DNA of 64,000 nucleotides. It comes from Acidobacteriaceae bacterium (GTDB lineage Bacteria; Acidobacteriota; Terriglobia; Terriglobales; Acidobacteriaceae). The notes under the pieces were generated by a model, which saw only the letters and a program-made list of their open reading frames with translations, was not told the DNA's origin and ran no database searches. The stretch covers positions 1-64,000 of the forward strand of contig JANXUR010000097.1 of the NCBI GenBank assembly GCA_025356095.1, read 5' to 3'. How positions within the stretch are numbered: position 1 is the first letter of the stretch; every line of letters starts with the position of its first letter. This document shows positions 1-64,000 of the stretch, in pieces. The translations under genes were made by a program, and so were the position numbers.

Positions 1-890
1 CAAAAACCCTCACCGCGGTCGGCTCGTACACTCCAAACGCATGGTCCATCCTCAACAACGGTGGTGCGCTGAATGTTCCGGCTCCTAATGCGGGCTCTGG
101 ACCCTCGACACTGAACAACGATCAAGACTTGGGCGGCGGTGGGGTGGTGTTGATGCATCCACTTGGCCAGACGGGCTACACTCCTTCGTTCGAGCTGATC
201 ACTGCTGGCACGGAGGGTGTTGGATACCTCGTTGACCCCACCACCTTGACGGCTGGCACGGCCTCAACTGCAGACTCGGCGGATGCTTGTGGAACCAAAG
301 CCAAGCAATGTTTGCCCATTGTGTACTTGCCAGCACCTGTCGCCGGAACCGTCCCTGACGGCAGCGGTGCGCGAGGCGTTCCTGCGTTTTGGCAGGGTAG
401 TGCAAGCAGCCCACAAAACCTACTTTTCGCGGCGGGTTCTGGGGACAGTGCTCTCCGCTATTGGCAGATGTCGACCCTGTCGCCGCTGAGTGCGGTCTTC
501 GATGTTACGTCGGCAAATGGTTTTGCAACGGGCCAGCCTCCACTTCACGGAGGGATGCATAGATATCCCTATCCCGGATCCATACCGTCAATATCATGGA
601 ATGGATCTGACGTCACAACAGCATCCGTTTGGGTGGTTGACAATAGTGGCTTTGGGAACGGTTCCCCAGCAATATTGTCTGCATACACCGCGGCGCCGAC
701 GTTTCTCTCCGGCAGGCTGAACCGCGCACCGACATTCCAAGACAGCGTGAACGGCCCGGTCGCTGTGAAGTGGACCGTTCCCACAATCATTAACGGCTCA
801 GTCTACGTCGCAGGCCAAGACCCAACCCACATTTGTGTTCCCGGCACCGACGCGACCTGCAAAGGCAGGATTGCACGCTGGGGCGAGTAA
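1..890 (+). CDS. Secreted PQQ-type beta-propeller-like protein, C-terminal part (5' end outside window)
   Basis: The reading frame is open from base 3 at the left edge, so the gene begins outside the window. About 295 residues are visible and are rich in Gly, Ser, Thr and Pro. The last 60 residues contain a blade-like segment (VKWTVPTIINGSVYVAGQ) that resembles the closing blade of PQQ-like or BamB-like beta-propellers found in acidobacterial exported proteins. Several paired cysteines (DACGTKAKQC, HICVPGTDATC) suggest disulfides in an extracytoplasmic protein. No catalytic motif is visible and no substrate can be assigned. The HAF-repeat gene follows 26 bp downstream on the same strand, so the two may be co-transcribed. 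The family call is inference from repeat style. Confidence 0.6.
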   Translation, partial: KTLTAVGSYTPNAWSILNNGGALNVPAPNAGSGPSTLNNDQDLGGGGVVLMHPLGQTGYTPSFELITAGTEGVGYLVDPTTLTAGTASTADSADACGTKAKQCLPIVYLPAPVAGTVPDGSGARGVPAFWQGSASSPQNLLFAAGSGDSALRYWQMSTLSPLSAVFDVTSANGFATGQPPLHGGMHRYPYPGSIPSISWNGSDVTTASVWVVDNSGFGNGSPAILSAYTAAPTFLSGRLNRAPTFQDSVNGPVAVKWTVPTIINGSVYVAGQDPTHICVPGTDATCKGRIARWGE

Positions 891-916
891 CAACGACATC
901 TCGGAGTTCCAACAAA

Positions 917-1870
917 ATGAAAAGCAGGCTTGTATTAGTATTTGCCATCGCGGTGTCAGAGGCCCTCTTCGCTATTGCTTCAGGCAGTTTGACTTTCCGT
1001 CCGTTGCCGAGCTACCCGAATACGTTCTCCACGACGGCTTTGGCGCTGAACCGTACAACGGTCGTGGGCTATTATGAAGGCCTTGGGAACTGCGTTCACG
1101 GCTACCAACAGGTAAGGAGCACACTCACCACGATCGAGCCTGCGGGGTCGGTTTGTTCGGGCGTGGAGGGGATCAATGACCTTGGCGTGCTGGTTGGTGT
1201 TTACTGCCCGATGGCCGTGGGCTGTGGAGGGGAACAGGGGCAGTACGGCTTTGTCATGGATCACGGTGTGTTTCTCGAGGTCAACTATCCGCTAAAGGGC
1301 GCGTCGACAGTTGCCAACGGTATTAATAACTTGAATGAGGTGGTCGGGGGATACTGTCCTGGCTACGTCGTATGCTCGCCGGGCGGCCTGAGCCCGAGCG
1401 CGCATGCGTTTCTTTTGAGTCACGGCACTTATACGACGCTAGATTACCCAGGGTCGGTTGGCACACAGGCGCAAGGGATCAACGATGCCGGTGATACGGT
1501 TGGCTTCTATCAGGTACTGAGTGGTGGCCAACACGGGTACTTATACAGAAAAGGGGTATTTACGAGCCTCGATCCGCCGGGCGCTCAACTTACGATAGCT
1601 CGCGGAATCAACAACGCAGGAACGATCTCTGGATTGTTCGTTGATAGCGTCGGCGTGACGCATGGGTTCACAATGCAGAACGGTGTCTACACGACGATGA
1701 CTGTGCCGCATTCGACTTCGAGCGCAGTCGCCGGTATCAACAGTATTGGCTCGGTCGTCGCGATTGGGGTTGTCAACCCTATTGGTCCCCCGCTGCCGTT
1801 CATCGCCATGCCCACTGCGCCCACCACAGCCGACTCGTCCGCCGAAGCCGCGAGCCGCAGCGCTAGGTAG
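917..1870 (+). CDS. Exported HAF-repeat family protein
   Basis: This encodes about 317 residues. I chose the ATG at 917 because it gives a clean signal peptide (MKSRLVLVFAIAVSEALFAIASG); the frame stays open upstream to 833, but that extension overlaps the preceding gene and is Arg-rich. The mature part is made of about five or six repeats of roughly 45 residues, each with a GIN(D/N)xGxxVG core followed by an H-(A/G)-(F/Y) motif, as in HAFLLSHGTYTTLDYPG and HGYLYRKGVFTSLDPPG. This is the hallmark of the HAF family of probable extracellular repeat proteins, whose function is unknown. No C-terminal sorting motif is visible; the end is Ala/Ser/Arg-rich. Confidence 0.78.
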   Translation: MKSRLVLVFAIAVSEALFAIASGSLTFRPLPSYPNTFSTTALALNRTTVVGYYEGLGNCVHGYQQVRSTLTTIEPAGSVCSGVEGINDLGVLVGVYCPMAVGCGGEQGQYGFVMDHGVFLEVNYPLKGASTVANGINNLNEVVGGYCPGYVVCSPGGLSPSAHAFLLSHGTYTTLDYPGSVGTQAQGINDAGDTVGFYQVLSGGQHGYLYRKGVFTSLDPPGAQLTIARGINNAGTISGLFVDSVGVTHGFTMQNGVYTTMTVPHSTSSAVAGINSIGSVVAIGVVNPIGPPLPFIAMPTAPTTADSSAEAASRSAR

Positions 1871-1877
1871 CCCTGCG

Positions 1878-1911
1878 CAGCGGCGAGCCCACAGCCAGGG
1901 GTTCGCCGCTG
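1878..1911 (+). terminator. Hairpin after the HAF-repeat gene, terminator-like
   Basis: A perfect 9-bp inverted repeat (CAGCGGCGA and TCGCCGCTG, 16-nt loop) lies seven bases past the HAF-gene stop and 16 bases before the MFS start. No T-tract follows, so it may be a processing or attenuation hairpin and not an intrinsic terminator. Confidence 0.35.
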
Positions 1912-1926
1912 TGATACAACAGCCAG

Positions 1927-3225
1927 ATGGCTGACGTTTCGCAAGATCTAATCGTTCCACCTCCCCCCATCTCGCGCCGCAACGTCTGGGCTTTCAGCCT
2001 CACCAGCTTGTTCAACGACACGGCCAGCGAGATGGGCTACTGGGTGTTGCCCGCGTTTCTGCGGTCGCTAGGGATTGACGCGGCGCAACTGGGCATCATC
2101 GAGGGTCTGGCGGAGAGCGTGGTGTCGGTGGCCAAGTTGTATTCGGGCTACTTGGCTGACAAGCTCACCAAGCGCAAGCCGCTGGTAGTGGCAGGTTATG
2201 CCGTCGCCGGAGCCGTCAAGCCGCTGCTGGCTTTTGCGGGGTCATGGTGGCAGGTGCTGGGCATCCGATTCTCTGACCGCCTAGCCAAAGGTATGCGCGG
2301 CGCGCCGCGCGACGTGATGCTCGCTGAGTCGGTTCCCAAAGAAAAGCTGGGCTCGGCCTTTGGACAGTTACAGGCGATGGACACAGCCGGCGCCATCATT
2401 GGCCCGCTACTGGCGCTGGGGATCATCTCCTACTACGGGGCGCAGTTCGGCTTGCGCAATGTGTTTTTATTTGCCGCGATTCCCGGCATGTTAGCAGTGA
2501 CCACGGCGGTACTTGGCATTCGCGAGACGAGGCGAACGGATGTTGACCCAACGCCAAGTGCCGCACCTGCGCCTGCATTACCAACGACTGGCGCAGAAGC
2601 GCCTTGTCCCACCAAGGCACATTTCCCGTTCAGCTTTTACTATGTGCTGGCGGCGGTGACGATCTTCTCTCTCGGCTGTTCCAGTGACATGTTTCTGGTG
2701 CTCCGTGCCCAGGAGTCAGGCATTGCCAGCAGTGCCGCGCCGCTGCTCGGCTTGACGTTCAACATCACTTACACGCTGTTCTCGTGGCCAGCAGGCAAGC
2801 TGAGCGACCGCATGAGCCGCCGCCATCTGGTGGCCGCGGGATACGTGGTGTACGCCGCCGTGTATGCGGTGTTTGCGCTGGCTCCGTCGCAAGGCGCGAT
2901 CTGGGGCGCGCTCGCTTTTTACGGACTCTTTTACGCCCTCAGCACGCCGGTGATGAAGGCGTTGATCGCAGAGACTGTGCCCGCGTACGAACGCGGCCGC
3001 GCGTTGGGCCTGTTCTATTTTGTCAGCAGCGTCAGCATTCTACTGGCGTCGGTGGTAACCGGGCGTTTGTGGAAGATCTATGGAGCGGGGCTGCCACTGG
3101 GCATCGCCGCAGGCTTGGCGCTGGTGGCGGCGGGGATGCTACTGCTGGGGCCGGATACCAAGGCTGTGGTGACTGCTGCCGCGCCGACGGCGCAGCAACA
3201 AGAAGAGGATGAGCTGGACAAGTAG
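1927..3225 (+). CDS. Major facilitator superfamily transporter
   Basis: This encodes 432 residues with about twelve hydrophobic segments and a hydrophilic central loop rich in Pro and Ala (about residues 205-235). The segment SGYLADKLTKRKPLVVAGY between helices 2 and 3 matches the MFS loop motif G-x-L-(A/S)-D-x-x-x-(K/R)-(R/K), and a second copy (AGKLSDRMSRRHLVAAGY) follows in the C-terminal half. The substrate cannot be read from sequence; the overall look is of a drug/H+ antiporter-like or sugar efflux-like MFS. The 3' end overlaps the convergent vanZ-like gene by 87 bp. Confidence 0.85.
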   Translation: MADVSQDLIVPPPPISRRNVWAFSLTSLFNDTASEMGYWVLPAFLRSLGIDAAQLGIIEGLAESVVSVAKLYSGYLADKLTKRKPLVVAGYAVAGAVKPLLAFAGSWWQVLGIRFSDRLAKGMRGAPRDVMLAESVPKEKLGSAFGQLQAMDTAGAIIGPLLALGIISYYGAQFGLRNVFLFAAIPGMLAVTTAVLGIRETRRTDVDPTPSAAPAPALPTTGAEAPCPTKAHFPFSFYYVLAAVTIFSLGCSSDMFLVLRAQESGIASSAAPLLGLTFNITYTLFSWPAGKLSDRMSRRHLVAAGYVVYAAVYAVFALAPSQGAIWGALAFYGLFYALSTPVMKALIAETVPAYERGRALGLFYFVSSVSILLASVVTGRLWKIYGAGLPLGIAAGLALVAAGMLLLGPDTKAVVTAAAPTAQQQEEDELDK

Positions 3226-3666
3226 TCCAGCGCTGGTGTCGAGCACCACGTCAGAAAAGAGCCCGGTGCGGCCGGGCGTAAAGTATTGGTGCAGTTCGTC
3301 GAGGCTGGCGACCGTGGCCGTCATCGCAAGCGCCAGCGCGGCCCAACGCCAGTTCCAGTCAGGCGGCCTTCCACTGGTAAGGGTTGCGCGCCAGGCGCGG
3401 AAGCACAGCCAGCTTAGGAGGCCGTATCCAACCACATGCCCGGTCTTGCGCAGAATGTGGTGAACCTCCTGCATCTGCTCCAGCGGCATGTGTGGAGCAA
3501 GCCAGCGCAGCAGCGGGAACAGCAAGCTGGCAGTGTTGCTGGAGCCGAGCAATCCTGTGGATTCAATGGCGATGACGCCTATCCACGCGATGGCGGGTAG
3601 CCAGGCGCGTAAAATTTGGGCGCGCCCGGCAACTGCTTCCGATTCCGTTTGCGATGCGACCGGCAC
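3139..3666 (-). CDS. VanZ-like family membrane protein
   Basis: This encodes 175 residues with about four predicted membrane segments. The pattern IRKTGHxxxYGLLxxLCFRAW, followed by a SLDELHQYFTPGRTGLFSDVVLDTSAGLLVQ-type segment (DE-HQ-F-PGR-x-SD-x-x-D-x-x-G), is diagnostic of the VanZ-like family. The founding member gives low-level teicoplanin resistance in enterococcal clusters, but most family members have no known role. The GTG start lies 3 bp after the guaB stop on the same strand, so it is probably co-transcribed with guaB. Its last 87 bp are antisense to the end of the MFS gene. Confidence 0.82.
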   Translation of the reverse strand: MPVASQTESEAVAGRAQILRAWLPAIAWIGVIAIESTGLLGSSNTASLLFPLLRWLAPHMPLEQMQEVHHILRKTGHVVGYGLLSWLCFRAWRATLTSGRPPDWNWRWAALALAMTATVASLDELHQYFTPGRTGLFSDVVLDTSAGLLVQLILFLLLRRRRGSSHHSLGIRPQQ

Positions 3667-3669
3667 TCG

Positions 3670-5175
3670 CTATTCCACCCGGTAGTTCGGAGCTTCCTGC
3701 GTCACGATCACGTCATGCACGTGGCTTTCGCGCAATCCCGCTGCGCTGATGCGCACAAAGCGCGCCTTTTCGCGCAGGTCGTCAATGGTCTCGCAACCGC
3801 AGTAGCCCATGCCCGAACGCACGCCGCCCACCATCTGCTGCACGATCATAGAGACCGGTCCACGATACGGCACCCGACCTTCCACGCCCTCGGGCACCAG
3901 CTTTACCAGCCGGTTCAAATCCACTTCTCCACGCGGCTTGCCCGAGACCGTTTCATTTTCCACCGTCTGGAAGTAGCGTTCGCTGGAGCCTTCGGCCATG
4001 GCTCCCAGCGAGCCCATGCCGCGATAGCTCTTAAACGTGCGGCCCTGATACAGAATGGTTTCTCCCGGGCTTTCGTCGGTACCGGCAAAGAGTGAGCCAA
4101 TCATCACACATGAAGCTCCTGCCGCCAGCGCCTTGGTGATGTCGCCAGAGAACTTGATGCCGCCATCGGCGATTACCGGCACGTCGGTGCCGCGGGTCGC
4201 GCGGTAGGCTTCTGCAATGGCCGTAATCTGCGGCACACCTGCACCGGTGACGATGCGCGTGGTGCAGATGGACCCGGGGCCAAAGCCAACCTTAATCGCA
4301 TCCGCCCCGGCGGAGATCAGTTCCACCGCAGCTTCGTACGTGCCAACGTTGCCCGCAATCAGATCCACTTCCGGAAACACAGCTTTGATCTTCTTAATCG
4401 CTTCAATCACCCGGGTGGAGTGCCCGTGGGCGCTATCAATCGCAAGCACATCGGCTTTGGCGTTCACCATCTCCTGCGCGCGCTCCAAATAATCGCCTGT
4501 CGCACCAATCGCGGCGGCCACTCGCAAGCGACCGTGCAGATCTTTCGCCGCGTTGGGATAGCGCAGCTTCTTTTGGATGTCCTTCACCGTGATCAAACCC
4601 TTGAGTTCGTACTTGTCATCCACTACCAAAAGCTTTTCCACGCGATGGTCATGCAGAATGCGCTCGGCGTCTTCCAACGTGGTGCCGACCGGAACCGTGA
4701 TCAGGTTGGTCTTGGTCATCACGTCGCTGATGGGAATATCGGTGCGGGTTTCAAAACGGAGATCGCGGTTGGTGAGGATGCCGACAAGCTTTTTGTTCTT
4801 AGTGACGGGCACCCCAGAGATTTTGTAGCGGCGCATCACTTCCAGGGCGTCGGCCACACGATCTTCCGGCGCCATAGTGACCGGGTCCACAATCATGCCA
4901 CTTTCCGAGCGTTTCACCTTATCCACTTCATTCAGCTGTTGTTCAATGGTCAGGTTGCGGTGAATAATGCCAAGGCCACCCTGCTGGGCTAGGCCAATCG
5001 CCATGCGTGATTCGGTCACCGTATCCATGGCGGCGCTCACCAGCGGAATGTTGAGCGTGATGTTGCGGGAAAGGCGCGTCTGGGTGTTGACCTCGGAGGG
5101 AATCACGTCCGACCGGTTGGGCAGCAGAAGAACGTCATCAAAAGTAAGGGCTTCCGGAACCGGAAAATAAATCAT
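3670..5175 (-). CDS. guaB: Inosine-5'-monophosphate dehydrogenase
   Basis: IMP dehydrogenase catalyses the NAD-dependent oxidation of IMP to XMP, the committed step of guanine nucleotide synthesis. The 501-residue length is typical. The N-terminus ([20 protein letters not shown]) is the standard start; two CBS domains occupy about residues 95-210; the catalytic loop [13 protein letters not shown] carries the nucleophilic Cys; and the flap ends with the conserved RYFQ. The ATG at 5175 is preceded by a GAGAG Shine-Dalgarno-like run and a sigma-70 promoter at 5203-5231. The vanZ-like gene follows 3 bp downstream. Confidence 0.97.
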
Positions 5176-5202
5176 GGCACTCTCACGAGAAGGAATCTCT
5201 CT

Positions 5203-5231
5203 ATTTTAGAGGGGTGGGCGGGGTAGGGCAA
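5203..5231 (-). promoter_or_regulatory. Predicted sigma-70 promoter of guaB
   Basis: On the minus strand a TTGCCC -35 box (5226-5231) is separated by 17 bp from a TAAAAT -10 box (5203-5208), 28 bp upstream of the guaB start codon. Confidence 0.55.
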
Positions 5232-5499
5232 ATGGTAGGGGGCTGCGGGGATTTGCGGCGGGGTAGGGGCCGGGAGGGGCGAGCGGAAAATGCTGGCGCG
5301 AAGCAGGGTCAAGACTGTAAACAAAATTCGCCGCCCAAAATAAACAATGCTAACTATATTACTTTACTTATATTTGGCTTCGGCTGACGCAACTTTTGGC
5401 TTCTCCACTTCTCCAGTTCCTGCCGCTTTCGCGATAGACTACGGCGGTGCCTGCGGGTGCGGCCCCCAGACTTGCCACCGGGTTGAGCAGCAGCCGCAA

Positions 5500-5522
5500 C
5501 CCCCTGCCGAGCGGCAAGGGGG
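5500..5522 (+). promoter_or_regulatory. Start-proximal hairpin in the leader of the glycoside-hydrolase-like gene
   Basis: CCCCCTGCCG (5500-5509) pairs with CGGCAAGGGGG (5512-5522) with one bulged base and a 2-nt apex. It ends 8 nt before the AGGGAG Shine-Dalgarno of the gene starting at 5542, so it could influence translation. Confidence 0.4.
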
Positions 5523-5541
5523 CTTTCGGAAGGGAGATTCC

Positions 5542-7728
5542 ATGCAGAAGTTGTTGCGGTTGGCAGGAAGCGAAATCAGCCAGTGGGCCAGCGGGCAGTT
5601 GGGCAGGTCAGTGCCCACGGCCATTGCTGCCGCACTTGTGATGGTCACCGTGCTTGCCCCTGCGGCACCGGCCCAGCGCGCCACCATAGACATCACGCCC
5701 AGCCATCTGCTGAACCGGTTCAGCCCGCTGCGCGCTCTCGGCGCGGGTGTGGACCGCGATCCACTGCACTCGACCGCCAAGCTGTATGACGCAGCCACCG
5801 TGGCCCAGATGCTCACTAGTGGTTATGGCGCCGTCAGCTACCGGCTGAATACCGAACTTAGTGTCCAAGCCTGGCACTGGAACCCGAAAGGCACGTGGAG
5901 TGACCCCGCACAGCAGGGATACTTTGTCGGTAGCCCAAACTCAACTAGCACGATACAACGCTCGTATGGATACAACTTGCCCATGCGCGGAGCGGGACCT
6001 CAAGTCACTGGAGGCGGCTATTCCCGTCTGGCAGATGGCAGCCTACAGAGCTACTGGAAGAGTAACCCGTACCTTGACCAGACTTACACAGCCGAAGACA
6101 ATTCCCTGCATCAGCAATGGGCTTTGGTAGACCTCGGCTCCATCCGACCGGTGAACGCGCTTACGATCGCATGGGGCGACCCCTACGCCACCTCTTATCA
6201 GGTGCAGTATTGGACGGGAAATGACGCCATCTACAACCCTGCGCATGGCGATTGGGTTGCCTTTCCCGGGGGCAATGTAACCAATGGTAAGGGCGGTACC
6301 GTGACGCTCAAGCTCTCAGGCGCAACTATAAGCGCCGAATTCGTGCGCATCCTAATGACCTATGCTTCCAAGACTTGTGACTCCCATGGCGCGAGCGATC
6401 TACGCAACTGCTTGGGTTTCTCGATTAAGGAACTGTACTTAGGCGAGCTTACCAAAGGTGGAATTACTGACTACATTGTGCACTCGAACGGCAGTGACCA
6501 GACCGCGATGTACGTCTCCTCCAATGACGGGTGGCATACCCCAGCGAGTGCGGCAACCGATGATGGTGAGCAACCGGGGTTTGATTTAATTTATAACTCC
6601 GGATTAACCCAGGGATTACCGATGACAGTGCCCGTCGCTATGCTTTACGACACGCCAGAAAACGCGAAGAATGAGGTCGCCTACTTAGAATCCAAAAAGT
6701 TCCCCATTCAGTATGTTGAGATGGGCGAAGAGCCCGATGGCCAGTTCGTGTTGCCAGAAGACTACGCCGCACTGTATTTGCAGTGGGCAACGGCAATCCA
6801 TAGCGTTGACCCCAGCCTGAAGCTGGCGGGGCCAGTATTTACTGGCGCGAACACTGACATCCCAGCCTGGCCAGATGCCAGTGGCAACACCTCGTGGTTC
6901 ACCCGCTTCTTGAACTATCTGAACCACCATGGTCGCATGAACGACTTGAATGTAATGACCTACGAGCACTATCCGTTCGACCCATGCAACATTCCGTGGA
7001 GTAACTTGTTAGAGGAGCCGAGATATGTACAGGGTATTGTGCAAACTTGGAAGGACGATGGCCTACCTTCCACGGTGCCCCAGGAAGTTACGGAATATAA
7101 CCTTGCCTTCGATCAATCTATTCACTACATGCAGCCTTTTGCCGCATTATGGCATGCGGATTTTGTAGGCTCGTTTCTCGCCAATGGCGGTCAGGCAGCA
7201 TACTTTTATCAGTATGAGCCGCTGCCCATGTATGACGGCTGTGGCGGGTGGGGTACCTTCGGTATGTTTGTAACCGATAGCAACTATAACGTGAAGCAGC
7301 CCAGTGCAGAGTATTTCTCATCGCAGCTACTCACGCAGCAGTGGGCACAGCCGGTGGATGCCATGCACCTCGTGTATCCAGCCAGCACAGATATTGTTGA
7401 CAGCCAGAACAACGAACTAGTCACCTCCTATGCTGTGCAGCGTCCCGACGGACAGTGGTCCGTGCTGCTGGTAAATAAAGATCAGTTTACGGAGCACAAC
7501 ATCACCGTTACCTTCAACGACGCGGCTGCAAATCGCAACCAGTACTTTGCAGGCGAAGTAACGCAGGTAAGTTTTGGTAGCGACAACTACCTTTGGCATC
7601 CAGACGGCATCAACGGTTATGCCAGCCCAGACGGACCCTCGGTGACGTCAGTAGAAGATAGTGGGGCGGGGACAACCTATACGCTGCCAAGGGCGTCAGT
7701 CACGGTGCTGCGGGGGACGATACAGTAG
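5542..7728 (+). CDS. Secreted glycoside hydrolase-like protein with discoidin-type domain
   Basis: This encodes 728 residues. I chose ATG 5542 because it follows an AGGGAG Shine-Dalgarno and gives a signal peptide ending at APAAPAQR. A region of about residues 190-305 (QQWALVDLGSIRPVNALTIAW ... FVRILMTY) looks like an F5/8 type C (discoidin) sugar-binding domain. A TIM-barrel-like region follows, with VEMGEEPDGQ near residue 392 as the likely acid/base and EVTEYN near residue 514 as the likely nucleophile strand, as in clan GH-A enzymes (GH39/GH79-like). The Asn that normally precedes the acid/base Glu is Glu here. A C-terminal beta domain closes the protein. The substrate is unknown. The stop codon lies inside a six-copy 13-bp repeat. 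Confidence 0.7.
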   Translation: MQKLLRLAGSEISQWASGQLGRSVPTAIAAALVMVTVLAPAAPAQRATIDITPSHLLNRFSPLRALGAGVDRDPLHSTAKLYDAATVAQMLTSGYGAVSYRLNTELSVQAWHWNPKGTWSDPAQQGYFVGSPNSTSTIQRSYGYNLPMRGAGPQVTGGGYSRLADGSLQSYWKSNPYLDQTYTAEDNSLHQQWALVDLGSIRPVNALTIAWGDPYATSYQVQYWTGNDAIYNPAHGDWVAFPGGNVTNGKGGTVTLKLSGATISAEFVRILMTYASKTCDSHGASDLRNCLGFSIKELYLGELTKGGITDYIVHSNGSDQTAMYVSSNDGWHTPASAATDDGEQPGFDLIYNSGLTQGLPMTVPVAMLYDTPENAKNEVAYLESKKFPIQYVEMGEEPDGQFVLPEDYAALYLQWATAIHSVDPSLKLAGPVFTGANTDIPAWPDASGNTSWFTRFLNYLNHHGRMNDLNVMTYEHYPFDPCNIPWSNLLEEPRYVQGIVQTWKDDGLPSTVPQEVTEYNLAFDQSIHYMQPFAALWHADFVGSFLANGGQAAYFYQYEPLPMYDGCGGWGTFGMFVTDSNYNVKQPSAEYFSSQLLTQQWAQPVDAMHLVYPASTDIVDSQNNELVTSYAVQRPDGQWSVLLVNKDQFTEHNITVTFNDAAANRNQYFAGEVTQVSFGSDNYLWHPDGINGYASPDGPSVTSVEDSGAGTTYTLPRASVTVLRGTIQ

Positions 7729-7799
7729 CTAGATACAGTAGCGAGATACAGTAGCGAGATTCAGTAGCGAGATTCAGTAGCGAGATCCAGTAGCTACAT
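7722..7799 (+). repeat. Six tandem copies of a 13-bp unit spanning a stop codon
   Basis: Units of the form (a/t/c)cagtagcgagat start at 7722, 7735, 7748, 7761, 7774 and 7787. The first unit contains the TAG stop (7726-7728) of the upstream gene. Divergence is limited to one to three bases per unit. Confidence 0.95.
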
Positions 7800-7840
7800 T
7801 CCTGGATTCGTCGGAGGCCGCCATTCATAGAAGGCTGGCA

Positions 7841-7869
7841 TTGACCGGGGGTCGCCGCGAGCGTAAAAT
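7841..7869 (+). promoter_or_regulatory. Predicted sigma-70 promoter of the VWFA-domain gene
   Basis: TTGACC (7841-7846) and TAAAAT (7864-7869) are separated by 17 bp. The start codon at 7917 lies 47 bp beyond the -10 box, with an AGGAG ribosome site at 7905. Confidence 0.6.
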
Positions 7870-7916
7870 TCCGCGTACTTCTTGCTCTAGAGTATTCTGC
7901 TTACAGGAGTTAACTT

Positions 7917-9668
7917 ATGCCATCTCATTTCGGCGTGCGTCGGTTTATGGCTGTATCGCTGTGCATCTTGCTCAGCGGATTTTCCGCTCTCGCGCAGCAG
8001 GTTCCAGACTCTGCCAGCACCACAAATGCCGGCAACACAATTGCTAGCGATGCGCCGCTGCCCATTCTTCGGGTCAGCTCGAAGCTGGTGCTGGTAGATG
8101 TGGTGGTTACCGACAAGCAAGGCAAGCCGATGACCGGCTTGAAGGCTGAGGATTTTACCCTGGCCGAAAGTGGCAAGCAGCAGGGGATTGTGGTCTTTCA
8201 GGCGCCGCGCCCACCTTCGGGTGAAGTGCCGCAGACGCTGCCCGCTGGCATCTATTCCAACCGGCCGGAGTTTCGTGCTGGCAATGGAAACCTCTCCGTC
8301 CTGCTGATTGATGCCATCAACACTCCGTTCAAAGATCAAGCGTACGCGCGCCAGCAGATGCTGAAATGGGTCGCCGCTAACTTTCAGCCCGGCAACCGCA
8401 TGGCGGTTTACATGCTCACCGGCAATCTGCGGATGTTGCAGGATTTTACGGGTGACCCTAAAGTGCTGCAGTTGGCCATTGAGCAGTACAAGCCGTCGCA
8501 GTCACTGCTGCTCAATTCGCCGGGCCCGGCGGATCCGACGGGCGCGGCTGCCACGGTTCCGGCACTCGCCCAGGCGCTGGGTTTTGTGGGCACGTTCTAT
8601 GATGCAGCGGCTGGATACAACATGGAGCGCCGCACAGAGATTACGCTCGATGCGTTCAAGTCTATCTCGCGCGTGTTAGGCGGGTTGCCGGGCCGTAAGA
8701 GCGTGATCTGGATGTCGGCAGGCTTGCCGTTCTCGTTGATTCCTGAAAATCGCGAGATCAGCGAGGCGGAACTGGCTGCTACCTTGCCCAGCAACCGTCA
8801 GTATTCGGTCGCCACCAACGGCGGCGGCTCCATTGCAGGCACGGTCCGCCAAGCCAATACCGATGAAATTAAGCAGGCAGCCGCCCAACTGGCAAGCGCG
8901 CAGATTGCGGTTTATCCCGTGGACGTAAGGGGTTTGGTGGCCTTCGGCTCGGCGGAGTCGCGGTCGCTGAATCCGCTGGCCGATTCGACATCCCTTCAAG
9001 GCAGCATTGAGACTATGCGGGAGATCGCCCGCCAGACCGGGGGCCGCGCTTATGTGAACCAGAACGAAGTAGGGCAGGCGATTCCCGAGGCGCTGGCCGA
9101 CAACGATGCGGCCTACACCCTTGGCTACTATCCAGAAAACAAAAAGTGGGACAACCGGTATCGCGAGCTGAAGGTGAAGCTGCCTAAGGGCGATGCTGAG
9201 CTGCGCTACCGCAACGGCTACTATGCCTACGACCCGACTCAGGGCAAGACCAAGAGTGCGGAGAAGAATCCAGACAAGGAACTGGCCGATTCGCTGCATG
9301 ACGACCCGCCAGCTACGTTGGTGGGCTTTACCACGATGGTGCGCCAGCCTTCCGCAGGCAAGGTGACGGTGATGTACCAGGTGGATGGCAAGACGCTCAG
9401 TTGGAATCAGAGCGGTGACAAGCAGCAGTTCAGCGCCACCTTTTTCGCAGCGTTCTTCAGCGCAGACGGCAAAATGGTCGCCTCGGGGCAGTCCAAGGCG
9501 GAAACCGGTTTGGCTCCTGCGGACTATGACACGGTGACGCAGCGGGGTCTGGTCTTCCCGCTGGACTTGGGCAGCGTCAAGCCCGGCAAGTACGTCGCCC
9601 ACATCGGGGTGCGCGATAATAAGACTGGATTTATCGGCACCGTGGAAGCTGCAATCGAGGTGAAATAG
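7917..9668 (+). CDS. VWFA-related domain protein of acidobacterial type, exported
   Basis: This encodes 583 residues with a signal peptide cleaved near FSALAQQ. About residues 50-75 (VSSKLVLVDVVVTDKQGKPMTGLKAEDFTL) match the N-terminal beta module that precedes the VWA fold in the VWFA-related family typical of Acidobacteria. The VWA part covers about residues 120-400. Its metal-site strand reads LLIDAINTP, which replaces the usual DxSxS and suggests metal-independent or altered ligand binding. About residues 445-583 form a second beta domain. An AGGAG site and a promoter precede the ATG. Its role is unknown; extracytoplasmic protein-protein interaction is a reasonable guess. Confidence 0.85.
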   Translation: MPSHFGVRRFMAVSLCILLSGFSALAQQVPDSASTTNAGNTIASDAPLPILRVSSKLVLVDVVVTDKQGKPMTGLKAEDFTLAESGKQQGIVVFQAPRPPSGEVPQTLPAGIYSNRPEFRAGNGNLSVLLIDAINTPFKDQAYARQQMLKWVAANFQPGNRMAVYMLTGNLRMLQDFTGDPKVLQLAIEQYKPSQSLLLNSPGPADPTGAAATVPALAQALGFVGTFYDAAAGYNMERRTEITLDAFKSISRVLGGLPGRKSVIWMSAGLPFSLIPENREISEAELAATLPSNRQYSVATNGGGSIAGTVRQANTDEIKQAAAQLASAQIAVYPVDVRGLVAFGSAESRSLNPLADSTSLQGSIETMREIARQTGGRAYVNQNEVGQAIPEALADNDAAYTLGYYPENKKWDNRYRELKVKLPKGDAELRYRNGYYAYDPTQGKTKSAEKNPDKELADSLHDDPPATLVGFTTMVRQPSAGKVTVMYQVDGKTLSWNQSGDKQQFSATFFAAFFSADGKMVASGQSKAETGLAPADYDTVTQRGLVFPLDLGSVKPGKYVAHIGVRDNKTGFIGTVEAAIEVK

Positions 9669-9726
9669 GGCGGAAAGTTGCGTTCGTGGCCACTGCGTTC
9701 ACCCGGCTCGGCCGGCAGCGCGAGGT

Positions 9727-9755
9727 TTGTCTTTTGTCCACGCGGAGCATATACT
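9727..9755 (+). promoter_or_regulatory. Predicted sigma-70 promoter of the rimP-nusA-infB operon
   Basis: TTGTCT (9727-9732) and TATACT (9750-9755) are separated by exactly 17 bp. Transcription would begin near 9762, placing the rimP leader hairpins (9789-9841) at the start of the mRNA. Confidence 0.6.
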
Positions 9756-9788
9756 CTTGATTGAGAACTGTTGTGTAGTTTCCATGCT

Positions 9789-9841
9789 TTTTGGCGAAGC
9801 ACACCAGTGGGCGCAAGCCCACTTTTCTGTTTGCGCCAAAA
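9789..9841 (+). promoter_or_regulatory. Two-tier structured rimP leader
   Basis: An outer 8-bp stem (TTTTGGCG 9789-9796 with CGCCAAAA 9834-9841) encloses a perfect inner hairpin AGTGGGC-GCAA-GCCCACT (9806-9823), followed by T-rich sequence. GTGGGC/GCCCAC hairpins upstream of rimP are widespread in bacteria, and a rimP leader RNA motif has been described. The fold ends 27 nt before the RimP start at 9869. The role is probably attenuation or autoregulation of the operon; this is inference. Confidence 0.6.
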
Positions 9842-9868
9842 GAGATTCTGGAAACCAGAAGGCGAAGC

Positions 9869-10408
9869 ATGGCGCTGCAAACATCCAGTCCCCTGGAAAA
9901 GGTCACCGAGATCGCGGAACGGGTCGCGATGTCGCTGGGTCTGGAAGTGGTGGAAGTGGAGCTAGTGGGCGGCGGCGGTAAGCATCGCACTCTACGCTTG
10001 TTTATTGACAAGCTCAACCCGGTGGATTTGTTTGATGGCGTGACCCACGAAGATTGTGCCAACGTCAGCCACGACGTCAGCTTGATTCTGGACGTTGAGG
10101 ATGTGGTGCCGGGAGCAAGTTATCTGCTGGAAGTTTCGTCGCCGGGGCTGGACCGCAAGTTGAGCCGGGAAAAAGACTTTCAGCGCTTTCAGGGCTGCTT
10201 GGTAAAGCTTTCCACCCGGCACCCGGTAAACGGGAACCGGCATTTTGAAGGACGGTTGGTTCGCTTTGCCGAGGGCCGCCTGACGTTGGAATGGGCCACC
10301 AAGAAGCGCAAGAAAAATGCCACCGCAGATGCGGGTGAGCCGGGGTCAGGCACACTAGAAGTGGCGCTGGCGGACGTGGAAAAGGCGAACTTGGTTCTCG
10401 AGATTTAG
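9869..10408 (+). CDS. rimP: Ribosome maturation factor RimP
   Basis: RimP helps mature the 30S subunit. The start at 9869 gives 179 residues beginning MALQTSSPLEKV, which aligns with the usual N-terminus; the frame opens upstream to 9791, but that stretch lies in the leader hairpins. Conserved features include LGLEVVEVELV, LRLFIDK, EDCANVSHDVSLILDVEDVVPGASYLLEVSSPGLDRKL and a C-terminal SH3-like domain. A Lys-rich insertion (KKRKKNATADAGEPGSG) lies near the C-terminus. It is first in the operon, with nusA 131 bp downstream. Confidence 0.95.
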   Translation: MALQTSSPLEKVTEIAERVAMSLGLEVVEVELVGGGGKHRTLRLFIDKLNPVDLFDGVTHEDCANVSHDVSLILDVEDVVPGASYLLEVSSPGLDRKLSREKDFQRFQGCLVKLSTRHPVNGNRHFEGRLVRFAEGRLTLEWATKKRKKNATADAGEPGSGTLEVALADVEKANLVLEI

Positions 10409-10430
10409 GGTCAAATTCAGGGTCAAGTGT
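10407..10430 (+). repeat. Two 12-bp repeats beginning at the rimP stop codon
   Basis: agggtcaaattc (10407-10418) and agggtcaagtgt (10419-10430) are adjacent. The first unit begins inside the TAG stop of rimP (10406-10408). Confidence 0.6.
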
Positions 10431-10479
10431 TGGGCCGCTGTTGGCGCAAACACCCGCCGATACAAGATCGGGCAAGGAT

Positions 10480-10527
10480 TCGCAAAAGGTCTCGCAAAAG
10501 GTTTCGCAAAAGGTTTCGCAAAAGGTA
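10480..10527 (+). repeat. Four tandem 12-bp units just upstream of nusA
   Basis: Four copies of tcgcaaaaggt(t/c/a) start at 10480, 10492, 10504 and 10516 and end 12 nt before the nusA ATG. Every unit carries an AAAAGG core that resembles a Shine-Dalgarno. The array is in frame with nusA and would encode repeated S-Q-K-V if translation began upstream. Confidence 0.93.
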
Positions 10528-10539
10528 ACGAAGGATTAC

Positions 10540-12078
10540 ATGGCAAGCGAGCTTTACAACATGATCGAACAGCTGAGCCGCGACAAGGGCATTGACCCGC
10601 AGATCGTGATCAGCGCTTTGGAAGATGCCATTGTGGTGGCTACCCGCAAGCACTACCATTCGCAGGAGAACCTGCGCGCCTTCGTGGATAAGGAAACTGG
10701 CAAGATTCATGCCTTTGCTGCCAAAGAAATCGTAGCCACTCCCGAAGAAGTGACCGACGCCGAGCTGCAGATGACGGTGGAGGAAGCGCGGACTCTGGAT
10801 GCCGATGCCGAAGTGGGCGGGGAAATCCTCATCCCTAAGATGACGGAAGGCGTGCTGGGCCGGATCTCGGCGCAACTAGCCAAGCAGGTCATCTTTCAAA
10901 AGGTCCGCGAGGCCGAACGCGACACGGTTTACAACGAGTACGTGGGTCGCATCGGCGAAATCGTCAATGCATCGGTCAAGCGCATTGAAGGTCCGGAAGT
11001 GATCGTGGATTTGGGTAAGGCCGAAGCCCGTATGCCCCGCAAGGAGCAGTCGCGGTTGGAGTCCTTCGCCATCGGTGAGCGCATTCGGGTGCTGATTTCA
11101 CGCATCGAAAAGGCCTCGCGCGGGCCGCAGGTGGTGGTCTCACGGTCTGCGCCCGAACTGGTGCAGAACCTGTTCCAGACGGAAGTGCCTGAAATTTATG
11201 ACGGCACGGTGCAAGTGCGCGCAATCGCTCGTGAAGCGGGTGAGCGCACCAAGATCGCCGTTCAGTCGCGCGACAAGGATGTGGATGCCGTGGGCGCCTG
11301 CGTCGGCATGAAGGGTATGCGGGTACAGTCCATTATTCGGGAACTGCGTGGCGAAAAAATTGACATCATAGAGTGGCACGAGGACCCGGTGACTTTTGCC
11401 GAAAAGGCATTGCAGCCGGCTAAAGTGGCGCGCGTTTCCATTGTGGACGCGCTAGAGAAGCATCTGGAAGTGATTGTGGATGACACTCAGCTTTCTCTGG
11501 CGATCGGCAAGAAGGGCCAGAACGTCCGGCTCGCGGCCAAACTGCTGGGCTGGAAGATTGACATCAAGAGTGAAGAAGAGAAGCGGCAAGAAGTAGAGCA
11601 GGCGATGTCGGCGGTAATGACGCAAACCGCCACGCCGCTGGAGCAGCTCACTGACCTGGGCGAAGGTGTCATCGAGAAATTGCAGGAAGCTGGCATCACC
11701 ACCATTGAAGGTCTGGCGGATATGACGCCGGAACAGCTTGAGGCAATCGCTGGGATCGGCCCCAAGACGGTGGAAAAGATCAGTGTCGCAGTGAATCACT
11801 ATTTCGCCAGCCTGATCGCTGCCGAAAGTGTGACGGAAGAAGCAAGCCCGGCAGAAGAACTGGCCGAGGCGGCAGACACTAAGGCCGAAGTGCCGGAATC
11901 AGACACCACCGGAGCTGTTGCGGAACCCGAAACTGTTGAGCCGCATGAGGCGGCCTCGGTGGAGTCTGCACCGGCGGTGCACGAGGCGAACGCAGCGGAA
12001 GCAGCGGAAGCTGGGTTGGAGCCAGACGTAGCAGAGCCTGATGCGGTTGAGCCTGATGGCCACGAACATGGCTCGTAG
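10540..12078 (+). CDS. nusA: Transcription termination/antitermination factor NusA
   Basis: NusA binds RNA polymerase and nascent RNA to modulate pausing, termination and antitermination. The start at 10540 gives the canonical N-terminus MASELYNMIEQLSRDKGI; an in-frame TTG at 10441 would only add the repeat-encoded SQKV extension. The order is N-terminal RNAP-binding domain (1-130), S1 domain (about 135-200), two KH domains (about 230-345, with AIGKKGQNVRLAAKLLGWKI near 322), and one helix-hairpin-helix repeat (about 375-425). An acidic, Ala/Glu/Pro-rich tail of about 75 residues follows and is of low complexity. It is the second gene of the operon. Confidence 0.96.
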   Translation: MASELYNMIEQLSRDKGIDPQIVISALEDAIVVATRKHYHSQENLRAFVDKETGKIHAFAAKEIVATPEEVTDAELQMTVEEARTLDADAEVGGEILIPKMTEGVLGRISAQLAKQVIFQKVREAERDTVYNEYVGRIGEIVNASVKRIEGPEVIVDLGKAEARMPRKEQSRLESFAIGERIRVLISRIEKASRGPQVVVSRSAPELVQNLFQTEVPEIYDGTVQVRAIAREAGERTKIAVQSRDKDVDAVGACVGMKGMRVQSIIRELRGEKIDIIEWHEDPVTFAEKALQPAKVARVSIVDALEKHLEVIVDDTQLSLAIGKKGQNVRLAAKLLGWKIDIKSEEEKRQEVEQAMSAVMTQTATPLEQLTDLGEGVIEKLQEAGITTIEGLADMTPEQLEAIAGIGPKTVEKISVAVNHYFASLIAAESVTEEASPAEELAEAADTKAEVPESDTTGAVAEPETVEPHEAASVESAPAVHEANAAEAAEAGLEPDVAEPDAVEPDGHEHGS

Positions 12079-12204
12079 CACTCTGTTGGCAGTAGCAAGT
12101 TTTGCAGGAACACGGCAGCTTGATCGCAGCCGTGGCTGGTCAAAATGGAACCGAGAGGGTGCCATGAACAGCTAAGTGATATTGCAGGGAAAATCAGGGG
12201 GCGG

Positions 12205-15192
12205 ATGCAGCAAAAGATTCGAATTAACGACTTGGCCCGCGAGCTCGAAGTAAAGAGCAAGGCCATTATTGATGCTCTCGACGTGATCGGGATTACCGAG
12301 AAGAAGACGCATTCCAGCTCCCTGGAGAACGACGAGGCCGCCAAGATTCGCGCGCACTTCGGCGTGCCGGGCGGCGGGGATAGCCCGTCTAAGAGCTCGA
12401 AGCCCACCAACCCTGACGAGCTGAAGCCCAAGTTCGATCTATCCCATATTTCCCGTCCGGGCGATGTGCTAAAGGCGATTCTGCAGAAGCAGCAGGCAGC
12501 GGCACCCGGTGCGCCGATGCGCCCGGTGGCGACTCCGCCTTCGGCGCGTTCTGTGGTTGCACCCCCGGTCGCCAAGCCTGCCGCCTCTGCGGCTCCATCT
12601 GCGCCGGTGGCACCCGTGGCACCCGTGACAAAGCCGACCGTCGCGGCGGCTCCTGCACCAGGCCCCAGAACCATTCTGCCCCAGACCGGGCCGCGCCCGG
12701 TGTTCCAGCCGAGAGCGATTCCGCCATCAGCCGTTGTCCGTCCCCCAGCGCCTGTGGTCGTGCCTCCGGTCGCGCCAGCGCCCGTTGCGGCCGCCCCCGT
12801 AACCCCAGTGGTGTCGCCTGAACTCCCCGCCCGACCCGTCAGTGCCATTTTGCCGGATGTGTCTGTCGTGGCTACTTCTGCTACTCCTGCTGCTCCTGCT
12901 GCGCTGGTGGCAGACGTCGTACAGCCAGAGCGCGCTGTGGTGGTACCTGCAGCTGCCGCGCCGTCAACAGTTCCCGGCCGACGATTGATCGTGCCCCAAA
13001 CGGGTCCGCGCCCGGTCTACACGGCTCCGGTGCGTCCCGTGGTCACGCCGCGCCCTGTTCCGGGGAAACCCATCCCGGGCCGCCCGATTTTCGAACGTCC
13101 GCGTCCCGGCGCTGGCGGCGCTCCGGGTGCTCCCGGATCTCCGGGTTCGCGCCCGTTGCGTCCCGGCGAACGCCGTCCCACGCATCCCACTCGTACTCAT
13201 CCCACTGGTCCGCGGCCCGGAGGCCCCGGCGTAGGACTGCCGACCTCTGGCCCGCCGCCTCCGGGAGCCTCGCGGCCCGGTGCCCGTCCCATGCGCGGAC
13301 GGCCCGGCCAGAATCGCTATCCGAAGACCAAAGAAGGGCCGATGAAGGGTTTTATTCCGCCGTCGCGCAACAGTGCGATTACGGAAGCCCAGCCCATCAC
13401 CCGCGCCATCGTGATCTCCGAAGGCGTCAGTGTGAAGGACTTGGCCGAAAAGCTGAGCATCCGCGCCAAGGACTTGATTGCTCGCTTGGTAGCTCGTGGC
13501 GTGTTTGCCACAGTCAACCAGACGCTCGATGCGTCGCTGGCCACAGAAATGGCCAACTTCTTCGGAGCCGATACCTCGGTCATCAGCTTTGAAGAGCAGG
13601 CGGAACACGAGCTGATTGAGGCCGAACTTGCGGGTGAAATCAACCCGACTGAAGCCACTACTCGTCCGCCGGTCGTCACCGTTATGGGCCATGTGGATCA
13701 CGGCAAGACCACACTGCTCGATTCGATCCGCCACGCTACCGTCGCAGAGGCGGAAGCGGGCGGTATTACCCAGCACATCGGTGCTTACAAGGTGAAGATT
13801 GCGGATCCCGAATCTCCGGCCAATGGTCGCGAGATCGTGTTCCTCGATACGCCGGGTCACCAAGCTTTTACCCGAATGCGTGCGCGCGGTGCGAAGGCGA
13901 CCGATATTGTGGTGGTAGTGGTGGCAGCCGACGACGGCGTGATGCCGCAGACGTTGGAAGCGATTGACCACGCCAATGCCGCCGAAGTGCCAATCATCGT
14001 AGCCGTCAACAAGATTGATAAAGAAGGCGCAATGCCCGACCGGGTCAAGAAGCAGCTCGGCGACCGTGGATTGGTGCCAGAAGAATGGGGCGGGAATACA
14101 GTTTTCGTAGATGTCTCTGCGAAAAAGAAAACCAACCTCAACTTGCTGATGGAAATGATCTGTCTGGTAGCGGATTTGAAGAGCCTGAAAGCAGTGGCCA
14201 ACCGTCCGGCCACCGGCGTGGTGCTGGAAGCGAAGCTGGATCGCGGTCGCGGTCCGGTGGCAACCGTGCTGGTGCAGCAAGGCACACTCAAGACCGGTGA
14301 CAACTTCGTGGTGGGTAACGTGTACGGCAAGGTGCGTGCCATGTTTGATGACCGGGGCCACGCTCTCGAAGCCGCACCGCCTTCTACCCCCGTAGAAATT
14401 CTCGGAATGGATAGCCTGCCGCAAGCTGGTGATCAGTTTGTGGTGATGGCGGAGCGCGAAAAGGCTCGCGCGATTGCGGAATATCGTGAGCAGAAATCGC
14501 GCGAAGCGGAACTGGCAAAGTCTTCTCGCGTCACGCTAGAAGGTTTGGCCGAGCAGATCAAGACGGCTGGCATCAAAGACCTGCCCATCATCCTCAAGGG
14601 CGACGTGCAGGGCTCGGTGGAAGTCATCCGCGACCTGTTGCAACGTACTTCAAACGATCAGGTGCGAATCAAAGTGTTGCGTGCCTCGGTGGGTGCGATC
14701 ACCGAATCGGATGTGGTGCTGGCAGCCGCCTCGAATGCGGTGGTCATCGGCTTCAACGTGCGCCCGGAACGCAAGGCCGCAGAACTAGCCGAGCAGGACA
14801 AAGTGGATGTCCGTTTGCATACCATCATTTACGAGTTGCAGGATGAGATTAAGCGCGCCATGATTGGCTTGCTGGATCCGACCATCAAAGAAACCTACTT
14901 GGGCCGCGCGGACGTCAAAGAAACTTTCCGCATCCCGAAGGTGGGCACGGTGGCGGGTTGTCAGGTGGCCGATGGCACCATTCGCCGCGACTCCGAAGTA
15001 CGCTTGGTGCGAGACAACGTCGTCGTATTCACCGGCAAAATTCTTGCCCTCAAGCGCTTCAAGGACGATGCCTCTGAAGTTCGCAGTGGTATGGAGTGCG
15101 GTATCTCCATCCAGAACTACGGCGACATTCGCGCTGGGGACACGATTGAAGCCTTTAGCAGCGAGCGGGTGGCTGGCGAGTTGCGTTCGTAA
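12205..15192 (+). CDS. infB: Translation initiation factor IF-2
   Basis: IF-2 is the GTPase that delivers initiator tRNA to the 30S subunit. I chose ATG 12205 because it follows AGGGGG and yields MQQKIRINDLARELEVKSK, the usual IF2-N start; 995 residues. Domains: IF2-N module (1-55); a long Pro/Ala/Arg/Gly-rich linker (about 75-385) containing two copies of PQTGPRPV; a second IF2-N module (about 405-455); the G domain with GHVDHGKT (near 494), DTPGHQAF and NKID (near 601); then domains II-IV. In many bacteria ylxR (DUF448) sits between nusA and infB; here 126 bp of non-coding sequence takes its place. Confidence 0.97.
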   Translation: MQQKIRINDLARELEVKSKAIIDALDVIGITEKKTHSSSLENDEAAKIRAHFGVPGGGDSPSKSSKPTNPDELKPKFDLSHISRPGDVLKAILQKQQAAAPGAPMRPVATPPSARSVVAPPVAKPAASAAPSAPVAPVAPVTKPTVAAAPAPGPRTILPQTGPRPVFQPRAIPPSAVVRPPAPVVVPPVAPAPVAAAPVTPVVSPELPARPVSAILPDVSVVATSATPAAPAALVADVVQPERAVVVPAAAAPSTVPGRRLIVPQTGPRPVYTAPVRPVVTPRPVPGKPIPGRPIFERPRPGAGGAPGAPGSPGSRPLRPGERRPTHPTRTHPTGPRPGGPGVGLPTSGPPPPGASRPGARPMRGRPGQNRYPKTKEGPMKGFIPPSRNSAITEAQPITRAIVISEGVSVKDLAEKLSIRAKDLIARLVARGVFATVNQTLDASLATEMANFFGADTSVISFEEQAEHELIEAELAGEINPTEATTRPPVVTVMGHVDHGKTTLLDSIRHATVAEAEAGGITQHIGAYKVKIADPESPANGREIVFLDTPGHQAFTRMRARGAKATDIVVVVVAADDGVMPQTLEAIDHANAAEVPIIVAVNKIDKEGAMPDRVKKQLGDRGLVPEEWGGNTVFVDVSAKKKTNLNLLMEMICLVADLKSLKAVANRPATGVVLEAKLDRGRGPVATVLVQQGTLKTGDNFVVGNVYGKVRAMFDDRGHALEAAPPSTPVEILGMDSLPQAGDQFVVMAEREKARAIAEYREQKSREAELAKSSRVTLEGLAEQIKTAGIKDLPIILKGDVQGSVEVIRDLLQRTSNDQVRIKVLRASVGAITESDVVLAAASNAVVIGFNVRPERKAAELAEQDKVDVRLHTIIYELQDEIKRAMIGLLDPTIKETYLGRADVKETFRIPKVGTVAGCQVADGTIRRDSEVRLVRDNVVVFTGKILALKRFKDDASEVRSGMECGISIQNYGDIRAGDTIEAFSSERVAGELRS

Positions 15193-15237
15193 GAACTTTC
15201 CGCGGCGGGACGCAGATGAACTCTGCGGCCCGTCGGT

Positions 15238-15257
15238 TTTCGCCCGGTTTCGCCCGG
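15238..15257 (+). repeat. Two 10-bp repeats between infB and the DUF503 gene
   Basis: tttcgcccgg occurs twice in direct tandem (15238-15247 and 15248-15257), 8 bp before the GTG start at 15266. Confidence 0.5.
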
Positions 15258-15265
15258 CTGCTCCC

Positions 15266-15568
15266 GTGCCCATTGCATACCTGACGCTAGAATTACGGAT
15301 CGAGGGCGCGCATTCCCTGAAGGATAAGCGTCAGGTGGTGCGCAGCGTAAAGGATCACCTGCGCAACGGCTTCAACGTGTCGGTGGCCGAACTAGACCCT
15401 TCGGAAGCGTGGCAGCGGGCGACCCTAGGTGTGGTGGCGATTTCCAGTTCCCGCGACTATCTGGACGGCCTGATGCAGAACGTAGAACATGCTGCCGTCC
15501 GCACCGCCAACAACGGGGGCGCGGAGGTGGTGGACGCGTCCTGGGACTATCTCACAGAGCAAGAGTAG
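15266..15568 (+). CDS. DUF503 family (YlxP-like) protein
   Basis: This encodes 100 residues from a GTG start. The frame is open far upstream, but only this start gives the family N-terminus (PIAYLTLELRIEGAHSLKDKRQVVRSVKDHLRNGFNVSVAELD). SLKDKRQV and NVSVAE are family hallmarks. Members (YlxP in Bacillus) sit between infB and rbfA in many genomes and are linked to ribosome biogenesis, with no established biochemical role. The position between infB and rbfA here fits. Confidence 0.88.
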   Translation: MPIAYLTLELRIEGAHSLKDKRQVVRSVKDHLRNGFNVSVAELDPSEAWQRATLGVVAISSSRDYLDGLMQNVEHAAVRTANNGGAEVVDASWDYLTEQE

Positions 15569-15641
15569 CGGATGTTCAGGTGGCTGACTCAGGAAACTAC
15601 CATTTCTGATATTCTCTTCCGTTTACTCCTTGGTAAAAATT

Positions 15642-16022
15642 ATGCATCCACAGGGACCTACATATCGCCGCGAACGCATGGAAGAAGCGTTGCGCGAGGA
15701 AGTCAGCATCATTCTGGAAGGTGAGCTTGCCGACCCCCGGATTGGCCTGGTCACGGTGACCGAGGTGAAGATGGGTATTGGAGGCAAGGCGGCGCACATC
15801 TTTGTCTCCGTGGTCGGCGACGACGACGAGGCCGAGCAGTGCATGCAAGGCCTAGAAGCCGCCAAGGGCTACATTCGGCGCGAACTGACCGCACGTCTGC
15901 TGCTGCGGCATTGTCCGGAATTGTTATTTCATCTTGATCGCTCCGAGCAATACAACGGTCGCATTGACCAGTTGTTGACCCGGATGGAGAAGCGCAAGCC
16001 CAACAAAACACAGGGGAGTTAG
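15642..16022 (+). CDS. rbfA: 30S ribosome-binding factor RbfA
   Basis: RbfA binds the 30S subunit near the 5' region of 16S rRNA during late maturation and cold adaptation. It has 126 residues from the ATG at 15642; an upstream TTG at 15630 would add four residues. Typical elements are RRERMEEALREEVSIILEGELADPRIGLVTVTEVKM (KH-like fold start), the beta strand AHIFVSV and LRHCPELLFHLDRSEQYNGRIDQLL. The nrnA gene starts 4 nt after its stop, so they are translationally linked. Confidence 0.95.
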   Translation: MHPQGPTYRRERMEEALREEVSIILEGELADPRIGLVTVTEVKMGIGGKAAHIFVSVVGDDDEAEQCMQGLEAAKGYIRRELTARLLLRHCPELLFHLDRSEQYNGRIDQLLTRMEKRKPNKTQGS

Positions 16023-16025
16023 AGT

Positions 16026-17066
16026 GTGCCCGCGCTGCCGGAAGCTGCGGCAACTTTGCCTATGCTGGAACAAGTCTTAAACGCGATCACCAGCCGCCAG
16101 CGCTTTTTGCTCACCTCGCACGCGCGGCCCGATGGCGATGCTATCGGATCCTTACTCGCCTTGCGCAGCCTGCTACTGCAACTGGGCAAGCAGGCGGAGA
16201 TCGTCATGTACGATCCGGTGCCACGGGTGTACCGCAACCTGCCGGGGGCGGGAGCCATTGTGCAAGTGCCGCAAGTGGCGGCACCCACGGCCGGCACCGC
16301 CGATACCACAGACTATGACGCAGCCGTTTTGCTGGAGTGCGACTCGACCCAACGCACCCATCTGGGCGGACTCGACCGCTACTTGCTCATCAACATTGAC
16401 CATCACCAAAGCGGCCGGGCCTTCGCGCAGGTGAACTGGATTGACCCGCACGCCTCTTCGACTGCGGAACTCATTTTCCGGCTGGTGCACGCTGCCGGCG
16501 CGAAGCTTACGCCAGAGATGGCAACCTGCCTGTACGCGGCGGTGTTGACGGATACGGGCTCGTTCACCTACATCGGCACCAGCGCCAACACTTTTTCTCT
16601 CGCCCGCGAGCTGACGCTCGCTGGCGCAGAGCCTGCGACCATTGCACGTGGAATCTATTTTTCGCACTCGGATGCCAAGATTCGCTTACTGGGGGCAGCT
16701 CTTTCTACCCTGCGCATTCAAGATGGCGTCGCCTGGATGCACGTGACGCACCAGCAGATGGAGCAGTTTGGCGCGCTGGAAGAGGATTGCGAAGGACTGG
16801 TAAACTATGCCTTGTCCATCGAAAAGGTGCAGGTGGCCGTGTTCTTCCGGGAGATTGGCGGAAATCGCTTCCGGGTGAGTTTGCGCAGCAAGGGCAACTT
16901 GAATGTGGCAGCCGTAGCAGGCCGCTTTGGCGGCGGTGGTCACGAGTGCGCAAGTGGATGCTCGGTGAACGGCAACATTGAAACAGCAGCAGCGCAGGTG
17001 TTGCAGCAGCTTAGGCAGCAACTGGCGGCGCAACACCCGAAGCAATACCCGACGCAATACCCCTAG
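16026..17066 (+). CDS. DHH/DHHA1 family phosphoesterase (NrnA-like nanoRNase/pAp phosphatase)
   Basis: This encodes 346 residues from a GTG start immediately after rbfA. The N-terminal half carries SHARPDGDAIGS (motif I, two metal-binding Asp) and NIDHHQSG near residue 125 (the DHH motif); the C-terminal DHHA1 domain carries GGGGHECASGC near residue 302. Relatives degrade short RNA oligonucleotides and dephosphorylate 3',5'-pAp or cleave cyclic dinucleotides. Location after rbfA is the common arrangement for nrnA. The last residues (HPKQYPTQYP) and the stop codon are encoded by a 12-bp tandem repeat. Confidence 0.88.
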   Translation: MPALPEAAATLPMLEQVLNAITSRQRFLLTSHARPDGDAIGSLLALRSLLLQLGKQAEIVMYDPVPRVYRNLPGAGAIVQVPQVAAPTAGTADTTDYDAAVLLECDSTQRTHLGGLDRYLLINIDHHQSGRAFAQVNWIDPHASSTAELIFRLVHAAGAKLTPEMATCLYAAVLTDTGSFTYIGTSANTFSLARELTLAGAEPATIARGIYFSHSDAKIRLLGAALSTLRIQDGVAWMHVTHQQMEQFGALEEDCEGLVNYALSIEKVQVAVFFREIGGNRFRVSLRSKGNLNVAAVAGRFGGGGHECASGCSVNGNIETAAAQVLQQLRQQLAAQHPKQYPTQYP

Positions 17067-17078
17067 CAACACTTCTAC
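17031..17078 (+). repeat. Four tandem 12-bp units spanning the nrnA-like stop codon
   Basis: Units caacacccgaag, caatacccgacg, caatacccctag and caacacttctac start at 17031, 17043, 17055 and 17067. The TAG stop (17064-17066) is the final triplet of the third unit. Confidence 0.85.
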
Positions 17079-17122
17079 AATACACATGCCCGCGCACTCA
17101 CCTCGCGGGGCGGAGAACTCTC

Positions 17123-18763
17123 TTGGCGCAAGCAAGTGTTTCAACCCGTCGTTGGCAAACATCCATCGCAGAATGGCTGGCGCTGGCTGGCTTTTGTTTT
17201 CTGTTCGGGTTTGCCGGGCTGGGCAATTTCGGGCTGGTAGGGCCAGATGAGCCGCGTTACGCGCAAGTGGCACGTGAGATGTTCGAGCACCAAGACTGGA
17301 TCACTCCTACCCTTGGTGGCCTGCCTTGGCTGGAAAAACCAGTACTGTACTACTGGGAGGCAATGACCTCCTATTCGCTCTTCGGCGTGAGTGACTGGGC
17401 CGCGCGGCTGCCCGGCGCGTTCTCCGCCACCCTGATGGTGTTGGGGATCTTTCTTTTCTTTCGGCGCTTTCGCCCTGGAGTGCAACTGGATGCCGCGCTC
17501 ATCGCGCTGGCGTCGGCCGCCGCGGTGGGCTTTGGCCGTGCCGCTGCCACGGACATGCCACTGGCCTCTTGCTTTGTGCTCGCCATGCTGGCTTGGTTTG
17601 CTTGGGTGGAAACCGACGAGCGTCGTTGGCTGCTTGGCTTCTACTTCTGGAGTGGAGCGGGTGTGCTGGCCAAGGGGCCGGTAGCTGTATTTTTCGCCGT
17701 GCTAATCATCGTCCTGTACGCACTCTGGTTGCGTGCGCCCGGCTTGCTTTGGCGGACGCTGTGGCTGCCCGGCATCGCGCTGTTTCTTTTGACGGCTGCG
17801 CCCTGGTATGTCGCCGTGCAACTGAAGAATCCCGAATTTTTCCGCGTCTTTTTTTTGGAACATAACCTCGCCCGCTTCAGCAGCAATCTCTACCGGCACC
17901 AGCAGCCATTCTGGTACTACATCCCAGTAGCGCTGGCGGGGTGGTTACCGTGGACGGCGCTGGTCGTCACCGCTCTTGTGGGGGCCGTTCGTGGCATGGC
18001 CGCGAAGGCAACTGCACCGGGCCAGCCATCTTCTGGCGACATGCTTGCCCCATTCTTGTTGATTTGGACGCTGGTGCCGAGCCTGTTCTTCTCGCTCTCG
18101 CAGTCCAAGTTGCCGGGCTATATTTTGCCAGCCCTGCCCGCTGGAGCCATGCTGCTGGCGAACTGGTTGTGGCGCATGCGGGAAGAAGGGCTCACCCTGC
18201 CGCGCTGGCTGTTGCTGCTGCATTCACTGGTTGCGGGAGCGCTGATTCTACCTGCCCTTTGGATTGAGCCGCTGTTGCTGCATCAACCCATTGCACCCGC
18301 GCTGCGCATGCAAGGCATTGGTATTGCGGCGGCGGTGGCTCTGCTGCTCTTCTTGATGCTGGCGCGGCGTGGTCTTGGTGCGCTACGCATCGCCACGATT
18401 CTGCCCGTAGCCTTCTTGATGTTGACCCTGCTGCGAACCGGCGCGCCACTGATTGACGCAACCGCCTCCGCTCGCGCGGTGGATGTGGCACTTCGCCAGG
18501 TGGATGGCAAGGGCTTGCCCCTGGCGGTGTTTGGTCCCTCGCGCCAAACGGAGTATGGCTTGCACTTTTATCGCAATCACCCGGTGGCAAGTTATGAACG
18601 CGGTGAGATTCCAGCAGGCGAGCACTTGCTGGTGACGCGCGAAAAATCCGCAGCAGATCTGCAAGCGATTTTGGCGGGACGGCGCGCCGTCCCCGTCGGG
18701 GATCTACGACTTCAGAAGCTGGAGTTCTACTGGGTGCAGGCGGCAGGCCAGCCCGTCCACTAG
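17123..18763 (+). CDS. GT39/ArnT-like membrane glycosyltransferase
   Basis: This encodes 546 residues with about 11-12 hydrophobic segments. The first extracytoplasmic loop contains GPDEPRYAQVAREM near residue 41; the Asp-Glu pair is the catalytic signature of PMT/ArnT-type transferases (GT39/GT83), which move sugars from undecaprenyl phosphate-linked donors to lipid A, proteins or other acceptors. LEKPVLYYW and ATDMPLASC segments are also family-like. The start is TTG with a CGGAG site upstream; GTG/ATG alternatives are not better. The acceptor is unknown; lipid A aminoarabinose transfer is not supported by any neighbouring arn gene. Confidence 0.85.
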   Translation: MAQASVSTRRWQTSIAEWLALAGFCFLFGFAGLGNFGLVGPDEPRYAQVAREMFEHQDWITPTLGGLPWLEKPVLYYWEAMTSYSLFGVSDWAARLPGAFSATLMVLGIFLFFRRFRPGVQLDAALIALASAAAVGFGRAAATDMPLASCFVLAMLAWFAWVETDERRWLLGFYFWSGAGVLAKGPVAVFFAVLIIVLYALWLRAPGLLWRTLWLPGIALFLLTAAPWYVAVQLKNPEFFRVFFLEHNLARFSSNLYRHQQPFWYYIPVALAGWLPWTALVVTALVGAVRGMAAKATAPGQPSSGDMLAPFLLIWTLVPSLFFSLSQSKLPGYILPALPAGAMLLANWLWRMREEGLTLPRWLLLLHSLVAGALILPALWIEPLLLHQPIAPALRMQGIGIAAAVALLLFLMLARRGLGALRIATILPVAFLMLTLLRTGAPLIDATASARAVDVALRQVDGKGLPLAVFGPSRQTEYGLHFYRNHPVASYERGEIPAGEHLLVTREKSAADLQAILAGRRAVPVGDLRLQKLEFYWVQAAGQPVH

Positions 18764-18912
18764 CCTTGCAAGTGCCGACCCGCATGTTGCCGCGCTGTGT
18801 ACTCCCTCTTTCGCTTGGGGGTAACGAAGTTCTAAACTCCCTAAAGGGCTTGCAGCAGCGGCCTCATGCGATGCTCTGCGCGGCGTGGTGCGCGTCTGGG
18901 GAAATCACTTTC

Positions 18913-19863
18913 GTGGAAATCATAGAACTTCGGCACTTCAGCTCCGGCGACCTGCGCCCGCTACTCCACGCGGAGTGCGAGATATGGCAATCGCAGCTTG
19001 ACTGGGACTACTCCGGTTCCGCGGAGATGGTGCTGCGCTATGTGGATTCCAAAATCCTGCCCGGTTTTGCCGCACTCGACCGCGGCCGTGTGCTTGGTTA
19101 CGCCTTCTATGTGTTGGAAGGCATCAAGGGCGTGGTGGGAGACGTGTTTGTGGACCGCGCTCACGGCAGCGAGACGGCCAGCCGCATGGTGGAAGCCCGT
19201 CTGCTGCAGGATCTGATTGGCGCGATACAGGACTCCCCCGGCGTAGTCCGCGCTGAAGCCCAACTGTTGTTACTGCCCACTGGCATGGCGGCGGAGCCGT
19301 TTGGTGCGGCAAGGTTCGCGCGGCATCCCCGTTTATTCATGGCGCGATCCCTAGAGTCGCAAGCCACCGCCGCTCCACATCCCGGCACCATTCCATTTGG
19401 AATTCGCACCTGGGAGGACGGAGATTTTCAACAGGTTGCTGGACTCATCAGCGCTGCATATCTGCATCATGTGGATGCAGAGATCAACGACCAGTATCAG
19501 TCCACAAGCGGTTCGCTCCGCTTTCTGAATAACATCGTTCGCTTTCCGGGATGTGGGACGTTCGACCAGCAGTCTTCATTGCTGGCACACGATCTCCGCA
19601 CAAATCAGATTGCCGGTGTGGTTCTGTGCTCCACCATTCGTGCGGATGTGGGTCACGTCACGCAGATTTGCGTGGATCCACGGTATCGCAGCAAAGGGTT
19701 GGGCGAGTTGCTTATGGAGTCGGCCGCAGCACGGCTGCGGCATCGCAACTTCCGCTCGCTTTCACTCACCGTGACGCAGGCCAACCACGGTGCCATTGGA
19801 CTCTATGAGAAGCTGGGCTTCAGCGCCCAGCACATCTTCGACGCATTTGTTTGGAACGGCTAG
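18913..19863 (+). CDS. Tandem GNAT-type acetyltransferase
   Basis: This encodes about 316 residues from the GTG at 18913, preceded by GGGGA; the frame extends to an ATG at 18766, but the extra 49 residues look untranslated. The C-terminal half (about residues 170-316) is a full GNAT domain, with VTQICVDPRYRSKGLGELLMES as the acetyl-CoA-binding loop (R/Q-x-x-G-x-G/A) and ANHGAIGLYEKLGF as the C-terminal motif. The N-terminal half (VVGDVFVDRAHGSETASRMVEARLL) looks like a diverged GNAT copy without a proper pyrophosphate loop. The substrate is unknown. Confidence 0.8.
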   Translation: MEIIELRHFSSGDLRPLLHAECEIWQSQLDWDYSGSAEMVLRYVDSKILPGFAALDRGRVLGYAFYVLEGIKGVVGDVFVDRAHGSETASRMVEARLLQDLIGAIQDSPGVVRAEAQLLLLPTGMAAEPFGAARFARHPRLFMARSLESQATAAPHPGTIPFGIRTWEDGDFQQVAGLISAAYLHHVDAEINDQYQSTSGSLRFLNNIVRFPGCGTFDQQSSLLAHDLRTNQIAGVVLCSTIRADVGHVTQICVDPRYRSKGLGELLMESAAARLRHRNFRSLSLTVTQANHGAIGLYEKLGFSAQHIFDAFVWNG

Positions 19864-19922
19864 CTGGGCTCCGTGGGGCCGGGCGTGGTTACAGCACAGC
19901 CCGCAGCCTTGGGTTCCGCAAC

Positions 19923-20108
19923 CTAGCGATGCAGCAGGGGCAGCAAATACATCACCCAGCCCGCAACAATCAGGCCGCCGACGAATACGCCAAAGCTCTG
20001 GAGGCCGTATCGCAGCATGGCCCGTGGATGGTCTTTTTGCGTGATGCCAAAGACAATCGAAGCAAATAAAGCATAGAGGACGGCGGCGCTAAAGTGAGAT
20101 AGGTTCAT
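19923..20108 (-). CDS. Small two-helix membrane protein
   Basis: This encodes 61 residues with two hydrophobic helices (about 8-24 and 38-57) around a short charged loop (QKDHPRAMLRYG). Its ATG overlaps the stop of the upstream DUF6677-like gene by 4 bp (ATGA), which indicates translational coupling. No function is known; the coupling suggests the two membrane proteins act together. Confidence 0.72.
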   Translation of the reverse strand: MNLSHFSAAVLYALFASIVFGITQKDHPRAMLRYGLQSFGVFVGGLIVAGWVMYLLPLLHR

Positions 20109-20515
20109 GGCTTTTTCCCGATCGCGATGTGGTAGGCATCGGCCACGCATATAAAATTCAGCAACCCCGCACTCACCAGAAACACGGTGCCGTAGGCCGC
20201 TGTGGCACGCTGCATCACGCCCGAGCCAAGGTCCAGCGCACGGCTGATGATGTACAAAGCACCCGCGCCGACTTGTCCCACGAAGCTCAATATCTCCAGA
20301 ACGTCGCCACCATTGGGTGCGTACACGTGGCCATCCATCTGTAGGCCGAGCCAGTACATCATCATCACAGACACCATGATGAGCCCGCCGCGGCCCCATT
20401 TCTTCTGCATCAAGTGGCCCGCTCCGGGTATAAACCAACCCACGGCCGGCACCAGCACCGACAGGGGAGAAACCTCGCTCGCTTTTACTGCGGTGTCACC
20501 TTTTGAGTTTGCCAT
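20105..20515 (-). CDS. DUF6677-like membrane protein
   Basis: This encodes 136 residues. I chose ATG 20515 because an AAGGA site lies 4 nt upstream and the longer frame would translate repeat-derived RARQYLARRYRAGQDF. The protein has a conserved PAVGWFIPGAGHLMQKKWGRGG turn between helices 1 and 2, a QMDGHVYAPNGGDVL loop, and a C-terminal GLLNFICVADAYHIAIG helix. This pattern is shared with uncharacterised acidobacterial proteins annotated as DUF6677. It is coupled to the 61-residue gene downstream. Confidence 0.75.
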   Translation of the reverse strand: MANSKGDTAVKASEVSPLSVLVPAVGWFIPGAGHLMQKKWGRGGLIMVSVMMMYWLGLQMDGHVYAPNGGDVLEILSFVGQVGAGALYIISRALDLGSGVMQRATAAYGTVFLVSAGLLNFICVADAYHIAIGKKP

Positions 20516-20555
20516 TCGTTCCTTCGCTACGAAGTCTTGCCCTGCCCGGTACCGT

Positions 20556-20600
20556 CTTGCTAGATATTGTCTTGCTCGATCTAGCCTTGCTAGATATGCA
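20556..20600 (-). repeat. Three tandem 15-bp units spanning the M24 peptidase stop codon
   Basis: On the plus strand the units cttgctagatattgt, cttgctcgatctagc and cttgctagatatgca start at 20556, 20571 and 20586. The minus-strand TAG stop of the M24 peptidase (20590-20592) lies in the last unit, and the same ATCTAG recurs in the first. Confidence 0.8.
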
Positions 20601-21753
20601 CGATTTCGTGCTGAATGCACCCGGTGACTTCCGCGCTACCACTCCGGATGAGCATATTCACTTCCGCGCGGACGCCAAAATCCTTCAAGTAAATTCCGGG
20701 CTCAATCGAGAAGCACGAGTTGGGCAACAAACGCCGCTCGTCGTGAATCTCCAAATTGTCCATGTTCGCGCCGTTGGCGTGTACGTCAGTGCCAATCGAG
20801 TGCCCGGTACGGTGGGTAAAGTATTCACCATAACCTGCTGCTTCAATGTGCTTACGAGCAACGTCGTCCACCTGCCAACCGCGCACATCCGCGCTCGCGG
20901 CAATATTCGCTTTTACAAACTCAATCGCCTTGTCGCGCGCTTCGGTCACGATGCCAAACACCTTGCGCTGCTCATCGCTCGGCGTGCCAATACAGCCTGT
21001 CCAGCAAATATCGTAAAAGCAAGCGCCGGGCGTGTTCTGCTTGCTCCACAGGTCAATCAGCACCCAGTCGCCGAGTTGAATGGGCGAGTGCAGTTCCTTG
21101 GTCGGTTCGTAGTGGGGGTCGCCGGAGTGGCCATTCACTGCCACATCAGGGCCATCTCCACTGACCAAGCCTTCGCGCGCAAATGCTTCTTGAATCCACA
21201 TCTGCATTTCGTACTCGTTGGTACCGCCGCTGCGGACGCGAGTGCCAATTTCCTGGAAGGCGGCCGCGAGAATGGAGTCAATGCGTTTACCCGCAGCGAG
21301 GTGGCTGGCAATCTGGTCTTCGTTCCAAGTGGCTTCAAACTGTGCCACCAAATCGGCGGAGGAGACGATGTGTTTGTCGAAGCTGCGGAGGAGTTCGACA
21401 GTGCCTGCATCCACCATGCCCACATACAGGATGCGATTATTGGGCGAATACTGCATGGCGATGTTGGTGCAGCCTGCAGTGAGCTTTTGCAACTCTTCGT
21501 CAAGCTCCTGCCAGCCGGAATAGAAGCGCTTGCTGCCGGGCAGGGCGTCGAGCCGGAAGGCCTCGATGCGATGGACGAGCTTTCTAGGCTCGCCGTTAGC
21601 CGGAATCAAGTAAAACCAGCGGCGCGAGACCATGCTGTCTTCCGGCAGGCCCAGCACGCGGTAGGCGATGGCATCGCGATGATGGTGATCATAGAAAAGC
21701 CAGGCGTCGAGCTGGTGCTCGCGCAATGCGGATTGTATGGCAGAGATATCCAT
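20590..21753 (-). CDS. M24 family metallopeptidase (Xaa-Pro aminopeptidase-like)
   Basis: This encodes 387 residues with a creatinase-like N-terminal domain (1-150) and a pita-bread catalytic domain. All five dinuclear metal ligands can be found: Asp in WVLIDLWSK, Asp in FYDICWTG, His in HRTGHSIGTDVH, Glu in CFSIEPGIY and Glu in VRAEVNMLI. The family removes N-terminal residues preceding proline or cleaves related imido bonds. No signal peptide is present, so it is cytoplasmic. ATG 21753 was chosen over a TTG two codons upstream. Confidence 0.9.
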   Translation of the reverse strand: MDISAIQSALREHQLDAWLFYDHHHRDAIAYRVLGLPEDSMVSRRWFYLIPANGEPRKLVHRIEAFRLDALPGSKRFYSGWQELDEELQKLTAGCTNIAMQYSPNNRILYVGMVDAGTVELLRSFDKHIVSSADLVAQFEATWNEDQIASHLAAGKRIDSILAAAFQEIGTRVRSGGTNEYEMQMWIQEAFAREGLVSGDGPDVAVNGHSGDPHYEPTKELHSPIQLGDWVLIDLWSKQNTPGACFYDICWTGCIGTPSDEQRKVFGIVTEARDKAIEFVKANIAASADVRGWQVDDVARKHIEAAGYGEYFTHRTGHSIGTDVHANGANMDNLEIHDERRLLPNSCFSIEPGIYLKDFGVRAEVNMLIRSGSAEVTGCIQHEIVHI

Positions 21754-21799
21754 AAGCAATGCCTATTCTAAACAAGTGGAGCAGGTTGAGCGAATGGAG

Positions 21800-23062
21800 C
21801 TAGGCCGCAGCGGTGCGCGCGGTCTTGTTATAAACCCACAGCAATGCAGCGGTCGCAACCCCGACCGCACTCAAGGACCACCAGATATATTCCGGCTGGT
21901 GGGTAACTTCGCCAAAGTGATGGAGGAGCGAACCGCCAAACCAGCCTCCGATCAGGGAGCCAATGCCGATGGGCAAGAAAGCAAACCCCATGTAGGTGCC
22001 TTCCTGCCCAGCGGGCGCGAGCCGCGAAATGTATTCGTAATAACGGGGGGAGAGAATAATCTCACCCAGAGACACCACTACCAGCGTGGCAATGGCCATG
22101 GACACCGAGGGATGCAGGATGAGCAGCATCCATGCAAGTCCAGAAATCAGGGTGCCCAGAATGATGGCAGTGAGGGGGGGAATTTTTTCCGTCAGAAAGC
22201 TTATAACCACGGTGAGGCAAATGACGGTAATGGGTCCCCAGATGAGGATGAGCTCGGTGTCGGCTTGGGGGTCAATGTAGTCGTGGATGTACACGGGCAG
22301 AATGAGGAACTCCTGCCAGAAAACGACCCAGTAGCCGGAGAAGATGAGGAGAAAGAGCATGAAGCGTGGATTGGATAAGACGGTGCCGAAGTTGCGCACG
22401 GCTTGGGCGAAGCTGGGAGTAGGCTCGTCGCTGGCGCGGGTGGGTTCTTTGAACAGCAGGACCACGGCAAAGAACATCACGAAGACGCTGAGGGCGGCGA
22501 CGCGGAAGACATCTTCGACGGGCAAATGGTGGTGTACCCAGGAGGCGACATAGGGCCCGGCAGCGCTGCCGATATTGACCAGAGTGTAGTAGATGGAAAA
22601 GCCCAGAGAGCGAACATTCTCTTTCGAGGCGCGGGCCGTGGTGCCGACGACGCTGGGTTTGACGAGCGCAATGCCTAGCGCGGGCAGCATCAGCACCATG
22701 GTGACCAGGGCACCGAGCGGCATGTAGTTGCGAAGGGGAGCAAACCAGGGGGAGCCCAGTGAGCCCAGCAAAAAATACGAACCGCTCAAGATGAGGTAAG
22801 CGAGGCACAGCGACCTGCGAAAGCCGAGGCGGTCGGCGAGAGTCCCGCCGAAAGCGGCGAGAAACCAGACCAGCCCGCCGAAGAGTCCGGTTAAGCGGGT
22901 GGCGGATTCGACCTGAAAACTAAGGGTTTCGTGCAGATAGCGGGCGAGGGAGGCGAACGCGGCGTAATAGGACAGGCGCTCGAAGAGCTCGCTGATGTTG
23001 GCGACCCAGAAAGGGCGCTCAAAGCCGGTGCGAATTTCGTGGAAGCGTTCCGAGATCGTCAA
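21800..23062 (-). CDS. POT/PTR2-like MFS transporter
   Basis: This encodes 420 residues with about 12 hydrophobic segments. The first helix reads FWVANISELFERLSYYAAFASLARYL, very close to the ExxERFxYY proton-coupling motif of proton-dependent oligopeptide transporters. The helix 2-3 loop GGTLADRLGFRRSL is MFS-typical, and the family-like GYWVVFWQEF and LAPAGQEGTYMGFAFLP segments follow. I chose a TTG start at 23062 because a GGAG lies exactly 6 nt upstream; the TTG at 23068 has no spacing. Substrate is probably peptides, but this is inference. Confidence 0.82.
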   Translation of the reverse strand: MTISERFHEIRTGFERPFWVANISELFERLSYYAAFASLARYLHETLSFQVESATRLTGLFGGLVWFLAAFGGTLADRLGFRRSLCLAYLILSGSYFLLGSLGSPWFAPLRNYMPLGALVTMVLMLPALGIALVKPSVVGTTARASKENVRSLGFSIYYTLVNIGSAAGPYVASWVHHHLPVEDVFRVAALSVFVMFFAVVLLFKEPTRASDEPTPSFAQAVRNFGTVLSNPRFMLFLLIFSGYWVVFWQEFLILPVYIHDYIDPQADTELILIWGPITVICLTVVISFLTEKIPPLTAIILGTLISGLAWMLLILHPSVSMAIATLVVVSLGEIILSPRYYEYISRLAPAGQEGTYMGFAFLPIGIGSLIGGWFGGSLLHHFGEVTHQPEYIWWSLSAVGVATAALLWVYNKTARTAAA

Positions 23063-23116
23063 GGGCAACTCCGTAAAGAAACAGGTTCGGGCGGCGCTCG
23101 GGGAGGGCTGAAAATG

Positions 23117-23446
23117 CTAGCTCAGTCCCAGGCGCAGGCGCACTTGCTGGGCAGAAATCCCGTCCACACAAATGCGTTTATTGCCACTACTTTCACCGGC
23201 CACAATAGTAACGGAGGAACGGGTCACCGCCAACTGCCGAGCGAAAAAAGCGATACACGCGTCATTGGCTTTGCCTTCCACCGGGGGTGCCGTGAGGGCA
23301 AGCTTCAGGGCGTCGCCGAGGGTGCCGGTGATGGCATTGCGGGAAGCACGCGGGGCCACTTTGATGGCGAAGGTGACCGTGCCGTTTTTTTCATCGAGCG
23401 GAATCACGGTGCGGCCCCCGAGTGTGCGTGGTTCAAGGTTGTTCAA
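23117..23446 (-). CDS. DUF167 (YggU) family protein
   Basis: This encodes up to 109 residues. FAIKVAPRASRNAITG, LKLALTAPPVEGKANDACIAFFARQLAV and VAGESSGNKRICVDG are the three conserved blocks of the family, whose role is unknown. The TTG start at 23446 lies within the 10-bp repeat shared with the upstream stop; a GTG about 12 codons downstream (VIPLDEKNG) is a plausible alternative. The gene is part of a minus-strand cluster with yggS, a common association. Confidence 0.87.
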   Translation of the reverse strand: MNNLEPRTLGGRTVIPLDEKNGTVTFAIKVAPRASRNAITGTLGDALKLALTAPPVEGKANDACIAFFARQLAVTRSSVTIVAGESSGNKRICVDGISAQQVRLRLGLS

Positions 23447-23460
23447 AGTTGTTCAAGGTT
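23431..23460 (-). repeat. Three tandem 10-bp units at a stop/start junction
   Basis: gttcaaggtt, gttcaaagtt and gttcaaggtt start at 23431, 23441 and 23451. The minus-strand TGA stop of the 107-residue gene (23453-23455) lies in the third unit, and the TTG start of the DUF167 gene (23444-23446) lies in the second. Confidence 0.85.
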
Positions 23461-23776
23461 TCGCGGCAAAAGTCTGCTTGGTGGAAAAGTGCACCAACAG
23501 AGCCACCAGCAGCGTGCCTGCCAACACCTGCGGGGCTTTAATCAGAGGCACCTCCATGTGCAATGTGATGGCAATGAAGAGTGCCAGGGTGAGCAGGTTG
23601 GCGAGCAGGCAGGCCCGGTTCAGGGGGCGCACCCGGTTGCCATAGTGCGAGCGCAGCAGGTTGAGCATAGCCAGAAATATCATTGCCAGGCCGCCGCCGA
23701 GAAACCATAAGAGGTCCATGGTGATCGGTTTGGTCAAACCCAAGACGCAGTGGGTGATACCGAAGGCGAGAAACAA
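23453..23776 (-). CDS. Small three- or four-helix membrane protein
   Basis: This encodes about 107 residues dominated by hydrophobic segments (FLAFGITHCVLG, DLLWFLGGGLAMIFLAMLNLL, ACLLANLLTLALFIAITLHM, VLAGTLLVALLVHF). I do not recognise the family. The TTG start is uncertain: the frame is open upstream into the 3' end of yggS and reads naturally from about 23800 (NILDRVVGW), so the true start could overlap yggS. It sits between yggS and DUF167, so it probably belongs to the same transcript. Confidence 0.6.
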   Translation of the reverse strand: MFLAFGITHCVLGLTKPITMDLLWFLGGGLAMIFLAMLNLLRSHYGNRVRPLNRACLLANLLTLALFIAITLHMEVPLIKAPQVLAGTLLVALLVHFSTKQTFAAKP

Positions 23777-23802
23777 CCAGCCGACGACGCGATCGAGAAT
23801 GT

Positions 23803-24588
23803 TTAAGGTGTGTTCTCCGTGGATGCCCCGCCTTGGGCGGGAGCGAGTTTGCGTTTGCCGAAGATGGCTGTTCCGACGCGGACGCAGGTTGAGCCTTCTG
23901 CAATGGCGACTTCCATGTCACCAGACATGCCCATGGACAACACGTACATGCTGATGCCGGGCAGATGGCGCGCGGCAATTGTATCGAGCAAAGTGCGAGC
24001 CCGGCGAAAATAAGGTCGCGAAGCCTCTGGATCGTCATCCCATGGCGGAATGGTCATAAGTCCGCAAATGTGAAGGTGGGTCAGGGCAGGAGCGGCGAGG
24101 AGCAGCGCTTCCAGCTCTGGCGAATCCGGCGCAAGGCCGCTCTTGGCCGCTTCGCCTCCCACGTTGACCTCAATCAGCACCGGGAGCGGTAGCTTGGATG
24201 GACTCGATGGGTCGGCCAAAGTCGCTGCGGCCGCATCGAGCCGCTTCGCCAGCTTTAGTGAATCCACTGAGTCAACGCCATCCAGCAGTTCTACCGCCTT
24301 GCCCGCCTTGTTGCTTTGCAGGTGGCCAATCATGTGGATCGCCGCATCCGGCCCGACCAGTGCCGCGCTGCCCATGCTCTCTGACTTTTCGTCAAACTCC
24401 TGAACGTAGTTCTCTCCGAACAGGCAAATGCCCGCAGCATAGGCCTCGCGAATCGCTTGGGCAGGGAAGGTCTTGGTGACGGCCATCAGAGTGATGTCTA
24501 GGGGCGACCGCGCGGCGGCGTGCGCCGCAGTGGCGATGCGTTCGCGCACCCGCGCAATATTTGCTGCGATCGAGGAAAGAGGAGTCAC
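23803..24588 (-). CDS. yggS: YggS family pyridoxal phosphate homeostasis protein
   Basis: This encodes 261 residues from the GTG at 24588; the frame runs further upstream, but the added residues do not fit the family. The fold-type III barrel begins SSIAANIARVRERI. MAVTKTFPAQAIREAYAAG contains the PLP-binding Lys. FGENYVQEF, HMIGHLQSNKAGKAV, LIEVNVGGEAAKSGL, GLMTIPPW, LSMGMSGDMEVAIAEGSTCVRVGTAIFG are all classic YggS/PLPBP blocks. The protein binds PLP without catalysis and buffers vitamin B6. The family average is near 230 residues; small insertions (ATLADPSSPSKLP) account for the extra. Confidence 0.94.
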   Translation of the reverse strand: MTPLSSIAANIARVRERIATAAHAAARSPLDITLMAVTKTFPAQAIREAYAAGICLFGENYVQEFDEKSESMGSAALVGPDAAIHMIGHLQSNKAGKAVELLDGVDSVDSLKLAKRLDAAAATLADPSSPSKLPLPVLIEVNVGGEAAKSGLAPDSPELEALLLAAPALTHLHICGLMTIPPWDDDPEASRPYFRRARTLLDTIAARHLPGISMYVLSMGMSGDMEVAIAEGSTCVRVGTAIFGKRKLAPAQGGASTENTP

Positions 24589-24690
24589 ACCGCGATTAAA
24601 ACACAAACAAGCCCAAGGCCAAGGTGAGGTGGTTAGCTCAGTTGGCGCGGATGCGGTGGGAGTGGCGAGCGGGGGGGGGCCGGTGCGGCC

Positions 24691-24730
24691 AAAAAGCCGG
24701 GGGAATGCGGTATCGTCGCATTCCCCCGGC
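24691..24730 (-). terminator. Strong intrinsic terminator of the OPT transporter gene
   Basis: A perfect 14-bp stem (24696-24709 with 24717-24730, 7-nt loop) is followed on the minus strand by TTTTT (24691-24695). It begins 24 bp after the OPT stop codon. Confidence 0.9.
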
Positions 24731-24754
24731 AAAGCAAGTGAGCGTTGACGGTTG

Positions 24755-26791
24755 CTACATCATCGCCTGCGGAGGTGCCGGTTCATCGGGACTGCCCGCG
24801 CTGGATAAGGGCAGCTTGATCATGAGGAAGGCCAGTGCCGCCATGATGACCACGCCAAACAGGTAAGAGGGTTGGGCAAAGAACTGCCAGTTGAAGTCGT
24901 GTTTCCACGCAATCAAGCCAGCCCAGGCCAAGCCGAGGATTGCCTCCCCGGCAATGAGTCCCGAGGCGGTAAGGATGCCAGCGTTTTCCACACGAGTTTT
25001 CTGGGCGGAGTTGAGGCCTCGACGGTCGGCAACCCAATCGGCGATGGCGCGGATGACGCCGCCGATAAAGATCGCTCCAGTGGTTTCAAACGGCAGGTAC
25101 ATGCCGACCGAAACCAGCATCGGGCTTTTGATCTGCATCATGATCATGGCAATGCCCATGCAGATGCCCACCACCACCAGCGGCCAAGGCATGTCGTGGT
25201 TAACGATGCCGCTGGCTAGGGTCGCCATCAAGCCAGCTTGCGGGGCGGGGAGGTCCTTACCACCAAAGCCGCCGGAGGAAGCGAAGGCGGTATTGAGCAG
25301 CATGAGCGGGAAGAACATGACGAGACTGGCGACGACGACCGCGATGAGTTCGACCACCTGAATCTTCTGGGGCGTACCGCCGAGGATGTAGCCGACTTTG
25401 AAGTCTTGCAGCAGCTCGCCCGCTACGGCAGAGGAGACGCAGACGACGGCGGCGACGCCGAGAACGGCGGCGACCCCGGAAATGCCGGAAACACCCAAGC
25501 CGACCATGAGCAACGCGGCAATGATGAGGGTCGAAAGCGTGAGTCCAGAGATGGGGTTATTCGACGATCCGATCAAACCGACGAGGCTGCCCGATACGGT
25601 GGCGAAGAAGAAGCCCACAATAATCATCACCACAGCTGCAAGAATCGCTGGCGCTACCAGCCCAGACAAGTAGCTGTAAAGAAAGCACATGAGAACGAAC
25701 ATGACCGCGATGAGGCCGAATACGGTTTTTGAGCTCATGTAGCGTTCCGTCCGCGAGAGCTGCGACTGATCTTCCTGAGTCTGCTTTAGATCTTGAAAAG
25801 CCTTGCCGAGTCCGGCCATCAGGCTTTTGCGCATGTTGAAGAGTGTATTGGCCGCGCCGACGAGCATTCCGCCCACCGCGATAGGACGCACGATGTACTT
25901 CCACACGCCAAAGGCGATGCCGCTCCAATCATTGGGCGAATCGGCGGGAAGGTACTGGTGCAACTGCGGTCCAAGAAAGAACATAAGCAGCGGCACCATC
26001 AATCCCCATGCCAGCACGCCACCTGAAAACTGCAACGCCGCGAGTCGGATGCCGATGATGTAGCCGACGCCAAGGTATGCGGGACTGACGCTGGGTGCGG
26101 CTACGACGCTGGAGCCACCGGCAGCAATGATCTTGGTGCTACCCGTGGAGCCGAGCCTTACCTGACTGCTGCCGAGGGAGCCGACGCCGAAGGTAAAGGG
26201 CTGATCGGCGGCGAAGAGTCCGAACCTGCCGAGCAAATAGACTACGCCGCCGACGCCAATGTTCCAGAACAAGAATTTAGCGGCTTCCGCACCGCGCTGT
26301 CCGGCCTTGTGAATCTCTGACGCTGCCACCGATTCCGGAAAGGGCAGCTCAGGGTCTTCCACCATGCCGCGCCGTACCAGAGAGACAAACAGCACGCCCA
26401 GCACACTGCCCACAATCATCAGCGCAGTGGACTTCCAGTAGGCGTCCGCAAAGCCAAACGACTGCCATGCGCCAGCCATGACGAAGGCGGGGAGGGTGAA
26501 GACGGCACCGGCAGCGACCGATTCGCCGATGGAGCCTGCGGTCCGGGCGATATTTTCTTCCAGCAGCGTGCCCTTCCAGCGGCGCATAACCGCCATGGAA
26601 ATAACGGCGGCCGGATAGGTGGCCGCGATGGTGATGCCAGCGCGCAAGCCGAGGTAGGCGTTGGCAGCGCCGAGGACGACGCAAAGGACCAAGCCTAAAA
26701 GCACGGCACGCAGCGTGAACTCCTTCATCTGCATGCTGGGCGGGACGAATGGTGCGTGGGGCTTACGCTCAGTACCGGGTGATGCACTCAT
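24755..26791 (-). CDS. OPT family oligopeptide transporter
   Basis: This encodes 678 residues with about 14-16 hydrophobic segments. The N-terminal FTLRAVLLGLVLCVVLGAANAYLGLRAGITIAATYPAAVISMAVMR block and the ENIARTAGSIGESVAAGAVFTLPAF block are typical of prokaryotic OPT transporters, which import peptides or metal-peptide complexes. ATG 26791 has an AAGGAG site about 10 nt upstream; the extra upstream frame is Arg-rich. It is a single-gene transcript with its own terminator. The substrate cannot be deduced. Confidence 0.93.
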   Translation of the reverse strand: MSASPGTERKPHAPFVPPSMQMKEFTLRAVLLGLVLCVVLGAANAYLGLRAGITIAATYPAAVISMAVMRRWKGTLLEENIARTAGSIGESVAAGAVFTLPAFVMAGAWQSFGFADAYWKSTALMIVGSVLGVLFVSLVRRGMVEDPELPFPESVAASEIHKAGQRGAEAAKFLFWNIGVGGVVYLLGRFGLFAADQPFTFGVGSLGSSQVRLGSTGSTKIIAAGGSSVVAAPSVSPAYLGVGYIIGIRLAALQFSGGVLAWGLMVPLLMFFLGPQLHQYLPADSPNDWSGIAFGVWKYIVRPIAVGGMLVGAANTLFNMRKSLMAGLGKAFQDLKQTQEDQSQLSRTERYMSSKTVFGLIAVMFVLMCFLYSYLSGLVAPAILAAVVMIIVGFFFATVSGSLVGLIGSSNNPISGLTLSTLIIAALLMVGLGVSGISGVAAVLGVAAVVCVSSAVAGELLQDFKVGYILGGTPQKIQVVELIAVVVASLVMFFPLMLLNTAFASSGGFGGKDLPAPQAGLMATLASGIVNHDMPWPLVVVGICMGIAMIMMQIKSPMLVSVGMYLPFETTGAIFIGGVIRAIADWVADRRGLNSAQKTRVENAGILTASGLIAGEAILGLAWAGLIAWKHDFNWQFFAQPSYLFGVVIMAALAFLMIKLPLSSAGSPDEPAPPQAMM

Positions 26792-26980
26792 AGATGGATG
26801 ACTCCTTGGCAATGCCACTCTTAGGCTACGCTGCTGCCAAGCGTAGGCACGGCACAATCAAAGTTTGCAGAAAACAGCGAAAGTTAACACGCCGGGGATA
26901 GCAATTACAAGCGCACCCCGGCGCATTGTCCCTCGCAATGTCTTCGCAATGCCCTTGCAAACCCGGTTTCTTGCTCCCCA

Positions 26981-26986
26981 TATAAT
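26981..26986 (+). promoter_or_regulatory. Candidate -10 box upstream of the FkbM gene
   Basis: A perfect TATAAT lies 31 bp before the start codon at 27018. A TTGCAA (26955-26960) is 20 bp upstream, wider than ideal, so the -35 match is weak. The box supports the internal ATG at 27018 and argues against the longer frame from 26865. Confidence 0.4.
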
Positions 26987-27017
26987 CAGCTGGAGGCGCT
27001 TCCGGGCCCATTCCACT

Positions 27018-27881
27018 ATGTCGAATCTCTCCTACGTACTGCGAACCATTTGGCAAGAACCTTCCAACCGCGGCCAGCGGCTCAGCCGCGTGGCTGGCTT
27101 TGCCGGGTGGCAGGCATGGAAGCGGCTGGTGGGCCGCCCGCGCACGGTTTGTTTAGGCAACGGCCTCCGCATGCGCGCCTATCCAGATTGCGGCGTTGCG
27201 CCAGCGGCGATTTACTATGCCCTGCCCAATAGCGAGCACATCGCCTTTCTCCGACAACACCTCAACGGCGGAACCCTGCTCGATGTCGGTGCCAACATCG
27301 GTCTGATGACGTTGCTGCTGGCGCGGCAGGTGCAACACGCCATCCTGTTTGAGCCAAACCCGACGGCCGCTGCCCGTGCCCGCGAAAATCTTGCACTCAA
27401 TCACTTGCCCTTTGAGGTCGAGAGCAAAGCCATCTCTGATTCCAGCGGAACCATTCGGATGGAAGATTCGGGCGGCGGTAGCCCGGTGAACCGCCTGGTC
27501 TCAGGCTTTGAAACCACCAAGCCGACCATCGAGGTGGAGCGCCTGACGCTGGATGCGTACCTCGCCGACTACCTTGCCCGGCGTGGTCCTTTGCCCGCGC
27601 CCCTCAGCGCCATCAAGATTGACGTGGAAGGCCACGAGAACTCTGTGATCGCCGGTATGGCCCAAACCCTCCGCGAGCTCCGCCCGCTGGTGATGTTTGA
27701 GTATCTGCAACGGACTAACATCGTCGAAACTCTGCGCCTGTTCGCCGAAGCAGAGTATGCAGTCTTCGGACTCACCGCCAACGGCCTTCGCCAAGCCACA
27801 GCCCAAGTAGCCCCACTGCAAGACCTCTTTGCCTGGCCGCGAGAGCGCGCCCAAGAGTTGCCATTGTCCACCACCGCCTAG
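27018..27881 (+). CDS. FkbM family methyltransferase
   Basis: This encodes 287 residues. GGTLLDVGANIGLMTLLLA (about residues 92-110) is the SAM-binding motif I, HAILFEPNPTAAARARENLALN is motif II, and SAIKIDVEGHENSVIAGM is the FkbM signature. These enzymes O-methylate sugars or polyketides; neighbours give no pathway, although a cell-surface polysaccharide target would be common. The start at 27018 lies after a TATAAT box; the longer frame from 26865 would run through the predicted promoter. Confidence 0.9.
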   Translation: MSNLSYVLRTIWQEPSNRGQRLSRVAGFAGWQAWKRLVGRPRTVCLGNGLRMRAYPDCGVAPAAIYYALPNSEHIAFLRQHLNGGTLLDVGANIGLMTLLLARQVQHAILFEPNPTAAARARENLALNHLPFEVESKAISDSSGTIRMEDSGGGSPVNRLVSGFETTKPTIEVERLTLDAYLADYLARRGPLPAPLSAIKIDVEGHENSVIAGMAQTLRELRPLVMFEYLQRTNIVETLRLFAEAEYAVFGLTANGLRQATAQVAPLQDLFAWPRERAQELPLSTTA

Positions 27882-27889
27882 GCACACGT

Positions 27890-27922
27890 CATTCCTGCTG
27901 CATTCCTGCTGCATTCCGGCTG
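27890..27922 (+). repeat. Three tandem 11-bp units downstream of the FkbM stop
   Basis: cattcctgctg, cattcctgctg and cattccggctg start at 27890, 27901 and 27912, eight bases past the TAG stop at 27879-27881. Confidence 0.85.
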
Positions 27923-27983
27923 TATTGACACTGCAACCCAAAGGCCAGCCGCGACTTTTCCGCAAAGGGAGACACCCATCCCG

Positions 27984-28013
27984 TTGCACACCATCGCGGC
28001 CGGGGGCTATACT
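27984..28013 (+). promoter_or_regulatory. Predicted sigma-70 promoter of comF
   Basis: TTGCAC (27984-27989) and TATACT (28008-28013) are separated by 18 bp. A perfect 8-bp hairpin (CTGCCGCA-GTC-TGCGGCAG, 28031-28049) follows in the short leader before the start at 28082. Confidence 0.55.
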
Positions 28014-28081
28014 CTGGCTAGCAAGCGGCTCTGCCGCAGTCTGCGGCAGGCGGCCTCAGGAGGCGCGTCTTCAGCAGTAGG

Positions 28082-29113
28082 ATGCACATGCTCCATGCCT
28101 CGCGCGCGCGAGGGCCCCGAGAACTCCACTCTGGAGCTTCCTCTGCCACTGCGCTGCCCGCCACCTCGCCGTTATATGCCCTCTTCCATGCGCTTCGCTC
28201 GGCTGCGGCCTCTGTCGCGGCCACGGTGTTTCCTGCTCCCTGCCGCATCTGCGGTGACCCTCTGGAAAACCTCTCTCGCCTGCCGGTTTGTGACGGCTGC
28301 ATTGCCAGCCTCGCGCCCATGGCAATGGCTGCCCAGGGTAATTTTTGTGAAATCTGCGGAGAAGGTCTGGCGTCGCCCTGGTTCCCCGGCGGCAGCATGG
28401 CTGTCCAGCAAGCTGACGCGCTTTTTGCTGACGAACCCTTCCGCCGCTGCGGACTTTGCCAGAAAGCGCAGCCGCCTTACGAACGCGCGGTAGCCTTTGC
28501 CAGCTATCACGGCGCGGTGCGCGACCTCGTCCACCTGCTGAAGTACGAGCACGTACTGTCTTCGGCGCAACTGCTTGCGGAGTTGCTCGCGGAGGCGCTC
28601 CAGCCATTGCTGCCGCTCATGGCGGCGGATACGGTCGTCATCCCGGTGCCGCTGCATGTCGAGCGCCGCCGCGAGCGCGGCTTTAACCAGTCGGAGCAAG
28701 TGCTGCGCGCGCTGCTGGATCAGTTGAAGTTAGCGCCAACCGGTCGCCTCTTCCACGCCGGACTGGACGTGCTAGCTCGTACCCGCGCTACCAAGTCGCA
28801 AACCGGCCTTACCCGTCCGCAACGCAAAGCCAACGTGCGTGGGGCCTTTAAGGCGAAGAACGCCGCGAAAATTGCTGGCCGCGAAGTGCTGCTGCTCGAC
28901 GACGTTTTTACTACCGGAACGACCGTCGCCGAGTGTGCTCGAGTGCTGAAGCGCGCAGGTGCGAAAAAAGTATGGGTCGCCACCGTGGCTCGCGTGTTGA
29001 AAGATGGAGTGTCGCCGCCCCAGCGGGCGCGTTTGGCAGCAACTGTTGTACCTGCGCTTGAATTGCCCGTGGCCTATCGGCCAAAAGATCCCGGGCACTC
29101 AGGTTTGTTCTAA
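28082..29113 (+). CDS. ComF family phosphoribosyltransferase-like protein
   Basis: This encodes up to 343 residues. An N-terminal zinc-ribbon region carries CRICG ... CDGC and CEICG ... CGLC pairs (about residues 54-125). The phosphoribosyltransferase fold follows: YERAVAFASYHGAVRDLVHLLKYE, VIPVPLHVERRRERGFNQSE, and VLLLDDVFTTGTT as the PRPP loop. ComF proteins are required for DNA uptake in naturally competent bacteria (GntX in E. coli is related). The first 30-odd residues are poorly conserved in style, so a downstream start is possible. Confidence 0.9.
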   Translation: MHMLHASRARGPRELHSGASSATALPATSPLYALFHALRSAAASVAATVFPAPCRICGDPLENLSRLPVCDGCIASLAPMAMAAQGNFCEICGEGLASPWFPGGSMAVQQADALFADEPFRRCGLCQKAQPPYERAVAFASYHGAVRDLVHLLKYEHVLSSAQLLAELLAEALQPLLPLMAADTVVIPVPLHVERRRERGFNQSEQVLRALLDQLKLAPTGRLFHAGLDVLARTRATKSQTGLTRPQRKANVRGAFKAKNAAKIAGREVLLLDDVFTTGTTVAECARVLKRAGAKKVWVATVARVLKDGVSPPQRARLAATVVPALELPVAYRPKDPGHSGLF

Positions 29114-29215
29114 CTGGACGTCAACCGTAAGTAGCATCACACGGGCTGTTGTGGCAAACAATTGCCAGACATTGTCGGTCATTACCAGTCAGCAGCCACA
29201 GGTGAGCGGGGGATT

Positions 29216-29929
29216 ATGGCTAGAATGTCGCGCGTTACATCGCACATGACTTCACATGGCATGTTGCACGGAACCATGAACTTTGGGCAGCGCAGCGGAC
29301 TGCACGGTGGTGCCAACTCGTCCAGCAACGCCAGCGTAGGCCTCAATCCCATCCCGCCCTCGTTGCTGGGGGTGATGCCCGATTCCATTCCCGGCATCAT
29401 CATGGGCCGCAAGTATTCGCTGCATGCGCCGGTGCTGGTGCTGAATGCTTCCTATGAGCCGATTAACATTTGTGCCGCTCGCCGCGCTATTGTGCTGGTG
29501 CTCAAGGGTGTGGCTCGCGCGGAAGAGGAGCATGAGCGGGCGATGCATGCGGCAGCGGTCACCATTTCTGTTCCGTCGGTGATTCGTCTGCTGGAGTATC
29601 GCCGGATACCGCACCAGACCCGGGCGCTGTCGCGCAAGAATATCCTGCTGCGCGATCGCAATACCTGCCAGTATTGTTCGGTGGTGTTGCCGGCCGGTGA
29701 CCTCACACTCGACCATGTACTGCCCCGTTCCCGGGGTGGGTCATCGTCATGGGAGAATCTGGTCGCCTGCTGCCATACCTGCAACCGCCGCAAGAGCAAC
29801 AACCTGCCGCATGAAGCAGGGATGAAGCTGATGCGGGAGCCCCGTCCCTTCTCGCTGCATACCAGTCGCCACATCATGCGTATGATGGGCCACAGCGACG
29901 CCAAGTGGCGGAAGTATTTGTTTTATTAG
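29216..29929 (+). CDS. HNH endonuclease family protein
   Basis: This encodes 237 residues from ATG 29216, which follows GGGGGA. After a Ser/Gly/Asn-rich N-terminus, [27 protein letters not shown] and the Cys-rich HNH module ([43 protein letters not shown]) match a widespread group of single-HNH proteins encoded near housekeeping genes. Four cysteines bind a structural zinc and DH...N/H forms the beta-beta-alpha-metal nuclease site. The cellular role of this group is unknown; it is not obviously part of a restriction or mobile system here. Confidence 0.88.
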
Positions 29930-29940
29930 GCAGCCGGAAC

Positions 29941-29979
29941 GAACAAGCAAGACGAACAAGCAAGACGAACAAGCAAAAC
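29941..29979 (+). repeat. Three tandem 13-bp units after the HNH gene stop
   Basis: gaacaagcaagac, gaacaagcaagac and gaacaagcaaaac start at 29941, 29954 and 29967, 11 bp beyond the TAG stop. Confidence 0.9.
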
Positions 29980-30049
29980 CACCCTGCGGCACAACTCCGC
30001 AATCCGGTAATTCCGCTCGTCAATGTTTCGCGTGAAGGCAGAAACGGGT

Positions 30050-30160
30050 AGAGCGGGGCTTCGAGCCCCGCGTTCTCGGGCTGCGAGAGACAAAGGCTTT
30101 AGCCGCTGCGGTAACCCCTCCGTCGCCCTCAACAGGGAGCTAAAATCCCCGCTCGACGGA
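30050..30160. repeat. REP-like intergenic element with nested inverted repeats
   Basis: This stretch between the convergent HNH and LolA-like genes holds consecutive hairpins: GCGGGGCT-TCG-AGCCCCGC (30053-30071), TCTCG/CGAGA (30075-30088), GGCTTTAGCC, and TCCGTCG (30119-30125) paired with CGACGGA (30154-30160) around a CCCT/AGGG hairpin. Its make-up resembles the dispersed palindromic repeats common in Terriglobia intergenic regions. Copy number cannot be tested within this window. Confidence 0.5.
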
Positions 30161-30213
30161 TCCTGCATCCTTCCAGAATGGGCATCTCCTGGTCACCGGC
30201 CACTTGCCACTGG

Positions 30214-31161
30214 CTACTGCTTGGGTTTCTCCGCGGGCTTCTCCGCAGGTTTCTCCGCCGGATTTTTCGCCGCGTCCGGCGCATCTTTAGGCTTCTCCAA
30301 CTCTTGCCCGTTGTAGGTAATCCTCACGCTGGAGCCGAATTGCTTGTAGTCACTCCACTTCACAATCTGTCGAATGCGGACACTTTCATTGACAAAGTTG
30401 AGGTCTTCATCGGCCTTGGCGTAGGTGGGGAACCAGTATTTGCCATCAATCTGCTCGCGGTAAGTGGTGAAGTTCGGCGTCAGATTCTCCTGTCCGTGGC
30501 CCTTTTTGCTGACGTGGGTTTCGGGGACCGGCTTGCCGAAGCTTTTGACGATTTGAAAGTCCTGCTGATCGACCCACACCTTGCCTTGAAAGTAGCGTTT
30601 GCCTTTTTCGATGGTCTTGGGGGCGATGTCAAACACGTAAGTATCGAGTTCGTCCTGTTTCTGCTGGCCCTTGTAGAGCACGTCATATTGGGGAAGGTCG
30701 TCTGCGGTAATGACGAAGCGGAAGTCATTTTCAATGTCATCAAAATCTTCGCGAGACATGGTGATGCGCTGCAGGCTGGCCTGAGGCGCGAACACAACGG
30801 TCCGTACCTTCTTGCCTTTGTCGTCGAAGGTGATGTCGAAGACCTGTTGCCATTCGCCATCCACAGTATCGCCTTCCAGAGTTTGCACCTTCACCGATTC
30901 GCGATAGGCGTAATGTGCCCGAGCCTCGGTGAACTCTTTTTCGCGCGTAGTGAAGCGCTTGATGATCTCGTCCGTAGTGATGCCCTTAGGCGGTGTGGGG
31001 TCAAGGTCGCCCTCGCCCTTTTGAGCGGCCGCAATGCCGCACGTCAGCACTAGCAGCGCCAGTGTGAGCGCGACTTTACCAAACGACACCGAGGACCATA
31101 CCGAATCCCGCACCGAATCCCGCACCAAATCCCACGCTGAAGCCGATTGACGCATATACAT
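30214..31161 (-). CDS. Exported LolA/outer membrane lipoprotein-sorting-like protein
   Basis: This encodes about 315 residues with an N-terminal hydrophobic segment (VALTLALLVLTCGIAAAQ) after an unusually long Ser/Asp/Arg n-region that includes a repeat-encoded RDSVRDSVWSSV. The mature part is an all-beta protein: YRESVKVQTLEGDTVDGEWQQVFDI, YVFDIAPKTIEKGKRYFQGKVWVDQQDFQIVKSFGKPVPE and YWFPTYAKADEDL follow the pattern of the LolA/LppX-like half-barrel that holds lipids. The C-terminus ends in three AEKP repeats. It probably acts in the periplasm on a lipidic ligand. The ATG at 31161 has a GGGGA site; 31155 is an alternative. Confidence 0.72.
   Translation of the reverse strand: MYMRQSASAWDLVRDSVRDSVWSSVSFGKVALTLALLVLTCGIAAAQKGEGDLDPTPPKGITTDEIIKRFTTREKEFTEARAHYAYRESVKVQTLEGDTVDGEWQQVFDITFDDKGKKVRTVVFAPQASLQRITMSREDFDDIENDFRFVITADDLPQYDVLYKGQQKQDELDTYVFDIAPKTIEKGKRYFQGKVWVDQQDFQIVKSFGKPVPETHVSKKGHGQENLTPNFTTYREQIDGKYWFPTYAKADEDLNFVNESVRIRQIVKWSDYKQFGSSVRITYNGQELEKPKDAPDAAKNPAEKPAEKPAEKPKQ
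30223..30258 (-). repeat. Three 12-bp repeats encoding AEKP at the C-terminus of the LolA-like protein
   Basis: gggtttctccgc, gggcttctccgc and aggtttctccgc start at 30223, 30235 and 30247, with a weaker fourth copy to 30270. They end 6 bp from the stop codon at 30214-30216. Confidence 0.85.
31099..31134 (-). repeat. Three 12-bp repeats in the signal-peptide n-region of the LolA-like gene
   Basis: taccgaatcccg, caccgaatcccg and caccaaatccca start at 31099, 31111 and 31123 and encode the RDSV-type repeat. This gene therefore carries unrelated 12-bp arrays at both ends. Confidence 0.85.
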
Positions 31162-31434
31162 GATGGACGTTCCCCGCCTGACGTTTTCCGACACTCTGGC
31201 ACAAGCTGCCCCTCTAGTCTAGGGCTACATCGCGTTAGATGCTATTCCAGCCGCCACCGCCTGCCATCATTCCCGGTGCCTCAGTTTCGGGATTTTCCAG
31301 ATAGGGGTGGCTAGTCAGGCAATCCACCCACCCGGTCGCCCGCCGCTGACACGACTGCCTCCCGCCGATTACACTATCCAACGGATTGCTTTCGCCTTAA
31401 ATTTGCGGATGTGTTTTTCTTTGGAGGCTGCTCA

Positions 31435-33630
31435 ATGCGCCGTCTGTTTGCTGTTTTCGTGCTGTTTGCCCTCGTCTTACCTGTCGCTTCACTGAATGCC
31501 CAAACTTCCCCCAAGCGTCCCCTGACCTTTGATGACCTGATGGCGCTGAAGCGTGTGGGCGAGCCCAACGTCTCGCCCGACGGCAAATGGGTGCTCTACC
31601 AGGCGACCGACGTGAACCTGGACGCCAACACCAAAACCACGCACTTGTGGATTGTCCCGCTCGATCCCAAAGGTGGGGGCGAGTCGCGCCAGCTCACCAC
31701 GGGCCCCGGCGAAAGCGGGCCCAAGTTCTCGCCTGACGGCAAGCAGGTGCTGTATCTCTCCTCAAAAGAAGGCGGCCAGCAGATTTGGCTGGCGCCATTC
31801 GATTCTTCCGCCGGCACGCTTGGCGATGCCCACAAATTGACCTCCTTCGCCACCGAGGCCGATGGCGCTATCTGGTCGCCTGACGGCAAGAACATTGTCT
31901 TCGTCTCCAGCATCTATCCCGAGTGCGACAAGGCAACCGACCCCGCCGCCTGTAACGCCAAGAAGCTCGACGAAGTGGAGCACTCCAAGGTGAAGGCGCA
32001 GGTTTGGACGCGCCTTGTCTATCGCCACTGGGATCACTACCTGAACGGCCAGCGCAGCCACATTTTTGTCGTCGCCAGCGATGGTGCCGGCGCGCCGTTA
32101 GACCTGACACCCGGTGACTACGATGCGCCTGTCTTCTCGCTTGGCGGGCAAGACTATGCAGTTTCCCCGGACGGCAAGGAGCTTGCCTACGCCTCTAACC
32201 ACGAGATCGTAGAGATGGCCAGCACCAACAACGACCTGTGGCTGGTGCCCATCACTGGCGGCAAGGCACACAACATTACCCCATTTAATCAGGGGTCAGA
32301 TTCATCCCCGGTCTATTCGCCCGACGGCCACTACATTGCTTACAAGGCGCAGTTCCGCCCCGGCTATGAAAGCGACCGCTTCCGCTTGATTTTGTTCGAC
32401 CGCACCACGGGCAAGCACATCAGCTTAACTGAAACTCCGAAGACTTTCGATCGCTGGATCGGCGGCATCACTTGGTCGCTGGATTCCAAGAAAATGTATT
32501 TTACCGCTGAGAACAAAGGCGAAAACCCAATCTATCAAGTTGCCATTCCTACCGGCGAACTCATGAACGGCGATGGGGGCTACCAGTGGCCGGTAACCTC
32601 GCAGTGGCCGCAGCAGTTGGTTGGCGGGTTCAATGACGCCGTATCGGTCACGCCCGATGGCGCAACGCTGGTCTTCAATCGCATGGCGATTGCCCATCCC
32701 AACGAGATCTATCGCGCTCCGCTGGTTTACTCGCAGTGCCGCATGGCAGAGCTGGAGCCGGGTTCCTACGACCGCGCGGCCTGCCTGATGAGCCGGGGCG
32801 AAGCCATCACCCACGTGAACGATGCCATTTTTGCTGGAATCGAAATGCAGCCGCAAGAATCCTTCTGGTTCACCGGCTCAGAAAATGCCAAGGTGCAAGG
32901 CTTTGTGCTGCGTCCGCCGAATTTTGACGCCAAAAAGAAATATCCGGTCAAGTTCCTGATTCACGGTGGCCCGCAAGGCGCTTGGGGGGACGACTGGAAC
33001 TTCCGCTGGAACCCCCAACTGTTCGCTGCCAACGGATATGTGGTGGTGACCATCAACCCGCGCGGCTCCACCGGTTACGGGCAGAAGTTTATTGACGACA
33101 TCAACGGCGACTGGGGTGGCCGCGCCTACGAAGACCTGATGAAGGGCTTAGACCACGCCGAAGTAAAGTATCCGTTTATTGATAAGACGCGCGAATGTGC
33201 GCTTGGTGCCAGCTACGGTGGCTACATGATCAACTGGATCCTCGGCCACAGCGACCGCTTCCGGTGCCTGGTGTCGCACGACGGCATGTTTAACGCCGAG
33301 TCGGCCTATGGCGCCACCGAAGAGCTCTGGTTCAACGAGTGGGAGTTCAAAGGCCAGCCTTGGACCAACCGCGCGCTCTACCAGAAGTGGTCGCCACACA
33401 ATTACGCGGCGAACTTCAAGACCCCTACGTTAGTCATCCACGGCCAGCGCGACTACCGACTCGATGTGGCAGAGGGCTTTCAGTTGTTTACTACTTTGCA
33501 GCGCAGAGGCGTGGAATCGAAGATGCTTTACTTCCCCGACGAAGGCCACTGGGTGCTCAAGCCGCAAAACTCGCGGCTCTGGTACCAAACTGTGAACGAC
33601 TGGGTAGACCAGCACACCAAGCCACGTTAG
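31435..33630 (+). CDS. S9 family prolyl oligopeptidase-like peptidase, exported
   Basis: This encodes 731 residues with a signal peptide (MRRLFAVFVLFALVLPVASLNAQ); TTGGAGG lies 7 nt upstream of ATG 31435. Residues of about 30-440 form a WD40/TolB-like beta-propeller with repeated SPDGK motifs. The alpha/beta-hydrolase domain carries HGGPQGAWGDDW (oxyanion region), the nucleophile in GASYGGYMINW near residue 591, Asp in HGQRDYRLD near 672 and His in DEGHWV near 704. This is the dipeptidyl aminopeptidase/acylaminoacyl peptidase (S9C) type, likely periplasmic and degrading peptides. Confidence 0.94.
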   Translation: MRRLFAVFVLFALVLPVASLNAQTSPKRPLTFDDLMALKRVGEPNVSPDGKWVLYQATDVNLDANTKTTHLWIVPLDPKGGGESRQLTTGPGESGPKFSPDGKQVLYLSSKEGGQQIWLAPFDSSAGTLGDAHKLTSFATEADGAIWSPDGKNIVFVSSIYPECDKATDPAACNAKKLDEVEHSKVKAQVWTRLVYRHWDHYLNGQRSHIFVVASDGAGAPLDLTPGDYDAPVFSLGGQDYAVSPDGKELAYASNHEIVEMASTNNDLWLVPITGGKAHNITPFNQGSDSSPVYSPDGHYIAYKAQFRPGYESDRFRLILFDRTTGKHISLTETPKTFDRWIGGITWSLDSKKMYFTAENKGENPIYQVAIPTGELMNGDGGYQWPVTSQWPQQLVGGFNDAVSVTPDGATLVFNRMAIAHPNEIYRAPLVYSQCRMAELEPGSYDRAACLMSRGEAITHVNDAIFAGIEMQPQESFWFTGSENAKVQGFVLRPPNFDAKKKYPVKFLIHGGPQGAWGDDWNFRWNPQLFAANGYVVVTINPRGSTGYGQKFIDDINGDWGGRAYEDLMKGLDHAEVKYPFIDKTRECALGASYGGYMINWILGHSDRFRCLVSHDGMFNAESAYGATEELWFNEWEFKGQPWTNRALYQKWSPHNYAANFKTPTLVIHGQRDYRLDVAEGFQLFTTLQRRGVESKMLYFPDEGHWVLKPQNSRLWYQTVNDWVDQHTKPR

Positions 33631-33664
33631 GTTGATTCGTCCCGCGAGCAGTGCAGCGCCTACG

Positions 33665-36562
33665 CTACTGCAGCACTAGCACCGTAGCTACGGCGCTGTT
33701 TCCGCTGGCGAGCGCGGCAAAAACCTGCACCTGTACCGCTCCCCACCCGGATGTGAGCGCTGGAGTCATGGTTACCAGCCCATTCACGTCAGAGGTCAGC
33801 GTCTGGGTGGTCGCCGACACAATCACCGGCTGAGTCTGTCCCGGTTCCAGTGGCCGCGTCACAATCGTTTGCACTGTGACGCTTGCCCCCTGTACCGGGT
33901 CAACCGGGCTCTGTGAGTCGGTCACCAAAAAGCTGACGGCGGGCGCGGGCAACCCCACCAGTACCGCTGTGCCATCACCGGATGCGGTCAGCAGTCGCAG
34001 CGTATTGGCCTTAGAAGCCTGCAAGTCAAAGGTCTGGCAGGGCGATTTGCCATCCACGCATGCCACTACCTGCACCTCGGCGGCCAGCGCCGTCAGCGTA
34101 AGGTTGCTGGTGGAGTAGCCGTTAACATCGGTATTCACGTTGGCTGCGCTCAAGGTTCCTGCGCCCAGCGACAGCGAAAAACTGACCTTACGCCCGCTCA
34201 CCGCCTTGCCGCTGGAAAGCACCCGCGCCGTCAGCGGCACCGTGATCGTCGTCCCGGCGGCAACCCAGCGCAACTGGTTGGTGAGTGAAATATCCAGGGA
34301 CGACGAAATCGCCGAGAGCGTGCCTTGCACAAAACTGGGCGTGGAATAGACCTGCGGGGCCAGCGAAGCATTCAGCGTGTAGGTGCCTATGCCTGTGGGC
34401 GTCATAACCGAACTGACTTCGCCATTGGGGTCGCTGGGCACCGAACAGGTGGTGGCGCCTTTACAGGCGGCAAACTGCACACTGGCCGAAGAGGTAGCGG
34501 GCGACGCGCTCAACTGCACTGTGGCACCCGGCACTGGAGTCACGCCATCGGCCTGTACCACGCGTACCCGGAAGGGATTCTGCGACACCCCGCCCACTGG
34601 CGTGGCCGGGTTGCCGCCTTGCAGCAGGAGGACCACATCGTCCGGTGCGGCTCCTACAGTGAGGCCACCCGAAATCACCGAAACCGCCCCGGTGAGCGGA
34701 TCGGTGAGAGAGACATCTGAGATGCCATCTGGCAGGGCTGGCGCTATGGCCGCGATTTGATTGGCATGGACGGTGAGCATTCCGGCATTCGCCGCGCCCA
34801 TTGCAACTGTGGTCCCCTCGCGGAAGCCGAGGCCACGAATGGTCAGCAAACTGCCTCCCAGCGCCGATACGCGCTGGGGCTGCACGGTGTCGCCATAAAA
34901 AATGCGAGCCCGGTAACGATAGTCAGGCCTGCCATCGCCACGCAGGTCCGCCACGCCCAGGATAAAGCCCGAATCACCAAGAATCAGCGCGTCGAGCCGG
35001 GTGACGCCCAACTCGGCTGAGTTAAACGGCTGCCCCTCAAACGCCGGGGGCGGCGACCCTGCAACTGACCCGGCATCCCAAATACCAATCAGCGGCATGG
35101 TCTTGTCTAGAGTTGGGTTACCATTCGCGTCGAGCGCCGTTACCAGCACGCTGAGCGAGTTGTTGGCATGGCCGCTGAAGCTGTAAAAATCGGTGTCGCC
35201 ATAGCCGCTCAGCAACGCAGTCCAATCGCCGCTGCCGGGCACGACGGCGGGCGAATCGAACGAGCTCGGTTCCCGCAGGTCCGTGGCATTGGGCGCGCTG
35301 CCCTGCATCAAGATGTCTTGACTCGTGGTTTTGCCGCTGGTGATGGTGACGTTAATCGGAACAAACGTGCCCGCTGGTGCCACTTGGCCAAATTCGTAGG
35401 GGCCAAGGCCGAAGGTACCGGTGAAGAGGGGGTTTATGGCTTCCACACTCAGTTGATAGGTTGCCGTGGTGCCGCCAGTCGGGAACTCCAGCCCGCTCAG
35501 GTCGAAATAGCCTTCGAGCGAGGTGTCATTGGAGCCGAACTGGTCGTAGCGATTGCCGCTGGGGTCGGTGTCGCCGCTAATTGGATTGCCCACGTTGCCC
35601 GCGAAGCGAAATCCAGAGATGCTGGAGGCGGCATATTGGCTCGAAGGCAGCCCGCTGGTCGAGTCAATCCATCGTGCAATCACGTTGACGCCCTGCATGG
35701 GCTGTGCTTTGTTACCGTTCGCGTCTAAAAAATAGACCGAGCCCTGCAGCGACCCGGTAGCGCTGCCCGTCTTGGGATAGAGCCGCGCCAGCGCCGCACG
35801 GTCATCCATATTCGGCACGCCGCTATTGCGGAGGCAGGTCGTCACCACGGTACAGGTGGGGTCCAGCGGATGCATCAGCGGGAAGCCGGAATAGTCCTCC
35901 GCCTTGGGTGGCGGAACGCCCGTGAGCACGTTGCCATTGAGTTGGGACCAGTCGAGTCCTAACGCACGGCCCAGCGTGCGCACCAGGTGATACTTCAAAT
36001 CTGCCAAGCTGGCCGAAGTCGCGGCACAGCGGCCATTAATTACCACCAGCGCGTGCGCATAGTGGCCGTCGGTGGTGTAAGCGTCCGGTGCGCCGTAGGT
36101 CGAGTTCGTAAGGCAGAAGCTGGGGTCACTGGCACCAATGCCCAGCAGTGCCTCGGTCACGGCTCCATCCTGGTCGTACACCACGGCGATTGGCTTGTTG
36201 GTTGCGGTGGGCAGAATGTCGGCTGGCAGAGTCAGCCCGTTGACGGTGGTGACGTTAGTGCCATTCACGTCCTCGGCCAGCGAGCCGCCATAGGTCGCGC
36301 CCAGCGAGGCGGTGGTCACCCCGGTCCACTGACCGAGCGCGGAGGCTACAAAGGAGTTGGCGGCGGTCTGGTTCAGCACCGGGCTAAGGTCGCCTTGGTC
36401 GGTGTAGTAGGTGACGTTGCTGGCCGCCCACGTGAGCGGTGTGCCGGTGCTGGAGCGATTGAAGTAGCTGACCCCCGCCACTGTCAGCGGGCCGCCGCCA
36501 AAAGCCGGGGAGGCGACCACCAGCAGGGCGAACGCAACAACGGGTATGCCGATCCCCTTCAT
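33665..36562 (-). CDS. Large exported protein: degenerate matrixin-like domain, IPT/TIG and Ig-like repeats
   Basis: This encodes 965 residues with a signal peptide (MKGIGIPVVAFALLVVASPAFG). The first 290 residues have the layout of acidobacterial matrixin-like metalloproteases, but the expected HExxHxxGxxHS reads RTLGRALGLDWS, so all three zinc His and the catalytic Glu are gone. A carboxypeptidase-regulatory-like beta domain follows (about 275-410), then an IPT/TIG domain (about 560-650, GGSLLTIRGLGFREGTTVAMG) and three or so Ig-like beta domains (655-965). It is probably a surface binding or adhesion protein. Its ATG overlaps the stop of the upstream 222-residue gene by 4 bp. Confidence 0.8.
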   Translation of the reverse strand: MKGIGIPVVAFALLVVASPAFGGGPLTVAGVSYFNRSSTGTPLTWAASNVTYYTDQGDLSPVLNQTAANSFVASALGQWTGVTTASLGATYGGSLAEDVNGTNVTTVNGLTLPADILPTATNKPIAVVYDQDGAVTEALLGIGASDPSFCLTNSTYGAPDAYTTDGHYAHALVVINGRCAATSASLADLKYHLVRTLGRALGLDWSQLNGNVLTGVPPPKAEDYSGFPLMHPLDPTCTVVTTCLRNSGVPNMDDRAALARLYPKTGSATGSLQGSVYFLDANGNKAQPMQGVNVIARWIDSTSGLPSSQYAASSISGFRFAGNVGNPISGDTDPSGNRYDQFGSNDTSLEGYFDLSGLEFPTGGTTATYQLSVEAINPLFTGTFGLGPYEFGQVAPAGTFVPINVTITSGKTTSQDILMQGSAPNATDLREPSSFDSPAVVPGSGDWTALLSGYGDTDFYSFSGHANNSLSVLVTALDANGNPTLDKTMPLIGIWDAGSVAGSPPPAFEGQPFNSAELGVTRLDALILGDSGFILGVADLRGDGRPDYRYRARIFYGDTVQPQRVSALGGSLLTIRGLGFREGTTVAMGAANAGMLTVHANQIAAIAPALPDGISDVSLTDPLTGAVSVISGGLTVGAAPDDVVLLLQGGNPATPVGGVSQNPFRVRVVQADGVTPVPGATVQLSASPATSSASVQFAACKGATTCSVPSDPNGEVSSVMTPTGIGTYTLNASLAPQVYSTPSFVQGTLSAISSSLDISLTNQLRWVAAGTTITVPLTARVLSSGKAVSGRKVSFSLSLGAGTLSAANVNTDVNGYSTSNLTLTALAAEVQVVACVDGKSPCQTFDLQASKANTLRLLTASGDGTAVLVGLPAPAVSFLVTDSQSPVDPVQGASVTVQTIVTRPLEPGQTQPVIVSATTQTLTSDVNGLVTMTPALTSGWGAVQVQVFAALASGNSAVATVLVLQ

Positions 36563-37227
36563 GGCTGCCGCTCCACGTGGCGTAGTTCCTTGCGAATCTG
36601 GCGACTGAAGGCTGCGGCGTCAATCCGTTGGGTTCGGCCGATACGAGACGGCAGATCCGATGGCGGATCCAGAGGGTCGGTGGCAGGCTGGCTGGCGAGC
36701 CATCCGGCAGGAAGCTGGGTGAAACCACGCGAATCCACTCGCAGGCTGCCGGAGTTGGCGATTTCGCTGGTAATGCCCGCTGAATTCGGGCGATACAACA
36801 TGGCAAACACCTGCTCGCCGATTCGATAGTGCGGATGCGTCAGCCATGGGCCTGCCCATTCGCGGATGGTCAGCATCTGAGCACTGCGCACACCGCGAAT
36901 CCCGTAGCTTACGCGGAAGGTGATCTCAACCTGTGCTGGAGTGCCTGCTGAGGTGCCGATGGGAGTGCCGGCGGGGGGTAGCGTCGCCGGATGCACACTC
37001 ACCACCGTGCCGCGGAAGATGAGGCCAGCTTGCTGCACCCACCGCCGTACCACCGGGTTTAGCCGAATAGGCTTGCTTACGATTAACTCGCCAGCGAAGG
37101 CGCGAGGTGTCGGCAGCAAGATGCAGAGCATCGCTGCGACGGCCAGCATTTTTGTGGGAAGCGCTCTTGCGGCCAGCGCTCTGCCGCAGGCACACGACCG
37201 CCAATGATTCGCCGATGTAAAAAGCAT
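36559..37227 (-). CDS. Exported protein coupled to the degenerate matrixin-like protein
   Basis: This encodes 222 residues. A hydrophobic stretch (MLAVAAMLCILLPTPRAFAG) about 26 residues in looks like a signal peptide core, so the start may be the internal ATG at 37149. The mature part has beta-rich segments (GLIFRGTVVSVHPA, VEITFRVSYGIRGVRSAQMLTIREWAGPW, YRIGEQVFAMLYRP) similar in style to small acidobacterial exported proteins of unknown role that precede matrixin-like genes. The 4-bp ATGA overlap with the downstream gene shows translational coupling. Confidence 0.68.
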   Translation of the reverse strand: MLFTSANHWRSCACGRALAARALPTKMLAVAAMLCILLPTPRAFAGELIVSKPIRLNPVVRRWVQQAGLIFRGTVVSVHPATLPPAGTPIGTSAGTPAQVEITFRVSYGIRGVRSAQMLTIREWAGPWLTHPHYRIGEQVFAMLYRPNSAGITSEIANSGSLRVDSRGFTQLPAGWLASQPATDPLDPPSDLPSRIGRTQRIDAAAFSRQIRKELRHVERQP

Positions 37228-37425
37228 GGCGCGAACCTCAACTGCAAGGCGAAACCGGACGGGCCCCCTGCCGCGCTTCGTCTCTTCGTCGCGGGTCGGG
37301 GGTACCTTCTACGGATTCGTCGAAGCTCAGTATGGCAAACCCCAAGCGAGCTGCCCGTGACCGCAGTCACGCTGAGGTCGTGACAGTTCCGGCTAACTGC
37401 TTCACAAAGAAAGGGAAGGGTCACA

Positions 37426-37442
37426 ATTCCCAGTGTGGGAAT
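37426..37442 (-). terminator. Short hairpin downstream of the YihY gene
   Basis: A 7-bp perfect inverted repeat (ATTCCCA/TGGGAAT, 3-nt loop) lies 9 bp beyond the YihY stop. No T-run follows on the minus strand, so terminator function is doubtful. Confidence 0.3.
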
Positions 37443-37451
37443 CAGTACGAT

Positions 37452-38384
37452 TTATTCACCGGCTGCCGTCACGGTGGCTGATTCCGCAACATCTTCTACT
37501 GCCGATAGCTGCGCCCCGCCCAAAAGCAGCAGTCCAGAAAGAAATGCCCAGAACAGAATCGTCACCGACAGCGAGAACGGGCCGTACACTTCCTGAAAGT
37601 TGAGCCAAGGCAGTGCCAGAATGTAGGCATACTTCATCACTTCCCATAGCAAACCGGTAATAATGGCCGCAGGCATCACTTGCCGGGCGGCAACTTTACC
37701 ATTGGGCAGCAGCCAGTAGATCAAGAAGAAGATCGCAATGGAGGCGGCGATGGCCGATATCTTCATTACAATCCAGGTGATTGCACTGACCACAATGCCG
37801 CCGTCATTGCCGCCAAGAATCCACTGAAACAGCGTCAGGTTGCCCGCTGTAAGGGCAATGGAAAGCAGTGCCAGCATCCCGCCGCCCGCGGCCAGTCCGG
37901 TGGAGACTAGCTGATTCATCAGATACGAGCGGTTGCGCGGAAATCCCCACACCCGGTTCAGCGCCACTTCCAGCGGCAGAAAAATTCCTGAAGAGGTAAA
38001 CAGCAGAATCCCGATGGATAGCAGTTGCGTGCCCCGGCGTGCGCTCACCATGGCGGTGAGGTGGCGAATTACGAACTCCTGCCCGGCAGGCAGGTAGTCG
38101 CGCAGCAGATCGCCCACCACCTGTTCCATCGCCGGGGAATGAAAAACCCGGCGGCACAGCAGCAGTATCACTACCACAAAGGGAAAGAACGACAGCAGCG
38201 CGTTGGCCGCCACTGAAAAGGCGTAGGTGTGAACCTCAGTTTCTTTCAGGTAGTGCAAGGTCTTAAGAAAGGAGCCATCGGGAAACTCGGCCAAAAAACG
38301 GCGCAGCAGGCGCAGGGCGACCGCCCACGAGCTTTCCGCTGGCAGCGAAGGCAGCAGAACTGGCTGGGATTTGGGGTATTTCAC
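37452..38384 (-). CDS. YihY/UPF0761 (BrkB-like) family inner membrane protein
   Basis: This encodes 310 residues from a GTG start with six hydrophobic segments. AYAFSVAANALLSFFPFVVVILLLCRR near residue 60, IGILLFTSSGIFLPLEVALNRVWG and LYGPFSLSVTILFWAFLSGLLLLGGAQLSAV match conserved blocks of the YihY/BrkB family. The family was once called RNase BN in error; its true role is unknown, although links to the outer membrane and lipids have been proposed. It is transcribed alone. Confidence 0.9.
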   Translation of the reverse strand: MKYPKSQPVLLPSLPAESSWAVALRLLRRFLAEFPDGSFLKTLHYLKETEVHTYAFSVAANALLSFFPFVVVILLLCRRVFHSPAMEQVVGDLLRDYLPAGQEFVIRHLTAMVSARRGTQLLSIGILLFTSSGIFLPLEVALNRVWGFPRNRSYLMNQLVSTGLAAGGGMLALLSIALTAGNLTLFQWILGGNDGGIVVSAITWIVMKISAIAASIAIFFLIYWLLPNGKVAARQVMPAAIITGLLWEVMKYAYILALPWLNFQEVYGPFSLSVTILFWAFLSGLLLLGGAQLSAVEDVAESATVTAAGE

Positions 38385-38550
38385 GCAGATTTATCGTAGC
38401 AGGCAGAGCCGGTTTGTAGCACAAAGTTGGTAGGCCGTTTGGCAATCGCGGGCCTTGGCGCCGCAGCAATCTGAACCGTAGCCCTTAGGGGTTCAATCCG
38501 CATTGAGACGGACGGGCTAGGCCGGGGAGCAGGTAGGGAGATGAATTTCC

Positions 38551-38579
38551 TTGCAAAAAGTCTCCGGTGTTCTTACAAT
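38551..38579 (+). promoter_or_regulatory. Predicted sigma-70 promoter of the cold-shock gene
   Basis: TTGCAA (38551-38556) and TACAAT (38574-38579) are exactly 17 bp apart, placing the transcript start near 38586. Confidence 0.65.
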
Positions 38580-38583
38580 TCTC

Positions 38584-38607
38584 CCGTTCGGCAGCCAAAC
38601 CGAACGG
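38584..38607 (+). promoter_or_regulatory. 5'-terminal hairpin of the cold-shock mRNA leader
   Basis: CCGTTCGG (38584-38591) pairs perfectly with CCGAACGG (38600-38607), 8-nt loop, at the very start of the predicted transcript. Long structured leaders act as RNA thermosensors in cspA-type mRNAs, so a similar role is plausible. Confidence 0.45.
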
Positions 38608-38843
38608 TTGTTTGGGTTGATGTCAAGTCTGAAGCAGTCCAATTCGGCGGGGAATCCGCGGTCCTGAGCGGCGCACGATACGTGTGTGTCGGGCAGGGCT
38701 GTTGTTTTTTGGGGAGACAACGCGCACTCAACGGCTGGCGGAAGAACGCAGCAACCTTCAGCTCTTGGCTCTTCGCGAATAGGGGTGGGGAGTCCAGGAA
38801 ATGCACGCGAACTAGAGCTTGAGGCGAAAGGAGTAACAACGAA

Positions 38844-39053
38844 GTGAGAGAAAAAGGGACAGTCAAGTGGTTTAACGGGGCAAAAGGTTACGGGTTCATC
38901 CAGCGCAGCACGGGAGAGGACGTTTTTGTCCACTTTTCCGCAATTCAGGAGTCAGGCTACAGGACGCTGAACGAAGGCGAGACCGTGGAGTATGACCTGA
39001 CCGAAGGCCCTAAGGGATTCCAGGCAGCCAACGTTGCCCGCGCCACCAACTGA
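38844..39053 (+). CDS. Cold-shock domain protein (CspA family)
   Basis: This encodes 69 residues from a GTG start preceded by AAAGGAG. It is a single cold-shock domain with RNP1 (KGYGFIQ) and RNP2 (VFVHFSAI) intact; it acts as a nucleic acid chaperone. The start [16 protein letters not shown] is canonical. It sits between a strong promoter with a long leader and an intrinsic terminator at 39077-39103, so it is a monocistronic unit. Confidence 0.96.
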
Positions 39054-39076
39054 GCGTCAGACTCAGACCGCGATCG

Positions 39077-39103
39077 AACCCTCCCCTGCCGGGGAGGGTT
39101 TTT
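39077..39103 (+). terminator. Intrinsic terminator of the cold-shock gene
   Basis: AACCCTCCCC (39077-39086) pairs perfectly with GGGGAGGGTT (39091-39100) over a TGCC loop and is followed by TTT. Confidence 0.88.
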
Positions 39104-39156
39104 CACTTTCTGCCATACTGCTGAGGAAGCGAATCTTCCGGTTACGGAGAGAGTCT

Positions 39157-40332
39157 TTGTCAGAAGAGCTGCCCCTGATGCAATGGCTGGAGCAGGCTGC
39201 CCGCGAGGTCGGCCTCGACCGTATGGGCATCGCGCCGGTCGCGGAATACGCCGAGCTGCGGGCCTTTCCGGAATGGATCGCTGCGGGCCACGCGGGAGAC
39301 ATGGACTACCTCTCGGCGCGCACGGACGCTGGCGAACTGAAGCGGGAGAGCCTGAAGCATATTGCACCGTGGGCTCGTAGCGTGATCGTCTGCGCGGTCA
39401 ACTACAACACCGCGCAGCCGTATTCTACGCAGGTTACAGACGCTAGCAAGGGTTGGATCTCGCGTTACGCTTGGGCGGCGCGCGACTACCACGACGAAGT
39501 GCTGGAGCGGGTACGGCGCTTGGAGGCGATGCTGCTGGAAGCGGCTGCAAGCGGCACCTTGCCGGGTTTTGCCGCAAACGTAGTGAGCGGCTTGGCTGGC
39601 GGTGCGGAGGATTCTCCGCCCATGCGCACCCGCTGCTACGTAGATACCGGCCCTCTAGTGGAGCGCGTGGTTGCCAAGCATGCGGGCATCGGCTGGATTG
39701 GCAAGAACACCTGCATCATAGATCAAAAACTGGGCTCGTGGCTGTTCTTGGGCGTGATGCTGACCTCGCTGGAGCTGACGCCGAGCTTGCCCGCAGCGGA
39801 TCGCTGTGGTTCCTGCACCCGCTGTATTGATGCCTGCCCGACCGAGGCTCTGCTGGAGCCTTACAAGCTGGACGCGCGGCGCTGCATCTCGTATTTGACG
39901 ATTGAAAAGCGCGGCGATTGGGTGGGGGAGCTCGGCGGATCGGAGAACGAAGCGCTACTTGCAGGCATGGGGCGGCACGTTTTTGGCTGCGACATCTGCC
40001 AAGACGTTTGCCCATGGAACCGCAAAGCTCCGGCTACGGGCCACCCGGCATTCCAGCCGCGCGAGGGATTGGTGAATCCGTCGCTTGAGTGGCTGGCGGA
40101 GATAAGCGAAGATGAGTTTCGCAAGGTCTTCCGGGGCTCACCCATCAAGCGCACCAAGCGCAGCGGCCTGCGGCGGAATGCCCTGATTGCCATGGGGAAC
40201 AGCGGGGAGACGCGATTTACGCCGCTGCTTACGCGGCTAAGTGACGATGAGGACCCGAGCGTGGCATCGGCGGCGCGGCGGGCCGTCAGTCGGTTGAAGA
40301 TGCCAACGGCTGAGGTTGGTGAAATGGAGTAG
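39157..40332 (+). CDS. queG: Epoxyqueuosine reductase QueG
   Basis: QueG reduces epoxyqueuosine to queuosine in tRNA, the last step of queuosine modification, using cobalamin and iron-sulfur clusters. I chose TTG 39157 because ACGGAGA sits 6 nt upstream and the resulting 391 residues match family length; ATG 39178 is an alternative. Features: GLDRMGIAPV, RYAWAARDYHDEVL, GIGWIGKNTCII, two 4Fe-4S motifs (CGSCTRCIDACP near residue 216 and CDICQDVCPWN near 277), and a C-terminal HEAT-like repeat. No other queuosine genes lie nearby. Confidence 0.94.
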   Translation: MSEELPLMQWLEQAAREVGLDRMGIAPVAEYAELRAFPEWIAAGHAGDMDYLSARTDAGELKRESLKHIAPWARSVIVCAVNYNTAQPYSTQVTDASKGWISRYAWAARDYHDEVLERVRRLEAMLLEAAASGTLPGFAANVVSGLAGGAEDSPPMRTRCYVDTGPLVERVVAKHAGIGWIGKNTCIIDQKLGSWLFLGVMLTSLELTPSLPAADRCGSCTRCIDACPTEALLEPYKLDARRCISYLTIEKRGDWVGELGGSENEALLAGMGRHVFGCDICQDVCPWNRKAPATGHPAFQPREGLVNPSLEWLAEISEDEFRKVFRGSPIKRTKRSGLRRNALIAMGNSGETRFTPLLTRLSDDEDPSVASAARRAVSRLKMPTAEVGEME

Positions 40333-40435
40333 GCTGCCGCGTGCAGAATCACCCCGCCCAAGCGGCGCTGGTTCGGGGCGCCCGGCGGACTCCCGCCTTT
40401 GCTCAACATGGGTGCCGCGCTCGCACGAGCGAATC

Positions 40436-40479
40436 CGTGCCCAGCCTTATCTCGGTGCGTGCCCAAACTTATCCGGTAT
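40436..40479 (-). repeat. Two imperfect 22-bp units spanning the ppc stop codon
   Basis: Two copies begin cgtgccca at 40436 and 40458; both contain the cttat that reads ATAAG on the minus strand. The ppc TAA stop (40469-40471) lies in one copy and its counterpart is repeated 22 bp downstream. Confidence 0.65.
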
Positions 40480-43282
40480 TGTGCAGCCCTGCGGCGATGC
40501 CATTGATGGTGGCGCCCAGCGCGTAGCGCAGCATTTCGCTGTCGCTCTGGTTGCCAGCGCTTGCACGCTTGCGCCGCAGCAGTTCCACCTGAATCAGGCT
40601 CATGGGGTCCACATAAGGGTTGCGCAGGCGGATGGAGCGCGCGATCACAGGATTGCCCGCCAACAGTTCGCCCTCGCCGGTCAACGCGACAATCGCAGTC
40701 TGCGTCCGCTGAAACTCCTCGTGCAACATAGTGAAGACGCGCTCGCGCATGGCGAAGTCGGGCACCAATTCGGCATAAAGCCGAGCGATGGCGAAATCAG
40801 CCTTGGCCATAGCCAGTTCCACGTTGCGAATCATGCCAGAGAACACTGGCAACCCTGCCATCATGGCCTTCAGCATGGCGCGCGACTCTGTACTTTGCGC
40901 TGCAAAGCGCTCTAACGCGTAGCCCACGCCAAACCACGCCGGGGTCGCGTGGCGGCTCTGCATCCAGCCAAATACCCACGGAATGGCCCGCAAATCGTCG
41001 AGGCTGCGGCTGCTCTGTTTGCGGCGCGCCGGACGCGAACCCATCTGCACATGCTCCAGCTCATTCACCGGAGTCGCTTGCTCAAAGTAGGTGAGGACGT
41101 CAGGATTCTCCGCGATGCTGGCGCGATAAAAGGCAAAGGCATCCTGTGACATGTGCTCCATGGCCTGAAACCAGCGCGGGTCGGCAGCAGAATCGGCGGG
41201 GCGAAGCAGCGCCTCGAGCGATGCGGCAATCATCAGTTCCAGATTCCACTCAGCGAGCACCGGGTCGGAATACTTCCAATTCAGCACCTCGCCTTGTTCG
41301 GTGACGCGAAGTTCGCCGCTGAACGCACCTGCAGGCTGGGCAAGAATCGCCGCATGGGTGGGCCCGCCGCCGCGTCCCACGGTCCCGCCGCGCCCGTGGA
41401 ACAGGCGCAGCTTGACGCCAAACTCTGCGGCATTGCGATGCAGTTCGCGCTGGGCCTTGTAGAGTTCCCAAGTGCTGGTGAACATGCCGCCATCTTTGTT
41501 GGAGTCGGAGTAGCCGAGCATCACCTCCTGCTCGCGGCCCCAAGTATCGAGCAACGATGCGTAGGCTGGGTCGCTCCACAGAGTCCGCATAATCGCTGAC
41601 GAGGCGCGCAGCGCTTCAATGGACTCGAACAGCGGTACAGGCCGCAGGCCGGGGTCGCCGGGGGTGGCATCTTTTGGGGGACGAGCGGCGCAGTGGATGC
41701 CCGCCAGTGAGGCCAGCCGCAAAACGGCGAAGACATGGTCCGCTGACTCCGCGCCGCTAATTACAAAATTTTGGATCGCTTGTGGCGACATGCTGTTCTT
41801 AACCCCGGCGATGGTCTGTAAGGTTGCGAGCAACTCCCTAGCCTGCGGCGATAGCCCTTGCTGCAGAGACGCCACAGAGTTTGCTGGCAGCGGTCCGGCA
41901 GCAGCGAATTCCGCGAGCTGCAGCAAAGTTTCGGCATGAACCCGCGCATGTTGGCGGACGTCCAGCGTGTGGAGATGAAAGCCAAAGGTTTGCGCTTTAC
42001 GCACCAGCGGTTCCAGCAGCAGATCTGCCAGACGCTGGCCCCGGTTTTCTGCCAGACTGTGCCGCATCAGCGAGAGGTCTTGTAGAAACTGCCCCGCGTC
42101 CGCGTAGGCAGCAGGGCCGGTCTGGTGCCTACGTCGCGCCAACAATCTCATGCGTATGTAGTCAAGAAAGCGGCGGTACTGCTCGGCATCGGCCAAGTGC
42201 CGCCAATGCAAGCCCGCCTCCCCCAGAGTGCGTTGATACTCATCCAGCCGCGCCAACAGGCCGGGAGAAAGATCCACGCGGCGTCGCGAGGGGCTTAGGT
42301 GTTCCACCAGGGCTTCGATCTCAGCCACGTAATGATCGAGCACGGTGTTCTGCGCCATATCGAGTGCGGCGCGGGTGCAGGGTGCAGTCACGTTAGGGTT
42401 GCCGTCGCGGTCGCCACCGATCCAGGAGCCAAATTGCACCAGATCTGGTATGGCAGCAAAAGCCGCTGGCCCCAGAACGCTGTGCAGGGACTGCGAAATC
42501 TCGTCGTAGAGGCGAGGCAGGGCGTCGAACAGGACCAGGGGAAAGAAGTCGAGGCCCATGACAATTTCGTCATTTACGGTCGGCTTGTTGATGCGAACCT
42601 CATCCGTTTGCCACAAGGCCGTAATCTCGGCCAGAATCTCGGTTTCTGCGGCAGAAGCGTTGGCGTCGGAGATCGGCAACACGTCGAGCGCTTCCAGAGC
42701 GCCAGCGATGCGGCGCCGCTTGAGCAACACCGTACGGCGGGCAACTTCCGTGGGGTGTGCGGTGAACACTGGGGTCACGCGAATCCGGTGCAGAGCATCG
42801 AGAATATGCCCGGGCGAAACGCCAGCGGTGCTTAACCGCTCCAGCGTACCGCGAAACGAGCCTGCCAGTGGCGCACCGTCTGCTCGCAGACTTGCTGCAC
42901 GTCGGCGGCGCTTGCGATGATTGGTCTCGGCCAAATTGGTTAGCTCAAAATAGGTGGCAAAGGCTTTGGTGATGCGGTAGGAGTCTTCTACACTGAGCGG
43001 CTCGAGCAAGGCGCGAGCTTGCGCCATCAGGTCTGCGTCGCCGCTGCCGGCTTCGCTGGGGGGCGTGCCCTCGCGATGCTGAATCATTAACTTGCGCAGT
43101 TGTTCCACGCGTTGCAGCAGAGCCTCGCCTTCTTGCTCCACCAAAACCTGACCCAGTAACATGCCTAAAAAGCGCACATCCCGGCGCAGCGGCAAGTCTT
43201 TGCTGGCGTCGGTGGTCTCTGCCGCCAGTTCGGCCAAGCGGCTCGCCTGGTCGTCCGTACTCCACAAAGAACGCTGTTTCAT
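40469..43282 (-). CDS. ppc: Phosphoenolpyruvate carboxylase
   Basis: This enzyme makes oxaloacetate from PEP and bicarbonate, the main anaplerotic reaction. The 937-residue length fits. Catalytic segments are intact: VFTAHPTEVARRTVL (catalytic His), WIGGDRDGNPNVT, GYSDSNKDGGMFTSTWELYKAQ, FHGRGGTVGRGGGPTHAAILAQP (Gly-rich mobile loop) and LRNPYVDPMSLIQVELL. The C-terminal NTG matches the invariant end of the family. It is transcribed alone, divergent from the small exported protein gene. Confidence 0.97.
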   Translation of the reverse strand: MKQRSLWSTDDQASRLAELAAETTDASKDLPLRRDVRFLGMLLGQVLVEQEGEALLQRVEQLRKLMIQHREGTPPSEAGSGDADLMAQARALLEPLSVEDSYRITKAFATYFELTNLAETNHRKRRRRAASLRADGAPLAGSFRGTLERLSTAGVSPGHILDALHRIRVTPVFTAHPTEVARRTVLLKRRRIAGALEALDVLPISDANASAAETEILAEITALWQTDEVRINKPTVNDEIVMGLDFFPLVLFDALPRLYDEISQSLHSVLGPAAFAAIPDLVQFGSWIGGDRDGNPNVTAPCTRAALDMAQNTVLDHYVAEIEALVEHLSPSRRRVDLSPGLLARLDEYQRTLGEAGLHWRHLADAEQYRRFLDYIRMRLLARRRHQTGPAAYADAGQFLQDLSLMRHSLAENRGQRLADLLLEPLVRKAQTFGFHLHTLDVRQHARVHAETLLQLAEFAAAGPLPANSVASLQQGLSPQARELLATLQTIAGVKNSMSPQAIQNFVISGAESADHVFAVLRLASLAGIHCAARPPKDATPGDPGLRPVPLFESIEALRASSAIMRTLWSDPAYASLLDTWGREQEVMLGYSDSNKDGGMFTSTWELYKAQRELHRNAAEFGVKLRLFHGRGGTVGRGGGPTHAAILAQPAGAFSGELRVTEQGEVLNWKYSDPVLAEWNLELMIAASLEALLRPADSAADPRWFQAMEHMSQDAFAFYRASIAENPDVLTYFEQATPVNELEHVQMGSRPARRKQSSRSLDDLRAIPWVFGWMQSRHATPAWFGVGYALERFAAQSTESRAMLKAMMAGLPVFSGMIRNVELAMAKADFAIARLYAELVPDFAMRERVFTMLHEEFQRTQTAIVALTGEGELLAGNPVIARSIRLRNPYVDPMSLIQVELLRRKRASAGNQSDSEMLRYALGATINGIAAGLHNTG

Positions 43283-43552
43283 GCGCGAAGGCTCCCAAGA
43301 GCGGGATCTGCTCCTTTCTATATTCCTATCTTTTGGCCGAATATAGCAATCCTGACCGGTCGGTATGGCGAAATGCCCCGAAATACCTGCTGGCCGTGGC
43401 CGGAGTTTGCCGGGTACCGAGTTGGTTTGCGGGCTGCGATTTTCCGCCGACTAACCGCCATCCAACCTTGTGGAGGAGATGCCGCATCCCATGACGTGTA
43501 CAAAGCCGGGCATAGTAGCCAGCACCCAGTAACAAGCAACAAGGGGGACACC

Positions 43553-43918
43553 ATGAAGGGTTTCACCACGCTGAGGAAGAGAATGGTTGCGGTTGGAATC
43601 GCGGCATTTGCCCTGACGGCCCTCGCCGCAGCGCAGACACCGGACGTCAGGTACAGTTGGGCCGCACCTGAGCCCGTGCTGCAATCGCAGCCAGCACAGC
43701 CAGCACAGCTATCGCAGACCATTGAGCTCGCGAACAGCGTGACTGCAAACAATGCGTTTGCACCGGAGGCTGCGACGCCAGAAATGCAAAGCGATTATCG
43801 CGGCATTCGTGGTGCTCGCGGTCAGGATGTACTGGGCACCATCAACGATGTGGTATACGGCAGGCCGCATACTGCACGCACCATCGCACCATCGGCGGCT
43901 ACTAGCTTTGGCACCTGA
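43553..43918 (+). CDS. Small exported protein of unknown function
   Basis: This encodes 121 residues. ATG 43553 is preceded by AAGGGGGA and gives a signal peptide with a hydrophobic core (MVAVGIAAFALTALAAAQ). The mature part is about 90 residues, with a Pro/Ala/Gln stretch encoded by 9-bp repeats (QSQPAQPAQLSQ) and a conserved-looking RGIRGARGQDVLGTINDVVYG segment. I do not recognise the family. It has its own strong terminator at 43995-44019. Confidence 0.6.
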   Translation: MKGFTTLRKRMVAVGIAAFALTALAAAQTPDVRYSWAAPEPVLQSQPAQPAQLSQTIELANSVTANNAFAPEAATPEMQSDYRGIRGARGQDVLGTINDVVYGRPHTARTIAPSAATSFGT

Positions 43919-43994
43919 GGCGGCTCACACAACACCCAAGTGACGCCTCAGCGGATTGTCGAGTGCGGCTAAACCAGCCCCCGGCAGTCGAACC

Positions 43995-44019
43995 AAAGGC
44001 CTCCCCACGGAGGCCTTTT
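43995..44019 (+). terminator. Intrinsic terminator of the small exported protein gene
   Basis: AAAGGCCTCC (43995-44004) pairs with GGAGGCCTTT (44009-44018), loop CCAC, followed by T. It separates this gene from the DUF1570/TPR gene at 44066. Confidence 0.85.
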
Positions 44020-44065
44020 GGCTTGCGCGCAGGACATGGAACTATTTCCCGGTAAAATACGCCTC

Positions 44066-46030
44066 ATGAGCCAATGCAAGAGCAGTCGCGCAGCCGTAAG
44101 CCGGTGGATGGCGTGGGCGCTGTTTGCTCTGTTTGCGCTGGCCGTGTGCTCCGTGGCTCACGCTGAGCCGTGGTTCGAGGCCAAGAGCCCTCGTGTAACA
44201 GTGTTGACCAACGTCAGCGAGAAGCGCGCACGCGAACTGGCGCTGAGGTTTGAGCAATCACGCGCGCTTTTTGGCGGCTTGATTAGCCGGGATAAAATAA
44301 ACCTTGCCCAGCCGCTAGAACTGTTCGCCTTCAAGGATGCGGACGATTTTCGCCGTAGCGCACCCGCTGCAGCAGTTGGCACCACCGCCTTGGTTGCTGG
44401 AGGCGAACGCAACTACCTGCTGTTTGCACCCGCTGCCGCTGGCAATGCTGAAGCCGCGGTAGCGACGCAGTGGCAGTACGCGCATGCCGACCTGGCACGG
44501 CTGTTTCTGGAGGGCTCCTACCCGCCGACTCAGCCTTGGTTCGACGAAGGTTTGGCGCAATATTTTGCGGGGATTCGCGTTGCCAGCGAAGTCACCACCG
44601 GAGGCGAGCCTGCCACTGCGAACGGAAGCTCGCTGCTGCGGGCACTCGCGTCAGCGCAGTGGCTGCCGGTGGCGGATTTGCTCACTCATGCGGTACCAGA
44701 CGTCAAGGGGGATTCCGGGGAGTTGTTCCGTGCGGAATCTTGGCTGCTGGTGCACTACCTGCTGTCGCACGAATCGCTGGAGAGTTGCGGCAAGTACTTT
44801 TTTCTGGTGCGCAGTCAAGGTGTGACTGCGCCGGAGGCGTGGCGGCAAGCCTTTGGCAGTGACTTGAAAGAAGCCGATGGCAAGCTGCGCGCCTACTTCG
44901 GCTCCGTGCGTGGGCCGATGTTGGCGGCAAGCGAAAACGCCGATTCCATTTCGCGTCACAAGCTGGCTGAAGCATCCTCTGGGCCGGTAACCCACAAGCC
45001 GCTGCCCTTGGGCGCCGACGACGTCACGATCCTGGTGACCCGCATCAACGAAGTGGAAGCACGGGTGCGGGTGGATGAAATGCTTCTGCATATCCCCGAG
45101 CGTCGGGGCTTTGCGCTGGGCGATTTGCAAAACGTAGAACAGCTCTTTCCGAAGATATGGCAAGTGCATCGAGCGTTGGGTTATGCCGCCATTCAAGCCA
45201 AAGATTTTGACCTGGCACAGCGCGATTTGAGCACGGCGGTATCGCTTTCTCCCGAAGATCCATGGACGCGATACTACCGGGCGCTGCTGCGGTATCGCTT
45301 CTCACTGGCCGAGGGGAAGCCTTTGCTGAATCCGGGGGTGGTGCAGCAGGACCTTTACGCTGCATTGAGCGCCTACGCACAGTTTTCCGATGCTCTGGAC
45401 CTGCTTTCGCAGGCTTACACGGCTGGCTTGCAAGGGGCGCGGGCGGTGGAGTCGGCCAAAGCGGCGATTGTGCTGGCGCCGCGAAACGAAGCCTACGTGC
45501 TGCATCTGGGGCAGGCCTACACTATCGCCGAAAAGTGGGACGATGCGCAGAGCGTCTTCGAGCGGCTGGTGCGTACCGGCTCGCCGCCCGTTGCCACCGA
45601 AGCCAGAAAGTGGTTAGGCGACCTGCCCATTCGCAGAAAGTTTGGGAATTCGCTGGCACAACAAGGGAAGAGCCTGGTGGACCTGAGCAAGAAAGCGCCA
45701 GCACTAAAAGCTCCGTATAACCCGCTGGACGTGACGCCCGAGGATGAAGCGGAGGATGCGCGGCGGGAAAAGGGGGCGCATGGGCCGGATCCGCGCCCGC
45801 TGCAATTTGTGAAGGGCAAGCTGGTGAAGGTGGATTGTGCCAAGGGGGCGGCGGTACTCACCATGAGCGCAGCCGGCAAGCTTTGGCACATGCACGTGGC
45901 GGATGTGGGCAGTGTGGTGCTGGTGGGGGTGGACGGATTTTCTTGCGACTGGCGCGACCGCAACGTGTTTGTAAACTACCGGCTGCGGAAGGCGCTCGAA
46001 GGGGACGTTTCGTCGCTGGAGCTGGAGTAG
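44066..46030 (+). CDS. Exported DUF1570-like protein with TPR repeats, protease site degenerate
   Basis: This encodes 654 residues from ATG 44066 with a signal peptide ending AVCSVAHAEP. Residues of about 30-260 resemble the DUF1570/peptidase-MA-like gluzincin domain: the third-ligand segment PWFDEGLAQYF near residue 160 is present, but the expected HExxH reads HADLA (about 138-142), so the catalytic Glu and second His are lost. TPR-like helices (about 370-540; IWQVHRALGYAAIQAKDFDLAQRDLSTAVSLSP, AYVLHLGQAYTIAEKWDDAQSVFERL) follow, with a beta-rich C-terminal domain. Periplasmic protein binding is a likely role. Confidence 0.72.
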   Translation: MSQCKSSRAAVSRWMAWALFALFALAVCSVAHAEPWFEAKSPRVTVLTNVSEKRARELALRFEQSRALFGGLISRDKINLAQPLELFAFKDADDFRRSAPAAAVGTTALVAGGERNYLLFAPAAAGNAEAAVATQWQYAHADLARLFLEGSYPPTQPWFDEGLAQYFAGIRVASEVTTGGEPATANGSSLLRALASAQWLPVADLLTHAVPDVKGDSGELFRAESWLLVHYLLSHESLESCGKYFFLVRSQGVTAPEAWRQAFGSDLKEADGKLRAYFGSVRGPMLAASENADSISRHKLAEASSGPVTHKPLPLGADDVTILVTRINEVEARVRVDEMLLHIPERRGFALGDLQNVEQLFPKIWQVHRALGYAAIQAKDFDLAQRDLSTAVSLSPEDPWTRYYRALLRYRFSLAEGKPLLNPGVVQQDLYAALSAYAQFSDALDLLSQAYTAGLQGARAVESAKAAIVLAPRNEAYVLHLGQAYTIAEKWDDAQSVFERLVRTGSPPVATEARKWLGDLPIRRKFGNSLAQQGKSLVDLSKKAPALKAPYNPLDVTPEDEAEDARREKGAHGPDPRPLQFVKGKLVKVDCAKGAAVLTMSAAGKLWHMHVADVGSVVLVGVDGFSCDWRDRNVFVNYRLRKALEGDVSSLELE

Positions 46031-46045
46031 TGCCTCACAGGAAAT

Positions 46046-46321
46046 CTAAATGCCTAGTTTTTTGACCTGATCGTTATAGTATTTCCGGTAAAGGATATCC
46101 CATTCCTGGGAGCCTTCTAGAATTGTTTTCTTCTGATTTTCAATCATAAGGCGGGCCGCTTGATCGAGGCGGGCTTCGGCGGCGCATAGGTCGCCGAGGA
46201 TCTTGCGGGCTTCTTGACGAATGGTATTGCGGTCTTCGATGAACTCGACGGCTTCCAGTTCGACCAGAGCGTCGGTCACGGCGTGGGCGAGTTTGTTCAC
46301 CTTGTCTTGACTGATGCGCAT
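46046..46321 (-). CDS. DUF507 family protein, second of a tandem pair
   Basis: This encodes 91 residues, all helical and charged, in the DUF507 pattern (MRISQDKVNKLAHAVTDAL ... SQEWDILYRKYYNDQVKKLG). The function of DUF507 is unknown. It lies 2 nt downstream of a paralogue of almost equal size, so the two are surely co-translated and may form a complex. Confidence 0.85.
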   Translation of the reverse strand: MRISQDKVNKLAHAVTDALVELEAVEFIEDRNTIRQEARKILGDLCAAEARLDQAARLMIENQKKTILEGSQEWDILYRKYYNDQVKKLGI

Positions 46322-46323
46322 GG

Positions 46324-46602
46324 CTACAGCACCGCCTTGTATTTCTTCACGAGCTCCTGCTTCACCTTGCGGAACATTTCCTGATAGTTGGCACCGCTGA
46401 GGCGCATCTCTTCCGAATAGGCTTCGAGGATGACGCGAACTTCATCGTTGATGCGGTCTTCCAGCGCCAGTTCTTCTTGCATAGCGGCGGCGACGCGCTC
46501 GGCGGTGGCCGGAGCGTTGGTGGTGGTAATAAAATCCGTCGCGGCCAGCCGTTTGACGACTTCGCGAGCGAGATAACCTACATATTCACGGGAGAAAAGC
46601 AT
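46324..46602 (-). CDS. DUF507 family protein, first of a tandem pair
   Basis: This encodes 92 residues in the same helical DUF507 layout as its neighbour (MLFSREYVGYLAREVVKRLA ... EMFRKVKQELVKKYKAVL). Identity between the two is low, indicating an old duplication. It is divergent from purB. Confidence 0.85.
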   Translation of the reverse strand: MLFSREYVGYLAREVVKRLAATDFITTTNAPATAERVAAAMQEELALEDRINDEVRVILEAYSEEMRLSGANYQEMFRKVKQELVKKYKAVL

Positions 46603-46754
46603 GGGCGAAACTCTGAGTTTATCACAGCAGAACTTTTACCGGGGCCAAACCTGTATTTTGGGCGGCGCGCCGGGTGGCGCAATGGCCGGGTAACGCGCAG
46701 AGTAAAATGAAGAGTTCGCCGAAAATTGTGAGCGAAACGAAGGGAGTTCCACCC

Positions 46755-48119
46755 GTGATTGCTCGCTATACCCGCCCGGTGATGGGCCGCATCTGGAGTG
46801 AAGAAAACCGCTTTCGCATGTGGTTGAAGGTTGAGTTGGCAGCCACGGAAACGCTGGCCGAACACGGCATTGTGCCCAAGGAGGCTGCCAAGGCCATCTG
46901 TGCAAAGGCTGACTTTAAGCTGGAGCGCATTCAGGAAATTGAAGAGGAAGTGAAGCACGATGTGATTGCGTTCAATACCGCAGTGAGCGAGTTCGTGGGG
47001 CCGCAATCACGGTGGTTCCATTACGGACTCACCTCGAACGACGTGGTGGATACGGCGCAGGCACTGCTGGTGAAAGAAGCCTCGGTGCAGATTCGCGAGG
47101 GTCTCAAGAGGCTGGGCACGGCGTTGAAAGCGCGGGCGTTTGAGTTCAAAGACACACCGGCAGTGGGCCGCACCCATGGCGTCCATGCCGAGCCGATCAC
47201 TTTTGGCCTGAAGCTGGCGAACTGGTACGCAGAAAATCAGCGCAACATTGTGCGCTTTGAACATGCGGCCGAAGAGATGCGTGTGGGCAAACTGAGCGGC
47301 GCGGTGGGGACGTTCGCACATCTTTCGCCGCATCTGGAAGAAGCAATCTGCGCACGGTTGGGCTTGGTGGCCGCGCCGATTTCGTCGCAGGTGATTCAGC
47401 GCGACCGTCATGCGAACTATCTGGCTACGCTGGCGGTCATCGCCTCGTCGCTGGACAAGATTGCCACTGAGATTCGGCATTTGCAGCGCACGGAAGTGCG
47501 CGAGGCGGAAGAGTTCTTCAGTGAGAAGCAGAAGGGCAGTTCGGCCATGCCGCACAAGCGCAATCCCATAACCTGCGAGCAGATTAGCGGGTTGGCGCGG
47601 GTGATTCGGAGCAATGCGCAGGCGGGCTTTGAGAATGTGCCGCTGTGGCACGAGCGCGACATTTCACACTCGTCGGTGGAGCGCGTGATTCTGCCAGATT
47701 CCACTACGCTGGTGGAGTATCTGCTGGCCAAGACGGCGAACCTGATTGAGACGATGTTCGTCTACCCCGAGCGCATGCAGCAGAACCTCGATGCGACCGG
47801 CGGGTTGGTCTTCAGCGGTCAGTTGCTGCTCGATCTGGTGGAGCATGGGGTGCTGCGCGAGGATGCCTACCGCATGGTGCAGACGCACGCCATGAACGCC
47901 TGGCGCAATGGGCTGAACTTCCGGGACCTGATCATGAAGGATGAAGTGATTCGCAAGAAGGTGCCGCGGCGCGCGCTGGAGAATGCTTTCAGCTTGCAAC
48001 GGCAGTTGCGGAACGTGGATGCGATCTACCTGCGGGTGTTTCCGGAGGAGAAGAAGCGGTTGAGCGGTGGTGTGGCGCCCAAAGGGCGGAAGCAGAAGCC
48101 GCCCGCAAGAAAGAAATAA
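46755..48119 (+). CDS. purB: Adenylosuccinate lyase
   Basis: PurB cleaves SAICAR and adenylosuccinate in purine synthesis. I chose GTG 46755 because AAGGGAG lies about 9 nt upstream and the protein then begins with the canonical IARYTRPVMGRIWSEENRFRMWLKVE; 454 residues. The signature GSSAMPHKRNP near residue 261 is intact, as are GRTHGVHAEPITFG and WHERDISHSSVER. The C-terminus carries a Lys/Arg-rich extension of about 20 residues (GRKQKPPARKK). Unusually, it is not in a pur operon here. Confidence 0.96.
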   Translation: MIARYTRPVMGRIWSEENRFRMWLKVELAATETLAEHGIVPKEAAKAICAKADFKLERIQEIEEEVKHDVIAFNTAVSEFVGPQSRWFHYGLTSNDVVDTAQALLVKEASVQIREGLKRLGTALKARAFEFKDTPAVGRTHGVHAEPITFGLKLANWYAENQRNIVRFEHAAEEMRVGKLSGAVGTFAHLSPHLEEAICARLGLVAAPISSQVIQRDRHANYLATLAVIASSLDKIATEIRHLQRTEVREAEEFFSEKQKGSSAMPHKRNPITCEQISGLARVIRSNAQAGFENVPLWHERDISHSSVERVILPDSTTLVEYLLAKTANLIETMFVYPERMQQNLDATGGLVFSGQLLLDLVEHGVLREDAYRMVQTHAMNAWRNGLNFRDLIMKDEVIRKKVPRRALENAFSLQRQLRNVDAIYLRVFPEEKKRLSGGVAPKGRKQKPPARKK

Positions 48120-48130
48120 GTCTCCGCTGG

Positions 48131-49294
48131 CTAATTGTTGCTAGCCCCCGCACCCCTATATCCCTGCCAGAGGTATTCCAGCGCTTCTGGCAGGGTTTGC
48201 AGCTTCACATCGCGGTCTACGTGGCCAGCGTTGCGGGCGAAGACGAACTGGTAGTGATAGCCCTTGGCGGCCAGCACTCGGGCCATGTTCTCATTGGCGA
48301 CGACCCAGTCGTGCATGTTGTCGCGCATCACGTTGGGGTTGAGCAGGTCGCGGTCACCGACTTCCATCCAAATGCGCAGGGGCTTGGCTGCCGTGCTGGG
48401 GATGAGGTGCTCGTGAAACTCCCACGCGCCGTGCGGGGTTAGCGGGTTATAAGGCCATTGCTGGTTCACGTAGGTTCCGGAGTAGGTGAGCACCCGGTGA
48501 TACCAGTAAGGGTGGTACCACGCCATGATGAGGGCGCAGGAGCCGCCGGAGCTTCCGCCCATGGTGGCTCGGCCATCGGGATTCTTCGTTAGCTTGACCT
48601 TGGCTTGCTTTTCCACCAGTGGCAGCACTTCTTGTTCAATAAACTCAGCATAGCGGCCAGACATGGTGTCGTATTCCAGTCCGCGCTGGCTGCCTTGCGC
48701 GTCGCCGCTGCCATTGCTGAGGGATATCGCAATCATCACCGGCACCCGATGTTGGGCAATGAGGTTATCGAGCGCAGTAAACAATTCCGGGTCGGGGCCG
48801 TCGGATCCGACGATGAAAGGGGCGACCGTGCCGCGAACGTACTGCTTTGGAACGTAGACGGTGACGGTGCGGGTGTAAGGCGCGGGATGGCTGGTGGTCA
48901 CGATGAGCTTGGCCGGGTCGGCGGAGTCTGGCGTGCCGAAGGTGTGTGGCTCACGCGCAATGCCGGGATAGACTTTGCTATCTGCCGATTGCATGGTGAA
49001 AGCATTGACCGTGCCCTGCGGAACGCCCTCATGTGCGGCCATCCCGAGCGCGGGCTTGTGGGTCGGCCCGAGGATGAAGTTGCCGTCGGCAGTTGCGGGC
49101 GGAAGGGTGCCGTCGGGCAGCTCCTTCGCAGTTACATAGCCGGGCGTGTGCGGGTCGCGGGTGGGCGGCACCGGGCGAGCGTTGGCCGCCGGGGGAGAAA
49201 CTGCTGGTGCTGGGGCTGCTGATGCTGGGGCCACAGCTGGACCTGCACCAGCGGTCAGGCAAGTCAATATTATTAGGCCTAAAGAGCGGAGCAT
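48131..49294 (-). CDS. Exported enterochelin-esterase-like alpha/beta hydrolase
   Basis: This encodes 387 residues from ATG 49294, with a signal peptide and an Ala/Pro-rich linker (about 20-50). VTVYVPKQYVRGTVAPFIVGSDG, ATMGGSSGGSCALIMAWYHP (nucleophile Ser in GGSSGG), WMEVGDRDLLNP (Asp) and ARNAGHVDRDV (His) form a catalytic triad like that of esterase D/Fes-type enzymes. Such enzymes hydrolyse siderophores or carbohydrate esters; which of these applies cannot be seen. It is transcribed alone, convergent with purB. Confidence 0.87.
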   Translation of the reverse strand: MLRSLGLIILTCLTAGAGPAVAPASAAPAPAVSPPAANARPVPPTRDPHTPGYVTAKELPDGTLPPATADGNFILGPTHKPALGMAAHEGVPQGTVNAFTMQSADSKVYPGIAREPHTFGTPDSADPAKLIVTTSHPAPYTRTVTVYVPKQYVRGTVAPFIVGSDGPDPELFTALDNLIAQHRVPVMIAISLSNGSGDAQGSQRGLEYDTMSGRYAEFIEQEVLPLVEKQAKVKLTKNPDGRATMGGSSGGSCALIMAWYHPYWYHRVLTYSGTYVNQQWPYNPLTPHGAWEFHEHLIPSTAAKPLRIWMEVGDRDLLNPNVMRDNMHDWVVANENMARVLAAKGYHYQFVFARNAGHVDRDVKLQTLPEALEYLWQGYRGAGASNN

Positions 49295-49433
49295 GATAAC
49301 CCCTATCTTGGCTGGGATGGGCACTCTACCGCAAGGGCAGCGAGGCGGAGTAAGCTCTGTCCAGATGGAACGCGCAGACTTACTGCGCGGTGCCAGCGGC
49401 CTGAATAAGCTCGTCTAGGATCAAGATACCGAC

Positions 49434-50990
49434 TCAATCGGCGGTGGTGGAGGTACCCTCTGCCGCGGCAACCGTCTGCAAGGGGCGATTCCGCCACATA
49501 GTGAAGCCTTCGGTCAAAAATCCCCAGATAGTACTGCGATTTTCAACGATCAAATTCATCCAGGCCCTAAATCCCATCTGCGGAAAGTAGATGCCGCGGA
49601 AGAACATACGCGCCACAAAGATATTCAAGCGGAAGCCCATCGGCTTGTCTTTGATGGCGTACACGGCTTTGGCTAAAGCCTTGGCGCTATAGGCTTGCGT
49701 CCACCCTTTGAGCACTTCGGCGTGGGCTTCGTCTATCGTCATTCTGAGCGGGGTGTGGGCCATGGCAAAGGGAATGAACTCGCGCCAATGCTGCGGACGG
49801 GTGAGGCGCCCGGCATCTGCGAGTCGCTTATACAGTGGCGTGGAAGGCAGCGGCGTAAGCAGGCCGAAGATGGGCAGGCCCGGTGGCCAACTGGCAATGG
49901 CATCGAGCGTGCGCTGGGCTACGCCGGGCGTGTCGTTATCCATGCCGAAGATGAAGGAAGTAATGGCGAAGACGTTGCGCTTGGCCAACCGCTCCAGCAC
50001 GGCTTGATATTCACTAGGCTTGTTGAAGCCCTTGTTCACATCCTTCAAATTGGCGGGGTCAATGGACTCCATGCCGATGAAGACCCATTTGCCGCCCGAT
50101 TCGGCGATCAAGTCCACAAGCTCTTCGTCGCGGAGCAGGTTGGCGCTAATTTGGGCGACCCAGTGCATCTGCGCGCCTGCGGCGATAATGTCCTTCAGTA
50201 GCGACTTGGTGCGCTTCACATTGATGGCGAAATTGTCGTCAATAAAGAAGACAGCGATCTGTCCGCCCTCTTTTTTGGCACGCGCCTTCAGCATGAGTAG
50301 TTCGCTCACCACGCTCTCGTTGGAGCGGAAGCGAATGGAGTCGCCAAAAAATCCGGTGACGGTACAGAACTCGCAGCCGTAAGGGCAACCGCGTCCCGAT
50401 TCCACCGGCACGATGCGAAAGGATCCCCAGCCTCCGCCAAGCTTGGCCATATGAGGGCGCAGGGCTTGGGGAATCAGGTTGAACTGCTTGAGGTCCACCT
50501 TGTCCCACGGAATGGTCGGGTAGGGTTGCAAAGAAGGCTTCTTGTCTTGGCCAAAAACATCCACCGGCTCATACACGGCTTTCATTTTGCCAGCTGCACA
50601 ATCGAGCACGATTTGCGGCCAGGTTTCATCGGCTTCGCCGAGCGCAACCGCATCGGCGTGTTGCGGGCCACCATCGCGGCCCAGAGCTTCATCTTTTAGC
50701 TCAGTGACGTGCGGACCGCCCATGACTACCGGCACACCGACGGCGCGAATCGCATCAGCCACCCGGTACGCTTTGGCAATCATGCGCGTCATCGCACCGA
50801 TACCAACCAGCCCAATTTTTTCAGTGATGCAAAACTGAGCAATCTCGTCGTCGGTCATGGGGCGGGCGTTGCCATCAATCAACAACACCTCGTGGCCCTC
50901 TGGAGTCAGCGACTGCAGCAGGAACATCCACAAATGCGGCATGTAGTTGCGAGTGACGCCGTTGTCGGGGTTGTAGAGCAAGATGCGCAT
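49434..50990 (-). CDS. B12-binding-domain-type radical SAM protein
   Basis: This encodes 518 residues from ATG 50990, which begins MRILLYNPDNGVTRNY and has GGAG 9 nt upstream; an ATG five codons earlier is possible. About residues 1-160 are a Rossmann-like cobalamin-binding fold (LVGIGAMTRMIAKAYRVADAIR, VVMGGPHVTELKDEA), but the DxHxxG cobalamin-ligand motif is replaced by DGNARP. The radical SAM core carries ESGRGCPYGCEFC near residue 205 (CxxxCxxC). The C-terminal half fits the DUF4070 type found with hopanoid and lipid-modifying enzymes. Substrate unknown. Confidence 0.85.
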   Translation of the reverse strand: MRILLYNPDNGVTRNYMPHLWMFLLQSLTPEGHEVLLIDGNARPMTDDEIAQFCITEKIGLVGIGAMTRMIAKAYRVADAIRAVGVPVVMGGPHVTELKDEALGRDGGPQHADAVALGEADETWPQIVLDCAAGKMKAVYEPVDVFGQDKKPSLQPYPTIPWDKVDLKQFNLIPQALRPHMAKLGGGWGSFRIVPVESGRGCPYGCEFCTVTGFFGDSIRFRSNESVVSELLMLKARAKKEGGQIAVFFIDDNFAINVKRTKSLLKDIIAAGAQMHWVAQISANLLRDEELVDLIAESGGKWVFIGMESIDPANLKDVNKGFNKPSEYQAVLERLAKRNVFAITSFIFGMDNDTPGVAQRTLDAIASWPPGLPIFGLLTPLPSTPLYKRLADAGRLTRPQHWREFIPFAMAHTPLRMTIDEAHAEVLKGWTQAYSAKALAKAVYAIKDKPMGFRLNIFVARMFFRGIYFPQMGFRAWMNLIVENRSTIWGFLTEGFTMWRNRPLQTVAAAEGTSTTAD

Positions 50991-51196
50991 TCCGGGAGTC
51001 TCCATTTCAGCAGGCACAGGGGACTGAGATTTCACCTCGCCAACATGCACGACTGCATGCAAACCAACCGGCGGCAATGCCAATTCGCGCAGTTTGGGAA
51101 GCGAAAAACCAATTTCTGTGAGCGGATGTGAATATATCACGTTGCGAGGATGCGAAATCGGGGCTTCGTCAGGCTGGCAAGTCAGGTGGGGCTGGG

Positions 51197-51227
51197 GCAT
51201 GCGCCGGATGGGCTTGCCGGCGCATGC
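51197..51227 (-). terminator. Strong hairpin after the alpha/beta hydrolase gene
   Basis: A perfect 11-bp inverted repeat (GCATGCGCCGG/CCGGCGCATGC, 9-nt loop) begins 7 bp past the hydrolase stop. No U-tract follows on the minus strand, so termination may need another factor. Confidence 0.5.
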
Positions 51228-51234
51228 AATTCGG

Positions 51235-52146
51235 TCAGTGCCCAGCGGGTGGCGACACCAGATTGTGGAGCCACACCTCCACCAGATCCGGCCAGTGGGT
51301 GACTGGTTGTGCAGTTCGGCGCAGGCCGTAGCCATGTCCGCCTTTGGCGTAAAGATGCAGTTCAGCCGGGACGCCAGCCTTCTTAAGCGCCATGTAGTAC
51401 GCAATCGAGCTTTCAGCATGGTAGGGGTCGTCTTGCGTTTCTACCATGAAGGCCGGAGGCGTGGCCGCAGTGACGTGGATTTCTGGATTCAGCACCGTGC
51501 TGTTTTCTTCGCCCAGATACGCCGGGTAAACGAGCACCGTAAAGTCCGGCCGGCAACTCACTTGATCGGCTGCGTCCACCGCAGTGTAAACGCGTTGCTC
51601 GAAGTGCGTGCTGAGGGTTGCCGCCAGATGCGCGCCGGCCGAGAAGCCCAAAACGCCAATGCGGCTGGGGTTGATCTTCCATTCCGCTGCGCGCGAGCGG
51701 ACGATGCCAACCGCACGTTGGGCATCCTGCAGCGCGGCAGCAGCCTTTGGGTAGGGACCAGACTCGGGTACACGGTACTTCAGCAGTGCGCAGGTGACGC
51801 CTGTGCGATTCAACCACTCGCAAACCTCTGTGCCTTCCAAATCGTAGGCGAGGATGGTGTAGCCCCCGCCGGGAAACACAACGACTGCTGTGCCGTTGCT
51901 GGGCGTTGTGGGCGGATACATGGTGAGCGTGGGTTCCGATACATGCCCCAGTCGCATCACGCGCTTGCCGCCAGTCAGGCCGTTCTGCGCGGTTGTTGTG
52001 TCGGCCTCCGCCGGGCTTGCGGCAGGGGATCCCGGAGCTTGCTGGGGCCAGATTCGCAGGGCGACGGGGGACGATGCGGCAGGGGCGGCGGGCGCTTGGG
52101 CCCACAACGCAGGCGTGATGGCGGCGAAGCAGAGCAGCAACAGCAA
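51235..52146 (-). CDS. Exported alpha/beta hydrolase (BD-FAE/acetylesterase-like)
   Basis: This encodes about 303 residues with a hydrophobic N-terminus (LLLLCFAAITPALWAQA). FPGGGYTILAYDLEG is the oxyanion-hole motif, GVLGFSAGAHLAATLS holds the nucleophile, Asp lies in ETQDDPYH and His in GGHGYGL. Relatives are esterases acting on acetylated or feruloylated carbohydrates. The start is uncertain: TTG 52146 lies 21 nt from the nearest good Shine-Dalgarno, whereas an in-frame CTG at 52161 has GGAGG at exactly 6 nt and would add SNHP before the hydrophobic core. Confidence 0.8.
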   Translation of the reverse strand: MLLLLCFAAITPALWAQAPAAPAASSPVALRIWPQQAPGSPAASPAEADTTTAQNGLTGGKRVMRLGHVSEPTLTMYPPTTPSNGTAVVVFPGGGYTILAYDLEGTEVCEWLNRTGVTCALLKYRVPESGPYPKAAAALQDAQRAVGIVRSRAAEWKINPSRIGVLGFSAGAHLAATLSTHFEQRVYTAVDAADQVSCRPDFTVLVYPAYLGEENSTVLNPEIHVTAATPPAFMVETQDDPYHAESSIAYYMALKKAGVPAELHLYAKGGHGYGLRRTAQPVTHWPDLVEVWLHNLVSPPAGH

Positions 52147-52260
52147 CGGATGATTAGACAGGGGTGGCCTCCAAGGCAGAGATTTAGCGTTTGATGGTGC
52201 CGTGCCAAAGTACGCACACAGTGCGAGAAATCTAGCACCTGCCGGGCACCTATGGCGAGC

Positions 52261-52866
52261 TTACGGCGCTTCGATGACCTCAATTTTGCCATTTTTTGTG
52301 CGATGCAGCACCATGACCTTGTTGCGCAAGTCGCGGAAGACGAATACGTCGTGGTCTCGAAACTCGGCTTCTTTGACGGCTTCCTCAAGAGACATGGGCC
52401 GCAGCGCCACGCGGTCGGTGGTTTGGATCAGGTGGGATTCGGTGACCTTGGACTTGCCGGGAAACTTGTGGACAACCATGGAGACCGCAGCCTTGCCCTT
52501 GCCAACTGCCATGGCGGGGGCACTTTGGGATGGGCGCTCGGTGGCGTCGTCGCTCCAGGCCGACTTGGTCACGCGGCGTTTTGCTGCCGACGCGCGGTCT
52601 TTCTGCTTGGCCGCTTGCGTGGAGATATGTTCGAGCGCTTCCGCGAGTGCAGCATTCAACTCGGCGGCGCGGCCAACTCCCGCGATGGTGCCGCCGGCAG
52701 CCAAAATCGTGATGCCCACCTTGTGCAAGTGCTTTTCCGTGGTAAAAACGACTTGTGCGGCGAACCTGCCGCCGAGAATCTTGTTTACCTTGGAGAGTCC
52801 GCTTTCCACGGCTTTGCGGAGTTTCGGAGTGACTTCAGTCTGTCGTGCGGTGTAGGTCACGCTCAT
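52261..52866 (-). CDS. hpf: Ribosome hibernation promoting factor, long form
   Basis: This encodes 201 residues. The N-terminal domain (VTYTARQTEVTPKLRKAVESGLSKVNKIL, then KVGITILAAGG and AAELNAALAEALEHI) binds 30S and the C-terminal domain (VVHKFPGKSKVTESHLIQTTDRVALRPMSLEEAVKEAEFRDHDVFVFRDLRNKVMVLHRTKNGKIEVIE) dimerises to form 100S ribosomes. The long form has both. It follows rpoN on the same strand, which is the common arrangement. Confidence 0.94.
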   Translation of the reverse strand: MSVTYTARQTEVTPKLRKAVESGLSKVNKILGGRFAAQVVFTTEKHLHKVGITILAAGGTIAGVGRAAELNAALAEALEHISTQAAKQKDRASAAKRRVTKSAWSDDATERPSQSAPAMAVGKGKAAVSMVVHKFPGKSKVTESHLIQTTDRVALRPMSLEEAVKEAEFRDHDVFVFRDLRNKVMVLHRTKNGKIEVIEAP

Positions 52867-52938
52867 GTGCAGCCTCCTGGGATGTGAAATTGCCCCAAAA
52901 AGTGGGAAGACCGGGATGGTCCCTCCGGGCTACTGGCG

Positions 52939-54576
52939 CTAGGGTTTGCGGCGCCGTTGATGTGTACTGGGAATGCGCATATCTTCGCGATATTTGGCGA
53001 CCGTGCGCCGGGTTACCGAAACCCCCTTCGCCGTCAGCATATCGCAGATCTGTTCGTCGGTCAGTGGCTGCGCGGAATCCTCTTCGTCAATCATCTTTTT
53101 CACCATGCGTTTGAGCACCACCAGCGGGATGGTGCCACCCATCTCGCCGCCCACGGATTCACTGAAAAAGTAACGCAGTTCAAATACGCCCTGCGGGGTA
53201 TGGACGTACTTGCCATCCACGGCGCGGCTTACAGTAGAAGGGTGCACTCCAATCTCTTCCGCCACCTCTTTGATCATCATAGGCCGCAGATGGTCCAGCC
53301 CCAGATCCAGAAAGTCACGCTGCCGCTCCACCACGCAATGGCAGACGCGCAAGATGGTTTGCTTGCGCTGCTCGATGTTCTTGATCAGTTGCTCGGCTGA
53401 GCGGTACTTATCTTTCAGGTAAGTGCGCGTATCCTTGTCGGCGTCTTTGGTCATCAAGCGGCGATACGCGGGATTGATGCGTAGTTGCGGCACGTCATCG
53501 TCATTCATGAGCAGGACGTATTCACTGCCAATTTTTACGATGTCCACGTCTGGCTCAATCACGCGAGCTTCGCTGCTGTTGTAGCGCAGGCCGGGCATGG
53601 GGTCGAGCTTGCGGATGAGCTCGCGCGCCACCATAATCGCCTCCACGCTGCGACCCATGGCCTTGGCGGTTTCTTTAAACTTGGATTGTTGCAGGTGCTC
53701 CCAGTGCTGTTCGACCATAATGGTGGCATCGTCGAGTACCGAATCGGCATCACCCGCCAAACCCTGCGCCCGGCGGCGTGCCGCCAGTTGCAACAAGAGG
53801 CACTCCCGCAAGTCGCGGGCGCCTACCCCGGTAGGGTCCAGGCTTTGCACCAAGGCAATGGCTTCCCGCAGGTCTTCACGGGAGAATCCACGCGTCGGGG
53901 CAGACGCGGCTGGCGCTGCCAGAGCTGGCCTATCTTGCGCCAAAATGCTGCGTACTGGAATTTCGTCGGTAATGGCAGAAGCGAGATCAAATGGCTCGTG
54001 TGTTGAAGTTGCTACAACAGGCTCTGGCTTCTCTACGCTGGCGATGCCAAGCATCTCGTCTTCGGTCGCGCTCAGCCGACCGTTTTCGTCGAGGTTGCCA
54101 ATCACTTCTTCTGCCGCTGCCCGCACTTCGGGTCGCAAAGGAAGCGAGCCAAGCTGCCATTCCAAATGGTCGGTCAAGTTGGCGGGCCGGGTCAGGTTGT
54201 TCTCAAATGCAGGCAGCTCGATGGTTTCCATCTCACGCGGGCTGCGATAGCCCGTGTCCAGATAGGCATCCCATGCGGAAAAATCAATGTCATCAAAGGG
54301 ATTTTCCGGGGCATCCTTGGTGGCCAGCGATGGCTCTTGCGAGTCAGCGGCAATGCGCTCGGCGCTTACATCGCGCCGTGCGTCGGTCTCTTCGCCCTCG
54401 GTCATGCCACTGGGCTCCTGCTCTTCGAGCGCAGGATTTTCTTTCATTTCTTCGGCCAGCGCTTCTTTCAGTTCCAGCCGGTTGAGCAGCAAGAACTTGA
54501 CGAGCTGGAGCATGGCAGGCTGGATGACCTGTTGCTGGCGCTGCGATACGTTCAAGTGCTGCCGAAGTTCCGCCAC
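52939..54576 (-). CDS. rpoN: RNA polymerase sigma-54 factor
   Basis: This encodes 545 residues. Region I is Gln/Leu-rich (LNVSQRQQQVIQPAMLQLVKFLLLNRLELKEAL), followed by an acidic region II, the core-binding region with GARDLRECLLLQLAARR, and the DNA-binding part with HPSTVSRAVDGKYVHTPQGVFELRYFFSE. The RpoN box reads VTRRTVAKYREDMRIPSTHQRR. Sigma-54 needs enhancer-binding ATPases, none of which lies in this window. Downstream is hpf, upstream is lptB; this lptC/A-lptB-rpoN-hpf order is widely conserved. Confidence 0.96.
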   Translation of the reverse strand: MAELRQHLNVSQRQQQVIQPAMLQLVKFLLLNRLELKEALAEEMKENPALEEQEPSGMTEGEETDARRDVSAERIAADSQEPSLATKDAPENPFDDIDFSAWDAYLDTGYRSPREMETIELPAFENNLTRPANLTDHLEWQLGSLPLRPEVRAAAEEVIGNLDENGRLSATEDEMLGIASVEKPEPVVATSTHEPFDLASAITDEIPVRSILAQDRPALAAPAASAPTRGFSREDLREAIALVQSLDPTGVGARDLRECLLLQLAARRRAQGLAGDADSVLDDATIMVEQHWEHLQQSKFKETAKAMGRSVEAIMVARELIRKLDPMPGLRYNSSEARVIEPDVDIVKIGSEYVLLMNDDDVPQLRINPAYRRLMTKDADKDTRTYLKDKYRSAEQLIKNIEQRKQTILRVCHCVVERQRDFLDLGLDHLRPMMIKEVAEEIGVHPSTVSRAVDGKYVHTPQGVFELRYFFSESVGGEMGGTIPLVVLKRMVKKMIDEEDSAQPLTDEQICDMLTAKGVSVTRRTVAKYREDMRIPSTHQRRRKP

Positions 54577-54614
54577 GTGCTCTAAACCTTTTGGCCGTTC
54601 AGGCCAGATGCCAC

Positions 54615-54646
54615 ACCAACTAGACCAACTAGACCACCTAGACCAA
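54615..54646 (-). repeat. Three-and-a-half tandem 9-bp units spanning the lptB stop codon
   Basis: accaactag, accaactag, accacctag and a partial accaa start at 54615, 54624, 54633 and 54642. The minus-strand TAG stop of lptB (54638-54640) lies in the third unit, and the same CTA occurs in every unit. Confidence 0.85.
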
Positions 54647-55366
54647 TGAAAAAGTTTCGCCCAAATAAACTCGCCGCACTTCCGGGTCGTTCCCCAAGTC
54701 GTCTGGCGTGCCCGTCCGAAATATACGCCCTTCGTTGATGATGTAGGCGCGATCCACTACAGAGAGGGTCTCGCGCACGTTGTGATCGGTAATCAGGATG
54801 CCGATTCCGCTGGCTTTCAGTTCCGCAATCAGCCGCTGCAGGTCGAGCACGGCGATAGGGTCAATGCCAGAAAAAGGCTCATCCAGCAGGATGAATTTCG
54901 GCTGAATGCAGAGGCTGCGACCGATTTCCACTCGCCGCCGCTCCCCCCCGGACAGGGCATAACCATGATTGCGCCGGATGTGACCGAGGCCTAGTTGTTC
55001 GATTAAGCGGTCGAGGCGCACCCTCCGCTCGTCAGAGGAGATGGGCCGAGTCTCCAGCACCGCAAGAAAGTTTTCTTCGACAGTTAGCTTGCGAAAAACG
55101 GAGGGCTCTTGCGGAAGATAGCTGATGCCATACTTGCGTGCCCGCAAATACATGGGGACGTCTGTGATGTCTTGATCGTCGAGGAGGACGCGACCGCTGT
55201 CAGGAGGGATGAGGCCCACGATCGCGTAAAAGGAGGTGGTCTTACCAGCGCCGTTTGGACCGAGTAGGCCGACTACTTCGCCCTGCCGCACTTGTAGGCT
55301 TACCCCATTTACCACACGCCGACCCCGATACGATTTTCCAATCTCGTCGGTGGCCAGAGTTTGCAT
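54638..55366 (-). CDS. lptB: LPS export ABC transporter ATP-binding protein LptB
   Basis: This encodes 242 residues. [19 protein letters not shown] is Walker [34 protein letters not shown] contains the ABC signature and Walker B, and [11 protein letters not shown] is the switch His. [24 protein letters not shown] is the LptB-type Q-loop region. LptB powers extraction of LPS by LptFG. The ATG follows the lptC-lptA stop without a gap (TAGATG), so translation is coupled. Confidence 0.96.
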
Positions 55367-57679
55367 CTATCTGCCTGATTCTGTGTGAGTTACGGTCGGA
55401 TTAGTCGCCGATCCCTCTACTAGTATCCTATCATCGTGGTCAAAGAAAGTCAACAAATTTCCGGCCACTTTACCGTGTTCGGCATCAAAAATGCTAGGGA
55501 TTCCACCCGAAAGTACGTACTTTCCCAAATCGGGCTGATAAGTGAGCTTTTCCCCCGTCGCTAACCGCGATCCCTGCTGCGCCCGCACCTTTCCGGTCAG
55601 GGTGATTTGCTCAATTTGTCCCGCGCTGGCGTCTCCACTCGCTTTGCCTTTTAACAGCACCTCGGCTTGGTTAGAGGTCAGCGTGCCTGTGCCAGAGAGT
55701 GCCCGCACGTTGCCGCTGAGCTGGGCCTGCCGCGTGATGTCGGAGTATTCCAGATGATCGGTGGTCAACGTAACCAGCTGGCCTGCGTTGGTACGTCCTT
55801 TCTGCAACAGCACCATGGTGACGGGCTCAGAGCTGGAACGGTCAGCGACCATGCGTCGGGCGTCGCGCTCGAAGCGTATGACCGGCCCCTGCGCCACATT
55901 TGCGCCTTGCCATAGCCGTGCTGCTCCTCGATACTCCGCTGAGCCAGATGCGCTGACGGCGTGCATACTTTGCGCCGTCAGGTGGATCGGTTCGGTGCTG
56001 GCGAGCAGGGCACCGCCCGCCTGCGGCTTCAGGTCGCTATAGGTGCTCTTGACGTGGCCATCCGCCCAGGCTTCGCCACTCTGGCGGTTGACCCGGATCT
56101 GGTCGGCGCTGGTGGTGAGTCCTTTGTCGGTGATGCGGGGGGGCGTTGCGTGGTCGCCCGTCAGCGTCAGTATCTGGTCGGCTAAGGAGTAAACCCCAGA
56201 TGCTCCCCAAGCTTCGCGCTCGCCGTCCTGATAGTGCAGGTTGCCGCGCTGCGCCAGAGCGTTGATGCCGCCCCTGCTCTTGAAACTGACGTCTAAGCTG
56301 GTCGAAGTGCTAATGCGATCTGGTTGGCCGCCTACGCTGGGTGCGCCCGGAGATGATGAAGTGATGCGGCTGTTGGGCTCGCCGTGCAGCACCGAGATGC
56401 GGCCCGCAGGGTCGAAGCTTGCCACCAACTGATCGGCGGTTACCACCGTGTGCTGGGCCGCATTGCGCCCGACTGGTGCTTCGTCCAGAAGAATTTGCCC
56501 GCCGCCTGCGGTTGCGGCCCGTTGCAAGTGGCGGCCGCCGCTGAAAGTAAAGTCCACCGCCGCTGCGGTGAGTTCGCTGCGCTGCCGCGACGCTCCGGCG
56601 GGAAGTTGCGTCAGGTGCACGTTGCCTTCCGCTCGTGCACTCTCTGCCCCCATTGCAGTCTTACCCTGTTCGCCGGCGCTGGTGGCAAAGCTCTTGCAGT
56701 TCACCAGCAGATGATCGGCGCTGCCTTCGGCTGGCTGGTCGCCAAGATTCTTGCCCTGCACGTTGCCGCGAAAGTCAGCCGTCTGCAAGATGCCACGGCT
56801 GGTGCCTCGGCCGAAGGTAAAGCGAGCTTCCTGCGAGTGGAGAGAACCGCTCTTGGGGCCAGCGGATGTAATTTCCACGCCGCCGCGTCCGCTGATGTTG
56901 TCCACGCTATTGTCGTCGCGGAGGAACAGGTCTGCCGCAGCGGTGGTTGCGGTCTGGCTGCCTGAGGACATTTTCGCGGATTCCAGCGCAATGCGTTTTG
57001 GATTGTCGGTAATGACGGCGCGCGCCGCAAACAGTTGGGCAGGAGAGTTGCCACCCGTAGCGGTGGTTTGCATGGCCACGTGCGACTCCAGCGTAAGGCT
57101 GCGCGCCTGCGAGTCATAGCGGGCACCCACGGCCGAGCCTTGCGCCTGCGGAATGGTGAACTCCACCCGGCCTTTGGTGTAGCCATCGCCCGATTTCTGG
57201 TTGAATACGAGTCCGTTGGTGCGTAGGTGGATGGGATTCTTGAGTTCCTGAGGCATCGCTTGATCGGGCGCGAGGGTGCCTTCGGCATTACCCTGCAGAT
57301 CAATTTCCACGTCACCTTGCGCCACCACGTCGCCGGAAGCCTTGTCATAGTCGAAGTGTTTGCCGGTGATCTGGTCGTAGCGGGTGGAGTCCTTGCCATA
57401 GACGATGATTTGGACGTCTTCTAGCGTGGCGTGGCCGCTGAGTTTTAACTGCACCAGCCTTTTGGCTTTGATGGTAAACAGAGTACGGCCGGCTTCGGAG
57501 CGCGAGATGGTAAAGCCATCGGCCGACTGTTGAATGTTGATTCCGAGTTTTTGTAGCGGTTTGGTAATGTGTTGGGCGACCTGATAGCGGGCGTAAAAAT
57601 AGAAGCCAGCCACCACGGCCGACATGAGCAGGGCAGCCCCCAGAAACCATCGCCGCAGCCGCGTCACGGGTAGAGACAT
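55367..57679 (-). CDS. LPS export periplasmic protein, LptC-LptA-like fusion
   Basis: This encodes 770 residues, far longer than separate LptC (about 190) and LptA (about 185). It has an N-terminal membrane anchor (RWFLGAALLMSAVVAGFYFYARYQV) and an LptC-like jelly roll (DGFTISRSEAGRTLFTIKAKRLVQLKLSGHATLEDV, GDVVAQGDVEIDLQG). The central part repeats beta strands of the same type (FRGNVQGKNL, ARAEGNVHLTQLP, GEAWADGHVKSTY). The C-terminal 200 residues look like LptA/OstA (TRQAQLSGNVRALSGTGTLTSNQAEVLLKGKA, KVRAQQGSRLATGEKLTYQPDLGKYVLSGG). It probably spans the periplasm as a continuous LPS bridge. Confidence 0.82.
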   Translation of the reverse strand: MSLPVTRLRRWFLGAALLMSAVVAGFYFYARYQVAQHITKPLQKLGINIQQSADGFTISRSEAGRTLFTIKAKRLVQLKLSGHATLEDVQIIVYGKDSTRYDQITGKHFDYDKASGDVVAQGDVEIDLQGNAEGTLAPDQAMPQELKNPIHLRTNGLVFNQKSGDGYTKGRVEFTIPQAQGSAVGARYDSQARSLTLESHVAMQTTATGGNSPAQLFAARAVITDNPKRIALESAKMSSGSQTATTAAADLFLRDDNSVDNISGRGGVEITSAGPKSGSLHSQEARFTFGRGTSRGILQTADFRGNVQGKNLGDQPAEGSADHLLVNCKSFATSAGEQGKTAMGAESARAEGNVHLTQLPAGASRQRSELTAAAVDFTFSGGRHLQRAATAGGGQILLDEAPVGRNAAQHTVVTADQLVASFDPAGRISVLHGEPNSRITSSSPGAPSVGGQPDRISTSTSLDVSFKSRGGINALAQRGNLHYQDGEREAWGASGVYSLADQILTLTGDHATPPRITDKGLTTSADQIRVNRQSGEAWADGHVKSTYSDLKPQAGGALLASTEPIHLTAQSMHAVSASGSAEYRGAARLWQGANVAQGPVIRFERDARRMVADRSSSEPVTMVLLQKGRTNAGQLVTLTTDHLEYSDITRQAQLSGNVRALSGTGTLTSNQAEVLLKGKASGDASAGQIEQITLTGKVRAQQGSRLATGEKLTYQPDLGKYVLSGGIPSIFDAEHGKVAGNLLTFFDHDDRILVEGSATNPTVTHTESGR

Positions 57680-57722
57680 TTGAATTCCAGTCTAATCCAA
57701 GCGCGAAACTCCGGCCTCGGAG

Positions 57723-59594
57723 CTATGGCTGTGCGGCGCGCTTCAGGTCGAGGATGCGCAGTTCCAATCCGCCAAAATCCGGGTGAAGATTTTCTTCCAG
57801 CGTGAAGGCAATATCCACATGGTCGCCGGCGAGCAAGTTGAGAGCAGCGGTGCGTTCCGCCATGCGCCACCCCAAGGCCGAGATGTTGCGTTTGCTGGCG
57901 ATACCCAGCTTCAACTTGATGTGCGCTTCTTTCAGCACACGCACCGGCTCCAGCAAGGGCACGTCATAGGCAGCAAACACCGGTTCAGGGTTTTCTTTAC
58001 CGAATGGCTCCATCTGGCTGAGTACGGCAAACAATTCTGGCGTGATTTCTGCCAGCGGCAAGATCGCATCCACCGCAAGTTCCGGAATAAAGTCGGCTTC
58101 GGTGAGTCGGGCGCGGGCATGGGCATCGAGCGCTGTGCGCAGTTCTGGTATGCGGTCGGCGGGAAAGGTCATGCCGACGGCGTGGGCATGTCCGCCGAAA
58201 CGGGTAAAGATTTCCGCGCAGCTTTCCAGCCCGGAAAGCAAGTGATAGGCGTTGATGGATCGGCCCGAGCCGTGCGCCACGCCCTGATGGCAGGCAATGA
58301 CAACTGCGGGCCTGCCGTATTTTTCCACGACGCGCGACGCTGTGATTCCTACCACGCCACGATGCCAGCCTTCGCCTTCTACCACGATGCAATAAGCCTC
58401 TTGCAGTGTGGGGTCGCCCTCCAGGCGTTGCTCAATCTCTTGCACAATGCGGCGCTCTTCCTGCTGGCGCGAGGCGTTAAGTTGGTCAAGCCGGGTGGCG
58501 ATTTCGCGAGCCCGCGCAGCATCCCGCGTGGTGAGCAATTCAACCACAGTCCGGGCTTCATCCATGCGTCCGGCGGCGTTGATGCGGGGGGCCACTCGAA
58601 AACCGATGTCGCTGGCGCGGATGGGCTTGTGCAAGTCCACTGCGGCCACCTCCATCAGGGCTTTAAGGCCGGGGCTGACTGGCTTGCGAAGCTCGCGAAG
58701 ACCCAGCTTGGCGATGACGCGGTTTTCGTCGAGCAGCGGTACCGAGTCGGCAATCGTGGCGATGGCCACGATCTTGAGGAACGAAGGCAGCATCGCCTGA
58801 GTACGGGATTCGCCGAGAAGCTCCAGCATGAGCGCGTGGGCCAGTTTGAAGGCCACGGCTGCGCCACACAAGAACTTGCAGGGGTAGCTGCACGCGCTGC
58901 GATTGGGATTCAGCACTGCCACTGCGGTCGGCAGCTCTTCGACGGCAACTTCGGCAGCGCCCATCTCTGGGATGGCATCGTCGCCAGTTGCGCGGCGGGC
59001 TTCGCTTGCGTCGGGTGCGTCGGGTGCGTCATCGGGTGCGTCATCGGCTGGGTGATCGGCTGCGTGATCGGCTGGGTGATCGGCGCGACCTTGGGGCAGG
59101 TGGTGGTCGGTGACAATCAGATCTATACCGAGCCGCGCGGCGGTCTCCGCCTCGGCAAGCGCCCGAATCCCAGTATCCACGCTAATGATGAGCTTTACGC
59201 CGCGTGCGGCAGCTTGCGCAATGATGGCATCTTGCATGCCGTAGCCTTCGCGGATGCGGTGCGGGACGTGAAACTCGGCGGTGCCGCCGCACAACTCAAT
59301 CGCGGTCTTGAGTACGGTCACGGCAGTGGTGCCGTCTACGTCGTAGTCGCCGTAGAGCAGGATGGCTTCCTGATTCGTGATGGCCGCACGCAGGCGCGCT
59401 ACGGCGAGGTCGAGGTCACGCAGCAGGTAGGGAGAATTTAGATTGGCCAGGGACGGCGAGAGAAAGCGCTGTGCGTCGGCGGCGGTGGTGATGCCGCGCA
59501 GCACCAGCAGCCGCGCCAGCGGCACCGCCAGATGGGCCTGCTGCGCCAACTGTTCCACTTGGGCGGAGTCCGCTGCTTGCAACATCCAGCGCAC
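57723..59594 (-). CDS. recJ: Single-stranded-DNA-specific exonuclease RecJ
   Basis: RecJ degrades single-stranded DNA 5' to 3' in RecFOR recombination and mismatch repair. The 623 residues include LLYGDYDVDGTTA (motif I), ISVDTGIRALAEA, VTDHHLPQG (DHH motif III), VAPRINAAGRMDEA, and the DHHA1 domain with VGITASRVVEKYGRPAVVI, GSGRSINAYHLLSGLESC and RFGGHAHAVGMTF. An insertion of about 53 residues (58935-59094) follows the DHH motif directly. It is Asp/His/Ala-rich and encoded by a 12-bp tandem repeat. The 59597-60094 gene ends 2 bp before the recJ start. Confidence 0.95.
   Translation of the reverse strand: MRWMLQAADSAQVEQLAQQAHLAVPLARLLVLRGITTAADAQRFLSPSLANLNSPYLLRDLDLAVARLRAAITNQEAILLYGDYDVDGTTAVTVLKTAIELCGGTAEFHVPHRIREGYGMQDAIIAQAAARGVKLIISVDTGIRALAEAETAARLGIDLIVTDHHLPQGRADHPADHAADHPADDAPDDAPDAPDASEARRATGDDAIPEMGAAEVAVEELPTAVAVLNPNRSACSYPCKFLCGAAVAFKLAHALMLELLGESRTQAMLPSFLKIVAIATIADSVPLLDENRVIAKLGLRELRKPVSPGLKALMEVAAVDLHKPIRASDIGFRVAPRINAAGRMDEARTVVELLTTRDAARAREIATRLDQLNASRQQEERRIVQEIEQRLEGDPTLQEAYCIVVEGEGWHRGVVGITASRVVEKYGRPAVVIACHQGVAHGSGRSINAYHLLSGLESCAEIFTRFGGHAHAVGMTFPADRIPELRTALDAHARARLTEADFIPELAVDAILPLAEITPELFAVLSQMEPFGKENPEPVFAAYDVPLLEPVRVLKEAHIKLKLGIASKRNISALGWRMAERTAALNLLAGDHVDIAFTLEENLHPDFGGLELRILDLKRAAQP
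59022..59081 (-). repeat. Five 12-bp tandem units inside recJ, after the DHH motif
   Basis: Units gggtgcgtcatc (59022, 59034), ggctgggtgatc (59046, 59070) and ggctgcgtgatc (59058) run without gaps. They encode alternating ADHP/ADHA and DDAP-type repeats within the RecJ insertion and preserve the frame. Confidence 0.9.
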
Positions 59595-59596
59595 GG

Positions 59597-60094
59597 CTAG
59601 AATTCGTCTTCCGGATTACGGGAGTCGCCGGGCGCGCCGTGGCCACTGTGTTCGTCGCCGTCGAGCATGATCGCCATTTCATCTGCCATTTCGGCCAACC
59701 GCTCGTAGTGTTCGTACCACTCGCAGGCGGTTTCATGGACGAACATCGTACCCTGATACGCAAAGCCCAGTTGGATGAATCCGGTCTGGCCTAGATGAGC
59801 CTTGAGCCAGCGCGCCTCTTCGCGATCTTCCTCCGACGCGTAGCGTGAATCGCGCAACTGCTCCACCAGTTCATCCAGTTCGACCCGCTGCATCGCCCAG
59901 GCGTGCATGGTGATGAAGGAACATTCGGCGGCTTTGGCTAGCTCAACAAAATCCTTCCAGCTATCGGGCTGTTCGTCACCCCACTTGACGCACTGCACCT
60001 CCATGGGGTCAACGTAGCCAAAAAAGCGTTTCATGCCATGGCCTTCGATGAAGGCAGTCATGTCATCGCGCAGGGATTTGAGGTCGTCCACCAT
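59597..60094 (-). CDS. Conserved hypothetical protein
   Basis: This encodes 165 residues from ATG 60094 (MVDDLKSLRDDMTAFIEGHGMKRFFGYVDP). It is acidic and mostly helical, with a WDSWKDFVELAKAA-type helix and a Cys/Trp-bearing segment (HETACEWYEHYERLAEMADEMAIML). The C-terminus is acidic and polar (GDEHSGHGAPGDSRNPEDEF). I do not recognise the family. It lies 2 bp upstream of recJ on the same strand, so the two are co-transcribed. Confidence 0.72.
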   Translation of the reverse strand: MVDDLKSLRDDMTAFIEGHGMKRFFGYVDPMEVQCVKWGDEQPDSWKDFVELAKAAECSFITMHAWAMQRVELDELVEQLRDSRYASEEDREEARWLKAHLGQTGFIQLGFAYQGTMFVHETACEWYEHYERLAEMADEMAIMLDGDEHSGHGAPGDSRNPEDEF

Positions 60095-60161
60095 AAGAAA
60101 GCAATTGTAATAGTTGGCATGGGCTGCGCGTAGCGAGAGGCACCGGACGGCCCCCGACAGC

Positions 60162-60422
60162 CTAGAGGCTTGCCGCGAGACCCAAGCGTTCCGCCAGTTC
60201 CTCATACAGCAAGCCCTCGCCGGGGCGGTACGGTTGAAACCACACGCCATCAATCACAAGTTGGGGAATGGCGCGTTTGCCGGTCTGGCGAATCACCTCT
60301 TGCGCAGCCCCCGGCGTGGCTTCAATATTGATCTCGGTGTAGGCAATCTGGTGCTGGTCAAGAAAGCGCTTCGCTTGGCGGCAGTCGCCACACCAAGGCG
60401 CAGAATAGAGAAGAATTTGCAT
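60162..60422 (-). CDS. Glutaredoxin-family thiol-disulfide protein
   Basis: This encodes 86 residues with a thioredoxin fold: MQILLYSAPWCGDCRQAKRFLDQHQI carries a CxxC active site of unusual composition (CGDC), AIPQLVIDGVWFQPYRPGEGL holds the cis-Pro. The length and layout fit NrdH/glutaredoxin-like proteins. It may act in the reduction of small thiols or a specific partner; no reductase gene is adjacent. Confidence 0.88.
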   Translation of the reverse strand: MQILLYSAPWCGDCRQAKRFLDQHQIAYTEINIEATPGAAQEVIRQTGKRAIPQLVIDGVWFQPYRPGEGLLYEELAERLGLAASL

Positions 60423-60534
60423 AGTTACTAGAATGCCATACTAGGCTCCAAGGTTTCTTTGCGATGCATCTCCGGTGGCGCTCTTGGGTGGCCAGTCTCG
60501 CCCGAGTCTCCGGCTCTTTCCCCGAAAGATTTGC

Positions 60535-60562
60535 TTGACATCATTAAATGTAGTGGAGTAAT
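60535..60562 (+). promoter_or_regulatory. Candidate sigma-70 promoter of the SGNH-like gene
   Basis: A consensus TTGACA (60535-60540) is followed 16 bp later by AGTAAT (60557-60562). The -10 match is modest. The predicted leader of about 130 nt contains a perfect 8-bp hairpin (60578-60598) and a duplicated 14-mer. Confidence 0.45.
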
Positions 60563-60577
60563 GTCAGGTGGTTCGTA

Positions 60578-60598
60578 AGAAGCAGCCCCTCTGCTTCT
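60578..60598 (+). promoter_or_regulatory. Leader hairpin of the SGNH-like gene
   Basis: AGAAGCAG (60578-60585) pairs perfectly with CTGCTTCT (60591-60598) across a 5-nt loop, within the first 35 nt of the predicted transcript. Confidence 0.45.
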
Positions 60599-60610
60599 AA
60601 AACGAACGTC

Positions 60611-60646
60611 CCCTGTTTCTGGATATAACCCCCCCTGTTTCTGGAT
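60611..60646 (+). repeat. Direct repeat of a 14-mer in the leader of the SGNH-like gene
   Basis: ccctgtttctggat occurs at 60611-60624 and 60633-60646 with an 8-nt C/A-rich spacer. Confidence 0.75.
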
Positions 60647-60697
60647 GACCTGGATTCATATTTCTGTTGGCTGCGTTAGCCATGAAGGGCAAATATC

Positions 60698-62602
60698 ATG
60701 CGCAAGCTTGGTCTGGCCACGTTCGCCGTGGGCGGTTTGCTACTCTCGCTGGTAGGCACCGCCAGTTCGCAAATCATCTGGACAACGACCCAAAAGACTT
60801 TCACCTCGACGTTCCTTGGCAAGGTGACGACCGCCAGCAATTTCTACGTCCAGAACTCGGGCAAGAGCGCCATCACCGTGAACTCGTGGCAAATGTCGAA
60901 TCCTGAATTTCAAGTGAGCTACGGTGTGGTGCCGACGACGCTCAAGTCAAAAAACAAAGCCACCTACTCGGTACAGTTTGCGCCGACTGCAACAGGCTCG
61001 CAAAACGGCACACTCACGGTCTATGCCTCCGATGGCAGTTCTGCCGTTTTGAGCTTGAGTGGTATAGGCAAGACGGTGACTGGCTCTGCCAGCGTGAGCT
61101 CCGCGTCGCTAAGCTTTGACGAAGTACCGCTCGGCACCACCAGCGCGGGCATGGTCGTCACCATTACCAACACTGGCTCCAGCACCGTGACGCTGAGTGC
61201 AGTCACGCCCGTGCCACTGCAGTTCACCGCCACCGGCGCTGCCCTGCCACTGAAGATGGCCAAGGGAACCACCACAACTTTGAGCGTGTATTACTCGCCG
61301 TCTGATGTGGTGGCTCTGAATGGCACGCTTGACTTGACGTTCGACAGTTTGCCGGATATCGGCGTGTCACTTGCCGGAACCGGCGCGGCGGCGACGCAGT
61401 TGGCCCTTTCAACATTGCCTGCGCTACCCAAGGCCACTGTCAACGCCAGCTATCAATATCCCCTGCAAACTACGGCGGCTATAGCCCCCGTCAGTTGGTC
61501 AGTGGATAGCTTGTCCGCGCTACCAACCGGTATGTCGCTCTCAGCGGATGGGGTGCTTAGTGGAGTGCCCTCGTCTCTGGGAACGTACGCGTTTACTCTA
61601 GACGCTACCGATTCGTCGTCACCCCCGTTGGCGGCGAGCCGCACGTTTAGTCTCGCGGTGCAGGCGGCTACCGGAGCTAGTTGCAATCAGATTAGCTTCT
61701 CTGGTGGCGCGGACAACTCCTTGCTAACTCCCCTTGAGAACCTTGGTGAGGCAACTTACTTTGGCTTTGCGGGTGGGCTGTACCCCGGTGTAAGTAATAT
61801 CATGCCCGCAGATCATCAGGCAGATGGCATTGCTTTCGCGCAGGCGATACAGCCGTGGGACGCGACCGGCGTTCCCAGCGCAACCGGCAAATACGTGATT
61901 TTGGCGGTGGGTATTTCCGGCACCAAGCGCGAGTTTGACCAGTTCATCCAACTAGCCACTGCCGACCCGAAGAAAAACCCTGGCCTAGTGGTGGTGGATG
62001 GTGCCGCCGCATCAGAGACCGCACACGAGTTGTCGTCGGCAACATCACCTTACTGGAACCTGATTACGCAAGCACTTCTGCCCAATGCAGGGGTTACGGC
62101 GCAGCAGGTAGGTATCTTGTATGTGGAGGATGTGGATTCGATTGCAGCGGGTACCTTCCCGAGCGATATGCAGGGACTGCAAGCGGACTTAGAAGGTCTA
62201 CTGCAGAACGCATTGGTGCTCTTCCCCAACCTGAAGATGGCGTATCTGGGTGGCCGACCTTATGGTGGTTACTCCAACGGAGTTTCTGTTGTGGAGCCAG
62301 AGCCGTTTGTGTATGAATCAGGCTTCGCCAACCAGTGGGTGGTGGCCGACCAGATCAACGGGGTAGCTGCGATGAACTATCAGCCGCTCTCCGGGCCGGT
62401 GCTCGCTCCCTGGGTAGCTTGGGGTAGCTACAACTGGGCCAACGGAATGGTGCCGCGGCTGGATGGCACTTACTATACCTGCCAAGACTTCCGCAACGAC
62501 GGGTTACATCCTTCCACGGATGGCGATAACAAGGTTTCTGGCGCGATGCTCCAGTTCTTTAAGACCGATCCGACGGCAACGCCTTGGTTCTTAGCGCACT
62601 AA
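60698..62602 (+). CDS. Secreted protein: SPD-2/Hydin-like and Ig domains with SGNH-like C-terminus
   Basis: This encodes 634 residues with a signal peptide (MRKLGLATFAVGGLLLSLVGTASSQ); GAAGGG precedes the ATG. Residues of about 25-120 and 125-230 are two ASPM/SPD-2/Hydin-like beta domains (NSGKSAITVNSWQMSNPEFQVS, VQFAPTATGSQNGTLTV). About 230-330 is a putative Ig (He_PIG) domain (LPTGMSLSADGVLSGVPSSLGTYAFTLDATD). The rest is an alpha/beta domain ending DGLHPSTDGDNKVSGAML, which resembles block V (DxxHP) of SGNH hydrolases; the block I Ser is not obvious. It may deacetylate or bind extracellular polysaccharide. Confidence 0.72.
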   Translation: MRKLGLATFAVGGLLLSLVGTASSQIIWTTTQKTFTSTFLGKVTTASNFYVQNSGKSAITVNSWQMSNPEFQVSYGVVPTTLKSKNKATYSVQFAPTATGSQNGTLTVYASDGSSAVLSLSGIGKTVTGSASVSSASLSFDEVPLGTTSAGMVVTITNTGSSTVTLSAVTPVPLQFTATGAALPLKMAKGTTTTLSVYYSPSDVVALNGTLDLTFDSLPDIGVSLAGTGAAATQLALSTLPALPKATVNASYQYPLQTTAAIAPVSWSVDSLSALPTGMSLSADGVLSGVPSSLGTYAFTLDATDSSSPPLAASRTFSLAVQAATGASCNQISFSGGADNSLLTPLENLGEATYFGFAGGLYPGVSNIMPADHQADGIAFAQAIQPWDATGVPSATGKYVILAVGISGTKREFDQFIQLATADPKKNPGLVVVDGAAASETAHELSSATSPYWNLITQALLPNAGVTAQQVGILYVEDVDSIAAGTFPSDMQGLQADLEGLLQNALVLFPNLKMAYLGGRPYGGYSNGVSVVEPEPFVYESGFANQWVVADQINGVAAMNYQPLSGPVLAPWVAWGSYNWANGMVPRLDGTYYTCQDFRNDGLHPSTDGDNKVSGAMLQFFKTDPTATPWFLAH

Positions 62603-62632
62603 GGCGTTGGCGCGTCATGAATCTTAAAAGCA

Positions 62633-62662
62633 AAGGCGGGGAGCAGTTACGCTTCCCGCCTT
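62633..62662. terminator. Bidirectional terminator between the SGNH-like gene and clpC
   Basis: A 12-bp stem (62633-62644 with 62651-62662, one G-T/A-C mismatch, 6-nt loop) sits midway between two convergent genes, with CGTTT after it and AAAAGC before it (GCTTTT on the minus strand). Confidence 0.75.
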
Positions 62663-62686
62663 CGTTTAATCTGCCTCGACCTTACT

Positions 62687-64000
62687 TTACTTGTAGAGCA
62701 AGATCCCTTCGATCTCCTGCGAGTTTACTGGCCGGTAGAACAACTTGGCATCTTCTAGAAACACTTCCAGAAACGCAGGGCGCTCGGTAATCGTGCCCTG
62801 AATCAGCGCCTCCGAGAGCGGATCCTCGATGTATTTCTGCAAGGCGCGACGAAGCGGACGCGCACCATAGCTGCGGTCGCCCGTGGTCTTTTCCAGAATC
62901 CACTTCTTGGCTTCTTCCGTCACCGTGATGGTGATGGAGCGTTGCGCCAAGTTGGTGTTGAGCTGATTTACCAGCAGTTCCAGAATTTGGATTAGGTCGT
63001 TCTCGCCCAAAGCGCTGAAGATAATGACTTCATCCAGGCGGTTGAGGAACTCAGGATTGAAGGTACGCTTGACTTCATTGCGCACCAACTCCTCCACCTT
63101 TTCTGCGATCATCTCTTCCTTTTGCGAAGAGAACCCAAGCCCGGTCCGCTTTTGCAAGTGCCGCGCGCCGATGTTTGACGTCATGATGAGAATGACGTTC
63201 TTGAAGTCCACCGTATTGCCTAGGCCGTCGGTGAGTTGCCCATCTTCAAACACCTGCAACAAGATGTTGAAGACATCGGGATGCGCCTTCTCGATTTCGT
63301 CAAGCAGGACGACCGAATAAGGCGCGCGCTTGACGCGTTCGGTGAGTTGGCCGCCCTCCTCGTAGCCGACGTATCCGGGAGGCGAGCCGATCAGCTTGCT
63401 GACCGAATGCTTCTCCATGAACTCCGACATATCGAAGCGGATGAGCGATTTTTCGCTGCCAAACATGAACTGAGCGATGGTACGTGCGACTTCAGTTTTA
63501 CCCACACCCGTGGGGCCAAGAAAGAGGAACGAGCCAATGGGGCGGAGCGGGCTCTTGAGTCCGGCACGAGAGCGGCGAATGGCACGAGCCAGCGCACTGA
63601 TCGCCTTGTCTTGCGAAATTACGCGCTTGTGCAACTCTTCTTCAATCCGCAGCAGTTTGCGTGACTCTTCTTCTTTGATGGAGGCTACGGGCACTCCTGT
63701 CCAGCGTGAGACGACATCTTCAATGTCCTCACGCGTGACCACGCCCGTTGCATTGTCATCGAGGTGATATTTCTCTTTGAGCCCGCGCAGGCTGTCGCGC
63801 ACTTTGCGCTCTTCGTCGGTGTAAAAACGGGCCTTCTCGAATTCGCGGCTAGCGATAGCGCTTTCCATCCGCTGCACGATGAATTTGAGCTGCTTCTGCA
63901 CCTCGGTGATCTCATCGGGCAGGGAAGTCTGGCGCAGCTTCACGCGCGCGCCCGCTTCATCAATCAGGTCAATTGCCTTGTCGGGCAGAAAGCGATCTGG
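62687..64000 (-). CDS. clpC: ATP-dependent Clp protease ATP-binding subunit ClpC, C-terminal part
   Basis: The frame is open to the right edge, so the N-terminal half lies outside the window; about 437 residues are visible. At the edge, DRFLPDKAIDLIDEAGARVKLR ends the first AAA+ module. A UVR-like coiled-coil linker (KQLKFIVQRMESAIASREFEKARFYTDEERKVRDSL) marks ClpC rather than ClpB. The second module carries GPTGVGKTEVA (Walker A), SVVLLDEIEKAHPDVFNILLQVFEDGQLTD (Walker B), NVILIMTSNIGA (sensor I) and GARPLRRALQKYIEDPL (sensor II). ClpC unfolds substrates for ClpP. No clpP is in the window. Confidence 0.96.
   Translation of the reverse strand, partial: PDRFLPDKAIDLIDEAGARVKLRQTSLPDEITEVQKQLKFIVQRMESAIASREFEKARFYTDEERKVRDSLRGLKEKYHLDDNATGVVTREDIEDVVSRWTGVPVASIKEEESRKLLRIEEELHKRVISQDKAISALARAIRRSRAGLKSPLRPIGSFLFLGPTGVGKTEVARTIAQFMFGSEKSLIRFDMSEFMEKHSVSKLIGSPPGYVGYEEGGQLTERVKRAPYSVVLLDEIEKAHPDVFNILLQVFEDGQLTDGLGNTVDFKNVILIMTSNIGARHLQKRTGLGFSSQKEEMIAEKVEELVRNEVKRTFNPEFLNRLDEVIIFSALGENDLIQILELLVNQLNTNLAQRSITITVTEEAKKWILEKTTGDRSYGARPLRRALQKYIEDPLSEALIQGTITERPAFLEVFLEDAKLFYRPVNSQEIEGILLYK

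Follow-up and report, generated by a model that had tools for sequence, protein, structure and literature searches.

Pseudo-proteases, and gene pairs that join a metzincin to a TIMP-like protein, are both already known. In Listeria, the two adjoining genes of the Mtz-Tim pair encode a TIMP-like lipoprotein and a secreted metzincin; the metzincin is catalytically active and is considered to cut the TIMP-like protein, and the pair has been linked to phage or mobile elements (PMC8235301). The authors of that report stated that they knew of no prior record of bacterial proteins similar to TIMPs (PMC8235301). Inactive ADAMs have lost their catalytic residues and conserved their fold (PMC11266112), as is predicted for the protein described below. 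The portion of that source used here covers ADAMs and M16 enzymes; it contains no bacterial matrixin, and the word "matrixin" is absent from its text (PMC11266112). The pseudo-proteases in the literature found are mostly from animals and plants. Among the matches listed in the open-access literature, none concerned a dead bacterial matrixin or the matrixins of Acidobacteria, and none described such a dead, conserved matrixin of bacteria together with a partner of NTR/TIMP fold.

The locus analysed here shares with Mtz-Tim a secreted metzincin-type gene adjoining a gene of TIMP-like predicted structure, a likeness by description (PMC8235301). Unlike the active Listeria metzincin (PMC8235301), the metzincin of the window and of its dead clade has no catalytic residues; other acidobacterial pairs, found at intact loci, retain them. 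Unlike the association of Mtz-Tim with phage or mobile elements (PMC8235301), the acidobacterial pair is spread across Acidobacteriota. In this phylum, a bacterial clade keeps a dead matrixin, and intact relatives permit a direct comparison.

The window, the whole stretch of 64,000 nucleotides that was analysed, comes from an Acidobacteriaceae genome of 3.53 Mb (G000:C61). On its minus strand, a gene with an ATG start (33665..36562) encodes an exported protein of 965 aa, here called the pseudo-matrixin and characterised from the ORF list, Pfam and an AlphaFold2 model. A signal peptide, judged by eye from the sequence (about residues 1-22; 36497..36562, minus), is followed by a matrixin-like domain (residues 22-265; 35768..36499, minus) delimited by profiles and by the predicted order of strands and helices, by further beta domains, and by TIG and Big_1 Ig-like domains. 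The start of the mature part, GGPxxVAG, is conserved in relatives, and most of the protein consists of the region after the matrixin-like domain. The IPT/TIG and Ig-like domains of the original prediction were recovered by Pfam: TIG at residues 559-622 (34697..34888, minus; E 9e-9) and Big_1 in two stretches, the best at residues 760-840 (34043..34285, minus; E 1e-10). Pfam matched no peptidase family in the protein. The AlphaFold2 model without the signal peptide comprises 944 residues, with a mean pLDDT of 81.8 and a pTM of 0.56. In the region N-terminal to TIG, where Pfam assigned no family, the sequence RGDGRPD (residues 541-547; window 34922-34942) was observed to be invariant in 17 of 17 aligned full-length sequences.

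The original prediction placed a replaced zinc motif at about 35,945-35,990, with all three His and the Glu gone and the G-x-x-G framework kept. The exact site was found to be 35945..35980 (minus; residues 195-206), where the sequence, hhalign and residue counts show RTLGRALGLDWS in place of HExxHxxGxxHS; none of the three His ligands or the catalytic Glu is present there, and the columns of the zinc motif required of M10, HExxHxxGxxH, read RTLGRALGLDW in the window protein. The prediction had also named a second HExxH as a possible source of zinc ligands, and neither HExxH nor HxxxH occurs elsewhere in the 965 residues, which contain six His in total. The Met-turn LMHP (residues 229-232; 35867..35878, minus), located by residue counts in the dead and intact alignments, is retained with its Met (FPLMHP, Met230), as is the domain end DDRAALARLYP. 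Matrixins and MMPs (PF00413, M10), the intact acidobacterial relatives and the window protein have a homologous domain with the Met-turn Met and the G-x-x-G framework in common, whereas in the window protein the zinc ligands and the catalytic Glu are replaced by fixed new residues. Among dead sequences, the Met-turn Met is present in 131 of 133, and the residue directly after it is His in 128 of 133, as against 0 of 37 intact sequences.

Homology to matrixins was established through the intact relatives. An hhalign comparison of 21 dead with 33 intact sequences gave E 3.8e-39 over 220 columns, pairing RTLGRALGLDWSQLN with HEIGHLIGLDHAQIN, then the Met-turn and then the DDxA..LYP end. Searched against whole genomes, the dead-only profile also retrieves relatives with HExxHxxGxxH in the same columns; because of this and of the hhalign score, the motif register goes beyond chance. 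Pfam Peptidase_M10 (PF00413) was matched at E up to 1 by all 33 sequences of the intact alignment A3, the best at 1.6e-10 (A3 omits seven of the 40 matches as short or divergent). Against the PDB, the A3 profile placed MMP-1 on top (2e-5), followed by MMP-2 and alkaline protease (4e-5), a score to which the motif region contributes a large share. The M10 model detected none of the 21 dead domains, and searches of Pfam, NCBIfam and PDB sequences that used only the dead protein or its profile yielded no significant peptidase match, MMP-9 reaching no better than E 1.4. In the AlphaFold2 model, a long helix runs into the dead motif, and the order of strands and helices is what we take to be that expected of a matrixin. 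Whether the fold might be unrelated, a question raised with the original prediction, was addressed through these profiles and the predicted secondary-structure order; Foldseek and VIA searches of the full-length model covered, among the matches listed, the Ig-like part alone. On the evidence of the profiles, the domain is homologous to the matrixin catalytic domain across its whole length.

The distribution of the domain was followed in three sets of genomes. With the whole protein as query, 24 of 61 genomes gave a match at E up to 0.001, including the genome of the window and at least two (G013, G055) with weak partial matches. With the N-terminal-domain profile A1, built from 21 rows that are all dead, matches at E up to 0.1 were obtained in 117 of 200 family genomes and in 99 of 396 phylum genomes, in both cases dead and intact together. 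Motif state was read in the fetched matches alone; among these, the weaker ones carry HExxHxxGxxH in register, for example HEFGHLIGLDHSQIN, and belong to other families and to paralogues inside the family. Close relatives in named records are assigned to Acidobacteriaceae, Terriglobales and Candidatus Sulfotelmatobacter. The named loci, namely the 80 best of 207 matches to the dead profile, are dead in 80 of 80 cases, which follows in part from the way they were chosen, with the dead profile as query and the lower-ranking matches dropped.

The acidobacterial homologues with and without the motif, which the original prediction had proposed to seek, were both obtained. After removal of duplicates, contained sequences and pieces shorter than 190 aa, 172 distinct domains remained, 134 dead and 38 intact (L111 is counted as intact, its motif being intact despite an alignment insert). 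Catalytic residues are kept in an all-or-none manner: none in 132 domains, one in 2 (L198 keeps a His, L191 a Glu) and four in 38, with no domain keeping two or three. Because the motif itself was the criterion for sorting dead from intact domains, its absence from the dead set is a matter of definition; information comes instead from the lack of intermediates and from a tree built without the motif columns. In the dead set, position 195, the column of the first His, is Arg in 134 of 134, Gly198 is retained in 132 and Gly202 in 134, in agreement with the predicted G-x-x-G framework, and position 205 is Trp in 127.

The tree comprised 38 intact sequences and 46 of the 134 dead ones, namely that of the window plus roughly one in three of the others. 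The dead/intact labels need a single change, and the dead clade has an SH-aLRT of 100 and a stem of 1.37. With midpoint rooting, it is nested among intact sequences of the same family and of another family. The tree is a quick one and the midpoint root serves for drawing only; because of this root, the reading as a loss rather than a gain rests on general knowledge of matrixins. For 84 pairs of dead domains with 82-98.5% identity, which are not independent, dS was defined in 80, and the median dN/dS was 0.082 (maximum 0.288).

Ten positions (Ser60, Glu97, Asp115, Asp160, His170, Cys179, Tyr191, Arg195, Trp205 and His231) reach 93% in the dead set, whereas the corresponding columns of the intact set show these residues seldom or never. 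Cys150 and Cys243 are also fixed in the dead set, and the intact set scarcely fills those columns. Six of the ten, Glu97, Asp115, Asp160, His170, Arg195 and His231, occur in 128 of 133 to 134 of 134 dead sequences, as against 0-2 of 37-38 intact ones. As judged from these alignments, the loss of the zinc site is accompanied by a fixed new constellation of residues. The original proposal of a pseudo-protease is borne out at this level, by a dead clade under purifying selection that is homologous to intact matrixins: a conserved pseudo-protease under selection is strongly supported, because there is one dead clade, dN/dS is low and the dead-specific positions are near-invariant. The loss of the motif across a clade, and the partner gene described next, go beyond what was predicted; the partner gene is new here.

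Directly upstream of the pseudo-matrixin gene lies a gene of 222 aa (36559..37227, minus); its stop codon TGA and the start codon ATG of the pseudo-matrixin gene share bases (ATGA). As characterised from the ORF list and a predicted model, its product is predicted to be secreted and to have an NTR/TIMP fold. Against Pfam and PDB sequences, this partner gave no convincing match; Agrin NtA was touched by one of 38 members at E 0.17, which may be chance. The model of the mature part has a pLDDT of 83.9. Foldseek ranked the PCOLCE NTR domain on top (E 5e-3), then the C3b C-terminal domain and TIMP-1, with no match reaching E 0.001, and also listed the OB-fold proteins SSB, PriB, RPA70N, HIN and POT1. 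Among the 50 matches listed by VIA, for which 990 of the Foldseek chains were aligned, all were of NTR type (complement C-terminal domains, agrin NtA, PCOLCE NTR, N-TIMP-3), with Z from 8.7 to 7.3, best values of 7 to 8 being usual for models without a clear Foldseek match. The complement ranges presumably correspond to the C345C domain. The predicted model points, with moderate strength, to an NTR-type OB barrel with a terminal helix, that is, an NTR/TIMP fold. TIMP-1, TIMP-3, agrin NtA, the PCOLCE NTR and the complement C-terminal domain are the best structural matches (VIA Z 7.3-8.7); in contrast to these TIMP/NTR proteins, to which no sequence match was found, the window partner has no Cys in its mature part. 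TIMPs, natural inhibitors of the tissue-remodelling proteases to which the pseudo-matrixin is related, chelate the protease zinc by their mature N-terminal Cys. This residue is absent here, because the mature window partner (residues 46-222) contains no Cys at all, and a TIMP-like docking is for that reason an analogy.

The two-gene unit, with the NTR-fold gene first and the matrixin gene second, was observed in the window and in most relatives, and also with intact matrixins across the phylum. In the 200 family genomes, the partner profile gave 88 matches in 78 genomes, and 84 of these matches immediately precede a matrixin-domain match in the same orientation. A matrixin-domain match is present in 76 of the 78 partner-bearing genomes (odds ratio 75, Fisher p 4e-22, uncorrected for relatedness). 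The partner also lies upstream on the same strand in 65 of the 80 named loci (best 80 of 207). A profile iterated over loci also detects the partner in 35 of 39 intact-matrixin loci, with the strand shared in each tabulated case, and the pairing is therefore probably older than the loss of the motif. Partners from dead loci and from intact loci are homologous by profile comparison (hhalign E 1.6e-29), and at one locus (L097/L232, G186:C112) a single frame of 922 codons fuses an NTR-type domain, matched by the partner profile at E 1e-27, to an intact matrixin.

Exceptions to the pairing were found in both directions. Four partner matches have no adjoining matrixin: one lies at a contig end (G113), one at a gap (G013) and two are apparent orphans. 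The orphan NTR-fold genes are at L228 (G122:C358) and L229 (G101:C79). The locus at G013:C193 was considered as the remnant of a decayed pair and rejected, as it contains an unread stretch. A locus with two adjoining intact matrixin genes, each immediately preceded by an NTR-fold gene, was also observed (L088, G024:C21). Conversely, the partner profile found no match in 41 of the 117 family genomes that have a matrixin-domain match. Among these is a sub-branch that lacks the partner in all 10 of its tree rows. At nine of ten partner-less loci examined, the next upstream gene, on the opposite strand, resembles a thioredoxin reductase by eye. Among the 33 dead sequences with no partner match in their locus, some of them near contig ends, Glu97, Asp115, Asp160, His170 and Arg195 are present in 33 of 33, His231 in 29 and Trp205 in 28. 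The dead-specific residues are retained without the partner and therefore do not serve the NTR-fold partner alone; the dead matrixin must also have a role independent of it.

A conserved dead branch beside a TIMP-fold gene suggests an enzyme recycled into a binding partner. The best explanation, which we hold with moderate confidence, is that the pseudo-matrixin descends from a protease/TIMP-like pair and serves as a secreted binding module, with both the binding and the loss of catalysis presumed. The ancestral unit, by analogy with Mtz-Tim, would have been a secreted matrixin with a TIMP-fold companion. In an ancestor of the Acidobacteriaceae/Terriglobales branch, the zinc ligands and the catalytic Glu of this matrixin, an M10 metzincin, would have disappeared, apparently in a single event and presumably in this direction, and purifying selection on a new fixed set of residues would have followed. 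The Terriglobales branch would thus have lost cutting while a binding face was retained and rebuilt. The two proteins would meet outside the cytoplasm, where the NTR/TIMP-fold protein may dock on that side of the matrixin domain which once held the active site. The TIG/Big_1 stalk may present the complex, or its binding face, at the cell surface; any further ligand of the pseudo-matrixin would be conjectural. The domain was originally proposed to be "used for binding", and a candidate partner encoded directly upstream makes this plausible. The dead matrixin of the window and most of the intact relatives examined adjoin a predicted TIMP-fold gene, which makes binding between bacterial TIMP-fold proteins and matrixins testable, as well as the role of such a pair after proteolysis has been lost.

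Other explanations have to be weighed against this binding module. The six charged or His positions Glu97, Asp115, Asp160, His170, Arg195 and His231 could form a new ligand or metal site, in which case the protein would be no passive scaffold but a neofunctionalised receptor, or even an enzyme of another kind. Their near-invariance in the dead set, against 0-2 of 37-38 intact sequences, is what such a site would leave, and the 33 partner-less dead sequences keep five of the six unchanged and His231 in 29; the predicted strand register would also set Asp160 and His170 opposite each other in one hairpin. The Cys and salt bridges are, however, equally explicable as structural, and we regard a re-wired site taken by itself as unlikely. 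A joint reading, in which the protease/TIMP-fold pair became a non-proteolytic two-component binding system with both a new ligand site and the former inhibitor-like neighbour as binding partner, is put forward tentatively. The site it would use (Glu97, Asp115, Asp160, His170, Arg195, Trp205 and His231) belongs to that joint reading and is proposed with the same reserve. If true, intact pairs, one fused pair and the dead pair would line up as a natural series within one phylum.

It is also conceivable, and in our view quite improbable, that the dead domain is purely a structural spacer: an Ig-like surface protein would retain it only as its N-terminal fold, and the NTR gene would merely be carried along by synteny. 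The region beyond the domain makes up most of the protein, the neighbourhood is partly syntenic (an S9 peptidase in 30 of 47 loci), and 41 of the 117 family genomes with the domain have no partner match, all of which a spacer would accommodate. The clade-specific near-invariant residues and the low dN/dS of the domain argue against it, however, and local synteny is insufficient to explain why the NTR gene is found beside intact matrixins in many families of the phylum and, once, fused to one. The odd motif itself, and nothing further, would speak for a sequencing error, a pseudogene or a misalignment, whose probability we consider negligible in view of a dN/dS of about 0.08, a profile alignment at E 3.8e-39 and listed matches free of internal stop codons. 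The 134 distinct dead sequences rule out a sequencing error or single-genome oddity. Among these readings, the secreted binding module remains the one we prefer.

Further genes were observed around the pair. On the plus strand, a convergent gene for an S9 prolyl-oligopeptidase (window 31411-33630) can be called syntenic, since a homologue lies within 30 of the 47 named loci with full flanks. Upstream of the pair, a BrkB-like membrane protein (window 37452-38384, minus; Pfam E 3e-38) is encoded, with a homologue in 15 of the 47 loci.
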